Shown here in pieces: positions 1 to 39,902 of a stretch of DNA of 39,902 bases. The notes beneath the pieces were generated by a model. The model saw nothing but the letters and a program-made list of their open reading frames with translations. It ran no database searches and was not told the DNA's origin. Within the stretch, counting starts at the first letter, position 1; each line of letters starts with the position of its first letter. A program made the position numbers and the translations under genes. The DNA is from an uncultured Ignavibacteriales bacterium (GTDB taxonomy: Bacteria > Bacteroidota > Ignavibacteria > Ignavibacteriales > Ignavibacteriaceae): positions 1 through 39,902 of the forward strand of contig CAIYTF010000137.1 of the NCBI GenBank assembly GCA_903929035.1, in the 5' to 3' direction.

Positions 1-252
1 AGTTGTCACTCACGGTTATTCAAATTTAGTCCCTTTGGGACATAATATCAGTACCGTATATTTTCTTGATTTCAGGAGACTAAAGTAGTTACTTAACTTG
101 TTATCGATTTGGAATAATATAGTTAAAAAACATTTATCTATAATGTGTCAAGTTTCACAAGGTTGTTGGAAATACTGTAAATTATTATTAATTTTGTATA
201 ATTTTTTAACTAAATTCCATTTTATAGACAAAATATATTTCCAAGGTGTTGT
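1..252. other. AT-rich intergenic leader, no gene seen
   Basis: No convincing gene. The open frame at 98-289 has composition unlike a protein (Leu/Ile/Phe from poly-T, no ribosome binding site). A short perfect hairpin (5-bp stem, 3-nt loop) lies at 29-41. One copy of a 22-bp repeat lies at 146-167. The ribosome binding site of the kinase that follows (AAGG, 243-246) is at the right edge. Confidence 0.5.
146..167 (+). repeat. 22-bp dispersed repeat, copy 1 (inverted relative to 26388-26409)
   Basis: These 22 bases are the exact reverse complement of 26388-26409. The match ends abruptly on both sides. It lies about 90 nt upstream of a histidine kinase gene. The two copies are 26 kb apart, so they are unlikely to be the ends of one simple element. 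A dispersed short repeat family or a remnant of a mobile element is more likely. Confidence 0.7.
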
Positions 253-2244
253 ATGGCAAATCCTTCTAAATCCTACGATGAACTTCTAAATGAATTAGAA
301 CAGCTTAAACAAGAGAATCAATCTCTGAAAGCAGCTTTTAATAAAGAATATATTAATGGCTTATTAGATTACGGGCATAAGCAATCCGAAAAAGCTGTTC
401 GTGAAAGCGAAGAAAAATTTCACAAAATCTTCTATTCAAGTCCCTGTGCTATGATGATCTCTTCTCTCGCGGATGAACGCGTAATAGATGTAAACAATGA
501 ATTTTTGACATTGAGTGAGTTTGAGAGAGATGTTATCGGGGGAAAAACAGAGAATTTGAACTTATGGGTACATCCGGAACAGAGAACAGATGTATATTCA
601 AAGCTTCTCAAATCCGGTTCGCTGCGCAATCTGGATGCCGAATTGAAGACCAAATCAGGTCAAGTAAAACATATTCTGATGTCGGCGGAGGTGATTACAA
701 TAAACGATGAACCGCGCGTGTTATTTTCAGCTCAGGACATCACGGATCTCAAGAAAACACAAGAAGCTCTTCACGCGTTTCGCCAACAAACCTTGCTTCA
801 AATGGTAAGCGATGGACTTCATATTCTTGACGAAAACGGGAATGTCTTGGAAGCTAATGATTCTTTTTGTAAACTATTGGGTTATACACGCCAAGAGCTT
901 CTGAATATGAACGTGGCTGACTGGGATGTTAAATTTTCCAAGGAAGAGTTATTGATAAGGATAGGCGAATTTATCGATAATCCCCGATCTTTTACAACAA
1001 AACACCGCGCTCGTGATGGACGGATATGGGATGTTGAAATTAATACAGCCGTCATAGCTATTGGAAGCCGTAAATGCCTTTGCGCTTCGGCACGTGACAT
1101 AACCTTGCGAAAATCGGAGGAGTCCCGTTTGCGTGAAAGCGAGGAAATATTTCATACAATTAATAATACATCGCCGGATGCAATTGTTTTGTTAGACCTC
1201 AACGCGACTATTATATTAGCGAATCCTGCCGCCTGTGAAATATTCGGATACGAATCTGTTCTGCAAATGATTGGAAATAACATTTTGGACTTATTTATTG
1301 TGGAAGATCGTATAAAAGCCTTTGAAATGCTTCAACAAATTTCTATCGAGGGGATGGTTAGAAATGTCGAGTATTCGTTCTTGAGAAAAAACGGGACATC
1401 ATATTATTGTGAATTCAGTTGTTCCACGTTGTATGATACAGATGGGAAACCGAGAGGTCTGTTGTCAGTCACTCACGACATCACTGAACGCAGGCACTTG
1501 GAAGATGAACTATGCAGAACTAATTTAGAACTTCAAAGAAGAAATGCCGAAAAAGACAAATTCTTTTCAATCATCGCTCACGACTTGAGAAGTCCTTTCA
1601 CCGGATTGTTAGGATTTACCAAAATGATGACATCTGAAGACAACATATTGTCAATAGAGGAATACGCGAACTTGAGTAAATTAGTCCGTGATTCGGTGGT
1701 AAATCTTTATAAGCTGGTTGAAAATCTATTGGAATGGGCTATGTTTCAAAAAGGAGCGAGCGATTTTATTCCTATCGAATTTGGTTTATCTGAAATGTTT
1801 ATCGGGAGTATAGATTCAATAAAAGAAAGAGCACGGCAAAAAGGAATAGCCATATTCCACGAGAGTGATGGCATCGATAAAATATATGCCGATGAAAAAA
1901 TGATTTCTACTATTCTGAGAAATCTTTTGGCAAACGCGGTGAAATTCACGCGAAAGGGCGGAAATGTTACAGTCAGAGCAAAGGAAACAATAGACGGGAT
2001 GATTGAAATTTCTGTAACAGATACCGGTGTCGGCATTCACAAAGATATGATTGATAAGCTGTTTATATTAGGCGAAAAAGTTGGCACAACCGGAACAGAG
2101 GGCGAACCCAGCACGGGTTTGGGACTAATTCTATGCAAGGAATTTGTTGAAAAACATAACGGTAAAATTTGGGTAGAAAGCCGTAAAAATGTTGGCAGCA
2201 CGTTTTATTTCACGGTTCCAAAGGCAATTAATGACAAACTCTAA
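253..2244 (+). CDS. soluble PAS-domain sensor histidine kinase
   Basis: Orphan histidine kinase of 663 residues that would autophosphorylate on His and pass phosphate to an unidentified response regulator. A short N-terminal coiled coil (about 8-50) is followed by three PAS modules (about 55-172, 176-290 and 297-415), each ending in a D-I-T/D-I-S type PAC segment. Then come a HisKA dimerisation helix with the phospho-acceptor in IIAHDLRSP (H443) and a HATPase_c domain: N-box N557/N561, G1 DTGVGI (590-595), G2 TGLGL (621-625). There is no signal peptide, membrane segment or receiver domain, so it should sense a cytoplasmic ligand or redox/light cue. The start is the ATG at 253 with AAGG 6 nt upstream. 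The catalytic half is strikingly similar to the next gene, indicating a duplication. The signal is unknown. Confidence 0.93.
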   Translation: MANPSKSYDELLNELEQLKQENQSLKAAFNKEYINGLLDYGHKQSEKAVRESEEKFHKIFYSSPCAMMISSLADERVIDVNNEFLTLSEFERDVIGGKTENLNLWVHPEQRTDVYSKLLKSGSLRNLDAELKTKSGQVKHILMSAEVITINDEPRVLFSAQDITDLKKTQEALHAFRQQTLLQMVSDGLHILDENGNVLEANDSFCKLLGYTRQELLNMNVADWDVKFSKEELLIRIGEFIDNPRSFTTKHRARDGRIWDVEINTAVIAIGSRKCLCASARDITLRKSEESRLRESEEIFHTINNTSPDAIVLLDLNATIILANPAACEIFGYESVLQMIGNNILDLFIVEDRIKAFEMLQQISIEGMVRNVEYSFLRKNGTSYYCEFSCSTLYDTDGKPRGLLSVTHDITERRHLEDELCRTNLELQRRNAEKDKFFSIIAHDLRSPFTGLLGFTKMMTSEDNILSIEEYANLSKLVRDSVVNLYKLVENLLEWAMFQKGASDFIPIEFGLSEMFIGSIDSIKERARQKGIAIFHESDGIDKIYADEKMISTILRNLLANAVKFTRKGGNVTVRAKETIDGMIEISVTDTGVGIHKDMIDKLFILGEKVGTTGTEGEPSTGLGLILCKEFVEKHNGKIWVESRKNVGSTFYFTVPKAINDKL

Positions 2245-2553
2245 TTGTTAGTATGATATCATAAGGACTCGTTTAGAAATAACATTAACACTTTCTCACG
2301 CGAAGACGCCGAGTAGGCAAAGGTTATTTGTGGACAAACACATAGTGAAATACTCGGTTTCTTTTTTTCTCTTATAGTTCATCGCTCTATATTATCGTTT
2401 AACGTGTATTTTCTTAGTTCATCGAACTTAGGTTGGATTCGAACAGCAATTTATTTAAAATAGCACAAAGTGTATTTTAAATTAGCATCTCGAATAGTTA
2501 TGCTAAAAGTCGCTTTAATATATTTAATCCTGAAAGTAAATAGAAGATATATT
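2245..2553. other. intergenic region between the two kinases
   Basis: Non-coding. It holds a perfect 12-bp palindrome (2252-2263), a copy of a dispersed 32-bp repeat (2275-2306) and two copies of TAGTTCATCG (2375-2384, 2415-2424). The second of these forms a small AGTTC/GAACT hairpin. An in-frame extension of the next gene back to 2470 exists, but it would place 28 residues in front of a well-formed N-terminal membrane anchor and is unlikely. Confidence 0.5.
2275..2306 (+). repeat. 32-bp dispersed direct repeat, copy 1
   Basis: Identical over 32 bases to 39576-39607, in the same orientation. The 3' part (CTCACGCGAAGA) followed by related but diverged 'cgccgag...gcaaagg' sequence resembles the CGCnAAGACGC-type dispersed intergenic repeat seen in many environmental bacterial genomes. 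I make that link from memory. Both copies lie just downstream of a stop codon (31 nt after the kinase, 24 nt after nrdJ). Confidence 0.75.
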
Positions 2554-5500
2554 ATGAAACCAAAAATTTTTCTTGTTTTTTCCGCTATCATCCTCTTGAT
2601 TAGTGCTTTTCTCTTATTTGAACTGCATCATTCAGCGGAAAAGGAAATGATACAAAGTTTCGGGCAACATCAACTTGCTGATACTTGGCACATATCCAAT
2701 GAATTGGAAGAAAGCTTGAGTGAAGAATCGCGAGCAATTGAACTTATCACTGAATCTATTTCAAATAACCATAAAACCGAAAACATAGCTGCTTCCGTTC
2801 AAAACTATTTTGAGTATCTGAAAAAGGATCACGTGAAATCTATCAGCGTCTATGATGAAAACGGTGTCATAGTTTATTCAACGGAAAAGAACGCGCTTTT
2901 CAGTAAACACGAGGACAGTGATTTTTTCAGGCAGGCATCCCTGCTTGAAAATAAAGGGAAACAATTGATTTCGACCGATATTCCCGATATATTTGCAAAA
3001 TCGGTCAAAAAAACTGATTTTAATATTATAATTGCCTCGCCAATAATTACCAATCAAACCGGAAAGTTTGCAGGGCAGTTTGCCGGAATAGTGTTGGCAG
3101 TGGCTGATTTAAGTTACGTTATCAATCAATTTTCTAAAGACAGTATACACGATACAAACGAGTATTCCTGGATACTGGATTCTGACGGAACAGTCTTATA
3201 TCATTCTGAGCATCCTGAAATGCTGAATAATAATATATATGCTCAGGATAACAATTGCTTAGAATGCCACGAATCGTTCAATTATGTTGATACAATACTT
3301 TTAAAACCTTCAGGTACCATTTCATATAAACTAAATAAAAGACCTGAAGTATTGTCGAGTTTTTCGACACTTAATTTTAAAAATATTTCTTGGAAAATTG
3401 CCCTGAATATCCCGCTTGAAGAAGTAACCGAAAGTCTTCATAGTAATCTTATAAAGACAGTAATACTTTTTATTTTCATTTTAATTTCATTTGTCGGTGG
3501 CTTTATTTTAATTTCGCGGGGTAACCGGTTGCGGGCAAAAGCAATGGAGGAAGCACAACACTGGAAAACAGAGCATACATTAGAACTTCAATTACGCGAA
3601 GCGGAAAAGCAGTATAAAATAATCGTTGAAAATTCCCCGAGTGCTATTTTCGTTCAAAGCGAGGGGAAAATTGTATTTGCCAACCCCGCGGCTCTATCTC
3701 TCTACGGGGTCACGGATTCAAAGGATATTCTAGGAAAAACGATTTTAGATTTTGTTCATCCGATAGAACGTGAAATTGTCAGCCGGCGGGTAAAAGAAAT
3801 GCTCGAATCCGGCAATTCACTTCCGGTTAATGAAAGAAGAGTTTTAAGACACGATAATAGTATAATTATCGCTGAAGTTGCGCCAACACCGACTACGTTC
3901 CAAAATAAACCCGCGATTCTGATGATTGTAACTGACATTACTGAACGGAAACAAACCGAGTTAGAACGACAGGTTATGAAAGAAATTGCTGATGGAATTA
4001 CATCCACTTCAAGTATCGCGGAATTTCTGAAATTAGCACATAACTCACTCAAGAAACGACTTTACGCGGATAATTGCTTCATCTCTCTTTTTGATCGGGA
4101 TACAAAACTATTTAACTTTCCGTATTTTATCGATTATTTCGAACAGGTTCCCCCATCATCAATGGAAAATAGCTGCGCGGAATTCGTATTTCGAACCGGC
4201 AAGCCGTTACTGCTTACAAAAGAATCATTTCGCCGTCTCGCTGCACAAAACGAAACTGAGTTAGTTGGTCCACAATCTGCCGCTTGGTTAGGTGTACCAT
4301 TACAAACCTCTTCCACTGTAACCGGCGTTTTGGTTATTCAAAATTACGAGGATGATAATACGTATTCAGAGCGGGATGTTCAATTTCTTGAAACGGTAGG
4401 AAGCCAAATTGCCGTAGGTATCGAGCGCAAGCAGGCAAAAGCGGCACTTCGTGCCAGCGAGGCAAAATGGAGAGCCCTTTATTCAATTCTGCCGGTTGGT
4501 ATCTCTATTCTTGATAAACAAAACGAGATTGTTGATTTCAACGCGGCACTTAGCAGTATTCTTGGAATAGAGTCAGAAAATTTAATACAAGGAAGGCATA
4601 AACAACGAAGCTATTTTCGCGCGGACGGTGAACTAATGTCCGCTGAAGAGTTGCCAAGTACTCGCGCGGTTAAGGAAAATAGAGTTATTAAGAATGTTAC
4701 AATTGGGGTCAAAAAAGAAGATGACGAAATAGTTTGGACACAAGTAAGCGCGGCTCCTTTGAATCTTGATGGCATTTCCTGCGTTGTTTCAACAATAGAC
4801 ATTTCCCATCTTAAGCGGGCGGAAGAAAAAATAATTGAAATAAACAATGAACTTAAACAAATCAACATAGGAAAAGATAAATTCTTCTCCATAATTGCCC
4901 ACGATTTGAGAAGTCCATTTGCCGGTTTATTGGGATTATCCGAAATTATGGCAGCAGAAAGCCCAAAAATGCCGCGTGCTGATATTATTCAAATCAGTAA
5001 ATCATTATATGAATCGGTGGAAAATGTTTATAAATTAATAGATAATTTGCTGGAATGGGCAAGACTTCAAAAAGACTCCATTAAACTTATTCCTGATGAT
5101 ATAAATTTATCCGGTCTTTTTTTGCAGAACATTGATTCTATTAAACTAAGAGCATCTCAAAAAGACATTTCCATCATCAATGAAATACCGGAGACTCTGC
5201 ATATTTTAGCTGATGAAAAAATGATTTCGACTGTCCTGAGAAACCTTTTGGCAAACGCTGTAAAGTTCACGAGAAAAGGCGGTAAAGTGGTTGGAAATGC
5301 AATAGAACGAGAAGACGGGATGATTGAAATATCGGTAACAGATACCGGAATCGGCATTCCCTCCGCGAATATTGATAAGCTCTTCAAGTTAGGTGAAGAT
5401 GTGGGCGCGCGAGGAACAGACAACGAACCCAGCACCGGTTTGGGTTTAATTCTATGCAAGGAATTTGTTGAAAAACATAGCGGCAAAATTTGGGTGGAAA

Positions 5501-5565
5501 GCATAGAAAATGTAGGAAGTACGTTCTATTTCACAGTTCCACAAGGTACCTATACACAAGCATAG
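2554..5565 (+). CDS. membrane sensor histidine kinase with extracytoplasmic CxxCH motif
   Basis: Residues are counted from the ATG at 2554 (1003 aa), chosen because AGAAG (2542-2546) precedes it and the protein then opens directly with a membrane segment (about 4-22). The extracytoplasmic part (about 23-300) looks like a double-Cache/PAS-like sensor and contains CLECH (C235, C238, H239), a c-type heme attachment motif. TM2 is at about 302-320. The cytoplasm-facing part has PAS (about 350-470), GAF (about 475-625), PAS (about 632-755), HisKA with H783 in IIAHDLRSP, and HATPase_c (DTGIGI, TGLGL). There is no receiver domain and no neighbouring response regulator. The last roughly 230 residues closely match the upstream kinase, so the pair arose by duplication with exchange of the sensor part. 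Redox, oxygen or NO sensing through heme is my inference. The kinase call is secure. Confidence 0.93.
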   Translation: MKPKIFLVFSAIILLISAFLLFELHHSAEKEMIQSFGQHQLADTWHISNELEESLSEESRAIELITESISNNHKTENIAASVQNYFEYLKKDHVKSISVYDENGVIVYSTEKNALFSKHEDSDFFRQASLLENKGKQLISTDIPDIFAKSVKKTDFNIIIASPIITNQTGKFAGQFAGIVLAVADLSYVINQFSKDSIHDTNEYSWILDSDGTVLYHSEHPEMLNNNIYAQDNNCLECHESFNYVDTILLKPSGTISYKLNKRPEVLSSFSTLNFKNISWKIALNIPLEEVTESLHSNLIKTVILFIFILISFVGGFILISRGNRLRAKAMEEAQHWKTEHTLELQLREAEKQYKIIVENSPSAIFVQSEGKIVFANPAALSLYGVTDSKDILGKTILDFVHPIEREIVSRRVKEMLESGNSLPVNERRVLRHDNSIIIAEVAPTPTTFQNKPAILMIVTDITERKQTELERQVMKEIADGITSTSSIAEFLKLAHNSLKKRLYADNCFISLFDRDTKLFNFPYFIDYFEQVPPSSMENSCAEFVFRTGKPLLLTKESFRRLAAQNETELVGPQSAAWLGVPLQTSSTVTGVLVIQNYEDDNTYSERDVQFLETVGSQIAVGIERKQAKAALRASEAKWRALYSILPVGISILDKQNEIVDFNAALSSILGIESENLIQGRHKQRSYFRADGELMSAEELPSTRAVKENRVIKNVTIGVKKEDDEIVWTQVSAAPLNLDGISCVVSTIDISHLKRAEEKIIEINNELKQINIGKDKFFSIIAHDLRSPFAGLLGLSEIMAAESPKMPRADIIQISKSLYESVENVYKLIDNLLEWARLQKDSIKLIPDDINLSGLFLQNIDSIKLRASQKDISIINEIPETLHILADEKMISTVLRNLLANAVKFTRKGGKVVGNAIEREDGMIEISVTDTGIGIPSANIDKLFKLGEDVGARGTDNEPSTGLGLILCKEFVEKHSGKIWVESIENVGSTFYFTVPQGTYTQA

Positions 5566-5605
5566 TGTTTATTTCTATTTTGGGACTCGTAAGGGCGACC
5601 GGCAT

Positions 5606-5640
5606 ACAAAAAAAATATATTCCTCAAGAATACCATTCTT
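5606..5640 (-). terminator. possible terminator between convergent genes
   Basis: Read on the minus strand, an AAGAAT/ATTCTT hairpin abuts the stop of the 5640-7505 gene and is followed about 10 nt later by a run of eight T. The stem is short and AT-rich, so the call is weak. Confidence 0.3.
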
Positions 5641-7505
5641 CACGTGCTGATTTTTACCAATTCATCAATTTTCTTTAGGTGTTCAGAAATTTCCTTAGAG
5701 GCATATTCTTTTAGCTCTTTCTCACGTTCTTCTTTATCAACTTTTGTAAGGTCAATTTTTTTTTGAGATTCCTTAACTCGTGATTGAATAGCTTCTTCAA
5801 CCGCTAATATCCGCCGCTCTAAATCTTTTTTTAATCTTTCCAACGCGCGTTCCTTTTGGTTTTTACAGGCAGTGAGTTTTTTTTGTAATCGATGCTTTTC
5901 ATTTGATCGTTCAAGCACTTTGGAAGCAGACGAGATGAGAGCAATAATTAGTCCGCCAAGAAACACGAACCCGCCCCACTTTACACCATAAATGAATATC
6001 GAACCAAACATATCGGAAATTTGAGTATTACCCTGATGCCCAAAACTACTAATAAAACCTCCAATTATAAAAAGAACTATGGATATAATTACATTATAGA
6101 CCATAATATTATTGAACACGGACGCGGGATCATATTCAGTCGAAGAATCAATGTTGCTGATTTTTGATTCTAAACTACTTATAACCGTATTATACTTTTT
6201 TTCAGTTTCATCTACTGATTCTTGCGAGCGTATTTTTATTACCGCCTTATTTTTTTCTAATTCATCCCCTAAATGCTGAATTTTAGCAAACAGTTCCCTT
6301 AACTGTACATCAAAAACATCCAATTCTTTCATAATATTAGAATAAATTGTACCCTTAAGATTTTGCTTAACAGTGTTGATGCCATCAACCATTTTTTGCT
6401 GCAGTTTAGGCAACGAAAGCGAAACAAATAAGTTTTTGAATGATTTATATCTCTCTAAAAACGATATAGAAAAATCTAAATCTTTTTTGAATTTATCAGT
6501 GAAATAATCGCTATAATTACTTCCTTTCAGCAGGCTCGTAGTTTGGTATAATTTTGTAGAAATTTCCTGCTGGCCCGCGGCAGCAACTTCAAGAATAGTT
6601 TTTATATCCAATAAACTGGGGGCAAATTCCGGAACACGAAAAATATTATAAGTGATAGCCGTTCTAAGAAAGAAATTGAATAAATTTAAATTGTTGTGCT
6701 CAATCGCGAACGAAAACCGCTGAACATCATAATCAACAACACTATTAAGCCGGGTAAGAGTTAATTGTGATTCATCTTCGCTTAACGGGTAAAGAACTGA
6801 AAATAGGTTCGCTGTTACCCCGTTTTGTTTCATCACTAAGGCTTCGCTCAATGCTACTCCGGCATTTTCTTTGTCATTGTCGGATATATATGCAAATCCT
6901 TTAAAAAGCTGAATAATATATGAAATCTCAACTTTATAGTCATCTTGTAAAGAAGTGGCAGCAAGAGTTTTTTCGGCTAATTCAAGATATTCTAAGGCTT
7001 TTGCAAGAGAGCGGCGTTTACTTCCAAATATGAAGATATTTGCAGCATAGAAATATTTCATAAAGTTTTCTTTATTAGCGTTTCGCTCAATTAGGTTAAG
7101 CGTTGAAAGCGCGAAATACTCTGTTTCCCGCTCATTCTTTTCTATACACCACTTGAGATAGAACTTTTTTATTTCGAACAGGTTCTCATTTTGAATAGAA
7201 CGAACACGCTTTGAGTGGGCAATATATTCTTCGCATTTGGTTATGATAGGAGCATCGGAAATGAATAGATATTTGGCAGTATCGAACGTGATGAAAAATT
7301 CGTTATACTCTTTTGGCAGATTGAAAGAACGTAAAGCAGCCGAATCCCTGATGATGTCCAAATGAGTCACCGGATTGGCTGAAAACTCAGGGAAATTTTC
7401 CTTTGCAAAACTTCTTAGTTTTGAAGAGAGTACTTCCAACGAGAGTATCTGATCTTCGTACGATTCGCCGGACATATCCGCGGAATTTATCGAATCCTCG
7501 AGCAT
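5640..7505 (-). CDS. unknown coiled-coil membrane protein
   Basis: Protein of 621 residues that I do not recognise. The N-terminal roughly 400 residues are mainly helical and look repeat-like, with alternating charged and aromatic helices suggestive of a TPR-type alpha-solenoid. Residues about 400-450 form a coiled coil, two membrane segments lie at about 469-488 and 500-524, and the last roughly 97 residues (from about 525) are a highly charged Lys/Glu coiled coil. There is no signal peptide, so both ends probably face the same side, likely the cytoplasm. The ATG at 7505 follows GAAAGAAG. It stands alone, convergent with the kinase and 126 nt downstream of ispD. A scaffold or membrane-organising role is possible, but no function can be assigned. 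Confidence 0.8.
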   Translation of the reverse strand: MLEDSINSADMSGESYEDQILSLEVLSSKLRSFAKENFPEFSANPVTHLDIIRDSAALRSFNLPKEYNEFFITFDTAKYLFISDAPIITKCEEYIAHSKRVRSIQNENLFEIKKFYLKWCIEKNERETEYFALSTLNLIERNANKENFMKYFYAANIFIFGSKRRSLAKALEYLELAEKTLAATSLQDDYKVEISYIIQLFKGFAYISDNDKENAGVALSEALVMKQNGVTANLFSVLYPLSEDESQLTLTRLNSVVDYDVQRFSFAIEHNNLNLFNFFLRTAITYNIFRVPEFAPSLLDIKTILEVAAAGQQEISTKLYQTTSLLKGSNYSDYFTDKFKKDLDFSISFLERYKSFKNLFVSLSLPKLQQKMVDGINTVKQNLKGTIYSNIMKELDVFDVQLRELFAKIQHLGDELEKNKAVIKIRSQESVDETEKKYNTVISSLESKISNIDSSTEYDPASVFNNIMVYNVIISIVLFIIGGFISSFGHQGNTQISDMFGSIFIYGVKWGGFVFLGGLIIALISSASKVLERSNEKHRLQKKLTACKNQKERALERLKKDLERRILAVEEAIQSRVKESQKKIDLTKVDKEEREKELKEYASKEISEHLKKIDELVKIST

Positions 7506-7631
7506 CTTCTTTCATCTATTGAATATTATTTTTCTTATATACATAATCGAAAATTACTTAAAAAAGTTTAGCCCAAATCGCGCGTAATGAAAAATCAAAA
7601 AAAAGATTGGAATTTATCCCCGCGAATAGTT

Positions 7632-8309
7632 TTATTTTTTCAATATCTCCTTTAATATTGCCACATCACTCGGTGTTGTTACCTTAAAATTTAACAAGGA
7701 ACCTTCTACAATTTCTATCCGGAAACCGTAGTGATGCATCAATGATGATTCATCAGGAAACTTTAACCCTGCATCCTGTGCTTTCTTCATTGCCTCAAAC
7801 AAGTTTTCATAAATAAATATCTGCGGCGTCTGAACATAAAATATATCTTCGCGATCAACATACTCAAAACAATCCTTACCGGCACGCAAGAGTGTATCCC
7901 GTCCCTGCACACACACTACAGCATTTCCTTTTGCCTTGGCAGTTTTAAATGCCAAGGTAAGAACAGCCTTTGAAATAAGAGGTCTGGCTGCATCGTGTAC
8001 CGCGACATAATCCCCCGATTGTAAACGAAGAGAAGCAAGCGCGTTATATACCGAATCTTGCCGCTCCTTCCCTCCTTCTACAATAGTTTTTAGTTTAGAT
8101 ATATCATATCTCTTTTTGATCCTGTTCAAAACAGGAAAGTAGTCCTTTGAAGCAGCAACGATAATTTCAGTCACCATCGGGTGCTGCTCAAATGCTTCTA
8201 AGGTGTAAGCAATTAGTTCCTTATTTTCAAACTTCAAATATTGCTTAGGCATTTTTGATGCTATTCGGCTTCCCGAACCTGCAGCAGGCAGAACTACAGC
8301 CAGACTCAT
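7632..8309 (-). CDS. ispD: 2-C-methyl-D-erythritol 4-phosphate cytidylyltransferase
   Basis: Transfers CMP from CTP to 2-C-methyl-D-erythritol 4-phosphate in the non-mevalonate (MEP) isoprenoid pathway, in the cytosol. The 225 residues match the family's usual length. Visible motifs are the N-terminal nucleotide loop LPAAGSGSRI followed by KMPKQYL, GGKERQDSVYNAL, VHDAARPL, the QTPQ segment and FPDESSLMHHYG near the C-terminus. The ATG overlaps the queA stop as ATGA (4 nt), so the two genes are translationally coupled. The queA-ispD link is not metabolic, but both are housekeeping genes. Confidence 0.96.
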   Translation of the reverse strand: MSLAVVLPAAGSGSRIASKMPKQYLKFENKELIAYTLEAFEQHPMVTEIIVAASKDYFPVLNRIKKRYDISKLKTIVEGGKERQDSVYNALASLRLQSGDYVAVHDAARPLISKAVLTLAFKTAKAKGNAVVCVQGRDTLLRAGKDCFEYVDREDIFYVQTPQIFIYENLFEAMKKAQDAGLKFPDESSLMHHYGFRIEIVEGSLLNFKVTTPSDVAILKEILKK

Positions 8310-9340
8310 AGAATCAGCATCGCGTCACCAAAGCTGAGAAAGTTGAAATCTTCTTTCAGTGCCTTTCTATATGCTTTCATCACAAATTCAGTTCCGCCAA
8401 AAGCCGCCACCAGCATCAACAGGGTTGATTCAGGGACGTGAAAATTTGTTACTAATTTATCTACAATCTTAAAATCATATTCAGGGAAGATAAATTTATC
8501 CGTCCATCCGCTATTTGGTCTAACTAATCTATCAGCAGTAACAGATGATTCAAGTGCTCTGGTTGTACTTGTGCCAACGACAAACACTTTTTTACCGGTG
8601 TTAATGGTGTTGTTTATTCTGTCTGCAGAATCTTTCGTGATTTCAAAAAATTCCGAATCCATCTTATGTTTAGTTAAATCTTCAACTTCTACGGGGCGAA
8701 ATGTACCAAGACCAATATGAAGAACAACAGGAACAAAATCTACACCCTTCTTTTTTAATTTTTCAATCATACGGTTAGAAAAGTGCAATCCCGCCGTTGG
8801 CGCGGCAACGCTGCCGTCTGTTTTTGCAAACACGGTTTGATAATTTTCCTTATCACTTGGTTCAGCTTCGCGTTTGATATATGGAGGGAGCGGTGTAACA
8901 CCGATTTTCTCCACAGCCTTAAATACATCAGTCGATTGATTAAACCGCACGGTACGTCCGCGTGAGGTTGTATTATCAATAATCTCACACCACAAATCAT
9001 CCGTAAAATAAATCTTATTACCAATGCGTACTTTTCTTGCAGGATCAACTATCACATCCCAAATACATTCACGTGCATTTAACTCCCTGAGCAAAAACAC
9101 TTCTATTATTGCCTGGGTTTTTTCCTTCTTGCCAAATAAACGCGCTTGGAACACTTTGGTCTCATTCACAACAACGCAGTCACCCTCTTCAAAATAGTCA
9201 ACCAAATTGGTAAAACTCTTGATATCAATCGTTTGCTTTTCTCTGTCAAGAACCATCAATTTTGATTTGTCCCGCGGTGAAACAGGATATTTGGGTATAC
9301 TCGTTTTGGGCAGATTATAACTAAAATCTGACAATTTCAT
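8306..9340 (-). CDS. queA: S-adenosylmethionine:tRNA ribosyltransferase-isomerase
   Basis: Makes epoxyqueuosine in tRNA by transferring and isomerising the ribosyl group of SAM onto 7-aminomethyl-7-deazaguanine at the wobble position. From the ATG at 9340 the protein is 344 residues, the usual length, and starts MKLSDFSYNLP as the family does. An in-frame start at 9376 exists but lies inside the terminator hairpin of the upstream gene, so I reject it. Characteristic segments include LPPYIKR, APTAGLHFS, HIGLGTFRPV, GTSTTRALES and TNFHVPESTLLMLVAAF. AAGG sits about 11 nt before the start. It overlaps ispD by 4 nt. Confidence 0.96.
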   Translation of the reverse strand: MKLSDFSYNLPKTSIPKYPVSPRDKSKLMVLDREKQTIDIKSFTNLVDYFEEGDCVVVNETKVFQARLFGKKEKTQAIIEVFLLRELNARECIWDVIVDPARKVRIGNKIYFTDDLWCEIIDNTTSRGRTVRFNQSTDVFKAVEKIGVTPLPPYIKREAEPSDKENYQTVFAKTDGSVAAPTAGLHFSNRMIEKLKKKGVDFVPVVLHIGLGTFRPVEVEDLTKHKMDSEFFEITKDSADRINNTINTGKKVFVVGTSTTRALESSVTADRLVRPNSGWTDKFIFPEYDFKIVDKLVTNFHVPESTLLMLVAAFGGTEFVMKAYRKALKEDFNFLSFGDAMLIL

Positions 9341-9363
9341 ACTTGCTCGTACCTTTACTTTAT

Positions 9364-9390
9364 AAAAAAAGCCCACCGTTTCCGGAGGCT
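9364..9390 (-). terminator. Rho-independent terminator after ppdK
   Basis: On the minus strand a GC-rich hairpin (AGCCTCCG, loop GAAA, CGGTGGGCT with one bulged T) runs straight into seven T. It lies 61 nt after the ppdK stop and ends 24 nt before the queA ATG. It separates the two transcription units and argues against the longer queA start. Confidence 0.8.
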
Positions 9391-9404
9391 AATCAACAAG
9401 GAAA

Positions 9405-9429
9405 GGAAAACCGCTGCACGCGGTTTTCC
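9405..9429. other. perfect 10-bp hairpin between ppdK and its terminator
   Basis: GGAAAACCGC, 5-nt loop, GCGGTTTTCC. It lies 21 nt after the ppdK stop and 14 nt before the T-tailed hairpin. Without its own T-run it is more likely an mRNA 3'-end stabiliser or part of a tandem terminator. Confidence 0.6.
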
Positions 9430-9450
9430 GGTACTTGTTGTCTTTAATTA

Positions 9451-12240
9451 TTACTTATTTTTTTTAACGGCTGCTTTTTTAGCTGCAGGCTTTTTACCTG
9501 TAGTTTTCTTTGCCGCCATTTCTTTCACAACCGCGCGCGCGGCAGCCATTCTCGCGATTGGAACGCGGAAAGGTGAACAGCTCACGTAGTTTAATCCGAT
9601 ACTATGACAGAACTCAACTGAACTTGGTTCGCCGCCGTGTTCGCCGCAGATACCAATCTTTAAGTCCGGTTTGGTGCTTCTGCCTTTGCTCACGCCAATC
9701 TTGAGCAGCTGACCAACTCCGCGTTGATCTAATGCTTCAAACGGATCGTTTGGCAGGATTTCCATTTCGACATATTTAGGCAGGAATGAACCTGCATCAT
9801 CGCGCGAAAGACCGAATGTTGTTTGCGTCAAATCGTTAGTGCCGAATGAGAAAAATTCAGCTTCGGTTGCAATTTCATCTGCAAGCAGAGCTGCGCGCGG
9901 CAATTCAATCATAGTTCCAACCATATACTGAATTTTCACTTTTTTCTCTGCCATTACTTGTTTTGCAACATTAACAACAATTTCTTTTTGACCTTTCAGT
10001 TCATTTACATCACCAACCAAAGGAATCATAATTTCAGGTTTTACCTTGATTCCCGCTTTCACTGCATCGCAAGCAGCTTCAAAAATAGCACGTGCCTGCA
10101 TTTCAGTAATTTCTGGATAAATAAGACCTAAACGGCATCCTCTGAATCCGAGCATAGGATTGAACTCGTGTAATGATTCTATCTTTGCCATCAATTGATC
10201 AAAGCTGATTCCAAGAGCATTAGCAAGTTCTTCCTGCTCTGCTTTTTGATGAGGCAAAAATTCGTGCAGCGGCGGATCTAAAGTTCTGACTGTTACAGGG
10301 TAACCTTTCATTGCTTTAAAGATATCAAAGAAATCTGCTCTCTGGAAAGGAAGCAATTCAGCCAATGCAGCTCTTCTTCCTTCAGCAGTTTCAGAAACAA
10401 TCATTTTGCGGACTGCCATAATACGGTCGCCGCCAAAAAACATATGCTCTGTTCTGCAAAGACCAATTCCCTGCGCGCCAAATGCAATCGCGTTTGCAGC
10501 TTGATCAGGCTGATCGGCATTTGTTCTGATGTCAAGCGTTCGGTAGCTATCAGCCCACTTCATCAATGAATCATACATCTGAAACTCACGTGATTTTTTA
10601 GGATCAAGCGTTTTATTCAGAAGCACTTCAACAACTTCAGAAGGACGGGTTTCAATTTTCCCCGCTATCACTTCGCCGGTTGTTCCATCAATAGAAATAT
10701 AATCACCTTCATTAAGTACGATGTCTTTATTCTCAACGCCCACCGTGCCTTTTGCATAATCAATTTTCAATTTACCGCAGCCTGCAACGCAAACTTTACC
10801 CATCTGACGGGCAACCAAAGCAGCGTGTGAAGTCATTCCGCCGCGAGCAGTCAAAATTCCTTCAGAAGCATTCATTCCTTTAATGTCTTCAGGTGAAGTT
10901 TCAATTCTCACAAGGATAACTTTATCGCCGTTGTTTGCCATAATTTCAGCATCGTGTGCTGAAAGTGCAATCTTGCCTGAAGCGGCACCGGGACCGGCAT
11001 TCAAGCCCTTGGTCATAAATTTGCCTTCATCAATCATCTTGCGTTTTTCTTTCAGGTCAAAGATAGGACGAAGTAATTGATTCAGCTGATTTGGTTCAAT
11101 ACGAAGTAAAGCTTCTTCTTTTTTGATTAAGCCTTCTTTCACCATCTCCAAAGCTATGCGTACTGCAGCCAAACCGGTTCTTTTACCTACACGGCATTGC
11201 AGCATCCACAATTTATCTTGCTGAATAGTGAATTCGATATCCATCATATCCGTGTAATGATTTTCAAGAATTTTACGGAATTTATCAAGCAGGGCGTAAA
11301 TTTTTGGTCTTGCTTTTTTCAATTCTGAAATAGGAAGCGGTGTACGGATACCCGCCACAACATCTTCGCCTTGGGCATTGAAAAGATATTCACCATAGAA
11401 AATGTTTTCGCCGCTTGCCGCATCGCGAGTGAATGCAACACCGGTACCGGAATCTTCGCCCATATTGCCAAATACCATAGATTGAATATTAACTGCAGTT
11501 CCCCACGATGCAGGAATATCATTCAATTTACGATAAACAATCGCGCGTTCATTCATCCAAGAAGCAAACACTGCTCCTATTGCGCCGTACAATTGTTTAA
11601 CCGGATCATCAGGGAATTCTTGTCCTGTTTGTTCGAGAATTGCAGCTTTAAATTCCGCTACCAATTCTTTCAAATCATCAGCTGTTAATTCAGTATCAAG
11701 ATGCACTCCGCGGTCTTCTTTTTTCTTTTCCAAGATAACTTCAAAAGGATCCGAGTCGTGTTTATTAACCGGCTTTAATCCTAACACAACATCACCATAC
11801 ATCTGCACGAAGCGGCGATATGAATCATAAGCAAAGCGCGGATTATTGGTACTCTTAATTATTCCTTGAACGGTAGTATCATTCAAACCGAGGTTCAAAA
11901 TGGTATCCATCATTCCGGGCATTGAAGCACGTGCACCTGAACGAACTGAAAGCAAAAGAGGATTTTTTGGGTCGCCAAATTTGGCTCCCATCTCTTTTTC
12001 AACTTTCTTTATCGAATCTGTTATTTGCTTCTGCAATTCTTTCGGGTAGCTTTTCTTATCAGTAAAATAAGTACATACTTCCGTTGTAATTGTAAAACCG
12101 GCCGGTACCGGCAAACCAATATTAACCATCTCGGCTAAATTAGCACCTTTACCGCCGAGCAAAGATTTCATTTCTGCTTTGCCGTCAGCTTTTTTTCCAC
12201 CGAAAAAATAGACTAACTTCGAGGTTTTGCTCGCTGCCAT
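9451..12240 (-). CDS. ppdK: pyruvate, phosphate dikinase
   Basis: Interconverts pyruvate + ATP + Pi and phosphoenolpyruvate + AMP + PPi. It feeds gluconeogenesis or runs PPi-dependent glycolysis in the cytosol. The order is an N-terminal ATP-grasp domain ([20 protein letters not shown] at the start, then [15 protein letters not shown]), the phospho-histidine swivelling domain with catalytic H472 in [16 protein letters not shown], and the PEP/pyruvate TIM barrel ending in [13 protein letters not shown] and [17 protein letters not shown]. At 929 residues it exceeds the usual roughly 870-890, mainly through a Lys/Ala-rich C-terminal tail of about 25 residues (repeated KK with A/P). The start has a good TAGGAGATA ribosome binding site. 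It is monocistronic: 86 nt after lpxK and ended by its own terminator. Confidence 0.97.
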
Positions 12241-12326
12241 AACTATTTTATCTCCTATATTGTTTCGTTGATATGTCCGGCTGATTGTGATTCAACACTT
12301 GCCGAACCGTTATTAAAAAAAATGTT

Positions 12327-13388
12327 TTAATCACCGGCAAACAACTTTGCCGTCATATATTCTTTAAACTCTTCACGCTCTTCAATTTCAAGTTCAATCT
12401 TCAAATAATATATATCGATATCATCTAATTCTTCTTTGAACTGCATCAGCTTTACTGCATCTTTTTGCGTTGTTACAACCGAATAACAATTCTTTGCATA
12501 AAACTCTTTCCGAATCTTTTGCACTTCTTCATTCTTATACCGTTTATGGTCTTTAAAAACTATCCTATGTTCCGCGCTGATTTTCATAGAGCCCAACGCG
12601 CTAAAAAAAGAATGAGGAGAAGCTATCCCGCATACTGCCAAACTGATTTGTCCCTGAAAATCCGCGGGGTTATATTGTCTTCCGTTTCGCACGTCAATAA
12701 ATCCAAGTGCATTATAGCAAGCGTGAAATATTTTCTTACCATCGGCAAATCGGTCAATCTTTTTATCTGCATCCGCACGCGCGGAAAACTTTCTGTTAAT
12801 TACCACGCAATCCGCGCGAATAAGTGAGCTGAATGGTTCACGCATACTGCCTGTTGGTAATGACATTTTACGCAACGGATTATTTTGCATCAAAAATCTT
12901 TGGTCGAATAACACGATATCCAAATCTCTCTTAATCCACCTGTGCTGAAACGCGTCATCCAAAACTATTACATCCGGCTTATACTTTTGTATAAGTTCGA
13001 TTGCACCTTCCACTCTGCTTTCGCTGACAGCGGCAGGACAGCTGCATTCAAGTGCAGTCAGATACATTTCATCGCCTGAATTTTGCACTTCCAAATACAT
13101 TTGGGTTCCGTCACTCACCTCCCGAAAGCCTGTTGTTTCACGTCCATAACCGCGACTCAATGCTGCAACTTTTATATTAATGGATTGCAGTGTTTTAATT
13201 ACATATATCGACATCGGTGTTTTTCCGGAACCTCCCACTGTAATATTGCCAACCGATACTATTTTTGCATCAACTTTCTGTTGTCGAAACCAACCAAAAT
13301 CAAAGAACAAATTGCGCAGTTTTACCGGCACCGAATAAATCGGTATAAACGGGAGAGTCATTACCTGAGCTACATCAAGTAATTTCAT
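12327..13388 (-). CDS. lpxK: tetraacyldisaccharide 4'-kinase
   Basis: Phosphorylates the 4' position of the lipid A disaccharide at the inner face of the inner membrane. From the ATG at 13388 it has 353 residues. That start overlaps the upstream stop as ATGA. A GTG at 13394 is the alternative. The N-terminal hydrophobic anchor region is followed by the P-loop VGNITVGGSGKTP (46-58, K56), then SRGYGR, the SVDRPDDAFQH-like stretch seen here as VLDDAFQHR, and DLDIVLFD. The preceding genes are a DUF374 acyltransferase and lpxB, so three lipid A/envelope genes sit together in pathway order at the end of the long operon. Confidence 0.95.
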   Translation of the reverse strand: MKLLDVAQVMTLPFIPIYSVPVKLRNLFFDFGWFRQQKVDAKIVSVGNITVGGSGKTPMSIYVIKTLQSINIKVAALSRGYGRETTGFREVSDGTQMYLEVQNSGDEMYLTALECSCPAAVSESRVEGAIELIQKYKPDVIVLDDAFQHRWIKRDLDIVLFDQRFLMQNNPLRKMSLPTGSMREPFSSLIRADCVVINRKFSARADADKKIDRFADGKKIFHACYNALGFIDVRNGRQYNPADFQGQISLAVCGIASPHSFFSALGSMKISAEHRIVFKDHKRYKNEEVQKIRKEFYAKNCYSVVTTQKDAVKLMQFKEELDDIDIYYLKIELEIEEREEFKEYMTAKLFAGD

Positions 13389-14047
13389 TTGCACAATTGC
13401 TCGGCTTCTTTTTGCAGTGCATTCAAATCACTGTCACATTGTTCAATTGCCATAGATACTTCATCGCGTTGAGCCATTTTATTAACACGTACCGGCTGCG
13501 AAAACACCAACCGGACTTTTGAAAACGGCTTCGGAATTTGGAACTTGTCCCAGCTCCTCAACTGCCATTTCTTTTCATAACCAACGCCAAGAAGCACCAA
13601 AGGACTTTCGCTTCGCTGGGATGCAACAACAGCACCTGCTTTAAATTTCATTCCTGGTCCGCGAGGTCCGTCAGGCGTTACCATCACGCTGCCTTCATAT
13701 TTTGCAAAGTCGATCATTATTGCCAAGGCAACCTTCCCTCCTTGTGAACTTGAACCCCTTGTCACGACATAATTCCATCTGGACAAAAGCTTTGCCAGAA
13801 CATTACCGTCCTTGCTTTGGCTTGTCAGTCCCATATATTTTTTATCTTTGAACACGTGCCACGGAAGCAGCATTGTCCCGTGCCAAAATGCCAAAATAAA
13901 ATGTTCGCCGTTTCGTTCCAAATTATCAAGTACCTGCTGATTATGAAATTCTATGTGCAATGTTTTTACTAACACCTCGATTAATCTGCCAAGAAACAAA
14001 TTACCGATTGTCCTGAGCAAACCTTGCCTAATCGTTCTTGTATTCAT
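13385..14047 (-). CDS. DUF374-type lysophospholipid acyltransferase
   Basis: 220-residue member of the lysophospholipid/lipid A acyltransferase (LPLAT) superfamily, DUF374 branch. The HX-type motif FWHGTMLLPW (H56) is followed by SKDGNVLAKLL, TRGSSSQGG, the TPDGPRGPGMKFKAG signature and SWDKFQIPKPFSKV, all in the expected order. One N-terminal hydrophobic stretch would tether it to the inner membrane. It overlaps lpxB by 4 nt upstream and lpxK by 4 nt downstream. Its place between two lipid A genes suggests a late acylation step of lipid A or a related envelope lipid. The exact acceptor is not readable from the sequence. Confidence 0.9.
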   Translation of the reverse strand: MNTRTIRQGLLRTIGNLFLGRLIEVLVKTLHIEFHNQQVLDNLERNGEHFILAFWHGTMLLPWHVFKDKKYMGLTSQSKDGNVLAKLLSRWNYVVTRGSSSQGGKVALAIMIDFAKYEGSVMVTPDGPRGPGMKFKAGAVVASQRSESPLVLLGVGYEKKWQLRSWDKFQIPKPFSKVRLVFSQPVRVNKMAQRDEVSMAIEQCDSDLNALQKEAEQLCK

Positions 14048-15174
14048 ATCGCGTCCATCAATAACTCCGCGACCCGCTTAGATGCTTTTTTTGTTCCAAG
14101 CAACGCGTTGATTGATTTCAATTCTGATTTCATCGCCTTATACACATCGGTATCCATAATTCGGGAACCACATTTGTAAATCTCTTTTTCATTTAACTGC
14201 TTTTGAATAAGCTCAGGCATTGCAGTTTTCCCTAAAACGATATTTACCAACCCTATGTTATCTATCTCGATAACATTCTTGCCAATCAGATAAGTAATGC
14301 TGCTTGTCTTATAAACAACTATCATCGGCAGACCCATTAATCCTGCTTCCAATGTAGATGTTCCGGATTTAATAATTCCCAGCACCGCGTGCTTCATAAA
14401 ATTATAAACATCGCCGCGGACAATCCTGAACGCGCTGTCTTTCACTATTCTCTGCAAAAATTCATCTTTCAACGAAGGAGCGCAAACCACTACCGGTTGA
14501 AAATTAAAAGTGTCTGCCAATTTAAGCACGCCGGCACTCACTGCAGGGAATATTCTTTCGACTTCCTGTTTTCTACTCCCGGGAAGAATCAACAATAATT
14601 CTTTATTTTTATCAAATCCGTATTTTTCATATAGCTCAATCTTATCAATAAACGAATATGATTTAATTTCTTCAATTAACGGGTGTCCGACAAACTCCGA
14701 ATGGATTCCCGCATCCTTATACATTTTTTCTTCAAACGGAAACACGGTCATCATCATATCAACACGTTCGTGTATCTTTTTTATTCTTCCTTTACGCCAC
14801 GCCCATATCTGCGGTGAAATGTAATAATAAACGGCAACTCCAAGTTTTTTCAACGAGCCTGCAATATTCAGATTAAACCCCGGATAATCAACAAGCAAAG
14901 CTTTCTTAATGTTCTTGGCTTTTACTAATTCCAAAACTGCACGCTTAACTTTCAATATGAACGGCAAATGCTTTACAACTTCGGTAAAGCCAAGAAACGC
15001 CATATTGTTTGAGTGATAAAGAGCATTAAGTCCTTGATCAATCATCTTGTCACCGCCAATACCGAAAAACTCAATGCCGCTGCCTCGTAATTTAAGCTCT
15101 GCCATCACTTCAGCTGCGTGTAAATCACCTGAGGCTTCACCAGCAATTATTAATATCTTCTCGGCAGAATTCAT
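14044..15174 (-). CDS. lpxB: lipid-A-disaccharide synthase
   Basis: GT19 glycosyltransferase that joins UDP-2,3-diacylglucosamine and lipid X into the lipid A disaccharide at the inner membrane. The 376 residues fit the family. Recognisable segments: IIAGEASGDLHAAEVM at the N-terminus, FFGIGGDKM, VLLVDYPGFNLN-type (here LLVDYPGFNLNI), YYISPQIWAWRKGRIKKI, FPFEEKMY, FVGHPL, LLILPGSRKQEV and the C-terminal SGTSTLEAGLMG. There is no strong Shine-Dalgarno, but the start lies 11 nt after the previous stop. It overlaps the acyltransferase by 4 nt. The 2,3-diacyl precursor genes (lpxA, C, D, H/I) are not in the window. Confidence 0.96.
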   Translation of the reverse strand: MNSAEKILIIAGEASGDLHAAEVMAELKLRGSGIEFFGIGGDKMIDQGLNALYHSNNMAFLGFTEVVKHLPFILKVKRAVLELVKAKNIKKALLVDYPGFNLNIAGSLKKLGVAVYYYISPQIWAWRKGRIKKIHERVDMMMTVFPFEEKMYKDAGIHSEFVGHPLIEEIKSYSFIDKIELYEKYGFDKNKELLLILPGSRKQEVERIFPAVSAGVLKLADTFNFQPVVVCAPSLKDEFLQRIVKDSAFRIVRGDVYNFMKHAVLGIIKSGTSTLEAGLMGLPMIVVYKTSSITYLIGKNVIEIDNIGLVNIVLGKTAMPELIQKQLNEKEIYKCGSRIMDTDVYKAMKSELKSINALLGTKKASKRVAELLMDAI

Positions 15175-15185
15175 TTAATATTGAA

Positions 15186-15773
15186 TTAAAAAGTTGTGTA
15201 CCAACGAATCATCACAATCATAGTCACCACAAGCATAGCCTGTAATGTTCTTGTCTCCGAGCGGAAACCCGCTTTAATATCCATCTGAGGCTGAATAATT
15301 TTATAGTCCTTATACGGAGTCAGTCTCGGGAAAAATCTCGGTACATTTTTCGTATAAAGCGCATATTGCTCCGTGTATGTTTGGCGAAGATAGCCTTCCT
15401 CCTCGCCTACAATCAAATGATACTGCAGTGCAAAAAACAAAAAGGCCGCTATGAGCAAATGCGGAAAATACGCGTTTGACATAATGCCAAATCCACAATA
15501 CATTAATAAATTTCCGACATAAAGCGGATTGCGAGTAAAAGCAAAAGGACCGCTGATAATCAAAAATGTTCCGCCGACAGGTCCCGTTGTACGTGTTTCA
15601 CTGCCTGCCCAGCTCACTCCCCAGAAACGAATTGACTCGCCAACAATTACAATAACCAAACCACATATAATAGTAAAAACATTCGGATTTGCGAACACCA
15701 TCATTAATATTAAAAAAGGTATTGGAGTATAACTCCTAAATTTAAAAAATACGCGTGCCAATTTATTCTGCAT
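15186..15773 (-). CDS. isoprenylcysteine carboxyl methyltransferase-like membrane protein
   Basis: 195-residue integral membrane protein of the ICMT/PEMT methyltransferase superfamily. It has four to five membrane segments, and the family core GPFAFTRNPLYVGN is followed by a VGEEEGYLRQTYTEQYALY segment, matching the SAM-binding region of bacterial ICMT-like proteins. The true bacterial substrate is generally unknown, and a lipid or membrane-protein methylation is only possible. The ATG follows AGGA overlapping the HAD stop, 2 nt away. It precedes lpxB, which hints at an envelope role. Confidence 0.88.
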   Translation of the reverse strand: MQNKLARVFFKFRSYTPIPFLILMMVFANPNVFTIICGLVIVIVGESIRFWGVSWAGSETRTTGPVGGTFLIISGPFAFTRNPLYVGNLLMYCGFGIMSNAYFPHLLIAAFLFFALQYHLIVGEEEGYLRQTYTEQYALYTKNVPRFFPRLTPYKDYKIIQPQMDIKAGFRSETRTLQAMLVVTMIVMIRWYTTF

Positions 15774-15775
15774 TT

Positions 15776-16558
15776 TTATCCTAATTTATAAACTTCATTT
15801 CTTTTCAATACAGCCTGATGTTTTTTCTTCAGGCGTTTTCTTTGCAGCAATTGTATAAACACATTTTGCACATCAGCAAAATTATTATACGAAAAACACG
15901 TTACTTTTTCCCTGCTGCAAAATTTCAATAAGTCATCCTTCGCGAAAACATAATCACAAAACTGAGCCGGACAAGTATCAGAGCTTCCGTTCCCGATATA
16001 CACGGTAAATTCCTCATCGCCGCTTTGCTCAATAATATGATCGCGTTTGCAATTCGCGCAATCTCTGCACTCCTCATCCATATACGGAAATTGAGGCATC
16101 AAACCGTTACTTCCAGATTCAATCAGTCGATTTGAAAACACAGGAATATCCTGCAGTCCTTCCCGCTGCAAAATAAATTGTATGTAATTTTCAAACCCGT
16201 CACTCAAAATAAAATGCGGTATATTTTGAATTTTCAATAACTGATGAAACTCAACAAAATTCTCATCAATAAATATATCATCCATTATTGAATAGATATT
16301 CTTTATTGTCATATCCGGAGCAGATGCAAACAATCGCACCCAGCCTTCCTTTGCCGTAATAATACCCTCCCTGATATCCTCGATAATTCTATCTGCATCA
16401 GGCTGTTTGCCAAATCTTCTGAATATCTCTTCCCCTGTATCTATTTTGGTAATAGTACCGTCAAAATCGATAAACACCTTTATTCTATGAGTATTTATTA
16501 TCATACGATTGTTGAGTGGTGAACCCTGAATAAAACCAAAGTGATCCGAAACGCCCAT
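15776..16558 (-). CDS. HAD-superfamily phosphatase, MtnX-like (HAD-IB)
   Basis: 260 residues from the ATG at 16558. That start is chosen because the upstream stop and AAGGA form TAAGGAAATG with a 2-nt gap. An in-frame ATG at 16504 would leave a shorter protein starting nearer the catalytic loop. Motif I is FIDFDGTIT (nucleophile Asp), then ILSDGFENYI (motif II), then the GNGSSDTCPAQFCDYVFAKDDLL region typical of MtnX/YkrX-type enzymes, with a CRDCANCK cysteine cluster. In the family this enzyme removes phosphate from a methionine-salvage intermediate. No other salvage gene is nearby, so I keep the substrate open. Confidence 0.88.
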   Translation of the reverse strand: MGVSDHFGFIQGSPLNNRMIINTHRIKVFIDFDGTITKIDTGEEIFRRFGKQPDADRIIEDIREGIITAKEGWVRLFASAPDMTIKNIYSIMDDIFIDENFVEFHQLLKIQNIPHFILSDGFENYIQFILQREGLQDIPVFSNRLIESGSNGLMPQFPYMDEECRDCANCKRDHIIEQSGDEEFTVYIGNGSSDTCPAQFCDYVFAKDDLLKFCSREKVTCFSYNNFADVQNVFIQLLQRKRLKKKHQAVLKRNEVYKLG

Positions 16559-16562
16559 TTCC

Positions 16563-18596
16563 TTATCTTGCAATAACAAATTTTTTCACAGTGAGAACAT
16601 CGCCGGCGGAAAACCGAAAAAAATAAATGCCGTCAGGAAGTCTCCCTGGTTTAAACACGTAGAAGTTTCTTCCCTGCCGTGTGTCACTCAAATTAACTTC
16701 ATTGATTTTCTCAATACGTGAGTTGTAAAACTCAATCCTAACCGGCATTCCGCGAGGCAAATAGTAATTTACCACGGTCGAATCTGAAACCGGATTCGGA
16801 ATATTTTGCAGCACTACAATCTTTTCACCATACTCTCTGATATAGCTTACTTTCTGAATCTCAGAAGCTGCAATAGGGCTGTTGCCCGCGAGCTGAACAA
16901 CTCGAATATAATAAATTCCGTCTGAGTCAGGCATAAATGAATAGCGATACTCATTACTGCCAGGGAACGGTTTAGAATCTATCACGGTAACATTCGTCCA
17001 CGCTGTATCTTTGATAGATTTAAGCAAAAACTTTTCAATACGATATGCATTGGTTTTAGACTCATTACTTGTTTTGAATGCTACCATAATATTATCCCCT
17101 TCAACGGTGGCGTTCAAATCTGCAATTACGCTCACGGCGTTTATTTCCGCGTAGAGACGTTGACCATAGATGCCATAATCAATACGCGATGTCTTCGATA
17201 AATCATTATGAATGCCTTCACGAAACACGACAACCATACCCTGCCGCTTATCCGCGAACGATGTCAAATAACTCTTCTCTGTATTCTTTGACAAAAGCAC
17301 AGGCACACCCGTTGAATCCCATTGAGGTACTCCCACCGCGTTGAGTTTCTGCCCATAAACAAATTCATTTGAAAGTTGTGTTTTTCTTTCTATCCAAGAT
17401 GCATAGATGTTAGAATATTTATCTGTTGAAATACTTCCTGAAAATTTTTGCGACAACTTGCTGCTGAAAGATTTTCCGGCATCACCCCAAATAATAGCAC
17501 CGTGCCGCGAAATCTTCTGCGCTGAAAAATCTCTTTTGTCGTTTGCTTTCTCTGCTATCCATCCGACAACAAATGTAGAATCTGCTGAACTTATTGCCGT
17601 TAAGTTAGATTTTGTCGCTTTCACCCCGGAAGCTATTAACTTTGGTTCACTCAACATTTTCTTCCCGTTAGCTTCAATCAATTGATAGTAAGCATCCTTA
17701 ACCTTAGTACCTGAAAGCCACGTGACAAAAACTTCCCCCGCTGCTGACTGGACTAAAGAATAACTAACAATGCTTGATGACATACCCGATATTTCTTCAG
17801 GTTTTTTCGTGTATATTTTATTTCCGCTTTTATCAATATGCTGCATCATCAGAATATTTTTTCCAATCCTTGATTCTACCCAAAAAATATAAGCTCCGTC
17901 AGCCGTATCCGGACATACTTGTACATTAGATTTAATGTTCCGCGACATCGTCACCTGCTCGCCTGCAAGCGGGAATACAGTATCCCCTGTGCCTGATATT
18001 CTTTGAATTTTTACCGTGTAATCAACATTATCTGAATCAGCTTTCTCAATATATGCAATGTATGCATTACCTTCAGCATCAACCGAGAGGTTATAACTCA
18101 TCGCTGGATATTTACACAACCCTGCCACTCTTCCAATATCACCCCACTCAAAATTTCCTGTGCCTGCAATTTTCTGCAAATATAAATCACCAATAGTATT
18201 ATAAGAAAAATCTTTCCATAATATGTATGCATCGCTTTTTCCATTTACTTTCAAAACAGGGCTTTCCTTTTTGCCATCCAAATCAGTAAGCCGACGCCCG
18301 TCCGCGACAAATTTAATTCCACCATTTACATCAATCTGCTGCACCAATATTGTTGCATCCGGATTTTCTTTTTTATCCATCCATACAACAAACATCCCTC
18401 CATCGCGCAAATCACCTGTTACAATATTTATTGGCTGATAAGTATCAACAACTAATCGTTTTCCGCGCTCTTTATTAATAGTCCATTGCGCGTGCCCAAT
18501 TCCGGTAAACAGAAACAAAGCAATACACGCTGTTGCATATATGTTCCCCGCGAAAAAATTTAGCCTGTTCACACGGGATAATGTATTACGCGACAA
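16563..18596 (-). CDS. secreted protein with T9SS C-terminal sorting domain
   Basis: About 677 residues. A basic N-terminus and hydrophobic core ending GIGHAQ form a signal peptide. Repeated segments of about 50-60 residues of the pattern 'W.D.....D.Y.Q.I...G...W...G' run through roughly 40-480 and suggest a beta-propeller-like fold. An Fn3-like stretch follows, and the last roughly 80 residues are a type A sorting domain (VLQNIPNPVSDSTVVNYYLP, then DGIYFFRFSAGDVLTVKKFVI). The product should be exported by Sec and then by the type IX system. The start is uncertain: TTG at 18596, overlapping smc by 11 nt and placed after GAGG, or GTG at 18572. The ligand or enzymatic role is unknown. Confidence 0.88.
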   Translation of the reverse strand: MSRNTLSRVNRLNFFAGNIYATACIALFLFTGIGHAQWTINKERGKRLVVDTYQPINIVTGDLRDGGMFVVWMDKKENPDATILVQQIDVNGGIKFVADGRRLTDLDGKKESPVLKVNGKSDAYILWKDFSYNTIGDLYLQKIAGTGNFEWGDIGRVAGLCKYPAMSYNLSVDAEGNAYIAYIEKADSDNVDYTVKIQRISGTGDTVFPLAGEQVTMSRNIKSNVQVCPDTADGAYIFWVESRIGKNILMMQHIDKSGNKIYTKKPEEISGMSSSIVSYSLVQSAAGEVFVTWLSGTKVKDAYYQLIEANGKKMLSEPKLIASGVKATKSNLTAISSADSTFVVGWIAEKANDKRDFSAQKISRHGAIIWGDAGKSFSSKLSQKFSGSISTDKYSNIYASWIERKTQLSNEFVYGQKLNAVGVPQWDSTGVPVLLSKNTEKSYLTSFADKRQGMVVVFREGIHNDLSKTSRIDYGIYGQRLYAEINAVSVIADLNATVEGDNIMVAFKTSNESKTNAYRIEKFLLKSIKDTAWTNVTVIDSKPFPGSNEYRYSFMPDSDGIYYIRVVQLAGNSPIAASEIQKVSYIREYGEKIVVLQNIPNPVSDSTVVNYYLPRGMPVRIEFYNSRIEKINEVNLSDTRQGRNFYVFKPGRLPDGIYFFRFSAGDVLTVKKFVIAR

Positions 18597-21500
18597 CGTT
18601 TACAGCCTCATTAAATCGAACGCTCACCAATTTGGAGACTCCTTCTTCCTGCATAGTTACACCATAAAGAGCATCTGCCGCTTCCATCGTGCGTTTGTTA
18701 TGCGTGACCACGATGAACTGGGTGTTCTTACTGAATTCCTGAATTATTTTCGTAAATCTGTCAATGTTTGCATCGTCAAGCGGTGCATCAATTTCATCAA
18801 GAATACAGAAAGGGCTAGGCTTAACCAGATAAATCGAAAACAATAACGCGATAGCAGTAAGAGTTTTTTCTCCTCCGGAAAGCAGCTCAATGGATGTTGG
18901 ACGCTTACCTTTTGGTTTAGCAATAATCTCAATTTTGCCTTCCAATGGATCGGTATCCTCTTCAAGTTTTAAATCAGCTTCGTCACCCGCGTTGAACAAA
19001 CTCCTGAAAATTCTAATAAAGTTTTCTCTGATTTTTGCAAATGTTTCCATAAACAAAGTTTGGGCAGTTGTATTTATTTCTTCAATCGTCTTGATCAAAT
19101 CTTTCTCTGAGTTCACCAAATCATCACGCTGTTTCTGTAAAAAGTCCAATCGCTGCTTCTCTTCTTCATATTCTGAATACGCCAGCAAATTGACAGGACC
19201 TAAATTCTTAACTTGTGTTTTATAACCTGCCACCTCATTAGCACGCAACTTAAAATCAAACTCGGCAAGTTCCTCAAAAATTTTTAATTCTAATTTAAGC
19301 GAATAACTTTCAAGCACCTGATTTACAAGATTCTCTGTTTTAACTTCATTTTCAGTCAATTTCATTTCACATTGATGAACTTCCCCCGCGGCACGCTCGC
19401 GTTCTTTACGAATATGCTGCTGCTCTGTCTCAAATTTGTGTATAGTTTCACGTATTTCAATAAAACGGGAGTTGATTTCCTTCTCTTCTTCAACTAATAT
19501 CCCTTTCGCGATCGAACGCTCGCTGAGACTTTCGCTTTTTTCTTCAATCATTTCGGAAAGAATTGCTATTTCCTCTTTCCCATCGGAAATATCGGCACGT
19601 TTCTTTTCAAGCGATTTTTCAATTGAAACAATATTTTGCTCGCTTCTTTTAGCCGCGTTAATATTATTCTTTTTCTCACCCGTCACACGCTCAATTTCAA
19701 TTGTCACAACATTCAATTTTGTCGTAAACCCCGAATACTCGGTTTCCAGCTCGCGAAACGATTCTTCAAACGTCCGCTGCTCATTTTCAAGTGAAAGCAC
19801 CTGATTTTTAAACTCTTTCAAATCTTGGTCTAATTGTTCCCGCTCACTGTCAATCTGTTTAGATTGATTTACCATCTCCTGCAAATCAGCACGCTTCTTA
19901 TCAATATCGGAAGTCGCCTTTTCACGTTCGTATTCAAACTGAGAAATTTGTTTTTCAATATTTGCAAGGTCATTCACTAACTTCTTTATACTGTCAGCTA
20001 CACTCTTCAAATCAACGGCAAGAATAGTATTTTCTAATTCTTCAATCTGTTTACGCAGTTCATCCAAACGTGTCTCGTGCCGCGGGAGTAACGTTGTTAA
20101 TTCTTTTAGCGTATGCCGTCTGCCAAACAATGTTTCATCCACTTTTGTAGCGGCTCCGCCTTCAATAAATCTGCTACGGTCAATTATATCACCATTTAAA
20201 GTAACAAAAGTAAATTGCCCGTATTTTTCATTTAACACGAATGCAGTTTGTAAATCACGGACAACTGCTGTTGAACTTAATAGCTTGGTAAAAAGCGGTT
20301 TCCATTTATCAGCAGTTTCAATCAGTTCATCACACCATCCATAGAAATCCTCTTCACTTGAAAGTTTCTTTTTCATCCTATTTACTGAAAACAAATTCAG
20401 TTTATCAAGCAGTGTTAATTTTTTAGTACTACTGTCGTTCGATAAATAGAAAGATGCTTTTCCAAACTCGTTAGTTTCAAGAAACCTGATACCATTTTGA
20501 ATATCTTCTAATGTCTCGACAATAATGCTGTTTAGATTATTCTTTAATGCTGACTCTAATGCAACGCGATAAGTTTCACCGGCGTTACCAATATTTGCCA
20601 GCAAATTCTTTTCCTGCACATTCCAAGTTGTATCTTCAAGCAGTGCTTTCGCGCCTTTGGAAAATCCTTCCAAACTCTCTAACACGTGCTTGAGAAAATT
20701 AATTTTATCACGCGAAGAATTTATCAGTGCGCGTTCTTCAAGCTCTCGTTCTTTTAATGCAGCAAGTTCTTTTTCATATTGCTGTTTTCTATCCTGCATT
20801 GCCTGATATTCACTTTCTGCTCCGGATAGTTTATGCTCAGCTTCATTTTTCTTTAGCGTGAGTTCTTCAACATATCCAACCGTCTTCGCGATATCTTCCG
20901 TCAACGCGATAATACGCTGATTTTGTTTTTCAATATTTGCATTCACCCGTTTCAATGTTGAAAGAAGATTTGTAAAGGCATTTTCTTTTTTTGAAAACTC
21001 GCGGTGAATCGCTATCACGCGTTCATTATATTCTTTTAGCTTCGATCGTTTTTCTTCAAGTCCACTCTTGCGCGCATTAACTTCAGCCTGCAATGTTGTT
21101 TTCTCTGCTGCTTTTCCCTCAAGACGATCATCAAGATCAATGATATTCAACTTAGCATCTTCTACCGCTTCACGCTCATTTTGCAGCTGACCGGTAAGTT
21201 CCCCGATTTCCTGCGTAAACCGGGCAATGTTCCGCTCCAATGCTTTCCCGCGTTCCTCTGAAACAGAGAGTTCTTGCTGGTTTTTATGAATCTCTTCGGT
21301 CTTTCCGCTAATCTTGCGCCGCTGCTCCTGAAGCTCGCGTTCAACAGCATATAGCTGCTCTTTTACACCGCGTATATCATCATCTAACTTATTTATTCGC
21401 GATTCAAACTGCAGCTTCCGGGAAAAAGAAACATCTTTCCGGTCTTTCAAATCAATTTTTAGTGCATTAAACAGGGCAAATTCTCTTTCACACAAGTCTA

Positions 21501-22179
21501 ATTCAAGTTCGCGCAAGGTCATTGTAAGTTTTGTATATTTGTCAGCACGTTTTGCCTGCCGTTCAAGCGATGTGACTTTCTTTTCCACTTCCGAAGTAAT
21601 ATCCGTCACGCGGCTAAGATCGGACATTACTTCATCAAGTTTTTTTAATGTCAACCGTCTGCGCAATTTGTACTTATTCACCCCCGCTGCTTCTTCAAAC
21701 ATTACACGCCGCTCATCTGCTTTGCTGCTAAGAATAGACTCAACCATCTTCAATTCAATCACCGAATACGCGTTCGACCCCATACCCGTATCCATAAATA
21801 AGTTGGTTATATCTTTTAATCGGCAAATATTTTTATTTAGAAGGTATTCGCTTTCACCGGATCTGAATATTCTTCGCGTGATAACAAGTTCAGTGTAGTC
21901 CGAAGGCAGTATTCCTTTATCATTTTGAATCGTCAGTGAAACTTCCGCCATACCCATTGGCTTGCGGTTTGCGGTCCCGTTGAAGATAACATTTTCCATC
22001 TTATCAGAACGGAGCGTGCTGCTCTTTTGTTCTCCAAGACACCACCTGATCGCATCAACAATATTCGTCTTGCCGCAGCCGTTAGGACCTACAATTGAAG
22101 TCATTCCCGGTACGAAATTGACTATTGTTTTTTGCTGAAATGATTTAAATCCTAGAATCTCAAGTTTTGATAAATACAA
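18586..22179 (-). CDS. smc: chromosome segregation protein SMC
   Basis: ATPase of the condensin core, 1197 residues, the normal bacterial length. The Walker A is GPNGCGKTN (31-39). Long coiled coils flank a central hinge (about 500-650). The C-terminal head carries the ABC signature LSGGEK (1100-1105) and Walker B CILDE (1125-1129), followed by the DAPLDDANI D-loop. The start is a TTG at 22179 preceded by GGAG, 2 nt after the previous gene's stop, so it is translationally coupled. It should work with ScpA/ScpB, which are not in the window. Its position inside an envelope operon rather than next to ftsY or rnc is unusual. Confidence 0.97.
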   Translation of the reverse strand: MYLSKLEILGFKSFQQKTIVNFVPGMTSIVGPNGCGKTNIVDAIRWCLGEQKSSTLRSDKMENVIFNGTANRKPMGMAEVSLTIQNDKGILPSDYTELVITRRIFRSGESEYLLNKNICRLKDITNLFMDTGMGSNAYSVIELKMVESILSSKADERRVMFEEAAGVNKYKLRRRLTLKKLDEVMSDLSRVTDITSEVEKKVTSLERQAKRADKYTKLTMTLRELELDLCEREFALFNALKIDLKDRKDVSFSRKLQFESRINKLDDDIRGVKEQLYAVERELQEQRRKISGKTEEIHKNQQELSVSEERGKALERNIARFTQEIGELTGQLQNEREAVEDAKLNIIDLDDRLEGKAAEKTTLQAEVNARKSGLEEKRSKLKEYNERVIAIHREFSKKENAFTNLLSTLKRVNANIEKQNQRIIALTEDIAKTVGYVEELTLKKNEAEHKLSGAESEYQAMQDRKQQYEKELAALKERELEERALINSSRDKINFLKHVLESLEGFSKGAKALLEDTTWNVQEKNLLANIGNAGETYRVALESALKNNLNSIIVETLEDIQNGIRFLETNEFGKASFYLSNDSSTKKLTLLDKLNLFSVNRMKKKLSSEEDFYGWCDELIETADKWKPLFTKLLSSTAVVRDLQTAFVLNEKYGQFTFVTLNGDIIDRSRFIEGGAATKVDETLFGRRHTLKELTTLLPRHETRLDELRKQIEELENTILAVDLKSVADSIKKLVNDLANIEKQISQFEYEREKATSDIDKKRADLQEMVNQSKQIDSEREQLDQDLKEFKNQVLSLENEQRTFEESFRELETEYSGFTTKLNVVTIEIERVTGEKKNNINAAKRSEQNIVSIEKSLEKKRADISDGKEEIAILSEMIEEKSESLSERSIAKGILVEEEKEINSRFIEIRETIHKFETEQQHIRKERERAAGEVHQCEMKLTENEVKTENLVNQVLESYSLKLELKIFEELAEFDFKLRANEVAGYKTQVKNLGPVNLLAYSEYEEEKQRLDFLQKQRDDLVNSEKDLIKTIEEINTTAQTLFMETFAKIRENFIRIFRSLFNAGDEADLKLEEDTDPLEGKIEIIAKPKGKRPTSIELLSGGEKTLTAIALLFSIYLVKPSPFCILDEIDAPLDDANIDRFTKIIQEFSKNTQFIVVTHNKRTMEAADALYGVTMQEEGVSKLVSVRFNEAVNVVA

Positions 22180-22181
22180 TA

Positions 22182-24761
22182 TTATGCTCCGAGTTTAAAA
22201 TCGCGAAGTGCTTGAAGTAAATAGTCGATCGTGAAGTAACTTTCCTGAAAATAATAACCTAAGCCTCCAAAGAAAATCAAACCTAATATAGCGGTAATAA
22301 AATATAATTTCCCCGGCGATATATCAAATATCACGTGTGTTCCTTTCAAAACACGTAATGCCATCCATATTGAAAAAATCACCCACACACCATATATATA
22401 AATATTAAGACTGCCAATCTGCAAAACACGATACAGCACTATTGCGAAGGGTACTAACAATAACACGGGAATATGCGCCCACGAAACCACGTAAAACGCG
22501 CTGCTCAAAGATACCCTGTTCATAACCATATATGCAGCTATCCTTATGATTGTGGTAATAAATATCAAATGCAGCCAAACAAGAATTATCATTATCAGCA
22601 GACACGCTATAGGATGCCACGATAAATAACTGATAAAAGCAATTAAATTTTCATTTGGCAATGAATTTAATACTTTCTCAAATGTTATACTCGATTTGAA
22701 GTAAAACAGAAAACTACTTATCACCAGCGATAAAGAACCGGATACTAATACAGACAATATCATTGATGGCAATACAGTGTACATTCTCGCATCGCGAACA
22801 TCGGCAAAGAAATTATACGAGCGGATCAGCGCGCGCCCCGCGTCCTCCCTAAACTTCCTGCTCGAATTAAATAAAAATCCAATCAACATACCCAACACTA
22901 AACCAAATATTATAAAAGATATTGGTGATGTATCTTTCTTTATGCCTATTGGAATGGTAACCGCCTGCAAATTATGCAGAAGCGCGTAAAGAGATTTATA
23001 CACAGGACGAACGGGATTTCTATCTTCGTCAATAAGCCCAACGGGGAAAATGTTTTGATCATTATATTTTCCGATTAGTGTAGGCAATCCCATCCGGTAA
23101 TCAAACATATATCCCATAAAGTACGCCGGTATTGACGAGGTATTTGCAAATTTATAAAAATCACTGTAAAATTTGCCCTGGGCTTCATACGTGCCTGGAT
23201 TAGTGTAACCGGATGACGAACCCTCGGTAACAGGATAAGAAAGCCCAAGTATTAACACCCTGTTAGGACTAACTTTCTTTATAAAATCTAAATATCCCGC
23301 TTTCACTGCCGCCAAATCAACAGTAATAAATTCCAATCCGTAGAAATCCAGTCCGGGAACTTCGTTTTGGAAAAGTGACGGATTCACATTCGCGTAAAGC
23401 AGTCTATTCGTCTGCTGACGCAATGTTTCAGTCAATTGAGTAAGAAAAAAACCCGTTGCTTCATCACTGCAATTATACCCGCAGCCTAACCCGTAAGCAC
23501 CAATAACAGAATAATTAGCATAACCGGACTCCCATTTGGTTACGTAGTTTTTCATTTCATTCAAATATAAATTATCACTAATCAGAGAGTTCGGAAGAGA
23601 TTCAAATGGTAATTCTATTATGGCTAATAATCCAATCTCCTGACACACGGAAAGTAAATAGGGATGCGGCATACACTTAGTAAACCTGACGGTATTGAAA
23701 CCCATATCCTTTATCATTTTCATTTCACGCTGCATTTCTTCATAAGAAAACATACTGCCGTAATTCTTGTTAACCGGAACATAAGCAGTGCCCTCACTTG
23801 TAAAAGCCGTGCCATTAAGAGCTAAACCGGATTTATCAACCGATAAATGAATGATTGCTATCGGATAGGTCACTTCGTCAACTGCCTCCCCATTTTTTAA
23901 TAATCTGAATTTTAATTTATACCCAACCGGGTTTTCAGGTGTCCACAGACGCGGTGTTGATACGTCAAAAAAGAAAGAAAAGGATTTTTCCTTTCCTTTC
24001 TTAACCTCAATCCGTTCATCAATTAACGAAAAAGTTGTACTCCCGTCCGTGGAAACTAATGATGTCTCTATCGTGAATCCATCACCCTCAATTGAGCTGC
24101 TCTCACGGTTTGTATTCCGTCTTTGCAAAATACCTTTGATTTGTATCCGTGCTTTTGATTCATTCGCGGAAATGGTTTCAAAATTCAGCTTATCAAAACT
24201 AATCGAAGGTTTTTCATTAATAAAAATATCACGATAAATTCCTGCATATTCCTTAGGAGAAAATAATTGATAGCTTAACGGGATTCGATTGCGTTCACCC
24301 GCGGAAGGGTGAATTTTGACAAGTAAAACATTCGGATCATTGAATCGGAGCAGGTCAGGAGGTAATTGTAAAGAAACAGGGAAAGCTCCGCCCGAATGAC
24401 GGTAAATTATTGATCCATTTAAGGATATATCCACTCCATAGCTTGCACCCAATAGATTCAAATCAAAAATATTTTTCTCTACCTGATCTTTGGTAAGTGA
24501 GAAAGATTTTTCATAAATAACATCCTCTTCCCCTTCATACACGGACGGAACATCGACTTTAGTTTTTGGGCGTTTTTTGTCACTTTCAGGATAAATATCC
24601 CATTTCCCATTCAACATTATTTTTTTTCGTATTCCCGATGACTCGAAATAATTCAGATTATCTGTTGTAACTGCATAATCAGGTAAACTTCTGAAAATTA
24701 TTTGCGGAAAAAGATCGGTTGTTAATAATAAAAGAAATATGAAGAATATTGTTCGATGCAC
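22182..24761 (-). CDS. GH2-like protein fused to a YIP1-like membrane domain, probably non-catalytic
   Basis: 859 residues from a GTG start (an in-frame stop lies just upstream). There is a signal peptide (1-20, ends LFPQ), a galactose-binding-like sandwich (about 25-190; LNGKWDIYPE, SLNGSIIYRHSGG), an Ig-like beta domain (about 195-310) and a TIM barrel as in glycoside hydrolase family 2 (NTVRFTKCMPHPYLL). Then comes a membrane part from about 610 with one anchor and five to six further segments resembling YIP1 proteins (ALRVLKGTHVIFDIS). Where GH2 enzymes have the acid/base Asn-Glu, this protein has C427-G428 (YGLGCGYN). The TEYG-like nucleophile site reads LGLSYP. It is therefore likely a carbohydrate-binding or structural descendant. 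It is first in the operon, 2 nt before smc. Confidence 0.78.
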   Translation of the reverse strand: MHRTIFFIFLLLLTTDLFPQIIFRSLPDYAVTTDNLNYFESSGIRKKIMLNGKWDIYPESDKKRPKTKVDVPSVYEGEEDVIYEKSFSLTKDQVEKNIFDLNLLGASYGVDISLNGSIIYRHSGGAFPVSLQLPPDLLRFNDPNVLLVKIHPSAGERNRIPLSYQLFSPKEYAGIYRDIFINEKPSISFDKLNFETISANESKARIQIKGILQRRNTNRESSSIEGDGFTIETSLVSTDGSTTFSLIDERIEVKKGKEKSFSFFFDVSTPRLWTPENPVGYKLKFRLLKNGEAVDEVTYPIAIIHLSVDKSGLALNGTAFTSEGTAYVPVNKNYGSMFSYEEMQREMKMIKDMGFNTVRFTKCMPHPYLLSVCQEIGLLAIIELPFESLPNSLISDNLYLNEMKNYVTKWESGYANYSVIGAYGLGCGYNCSDEATGFFLTQLTETLRQQTNRLLYANVNPSLFQNEVPGLDFYGLEFITVDLAAVKAGYLDFIKKVSPNRVLILGLSYPVTEGSSSGYTNPGTYEAQGKFYSDFYKFANTSSIPAYFMGYMFDYRMGLPTLIGKYNDQNIFPVGLIDEDRNPVRPVYKSLYALLHNLQAVTIPIGIKKDTSPISFIIFGLVLGMLIGFLFNSSRKFREDAGRALIRSYNFFADVRDARMYTVLPSMILSVLVSGSLSLVISSFLFYFKSSITFEKVLNSLPNENLIAFISYLSWHPIACLLIMIILVWLHLIFITTIIRIAAYMVMNRVSLSSAFYVVSWAHIPVLLLVPFAIVLYRVLQIGSLNIYIYGVWVIFSIWMALRVLKGTHVIFDISPGKLYFITAILGLIFFGGLGYYFQESYFTIDYLLQALRDFKLGA

Positions 24762-24935
24762 TATAATGTTCTACCTGCAAATTATTCTAAAAACTGTAAT
24801 TATAAATATACGGAATACAGGTAGGCGAAATCAACTACTAAATTTTTATTTAGTTATCCGCTTGATTTGCCTTTATAAAGAAATTACCTGTAATAATAAA
24901 TTAGAAAATCTAATATTACTGATACACGCGAGTTG

Positions 24936-24987
24936 GGTTACAAACACAGTTTTTCCACCGCGGAGAAAAAGGATGCTGTTTGTAGCC
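24936..24987. other. long imperfect hairpin
   Basis: A 12-bp outer stem (GGTTACAAAC..AG with CTGTTTGTAGCC, one wobble and a 2-nt bulge) encloses a second TTTTTC/GAAAAA stem and a CG-rich loop. It could be a structured RNA, a regulatory leader or the remains of a small mobile repeat. No T-run follows, so it is not an intrinsic terminator. Confidence 0.5.
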
Positions 24988-25230
24988 GGTTATCCGCCGG
25001 AAAGAAACCCCCTGTTTTTCAAATTAAACCATTCAATGGTTTTCGGAGTAACACGGTAGATTGTATCTAATTTCTTGTTGTCGGTTTAGTATAAGTATGA
25101 CATCAATACAACCTTTATTTGTCAAAACGACAGATCGTGAGCCGTTATGGCACTTTATAAGTCAGTATGACAAAATAACACAAAAGCCGCCTGCATCATC
25201 GTAACATCTTATAAATAAACAATATAATCT

Positions 25231-25283
25231 TGCCAATATTATTTGGCACGCCAATTGACATATAAACATTACAATGTTAAAAC
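25231..25283 (+). promoter_or_regulatory. putative hsp20 promoter/operator
   Basis: Two overlapping inverted repeats, TGCCAA-6 nt-TTGGCA (25231-25248) and TTGGC-AC-GCCAA (25243-25254), directly abut TTGACA (25255-25260). TTGACA could be a sigma70 -35, with a poor TAAAAC about 17 nt on. Alternatively TGGCACG-CCAA-TTGAC fits the sigma54 -24/-12 pattern except for A in place of the -12 C. There is no CIRCE (TTAGCACTC) element. Confidence 0.4.
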
Positions 25284-25315
25284 ATCCAAAACATAAAAAA
25301 TAAAGGAAACAAACT

Positions 25316-25690
25316 ATGAACGGATCAAATTGTTATGTTGTTGATAGACCAGTGAGAGAAAGAGATAATTTTCGCCTCCCCGCGGTAGATATTATTGAAA
25401 CAGAAAATAATTTTTCATTAATTGTAAATGTTCCCGGAGTAACAAAAGAAAAAATTAAAGTTAATCTGAAAGACAGGCAATTGGTGATCGAGGGCAGCAT
25501 TCAGAATAATACTGCTGAAGGAGCAAATTATATTATGAGGGAGAGGAGACAAGGAAATTTCTACAGGAAATTCAATCTTGGAGACTCGATCGATACTAAT
25601 ACAATTGAAGCATCACTCGAGAATGGGATACTCACTGTTGTTTTGTCCAAAAAAGAAATTGCTCAGCAAAAAAACATAGAAATAAAATGA
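25316..25690 (+). CDS. small heat-shock protein, Hsp20/alpha-crystallin family
   Basis: 124 residues, a cytoplasmic ATP-independent holdase that would bind unfolding proteins. The alpha-crystallin domain fills almost the whole protein: the DIIETENNFSLIVNVPGV opening, the middle RQGNFYRKFNLGD strand and the A-x-x-x-n-G-I/L-x-V/I motif (ASLENGILTVVL) near the end. The N-terminal arm is short for the family. The ATG follows AAAGGAAACAAACT. It is followed at once by a second hsp20, so both are probably transcribed together and heat- or stress-induced. Confidence 0.94.
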   Translation: MNGSNCYVVDRPVRERDNFRLPAVDIIETENNFSLIVNVPGVTKEKIKVNLKDRQLVIEGSIQNNTAEGANYIMRERRQGNFYRKFNLGDSIDTNTIEASLENGILTVVLSKKEIAQQKNIEIK

Positions 25691-25716
25691 CCATAATAAC
25701 AAGAAAGGAGTCTGAT

Positions 25717-26181
25717 ATGTCAATCATAAAAGCTAATCCCGTATTCGATCTATTAAGTATGGAACGCGATTTTAACCGCTTGTTTCACGAGATAGGAAAA
25801 AATATCCGTTTATTCGGAGTGCCTGAACGCGTTATCGAAAACGAAACTGCAGATTGGGTTCCCGCGCTTGATTTCTTTGAAGATAAAGATACCTACAAAG
25901 TGCAATTGGATTTACCCGGACTGAAAAAAGAAGATGTCAAAATCTCTTTTGTTAATGGTCAGTTGAAAATTTCCGGAGAACGCGTAAATGAACACGATAA
26001 AAAGGAAGGAAAATATCATACTATTGAACGTTCTCACGGCAAATTCTTCCGTGCATTTAATTTGCCTAAGCATATTAATGACGATGAAATTCAGGCTGAA
26101 TTTAAGGATGGGCAATTGACGGTAACAATACCAAAAGCTGAAGAAGCCAAGCCGAAAGAGCTTGAAATAAAGGTGAAGTAA
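25717..26181 (+). CDS. small heat-shock protein, Hsp20/alpha-crystallin family (second copy)
   Basis: 154 residues from the ATG at 25717, chosen because a strong AAAGGAG lies 8 nt upstream. An in-frame ATG at 25687 overlapping the previous gene lacks a comparable site. A typical N-terminal arm (NPVFDLLSMERDFNRLFHE) is followed by the alpha-crystallin domain (DFFEDKDTYKVQLDLPGL, RSHGKFFRAFNLP, AEFKDGQLTVTIPKAE) and a short KELEIKVK tail containing an I-x-V-like end. It is diverged from its neighbour, so the pair may form hetero-oligomers, as tandem sHSPs do elsewhere. This is inference. Confidence 0.95.
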   Translation: MSIIKANPVFDLLSMERDFNRLFHEIGKNIRLFGVPERVIENETADWVPALDFFEDKDTYKVQLDLPGLKKEDVKISFVNGQLKISGERVNEHDKKEGKYHTIERSHGKFFRAFNLPKHINDDEIQAEFKDGQLTVTIPKAEEAKPKELEIKVK

Positions 26182-26207
26182 ATTTCTAAAAACAGTGATT
26201 AGCATCA

Positions 26208-26231
26208 AAAGGCGGAAGTAATTCCGCCTTT
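26208..26231 (+). terminator. Rho-independent terminator after the hsp20 pair
   Basis: A perfect 10-bp stem (AAAGGCGGAA, loop GTAA, TTCCGCCTTT) 26 nt after the stop is followed by GATTTTCGATATTTTT. It cleanly separates the heat-shock unit from the R-M genes. Confidence 0.85.
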
Positions 26232-26328
26232 GATTTTCGATATTTTTATTATGTCAAAATTGTGTTACTCGTAATTTAGCTATTGAAAAATGGTATGAGT
26301 TAAAACCACAACTTTTTTTACAAACCCC

Positions 26329-26359
26329 TTTGGATTTTAAATTAAAATTATTATCTTTA
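26329..26359 (+). promoter_or_regulatory. possible Bacteroidota-type promoter for the R-M genes
   Basis: TTTG (26329-26332), 19 nt, then TATCTTTA (26352-26359). This differs in one base from the TTTG/TAnnTTTG consensus of Bacteroidota primary sigma promoters. It would give a leader of about 160 nt that includes the 22-bp repeat. In such AT-rich DNA the match could be chance. Confidence 0.3.
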
Positions 26360-26387
26360 CAATAAAATTATTATTCAAGTTTTCTTA

Positions 26388-26409
26388 AACAACCTTGTGA
26401 AACTTGACA
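26388..26409 (-). repeat. 22-bp dispersed repeat, copy 2
   Basis: Exact reverse complement of 146-167. It lies between the hsp20 terminator and the R-M genes, at the boundary where base composition becomes more AT-rich. No matching copy was found downstream of the R-M genes, so it is not shown to bound the island on both sides. Confidence 0.7.
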
Positions 26410-26529
26410 ACTATAGCACTCTGCTCTGACCGCAACTACTAAAGAATTAATATCGACTTAAATTACTAAAAGCTTATTGACAAAATGAATTCAATTTTTT
26501 CGTCACTTTTTGAATAAAAATAAACAATT

Positions 26530-29049
26530 TTGAATGAGAAAAATTTTACATACATAAGTTTATTCAGCAGTGCTGGAATAGGTTGCTATGGCTTCAAGTT
26601 GGAAAATTTTTCCTGTGTTGCGACTGTTGAAATACTCGAGAAAAGACTTAAAATCCAGAAGTTTAATAATAAATGTGCTTATAATTCTGGTTATATCAGC
26701 GATGACATTACAACAAACGAAGCTAAATGCAAAATTAGAGTTGAGTTACAAAAGTGGAATATTAAAGAAAAAGGCAATGAGTTGGATGTTTTGATTGCAA
26801 CACCGCCTTGTCAGGGGATGTCTGTCGCCAACCATAAAAAAGGAAACGAATTAAACAGAAATTCATTAGTAATTGAATCTATATTGCTAACAAAAGAAAT
26901 ACTCCCTAAATTTTTTATTTTCGAGAATGTCCGTGCATTCTTAACTTCTAAGTGTACTGACACAGACGGAAAAGACAAAATTATTAAAGAGGCTATTGAA
27001 TTGAATTTGGCAGGACAATACCACATCAATTATCAAGTTCTAAATTTTAAAGATTATGGCTGTCCATCGAGCAGGACTCGAACTTTGGTAATTGGAACAC
27101 GAAAAGACCTAAAGGAAATAACACCTTTCGATATATTCCCGAATCTTTCAAAAGAGAGAACACTTAAAGATATTATCGGGCATTTACCTCCTCTGAAAAA
27201 TATGGGTGATATTTCTGAAGTTGATATTTATCACAATTTTAGAAAATATTCACCGGAAATGCAAAATTGGATTTCGGAAATTAAACAGGGTGAATCAGCC
27301 TTTGACAATAAAGATTATAAAAAAATTCCTCATAAAGTGGTTGATAATTTAATTATATATAATGCTAACAAAAACGGGGACAAATACACACGCCAATGCT
27401 GGGATAAAGTAGCACCCTGCATACACACTAGGAATGATATTCTGTCCAGTCAAAACACGGTGCATCCTTCGGATGACAGAGTTTTTAGTATTCGTGAAGT
27501 AATGCTAATGATGTCTGTCCCCGATACATTTAATTGGACTGACAAAAAACAAGCGGATCTAAACAAACTGCCAGTTGAAGAAAAAAAAATATTTCTCGCA
27601 AAAGAAGAAATGAATATTCGCCATTGTCTGGGCGAAGCAGTACCAACTATAATATTTCAGCAAATAGCAGGGAAAATCAGGACTTACCTATCGAACGAGA
27701 AATTAAATGAGCAGGCGGTTAGAAAACTAATTCAACAGGCCAGCCTGGAAAATATAAATAATCTAAATACTTTTTTAGGCAAGAATACCGAGCGACACCC
27801 TTTCTCAATCCTTTCCAAAATTGCCGAGTTATCAAATACTGCCAGAAATGAAACCGCGGCATATTATACAAGGCAGGATATATGTTTCTCAATCATTAAA
27901 GACTTACCTGAAGCAAAAAAATTCAAGTTCATAAGAATACTTGAACCATCAATTGGTGTTGGGAATTTTTTACCACTACTTATTGAAAAGTATAAAACAG
28001 TAAATCAAGTAGTGATTGACGTTGTTGACATTGATGAAAATTCAATCCATACATTAAGACTATTGTTGAAAACCTTAGTCATTCCTAAAAACATTTTAAT
28101 AAATTTTATTAATGATGACTTTTTGCTGCACTCCTTTGAATTTAAATACGACATTGTTGTTGGAAACCCACCATTCAAAAAAATTACAAATCAAAAAGAT
28201 TTATTGGCTACTTATAAAAAGGGGAACTATAACACCGACACAAATAATATATTCTCATTTTTTATTGAGAAATCATTAAATCTCGGAAAAGTTGTTTCTT
28301 TAATTGTTCCCAAAAGCCTCATAGGCACACCGGAATTTAATAAAACAAGAGAGTTGCTGGAAAATATTCAAGTCAAAAAAATAACTGATTATGGTGAAAA
28401 AGGCTTCAAGGGCGTGAAAATTGAGACCATAAGTTTCATCGCTTATACTCAGAAAAAAGCTAAATCAAATAATGTAGAAGTTGAATCATATATTACCAAA
28501 ACTGTAAATATTCAAAGACAAGACTATATTTTCTCAAAAGATTTTCCTTACTGGCTTATTTACAGAAATGATTTTTTTGATGCCATCGCTAACAAAATGA
28601 ATTTTGATATTTTTAAAGCTTATCGGGATAGGCAAATCACAAAAAAAATTACTCGCAAAATAGGGAAAATACGAGTATTGAAATCACGAAATATTAGTTC
28701 TAATAGAACTCTCAGTATAAATAATTATGATACTTTCATTGACGATATTTGTTCTCTGGATGTCAGCAAATATTTAAATAATACTTCTGCTGTTTTAGTG
28801 CCTAATCTAACATATGCTCCCAGAGCGTGTTTTTTACCCCCGAATACTATAGTTGATGGTTCAGTCGCAATTCTTACACTTAAAAATGGTTGCAGACCTA
28901 TTATGGAAAAAGATTTAGAATATTATGGAACAAAAGAGTACGCCCAATTTTATGCCATTGCACGGAACTATGGAACACGTTCATTAAATATTGACAATAA
29001 TTCGGTTTTCTTCTTTGGAATATTCAAGGACGGTAGTAGTGAAAACTGA
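26530..29049 (+). CDS. fused m5C / m6A DNA methyltransferase of a type II R-M system
   Basis: 839 residues carrying two complete methyltransferase modules. The N-terminal half is a C5-cytosine enzyme: SAM motif I ISLFSSAGIGCYGF, catalytic Cys in PPCQGMS (C94), ENV (132-134), SSRTR as the QxRxR motif (180-184), target-recognition stretch, then GEAVPT as the motif IX/X region. The C-terminal half is an N6-adenine enzyme of the Eco57I-like kind: ILEPSIGVGNFL (470-481) and NPPF (546-549), with its own specificity region after about 650. The start is TTG at 26530 without a clear Shine-Dalgarno; an in-frame stop lies 9 nt upstream. It overlaps the nuclease gene. Methylating C on one strand and A on the other points to a non-palindromic target, an inference. 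Low GC suggests acquisition. Confidence 0.9.
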   Translation: MNEKNFTYISLFSSAGIGCYGFKLENFSCVATVEILEKRLKIQKFNNKCAYNSGYISDDITTNEAKCKIRVELQKWNIKEKGNELDVLIATPPCQGMSVANHKKGNELNRNSLVIESILLTKEILPKFFIFENVRAFLTSKCTDTDGKDKIIKEAIELNLAGQYHINYQVLNFKDYGCPSSRTRTLVIGTRKDLKEITPFDIFPNLSKERTLKDIIGHLPPLKNMGDISEVDIYHNFRKYSPEMQNWISEIKQGESAFDNKDYKKIPHKVVDNLIIYNANKNGDKYTRQCWDKVAPCIHTRNDILSSQNTVHPSDDRVFSIREVMLMMSVPDTFNWTDKKQADLNKLPVEEKKIFLAKEEMNIRHCLGEAVPTIIFQQIAGKIRTYLSNEKLNEQAVRKLIQQASLENINNLNTFLGKNTERHPFSILSKIAELSNTARNETAAYYTRQDICFSIIKDLPEAKKFKFIRILEPSIGVGNFLPLLIEKYKTVNQVVIDVVDIDENSIHTLRLLLKTLVIPKNILINFINDDFLLHSFEFKYDIVVGNPPFKKITNQKDLLATYKKGNYNTDTNNIFSFFIEKSLNLGKVVSLIVPKSLIGTPEFNKTRELLENIQVKKITDYGEKGFKGVKIETISFIAYTQKKAKSNNVEVESYITKTVNIQRQDYIFSKDFPYWLIYRNDFFDAIANKMNFDIFKAYRDRQITKKITRKIGKIRVLKSRNISSNRTLSINNYDTFIDDICSLDVSKYLNNTSAVLVPNLTYAPRACFLPPNTIVDGSVAILTLKNGCRPIMEKDLEYYGTKEYAQFYAIARNYGTRSLNIDNNSVFFFGIFKDGSSEN

Positions 29050-30238
29050 CAAATTGCTCAATAAATACAATTACGATGTTCGAGTTACCAAAGATGCAAG
29101 GTTTATGGACCAAAAATGTACACCTGATGTTGTTTGTATTGTTGCGGACTGTGTTTCTAATCTTATAGGAAATGATTCTCAAAAAGAGTTTACAGTTCAG
29201 GATATTTGGGATTCACAGTACTTTATCAAAAACGTGAAAGAAATATTTAATAAACCCTCAGCAGCCAATCCAACTACTAAGTCTGAATATGATAAGTTCA
29301 TTCAACAACCTCTGCGTCTCTTCGCCTATGCGGGTATTCTAAGTATTGAAAAAAGGGGAACAAAAAATTACTATTATGTGACCGAACCTGAAATATTAGA
29401 ATATATTTCACTAAAAGATCGTAATGCTTATGTCTTCTTATATAAATATTTCACAAAAGTTCTGAAAGATAGTGATATACTAAAATACTTTGAAGAATAT
29501 AAGTCTAAATATGAATCTAACAACTTATCATCCGAAGACTTCACTTTTCTCCAAGACAAATTTATTAAGTTTATTAAAGGCAATACTCCAATTAATGGCT
29601 CTCTTGAAATTAAACGAATATTTCCAAAAATTCTAAACGTATATGCCTCTGAAAACAATTTGCCTGGTTCCATCAAGGGCAGATTGTCAAAATATCAATT
29701 CTGCTATACTGATTTAATGTACAATCGCAAAAATTGGAGAGACATTAAAAAGAACAAAAACATTTCAAGGCAAGAGGCTGAAGCCGAATATGACATTTTA
29801 ATCTCGGAGAATGAAAATCCATACGGTGCTTATTTGATGCAAAAAGCAATGAATCAAATAAGAAAAATGTATTCTGAAAGTGAAGTAAATGACCAATGGA
29901 GCAATGGAGAGGCAACTCAAATCCATCATATTTTTTCTAAAAATGAGTTCCCTCAACTTTCTCATTATATGGAAAACTTGATAAAACTTACTGCGACACA
30001 ACATTTCACAAAAGCACATCCCAACAACAAAACAAATGCAATAAATCGAGATTACCAACTTGTTTGTTTATTGGCTAAATCAGATAGCATTGTGAAGTCT
30101 TTGCATAGAGGAGAGCTATATTATAGAAAAGAATCTTTCATTTATTGCATCAACACAGGTCTTTCAAAAGACCTCAAAAACAACTTGTCCTTTTCACAAA
30201 TTCAAACAAATTTAGTCACTATTTATAACAACTCTTAA
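29039..30238 (+). CDS. HNH-type restriction endonuclease
   Basis: 399 residues from GTG at 29039, preceded by AAGGA (29026-29030), overlapping the methyltransferase by 11 nt. A TTG at 28991 is possible but less likely. The N-terminus (DARFMDQKCTPDVVCIVADC) and a winged-helix-like middle lead to a ββα-Me (HNH) site: HH at 296-297, N313 in ENLIKL and H322 in the QHFTKAH stretch. It lacks the zinc-binding cysteines many HNH domains have. Position and coupling to a dual methyltransferase make it the cognate nuclease. HNH enzymes paired with m5C plus m6A modification are known for asymmetric targets (MnlI, HphI, Eco31I). Membership in one of those families is not proven, and the recognition sequence cannot be read. 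Confidence 0.82.
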   Translation: MKTDKLLNKYNYDVRVTKDARFMDQKCTPDVVCIVADCVSNLIGNDSQKEFTVQDIWDSQYFIKNVKEIFNKPSAANPTTKSEYDKFIQQPLRLFAYAGILSIEKRGTKNYYYVTEPEILEYISLKDRNAYVFLYKYFTKVLKDSDILKYFEEYKSKYESNNLSSEDFTFLQDKFIKFIKGNTPINGSLEIKRIFPKILNVYASENNLPGSIKGRLSKYQFCYTDLMYNRKNWRDIKKNKNISRQEAEAEYDILISENENPYGAYLMQKAMNQIRKMYSESEVNDQWSNGEATQIHHIFSKNEFPQLSHYMENLIKLTATQHFTKAHPNNKTNAINRDYQLVCLLAKSDSIVKSLHRGELYYRKESFIYCINTGLSKDLKNNLSFSQIQTNLVTIYNNS

Positions 30239-30250
30239 AGGAAACAAGTT

Positions 30251-30478
30251 ATGCCACCATTAAATTATGGAACAGTCAATTTTGAATCACTGAATGAATT
30301 TTATGAATCTTTAGGATTCTTAGCAAAAAATAATGGAACTACTTCATTGCATTGGGAACACAACGAAACAAGTGGTGCTTGGGGCAGTGAGGGCAGAATT
30401 CATTTTTATAGCAATACTGCAAATTATCCTGATTATTTTAGAAATGCGATTATTCATTTAGATATGAGTTTACTGTAA
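30251..30478 (+). CDS. small hypothetical protein in the R-M operon
   Basis: 75 residues, unrecognised. The ATG has AAAGGAAAC upstream and lies 12 nt after the nuclease stop, so it is probably co-transcribed. The protein is rich in aromatic and polar residues, with no membrane segment, helix-turn-helix or Cys cluster visible, and ends abruptly (HLDMSLL). It may be a small accessory protein of the R-M system or the N-terminal remnant of a longer gene cut on insertion. Confidence 0.6.
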   Translation: MPPLNYGTVNFESLNEFYESLGFLAKNNGTTSLHWEHNETSGAWGSEGRIHFYSNTANYPDYFRNAIIHLDMSLL

Positions 30479-30545
30479 TAAGGTTGCAATTAGGAAGTTT
30501 GCGCTTTTTTTCCATAAGGATCACTAAAACAAAATTCAAATAATT

Positions 30546-31187
30546 ATGAAAAAACTTATCTTTATAATTTTAACTGTATTCAGTTTTAATGCTTTCTCGC
30601 AAGGCATTGGAGATATTGCCCCTGAAAAGGAACTCATAAAATTTCCGCCTAACAGTATAGGCTTTGATATTATGTTCAGCGAAGGCGGTTTTGGGCTTGG
30701 CGGATTTTATAGGCATTCTATGACCAATAATTTGTCATATTTTCTGGAATTTTCTATTTCGGAAGCAAAAGACCAAAACGAGATGGAATATGTGAACTAT
30801 TGGGGAAATACCACAGTTTACGGTAAAAAAAACAGAGTGTTTGTAATGCCTTTGCTCGCCGGACTGAGTTACCGAGTTTTTTCTTCCAACCTCGGAGATA
30901 ATTTTCGCCCGTTTATTAGCGCGGCACTTGGACCATCTACCATTGTTACTACACCCTACGAACGCGAATTCTTCAATTCGTTCCGAATGGCTCAAGCCCG
31001 TTATACCGCGGGCGGATATATCGGTATTGGAGCAAATTTCGGCAGCGATCAAAAAGCACTTATGGGTATTAGCTTTCGCTACTATGTAACTCACTTTTTT
31101 AATCAAGGTGTCGAAAGCCTTGCAGGGAGATTCCAAAAAGACCTTGGCGGATTTTATATTGTACTTAACATCGGCTCTATGTACTGA
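30546..31187 (+). CDS. outer-membrane beta-barrel-like protein
   Basis: 213 residues. A signal peptide (MKKLIFIILTVFSFNAFSQ) is followed by alternating amphipathic strands rich in Gly and aromatics (GFGLGGFYRH, LAGLSYRVF, YIGIGANFG, GISFRYYVTHFF), ending in IVLNIGSMY, a strand with a C-terminal aromatic as in barrel proteins. An eight-stranded barrel (OmpW/OprF-like porin fold) is likely, but no specific family is recognised. There is no strong ribosome binding site. It stands alone between the R-M genes and the GH13 gene. Confidence 0.75.
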   Translation: MKKLIFIILTVFSFNAFSQGIGDIAPEKELIKFPPNSIGFDIMFSEGGFGLGGFYRHSMTNNLSYFLEFSISEAKDQNEMEYVNYWGNTTVYGKKNRVFVMPLLAGLSYRVFSSNLGDNFRPFISAALGPSTIVTTPYEREFFNSFRMAQARYTAGGYIGIGANFGSDQKALMGISFRYYVTHFFNQGVESLAGRFQKDLGGFYIVLNIGSMY

Positions 31188-31367
31188 TATAATCAAAAGA
31201 TAGATAACCAAGCGTAATCGTTTGTCATCCTCCAACTTTTCTTCATTATATTTTCGCTAATTTTTTTATTTTTCATATAGCTATTTTACAAAATATTCAA
31301 AAAGCGAATGCCCAATATAGTTTTTTCGTTTACTCGTTTTTCTCTCACAAATCAGGCGGGAAACTAA

Positions 31368-33419
31368 ATGTTCCGATCAACGCAAGATGCAGTTTTAATT
31401 GACCAAGAACAAAATTCTATCCACAATCAACCTGTTATGCTCGATGCGATTTTCTCCAAAAAAAAGCTTGGAGTTATCGCAGCGGAAAATAAAACCACTT
31501 TCAGAATCTTCGCTCCCCGCGCGTTTAAAGTTATTCTATGTATTTTCGATAAACCGGAAGATGAAAAACCGTCAGAATATATTTTATCTAAAGATAAAGA
31601 TGGTGTGTGGGAAAATAGTTTTTCCGATGATAAATCAGGCAAATATTATGGATATAAAGTAATTAATTCAGCAGAACAAAATGATGCTGATACTCCTCTC
31701 TGCCTCGATCCTTACGCGAAAGCGGTGACTACACTGAATACTTATCTCAGCCCCCGCAAAGGTATTATTATCAAAGAAGGAAATTATGATTGGGAATGCG
31801 ATACTTGGGTTAGACGCGATTGGAGAGACCTGACAATTTATGAAATGCACATTCGCGATATGACGGCACATTCATCTTCAGGAGCAGAATTCCCCGGTAC
31901 CTATTATGGACTTATTCAACAAGGCATAAAAGGCGGTATCGAGTATATTAAATCACTTGGAGTCAATACGGTTGAACTTCTTCCTTCTATGGAGTTCGCG
32001 AATATCGAACTCCCTTATAAGCAGCACGAATTGTTACTTGATAGAGAAAACACTTGGAACCCTTATGAGCGAAATCACTGGGGCTATATGACCGCGGCTT
32101 TTTTCGCGCCGGCTGCCTATTATGCCGAAGAATGGAAAAGTATGAGATGGGGCAAGTGGGAGGGACGCTCCGGGAGACAAGTGAACGCGTTTAAAGATAT
32201 GGTGAAAGCGTTTCATAAAAACGGAATCGGCGTGATTATGGACGTGGTGTTTAATCACCTTTCTGAATATGAATACGGCAATCTAAAAGAAATTGACGCT
32301 GAATATTATTTCCGCCTCGATGGAGGAGGAAACTTCATAAGCGAAAGCTATTGCGGTAACGATTTGAAAACAGAACGTCCGATGGTACGGCGATTAATTA
32401 TTGACAGCATACTCTACTGGATGAAAGAATATCATATTGACGGGTTTCGTTTCGATCTTGGCAAGCTTGTTGACTGGCTTACAATTGAAGATATTATTCA
32501 CCAAGCCCGTAAAATAAATCCCGATGTGGTATTTGTCTGCGAACCTTGGGGCGGCGGATATGACCCAACAGGGTTCTCGCTCCGCGGATGGGGCGCGTGG
32601 AACGATCAAATACGCAACGGTATTAAAGGTGAAAATCCCTACAACGGATTAGGCTGGATATTTGGCGAATGGTATGGAAACAACTCTATTCAGCGGATTA
32701 AAAGTTATATACACGGGACAATCGTGAATGACTCTCTCGGGCTTTTCCAAAAGAAAGACCATTCTGTTAATTATCTTGAATCGCACGATGGCTATACGCT
32801 TGGAGATTTCATAAGAATCGGCTCACGTGAAGTTGATCCGGCAAGCCAAATTGATGATGTTGATAAGCATATAGCATTGTCGCCAAGACAAATGAGTTTA
32901 AACAAACTTGGCGCGCTATTCTTGCTGACTTCACAAGGCATAGCAATGATTAGTGCCGGACAGGAATTCGCGCGCTCGAAAGTTATTCCGAAGTACTCCA
33001 TTGAACCAGTTTCTGGCAAAGGAAGAATGGACCATAATTCTTATGATAAAGACAATGAGACCAACTACATTAATTACAAACATACAGAAATTAATAAGGA
33101 CTTGGTTAATTACTATAAGGGATTAATAGCATTGCGGAATAAATATGTCGCATTTAGACATACCAAGTATAATGATATTTCTTTTTTTGATATAACAGGG
33201 AATGATTTCGCGGTTGGATATGAACTAAAACATAATGGCGATATTTTCCTTGTTCTTATGAATGCACATCAAAACAAGTCAGAAGAATTTATTCTTCCAA
33301 ACGGTGATTGGGATGTTCTTGTTTCGCCGACAAAAGCAGGTGTTGAAAAGTTAAGCTCCGTTAAAAATAAACTTTCAGTAAGTCCCGTTGGCGGATACGT
33401 TTTAAAAAGACGAAAATGA
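31368..33419 (+). CDS. GH13 alpha-glucan enzyme (pullulanase/isoamylase/branching-like)
   Basis: 683 residues. An N-terminal CBM48-like beta domain (about 30-120; TTFRIFAPRAFKVILCIF) precedes the (β/α)8 barrel with all GH13 motifs: I VIMDVVFNH, II GFRFDLGKL with nucleophile D363, III VFVCEPWG with acid/base E392, IV YLESHDG with D474. RNHWGYMTAAFFAPAAYY matches the pullulanase/isoamylase-type loop, so cleavage of alpha-1,6 bonds in glycogen or starch is the likely activity; a branching enzyme cannot be excluded. There is no signal peptide, so it is probably cytoplasmic. The C-terminal beta domain ends GGYVLKRRK. The ATG has AGGCGGG upstream. No other glycogen gene is nearby. Confidence 0.9.
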   Translation: MFRSTQDAVLIDQEQNSIHNQPVMLDAIFSKKKLGVIAAENKTTFRIFAPRAFKVILCIFDKPEDEKPSEYILSKDKDGVWENSFSDDKSGKYYGYKVINSAEQNDADTPLCLDPYAKAVTTLNTYLSPRKGIIIKEGNYDWECDTWVRRDWRDLTIYEMHIRDMTAHSSSGAEFPGTYYGLIQQGIKGGIEYIKSLGVNTVELLPSMEFANIELPYKQHELLLDRENTWNPYERNHWGYMTAAFFAPAAYYAEEWKSMRWGKWEGRSGRQVNAFKDMVKAFHKNGIGVIMDVVFNHLSEYEYGNLKEIDAEYYFRLDGGGNFISESYCGNDLKTERPMVRRLIIDSILYWMKEYHIDGFRFDLGKLVDWLTIEDIIHQARKINPDVVFVCEPWGGGYDPTGFSLRGWGAWNDQIRNGIKGENPYNGLGWIFGEWYGNNSIQRIKSYIHGTIVNDSLGLFQKKDHSVNYLESHDGYTLGDFIRIGSREVDPASQIDDVDKHIALSPRQMSLNKLGALFLLTSQGIAMISAGQEFARSKVIPKYSIEPVSGKGRMDHNSYDKDNETNYINYKHTEINKDLVNYYKGLIALRNKYVAFRHTKYNDISFFDITGNDFAVGYELKHNGDIFLVLMNAHQNKSEEFILPNGDWDVLVSPTKAGVEKLSSVKNKLSVSPVGGYVLKRRK

Positions 33420-33477
33420 TGTCATTATATGTCACTAACTTGTACTATAACTGTATGAAAAACAATTAAGTGTACCT

Positions 33478-35037
33478 TTGAAAAAGTTCCTACTATTGCA
33501 GGTAACCGTTATGGCAGTTACGTTTATTCTCTTTGAGGGGAATTGTTTTGCCCAGAACAAATCCGCGCGATCTTCTCTTGCCTATAAAAAAGAGGATGCC
33601 CCTTTTCAATATTATCGTATATCTTACCCCGACTATTCGTATGAATTTCAAGAATCATTTTATCTTATACAAAAAGCAAACAGCGGTAATGCTAACGCGC
33701 AGCAGGAAGCTGCTTTGCGATACCTTACCGGTAACGGACTGCCGCGAGATACTTCACGCGCGGTTTATTGGATGACAAAATCCGCAGACCTAAATCTGGC
33801 GCAGGCAAAATATAATCTTGGAATTTTCTACCTGAATGGCGTAGGTGTCAAATGGAATCCATTTACAGCCTTCGATCTTATCAAGAGCGCGGGAATGCAG
33901 GGAATGCCGGAAGCACAATACCTTGCCGGAATATTTTGGACGGAGAACCTTATCGTACCGCGAAACTATGACTCCGCGCTCGCGTGGGTAAATAGTTCCG
34001 CGGCAAACCAATTTAAGCCCGCGAAAGAAACTGCCAAAAAACTCGAGAAAATAATTGAACAGCACAAAGAATTTGAGCGTCAAGATAAACAATCGCGATT
34101 CTATCAGTCAAAAAACCCGCAGCAAAGTGTTTCAGTCGGCGATATGGAGTTTATTGATGCATCAATTAAGACAGGCAAAAAGGAACCGGACAGCGTCAAG
34201 TTGCACAATATGCTTCTTAACTCTTCACAAGATGTCCGTGCAGCACTTGGATTGAATTTACTGGATTCATTACTTCTCTACCCGAGCGACTCTCTATTAA
34301 ATACCATCCAATATGCTGCATCCTGCGGAAGTCCGGAAGCAAATCTCTTCATTGGCAGGTGCCGCGAAAAAGGATTGTTTTTAGCACGATCGATAATAAT
34401 TGCAGCTTATTATTATCTCCGCGCGTTCAGGCTTGAATCTCACGAAGCGGGATACTATCTTTCAAAACTATTGCAGCAAAAAGATTTTTACCAGGCACTT
34501 GAAAAAGCCCTCAAGCGAAAAGACCCCGCTGCTATTTATGTTTTTACCGCATTGCAGGCAGACCAGTCTCAAGATCAAAACGCGAGAAACAATATTATAA
34601 AGCTATTGACTGAGGCAGCTAACAAAGAATTTCCAGCGGTATATATAGAGCTTGGAGAAATATATTTCAAAGGTCAGCTAATCCCGCGTGATACTGCAAA
34701 AGCATTTGCTTATTGGAAGCAAGCCGAGACAGCAGAATATAGCGAAGCGATACTTCGCGCGGCTTTGGCAAAAATATTTATTATGAAAGATCGCGCGATA
34801 GTTCCGGCGGATTCACTCCTCGAGAAACTCGATCAAAGCGGCTCAATACTTTCATTGCTTATCCAAGGGTATTTATCTGAAACCGGAATGCGCGGCGGCA
34901 TTGATAAAAGCAAAGCCGTTGACTACTACAGGAAAGCTGCCTTCCGCGGCAACTCAACAGCATATTCATCACTCAAACGCCTATATGACGAACTCAGACC
35001 GGCAAGTTTAGAATTTAAACTGCCGGAAGAAGAATAA
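33478..35037 (+). CDS. secreted Sel1-repeat protein
   Basis: 519 residues from a TTG start that gives a standard signal peptide (KKFLLLQVTVMAVTFILFEGNCFAQ). An ATG 11 codons in would remove the lysines. At least five Sel1-like (SLR, TPR-related) repeats are visible: around 65-100 (ALRYLTGNGLPRDTSRAVYW), 105-135 (LGIFYLNGVG), 135-170, 395-430 (ELGEIYFKGQLIPRDTAKAF) and 460-495. Such solenoids bind partner proteins in the periplasm or on the surface. The partner is unknown. It lies 58 nt after the GH13 stop with no terminator seen between them, so co-transcription is possible. Confidence 0.87.
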   Translation: MKKFLLLQVTVMAVTFILFEGNCFAQNKSARSSLAYKKEDAPFQYYRISYPDYSYEFQESFYLIQKANSGNANAQQEAALRYLTGNGLPRDTSRAVYWMTKSADLNLAQAKYNLGIFYLNGVGVKWNPFTAFDLIKSAGMQGMPEAQYLAGIFWTENLIVPRNYDSALAWVNSSAANQFKPAKETAKKLEKIIEQHKEFERQDKQSRFYQSKNPQQSVSVGDMEFIDASIKTGKKEPDSVKLHNMLLNSSQDVRAALGLNLLDSLLLYPSDSLLNTIQYAASCGSPEANLFIGRCREKGLFLARSIIIAAYYYLRAFRLESHEAGYYLSKLLQQKDFYQALEKALKRKDPAAIYVFTALQADQSQDQNARNNIIKLLTEAANKEFPAVYIELGEIYFKGQLIPRDTAKAFAYWKQAETAEYSEAILRAALAKIFIMKDRAIVPADSLLEKLDQSGSILSLLIQGYLSETGMRGGIDKSKAVDYYRKAAFRGNSTAYSSLKRLYDELRPASLEFKLPEEE

Positions 35038-35044
35038 CGCGTAA

Positions 35045-35572
35045 CTACTTCCGCACAAAGGCGGGAGTGATGATTCCGGCAGCAAAAACAATCAACGCGC
35101 ATATAATAAATATCGTTGATAATTCACCGTCCATATCAAGCATATTGTACTTATTCAGGAGAAAATGCCAATCGTGGATTACACCGGGAGGACCTAACAA
35201 ATGCAGCTTTTGGGTTTGCGCATCCCCGACATAGACGCTTATATTTATCAAATTCTGCCCTAATAGAACCAAAGACAATTGAAGCCTCTTTTGAAAGTAA
35301 TTAGACGCGGAAAACACTATCAGCAGTGCAGGGACTATTATTTGCATTAAGGTTCCTCCAAGTACACAGATTGTCTCCCCGAAAAGCCTAAAAATAGCGT
35401 GTCCTGCCTCGTGAATTATCAAATCGAAATTATCGATTAACGTATATTGTCCAGCGTTTGCCACAAAATAAAACCCCGCGGCTGCCACAAACAGCGAAGG
35501 TGTCCATCGTTTTATTTCATCAAACATCGAAAAGGTTGTAACCCCTTCAATAGGCTGCGGACGATATTTCAT
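35045..35572 (-). CDS. small integral-membrane HEAGH (M50-like) protein
   Basis: 175 residues with four to five membrane segments. The first or second holds a zinc-metalloprotease motif, H54-E55-A56-G57-H58, followed by LFGETICVLGGTLMQIIVPAL, a Gly-rich pattern as in M50/site-2-protease-like proteins. Downstream GPPGVIHDWHFLLNKY (H133, D134, H136) could provide the third ligand in place of the usual Asp motif. This looks like a compact, widely distributed but uncharacterised family. It ends 7 nt from the Sel1 gene's stop (convergent) and faces nrdJ across 398 nt. Proteolysis inside the membrane is inferred from the motif only. Confidence 0.75.
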   Translation of the reverse strand: MKYRPQPIEGVTTFSMFDEIKRWTPSLFVAAAGFYFVANAGQYTLIDNFDLIIHEAGHAIFRLFGETICVLGGTLMQIIVPALLIVFSASNYFQKRLQLSLVLLGQNLINISVYVGDAQTQKLHLLGPPGVIHDWHFLLNKYNMLDMDGELSTIFIICALIVFAAGIITPAFVRK

Positions 35573-35970
35573 TTATGATATATTTTTTGTGTTATAAAAT
35601 ATGACGATTCAAAAATATGATTTTCCGCGATTGAAGTCAAAATATATTTTGGGAATTTGGGAGAGCTATTTGATGTATTTTGGAGACATATTTCACAAAT
35701 ATACTTGTATATTTTGGATTGTCAACCTGTCAACCTCCATTTCTCCTGATTTTTAATAGTCATTCCCATCTATATTATGATTGTTAAATTTACAAAAGTA
35801 ATTAACAACCAGAGTATAGAAAAAAGCAAAACATTATTAAAATATTTTATTACATCTGCAAAGGATTGGTAAAAAATAATTTTAAAATATGATTTTGGAA
35901 TATTCCCGATAATAATTAGTTTCAGTTGTGAATTTTTTCCAACCACAAAAAATATTTATTACTAAACTAA
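35573..35970. other. divergent intergenic region ahead of nrdJ
   Basis: 398 AT-rich nt with no gene. It contains two perfect palindromes (35638-35651 and 35697-35714) and a tandem 8-bp repeat GTCAACCT (35721-35736). Three further TTTTGGA strings lie in the region. No B12-box (GCCACTG) of a cobalamin riboswitch was seen, although the gene product needs B12. No clear Shine-Dalgarno precedes nrdJ. Confidence 0.5.
35638..35714. promoter_or_regulatory. paired AT-rich palindromes, possible regulator sites for nrdJ
   Basis: CAAAATATATTTTG (35638-35651, perfect 14 bp) and AAATATAC-TT-GTATATTT (35697-35714) have centres 61 bp apart. They resemble the AT-rich, near-palindromic boxes used by NrdR-type repressors but do not match the ACAcwATATAwwGT consensus well. 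They could equally control the divergent membrane gene. Confidence 0.35.
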
Positions 35971-38900
35971 ATGAAAATAAACAGATATTATACAAATCAG
36001 CCCGGAACCCAATATAAAGGCATCTCTTTTGATACACGATCTTCAGAAATTAGAAATCCGGATGGTACCGCTGTATTTAAGATGGATAATGTTTCTGTTC
36101 CATCTTCTTGGTCCCAAGTTGCTACTGATATTATTGCTCAGAAATATTTTAGAAAAGCAGGAATACCTGCTGTTCTAAAGAAGAAAAAAGAAGAAGGTGT
36201 TCCTGAATGGCTTCAGCCTTCAATTCCTGATACAGAAGCATTGCTCAGGTTACCTGAAAATGAACGCTATGTTTCTGAACACGATTCGCGTCAGGTATTT
36301 CATCGCCTTGCAGGGTGCTGGACTTACTGGGGATGGAAAGCAAAATATTTTGATGCTGAAGATTCAGCAAAAGCCTTTTATGAAGAATTGCTATATCAGT
36401 TTGCCAATCAAATGGCAGCACCAAATTCTCCGCAGTGGTTTAATACCGGATTGAACTGGGCTTATGGCATCACTGGACCTGCACAGGGTCACTATTATGT
36501 TGACTTTAAATCAGGTGAATTAGTACAATCAACCGATGCTTACACTCACCCGCAGCCCCACGCCTGTTTCATTCAATCCGTAAAAGATGATTTAGTGAAT
36601 GACGGCGGTATTATGGACCTTTGGGTTCGCGAGGCTCGATTGTTTAAATATGGTTCAGGTACAGGCACAAACTTCTCCGATATTCGCGGCGGTAACGAAT
36701 CGCTCAGCGGCGGCGGACGTTCATCAGGGTTAATGTCTTTTCTTAAAATCGGAGATAGATCTGCCGGGGCAATTAAATCAGGCGGCACAACCCGCCGCGC
36801 TGCAAAGATGGTTTGCTTGGATTTAGATCACCCTGACATTCTTGAATTTATTAACTGGAAAGTTATCGAAGAACAGAAAGTTGCCGCATTAGTGACAGGA
36901 TCACAGATTTGTAACTTGCATCTTAATGCTGTTATGCGTGCCTGTTTTGAGGAGCATCCGGAGAATGACAGGTTTAACCCGAAACTCAACTTAAAGCTGC
37001 AGCGCGCTGTTGCCGAAGCAAGAAAATTGAAAATCCCTCAGAATTATATCGACCGTGTTTTGCAATTAGCTAAAATGGGATTTACTTCTGTTGAATTTCC
37101 TGTCTTTGATACCGATTGGAACTCTGAAGCTTATGCATCGGTATCGGGACAAAATTCCAATAACTCGATTCGTATTTCAAATTCTTTTATGGAAGCTGTC
37201 ATTAACGAAACAGACTGGCACCTTTATGGAAGAACTGAAAAGCGCAAGGCCGAGAAAGAAAATCGGGCACCTAAACCTGCTAATACCATCCCTGCAGCCG
37301 AGCTTTGGAATGATATTGCTTATGCAGCCTGGACCTGCGCAGACCCGGGAGTGCAGTACCACACCACCATTAATGAATGGCACACGTGCCCAAGTGACGG
37401 TGAAATAAAAGCCTCAAACCCTTGCAGTGAATATATGTTCTTGGATGACACTGCCTGCAATCTGGCTTCGCTTAATCTTGTGAAGTTTTATAATGCTGAA
37501 ACATTTAAGTTTGATATTGAAGGCTATCGCCATTCCGCGAGAATATGGACAATGGTACTCGAAATCAGCGTATTGATGGCGCAATTCCCTAGCAAAGAAA
37601 TAGCAAAACTTAGTTTTGACTTCAGAACTCTAGGGCTTGGATATGCAAATCTTGGCGCGCTTCTGATGGTACAGGGTATTCCGTATGACAGCGAAGAAGG
37701 TTTTGCAATTTGCGGCGCGTTAACATCCATTATGCATATGACTGCTTATGCAGCATCGGCGGAAATGGCTAAGAAATTGGGAACTTTCCCGGGTTATTCA
37801 CGGAACAAAGATAATATGATGCGGGTTCTTCGTAATCATAGACGAGCTGCATATAATGAAGAAAAATCCGAATATGAAGGATTATCAATCACCCCTGTCG
37901 GCATTAATCCCGAATACTGTCCTTATGATTTGCTGCAAGCCGCCCGGGAATCATCTAATCTTGCAGTTGAACTAGGCGAGCAATATGGTTTCAGGAATGC
38001 CCAGGTTACCGTGATCGCGCCAACGGGAACAATCGGCTTGGTGATGGACTGCGATACAACCGGTGTTGAACCTGACTACGCGTTAGTCAAGTTTAAATCT
38101 TTGGCAGGCGGCGGTTATTTTAAAATTATCAATCAATCGATGCCCCCTGCACTTAAAAAACTTGGTTACTCCGATGAAGAGATACTTGAAATTGGAAAAT
38201 ACGCGAGAGGAGCGGGAACGATAGCCGGTGCGCCTTATATCAATTCTCAGGCTTTAATTTCACGCGGATTTACTGAAGAGATAATCAAGAAAATTGATGC
38301 ATCTGTGCCTATGGTGTTTGAGCTTAGCCTCGCGTTTTCGCGCTATATGATTGGCGATGATTTCTTGACAAATCAGCTTGGTTTTACTTTAGAACAGCTT
38401 AATTCGCCTGATTTTGATTTGCTTAAGAGTTTAGGTTTCTCGCGCAAAGAAATTACCGCGGCAAACGATTACGTCTGCGGGACTATGACAATTGAGGGCT
38501 CTCCATTCTTGAAAGTTGAACACTATCCGGTTTTTGACTGCGCTAACAAGTGCGGTAAATCCGGCAGCCGTTTTATTCGTGCTCACGCGCATATTCGTAT
38601 GATGGCCGCAGCTCAGCCGTTTATTTCAGGTGCAATTTCTAAAACAATCAACCTGCCGAATCACGCGGTAGTTGATGAAATAAAGGATGCATATTTAGAG
38701 TCTTGGAAACTTGGCTTGAAAGCAAACGCTATTTACCGTGATGGTTCAAAACTATCTCAACCGCTTAGTTCCATTTTTGATGATGACTTGCAGCAGCTAC
38801 TTGATGATAAAGAAAATAACGATATTTTGAAAATTGCCGAACGCGTTGTTCACCGCTATATTGCAAAAAGAAAGCGGCTTCCAGATAGAAGATCCGGTTA

Positions 38901-39552
38901 CACGCAAAAATCAAAAATCAACGGGCAGAGTGTTTACATCCGTACCGGTGAGTATGAGAACGGTCAGCTGGGTGAAATATTCATTGATATGCACAGGGAA
39001 GGGGCAACTGTCAGAAGTTTACTGAATTGTTTCGCGATTGCAATATCTTTAGGTTTGCAGCACGGTGTGCCGCTGGAAGAATTTGTTGACGCGTTCGTTT
39101 TCACGCGGTTTGAACCAAGCGGTATGGTTAGCGGTAACTCGAAAATTAAATTCTCGACTTCTATTATTGATTATATATTCCGTGAACTTGCAGTCAGTTA
39201 TTTAGAGAGAAATGATCTCGCGCACGTGACCAATGATGATGACCATCAAATGCAGCCTTCCAAAAATATCGTGCAAAGCATCACGGACAGCAGAGATGAT
39301 TCTTCAAACCGGACGGAAGACTACGAAGCTAAGCTCGGTGAAAGGTATAACTATGCACTTTCAACAAATGAATCTTCGGCAATAGAGGTTCCAGTCAGCG
39401 ATGATTCTCGATTCTTGCGTAAGAAAGTAAGAAATGCTATTGAACACGGTTATACAGGGGATGTCTGCACTGAATGTGACAATATGACTATGGTGCGTAA
39501 CGGTGTTTGCTTGAAATGTATGACGTGCGGAGGAACGACAAGCTGCAGTTAA
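35971..39552 (+). CDS. nrdJ: class II (adenosylcobalamin-dependent) ribonucleotide reductase
   Basis: Reduces ribonucleotides to deoxyribonucleotides with a B12-generated thiyl radical, independent of oxygen. 1193 residues, the long form. Visible are [14 protein letters not shown] (redox Cys), the [21 protein letters not shown] active-site block (thiyl Cys C485, E487, C496), [20 protein letters not shown] and [18 protein letters not shown]-type C-terminal domain (about 980-1090) and a Cys-rich tail CTECDNM...CLKCMTCGG...CS, which shuttles electrons from thioredoxin, complete it. The ATG at 35971 gives the canonical MKINRYYT N-terminus. The next gene downstream is thioredoxin, the expected reductant. 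Confidence 0.97.
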
Positions 39553-39575
39553 AATAACAAAGTTAGGGCTTGTTA

Positions 39576-39607
39576 AGAAATAACATTAACACTTTCTCAC
39601 GCGAAGA
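39576..39607 (+). repeat. 32-bp dispersed direct repeat, copy 2
   Basis: Identical to 2275-2306 in the same orientation, 24 nt after the nrdJ stop. The sequence beyond (gatgtgaagaccgctaagg) is again related to the CGCnAAG-type repeat but diverged from copy 1. Confidence 0.75.
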
Positions 39608-39749
39608 TGTGAAGACCGCTAAGGATTAGATTAAAGAATATCTAAAGGTTATTCTAAACAGTTACGATAATTGTTGACTTTCTTAATTTATGTGAATCCT
39701 TTTCAATATCTAATTCATCATATCATTAACAAAACAAGGAAACATAAAA

Positions 39750-39902
39750 ATGAAATTCGTAATAGAAGGCACTGATAATAATTTTGATTCAGAAGTAATC
39801 GAATCTAAAATGCCGGTATTGGTTGATTTTTGGGCACCGTGGTGCGGACCGTGTAGAATGGTTGGACCTGTTGTAGAAGAATTAGCCGAAAAATATCAGG
39901 GG
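39750..39902 (+). CDS. trxA: thioredoxin (partial, cut by window end)
   Basis: First 51 residues of a thioredoxin. [16 protein letters not shown] contains the redox pair C32-G-P-C35, followed by [13 protein letters not shown]. The ATG at 39750 has CAAGGA about 10 nt upstream. It lies 197 nt after nrdJ, with a dispersed repeat between, so it may have its own promoter. It would reduce the C-terminal Cys pair of NrdJ as well as other proteins. The symbol trxA is assigned by family only; the 3' end is outside the window. Confidence 0.93.

Follow-up and report, generated by a model that had tools for sequence, protein, structure and literature searches.

We analyzed a contig from an uncultured Ignavibacteriales bacterium. 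The window, by which we mean the whole stretch of 39,902 nucleotides, is all of contig C137, from an assembly of 3.36 Mb in 222 contigs. The window encodes a sensor histidine kinase of 1003 amino acids, which we will call P0001. We chose the ATG at 2554 as its start, instead of the GTG at 2470, because the first two residues (M1 and K2) are invariant among 9 aligned homologs. Given this start, the sequence TGCTTAGAATGCCAC at 3256-3270 is translated in frame as CLECH (residues 235-239). The features of P0001 and of the adjacent kinase are as follows.

253..2244 (coding to 2241), plus strand: neighboring PAS kinase, paralogous in its kinase core but lacking a Cache module (Pfam, alignment)
2554..5562 (stop codon 5563-5565), plus strand: sensor histidine kinase P0001, 1003 amino acids (translation)
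2563..2628, plus strand: transmembrane helix 1 (TM1), about residues 4-25 (Kyte-Doolittle windows, peak at residues 5-23)
2629..3462, plus strand: extracytoplasmic double Cache domain (dCache_1), residues 26-303 (Pfam, AlphaFold model, fold matches)
3211..3222, plus strand: HPEM, residues 220-223, with candidate distal heme ligands H220 and M223 (conservation; the ligand role is inferred)
3256..3270, plus strand: CLECH, residues 235-239, with predicted heme c attachment at C235 and C238 and predicted proximal ligand H239 (sequence, conservation)
3457..3519, plus strand: transmembrane helix 2 (TM2), about residues 302-322 (Kyte-Doolittle windows, peak at residues 302-321)
3610..3945, plus strand: PAS domain, residues 353-464 (Pfam)
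4009..4425, plus strand: GAF domain, residues 486-624 (Pfam)
4492..4827, plus strand: second, weaker PAS domain, residues 647-758 (PAS_7 at 22.5 bits, cut-off 27; other PAS models also match in a second stretch)
4873..5070, plus strand: HisKA, residues 774-839 (Pfam, 32.1 bits, cut-off 26.9)
5212..5544, plus strand: HATPase_c, residues 887-997 (Pfam, 81.4 bits, cut-off 26.4)

Because P0001 exceeds the cut-offs for both HisKA and HATPase_c, we consider it to be a sensor histidine kinase. The first-pass annotation of this DNA, which was made from the sequence alone, gave the order after the sensor as PAS-GAF-PAS-HisKA. Pfam agrees, with the second PAS weaker, and adds the HATPase_c. Among 25 matches listed for P0001 in a scan against NCBIfam, the only model over its cut-off was a generic PAS S-box domain. 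From the alignment with the neighboring kinase, the phospho-acceptor is probably H783 (nucleotides 4900-4902). The two kinase cores are 49% identical over 355 amino acids. The neighbor had been described as a paralog that lacks the sensor module, and it has no match to a Cache model at E <= 1. By eye, the frames adjoining P0001 include neither a response regulator nor a cytochrome. CLECH is the only CxxCH among the stop-to-stop frames of at least 100 amino acids in the window.

Elsewhere in the window, at 26530-29049 on the plus strand, an 839-amino-acid protein looks, by eye, like a fusion of a C5-cytosine methyltransferase and an NPPF-type adenine methyltransferase. It is overlapped by a frame of 415 amino acids (28991-30238, plus strand) with an HNH-like stretch (by eye). 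The two could possibly be a restriction-modification pair.

A double Cache domain with a CxxCH motif

The first-pass annotation placed CLECH between TM1 and TM2 of the kinase, and hydropathy segments do lie on either side of it. (We called transmembrane segments from 19-residue windows over 1.6; one lone weak window, at residue 172, is within the Cache domain.) Since there are transmembrane segments on both sides of residues 26-303, CLECH is predicted to be extracytoplasmic. The same annotation described the domain as Cache/PAS-like. Cache was right, and we can be more specific: this is a double Cache, dCache_1 (PF02743), which P0001 matches with 51.8 bits (the curated cut-off is 45). All 26 members of the alignment that we used for modeling (A3), P0001 included, match dCache_1 at E <= 1.

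With these 26 sequences as input, AlphaFold predicted a double Cache with a pLDDT of 86.2 (85-88 around the motif) and a pTM of 0.83. Two Cache modules lie between TM1 and TM2, as judged from the model, DSSP, and hydropathy. The strands of the membrane-proximal module are at residues 204-209, 213-217, 253-259, 265-275, and 278-287. In this model, which was built without heme, the segment that connects strands 2 and 3 contains both HPEM and CxxCH, leaving three strands after the CxxCH.

Solved structures are consistent with this fold. Most of the 50 matches listed, from Foldseek and from VIA-align, are sensor domains of chemoreceptors and histidine kinases, and several have titles with dCache, tandem Cache, or tandem PAS. 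For instance, 6mni (“tandem CACHE domain of PscC”) has a Z of 19.8, with 234 aligned residues and an rmsd of 2.7.

By composition, such a motif would be rare in P0001. C235 and C238 are the sole cysteines of P0001 before residue 508, and the whole protein has 6. Given its composition, we would expect 0.0008 CxxCH motifs in all of P0001. When we shuffled P0001 20,000 times, CxxCH appeared within residues 26-303 in 1 shuffle and anywhere in 7.

Conservation of the motif and gene neighborhoods

To find homologs of the sensor, we compared residues 1-329 of P0001 to 80 genomes from the host's family, which gave 28 matches. CxxCH is at the same place in 24 of these, all with E values of 2e-9 or better. 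The four that lack it (L020, L021, L022, and L026) are the four weakest matches, at 9e-7 to 8e-4. Alignment A1 contains 18 of the 28 matches.

A class-wide search gave 30 loci that we read, out of the matches listed; 17 repeat earlier loci and 13 are new. CxxCH is present in 29 of the 30 (12 of the 13 new ones), and the exception (L115) is a fragment that ends before the motif and covers only model positions 1-87. In a phylum-wide search, we read 21 of 22 loci and left out L038, which is a paralog from the host's own genome. CxxCH was found in 8 of the 21 (6 of them new). Six of the 8 are strong matches (E of at most 4.9e-83), and L049 and L051 are weak. The other 13 are all weak matches (E >= 1.4e-16), and we take them to be ordinary dCache domains.

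We also scanned named genomes with a peptide pattern around HPEM that left out the CxxCH. Of 50 pattern matches, 26 were confirmed by tblastn with P0001, and all 26 have CxxCH (18 are new and 8 are shared with the family search). In one of these, L084, the gene is broken by stops, and we left it out of A3. The titles of the named loci include Ignavibacteria, Bacteroidetes/Prolixibacteraceae, Syntrophales, Syntrophus and other “Deltaproteobacteria”, Acidobacteria/Terriglobia, Gemmatimonas, Nitrospirae, and KSB1. Our tree program puts seven phylum labels on these loci; nearly all of them are from metagenome bins, in which any one placement may be wrong. In a viral collection, the pattern had matches, none of which is a relative of the heme dCache or of the PF11845 domain (discussed below).

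Across the family, named, class, and phylum sets, none of the strong homologs has the same domain without the cysteines or the histidine. The first-pass annotation had proposed homologs as a check on C235, C238, and H239, and every strong homolog whose motif region was read keeps the CxxCH. We conclude that the motif is real and is conserved far beyond chance.

In a combined tally, overlapping loci were counted once. In this tally, L026 has no frame at the threshold (we read it separately as lacking CxxCH), and L078 was counted as “no heme” through the length filter alone, as its CxxCH is present in the named set. On a quick tree, the heme label requires 4 changes, as compared to 13.9 in shuffles, and at least 3 are forced by well-supported branches, which would argue against a single simple gain; but several rows of this tree are on very long branches, L084 is labeled “none” because of its broken frame, and the CxxCH columns were kept.

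The HPEM block is also conserved. H220 is 15 residues and M223 is 12 residues ahead of C235. To quantify this, we combined the loci with CxxCH from the family, phylum, and class searches and removed duplicates, which left 42 loci, none of them selected on the HPEM block. (The named set was excluded, and conservation of the Met there proves nothing, because the search pattern itself contained the Met.) The His is present in 39 of the 42 and the Met in 35. Neither is invariant: H220 is replaced by Asn in L005, M223 is replaced by Phe or Leu in L010, L011, L018, L019, and L091, and L049 and L051 have CxxCH without an HPEM-like block. We infer that H220 and M223 are candidate distal ligands of the iron.

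L051 (2-1651, minus strand) is unusual in other ways. It is a HAMP kinase whose sensor resembles a single Cache; by eye, CYACH follows an early strand, and a C-x4-C-H is located near the end. Maybe this sensor is a diheme Cache.

Some of the homologs have informative neighborhoods. In two Nitrospirae contigs (L082, 6886-11316, and L083, 6509-11058), the genes form one run, in which the heme dCache kinase is flanked on one side by a cytochrome with 10 CxxCH motifs and on the other by a response regulator. A Pfam scan of L082 identified its response regulator as the sigma-54 type. In an acidobacterial contig (L080, 63-8923), the heme dCache kinase is followed, after three intervening frames, by ccmE, ccmF, an ABC ATPase, and ccmB. 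In a contig from Syntrophales (L070), a heme dCache kinase and a PF11845 kinase (7923-11579 and 12972-14966) are separated by one response-regulator/HD gene.

Predicted heme attachment and a proposed mechanism

Heme c is attached by the cytochrome c maturation (Ccm) system, whose recognition motif is C-x2-C-H. The host's genome encodes a CcmA-like ABC ATPase, CcmB, CcmC, CcmE, and CcmF in one run (our search covered Ccm components other than CcmD, CcmG, and CcmH). Also, PF01578 is present in 18 of the 18 genomes of the family that have a CxxCH dCache domain. We view the presence of Ccm as weak evidence for heme c, because these genes are common and because we counted them only in genomes that carry the domain. 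Still, P0001 combines the two features by which we would recognize a covalent heme c protein: a CxxCH that is predicted to be extracytoplasmic, and cytochrome c maturation genes in the same genome. Judging from its sequence, P0001 likely carries one heme c on two cysteines in its extracytoplasmic part. The heme-c interpretation in the first-pass annotation is partly supported.

Alternatively, C235 and C238, which are the only outer cysteine pair and are close in sequence, could form a redox-switched disulfide, or could form a metal site with H239, with no heme attached. A disulfide needs no histidine, yet H239 is kept along with both cysteines in the strong homologs that we read, and the genomes have Ccm-type genes that would recognize just this motif. 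We think that this alternative is very unlikely.

We consider it probable that P0001 is a covalent heme-c sensor kinase that detects redox state or a diatomic gas outside the cytoplasm, with the heme in the membrane-proximal Cache module. We propose that C235 and C238 receive the heme from the Ccm system, on the outer side of the cytoplasmic membrane. H239 would be the proximal ligand of the iron, and H220 or M223, from the loop just ahead of the motif, would be the distal ligand. The trigger could be a change in the redox state of the heme, or a diatomic gas (NO, or O2) that displaces the distal ligand. Either would move the segment that links strand 2 to strand 3 in the Cache module seated on TM2. 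The signal would then pass through TM2 and the PAS-GAF-PAS region and alter, upward or downward, the autophosphorylation at H783.

There are precedents for both kinds of trigger. Sensors from Geobacter have His144/Met60 ligation, with redox-linked release of the axial Met (in excerpts of PMC8396549), and a HAMP-linked sCache_heme protein binds NO tightly and selectively (in excerpts of PMC12889525).

Another explanation is a heme that stays six-coordinate, as a fixed redox center that would report the redox poise of quinones or cytochromes and would not sense gases. HPEM offers strong ligation by His or Met, and in L082 and L083, a gene for a 10-CxxCH cytochrome lies directly upstream. Also, the host lacks the families for respiration of O2 or NO that we tested: we found no match in its genome to PF00115 (heme-copper oxidases and NO reductases), to cytochrome bd subunit I, or to NrfA. 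On the other hand, the window encodes no further CxxCH protein, and the tight binding of NO by the HAMP-linked sCache_heme protein (in the excerpted parts of PMC12889525) argues against a heme that is closed to gases. We regard a fixed redox center as possible but somewhat doubtful. We favor a mechanism in which the distal ligand changes in response to redox state or to a gas, within a module that would rest on TM2, and we do not choose between these signals. The absence of matches to PF00115, cytochrome bd subunit I, and NrfA leaves a link to the respiration of O2 or nitrite in this organism unsupported, and the host may be an anaerobe.

P0001 is not the only kinase of this kind in the host. 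A second dCache heme kinase (L036, 592 amino acids) has a dCache_1 score of 44.4 bits, just below the cut-off. A separate gene encodes a PF11845 kinase (88.7 bits, cut-off 24.1). In all, the genome has three sensor kinases with CxxCH, on contigs C107, C24, and C137. Thus, the heme dCache and sCache_heme can share a genome and even, as in L070, a neighborhood.

Comparison with sCache_heme and other sensors

According to excerpts of a 2026 preprint (PMC12889525), no Cache domain was known to bind a cofactor covalently before sCache_heme (PF11845), which is proposed to have arisen by insertion of a short piece of a cytochrome into a Cache scaffold. The first-pass annotation had compared the sensor of P0001 to periplasmic heme-PAS sensors, which it held to be known mainly from chemoreceptors of metal-reducing bacteria. 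The same excerpts put the Geobacter heme-PAS chemoreceptors in sCache_heme, which P0001 does not match. The view that such sensors are mainly chemoreceptors of metal reducers is outdated, as PMC12889525, as excerpted, describes histidine kinases, chemoreceptors, and c-di-GMP enzymes from many phyla.

We asked if P0001 might nevertheless belong to PF11845. P0001 has no match to this model at E <= 1. Just 1 of the 26 aligned members has a match, with an E value of 0.048, and hhalign gives a probability of under 5%. The PF11845 structures 3b42, 3b47, and 5b82 are absent from the 50 fold matches listed, which excludes nothing. We therefore rejected membership in PF11845.

The heme site also differs. 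In sCache_heme, the CxxCH is in an expanded loop that precedes the last strand (excerpts of PMC12889525, where this is stated plainly in a legend alone). For Geobacter, excerpts of PMC3460858 label the strands 1-4 and put the motif after strand 3 and before strand 4, yet a five-stranded sheet is mentioned as well. By eye, in 29 PF11845 loci from genomes of the family (among the matches listed), the CxxCH falls between stretches similar to “RYMKPI” and “GDLRGAVSI”, near the end of the domain. The CxxCH of P0001 is not in such a last-strand loop, as three strands follow it in the model. A structure predicted for the PF11845 domain of L070 from its single sequence has a mean pLDDT of 35.7 and is unusable, so we compared the two sites from the papers and from sequence order, read by eye. 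When the PF11845 kinase from the host was compared to solved structures, the best 60 of 72 matches all covered the part after residue 228.

Did the two families acquire heme once, and then drift apart? Both are Cache folds with CxxCH, and L051 is a possible bridge, since by eye both kinds of position are occupied in its sensor, by CxxCH (following an early strand) and by C-x4-C-H (toward the end). Local alignment with hhalign lines up the two motifs, at a probability of only 2.7-4.2%. Set against this are the profile results, with nothing at E <= 1 for P0001 and one member of 26 at 0.048, and the three strands after the motif, as compared to a motif before the last strand (in excerpts of PMC12889525). 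A shared acquisition appears unlikely to us. Because the site is different and there is no profile link, we favor independent acquisition.

More specifically, the double-Cache family could show that the Cache superfamily captured heme c twice, and independently. This family, on contigs with seven phylum labels, would hold its heme between strands 2 and 3 in the membrane-proximal module, with the His and Met of HPEM as a built-in pair of distal ligands, and so have a short intramodular ligand switch directly above TM2. We give this full proposal about an even chance. If it is correct, bacteria may have reached heme-bearing Cache sensors more than once, and a dCache heme at another site would be an independent test case that makes the capture of cytochrome fragments a repeatable route. 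It would also predict a heme cofactor for kinases that are labeled only as dCache_1 in the profile libraries that we used.

Heme-c sensors with Cache domains were already known. In a literature search of open-licence PMC papers, we found no heme-c dCache, and so no double Cache with heme c at this site. The closest counterpart is sCache_heme (Tll0287, GSU0582, and GSU0935; also known as DUF3365 or Tll0287-like). Like P0001, these are extracytoplasmic sensors of the Cache superfamily with one conserved CxxCH, which is the feature that the P0001 family shares with them, and they are often fused to kinases. Unlike P0001, they have a single Cache module instead of two. Their heme c has been demonstrated for some members (in excerpts of PMC12889525), while that of P0001 is predicted. 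Also, the axial ligand Met60 of GSU0935 is about 80 residues ahead of its CxxCH (in excerpts of PMC8396549), as compared to 12-15 residues for HPEM in P0001.

The dCache_1 sensors PctA, Tlp1, and Mlp37 belong to the same family as P0001 by profile and have matching folds. Among the fold matches that were listed, no title mentions heme and many name small-molecule ligands. Tlp1 (4wy9), which is the dCache_1 sensor that we checked, differs from P0001 in having no CxxCH in the alignment. Finally, DcrA from Desulfovibrio vulgaris is, as P0001 is predicted to be, a periplasmic heme c sensor, and it senses redox potential and oxygen (in excerpts of PMC8396549). By its description, DcrA is set apart as a chemoreceptor, whereas P0001 is a kinase.
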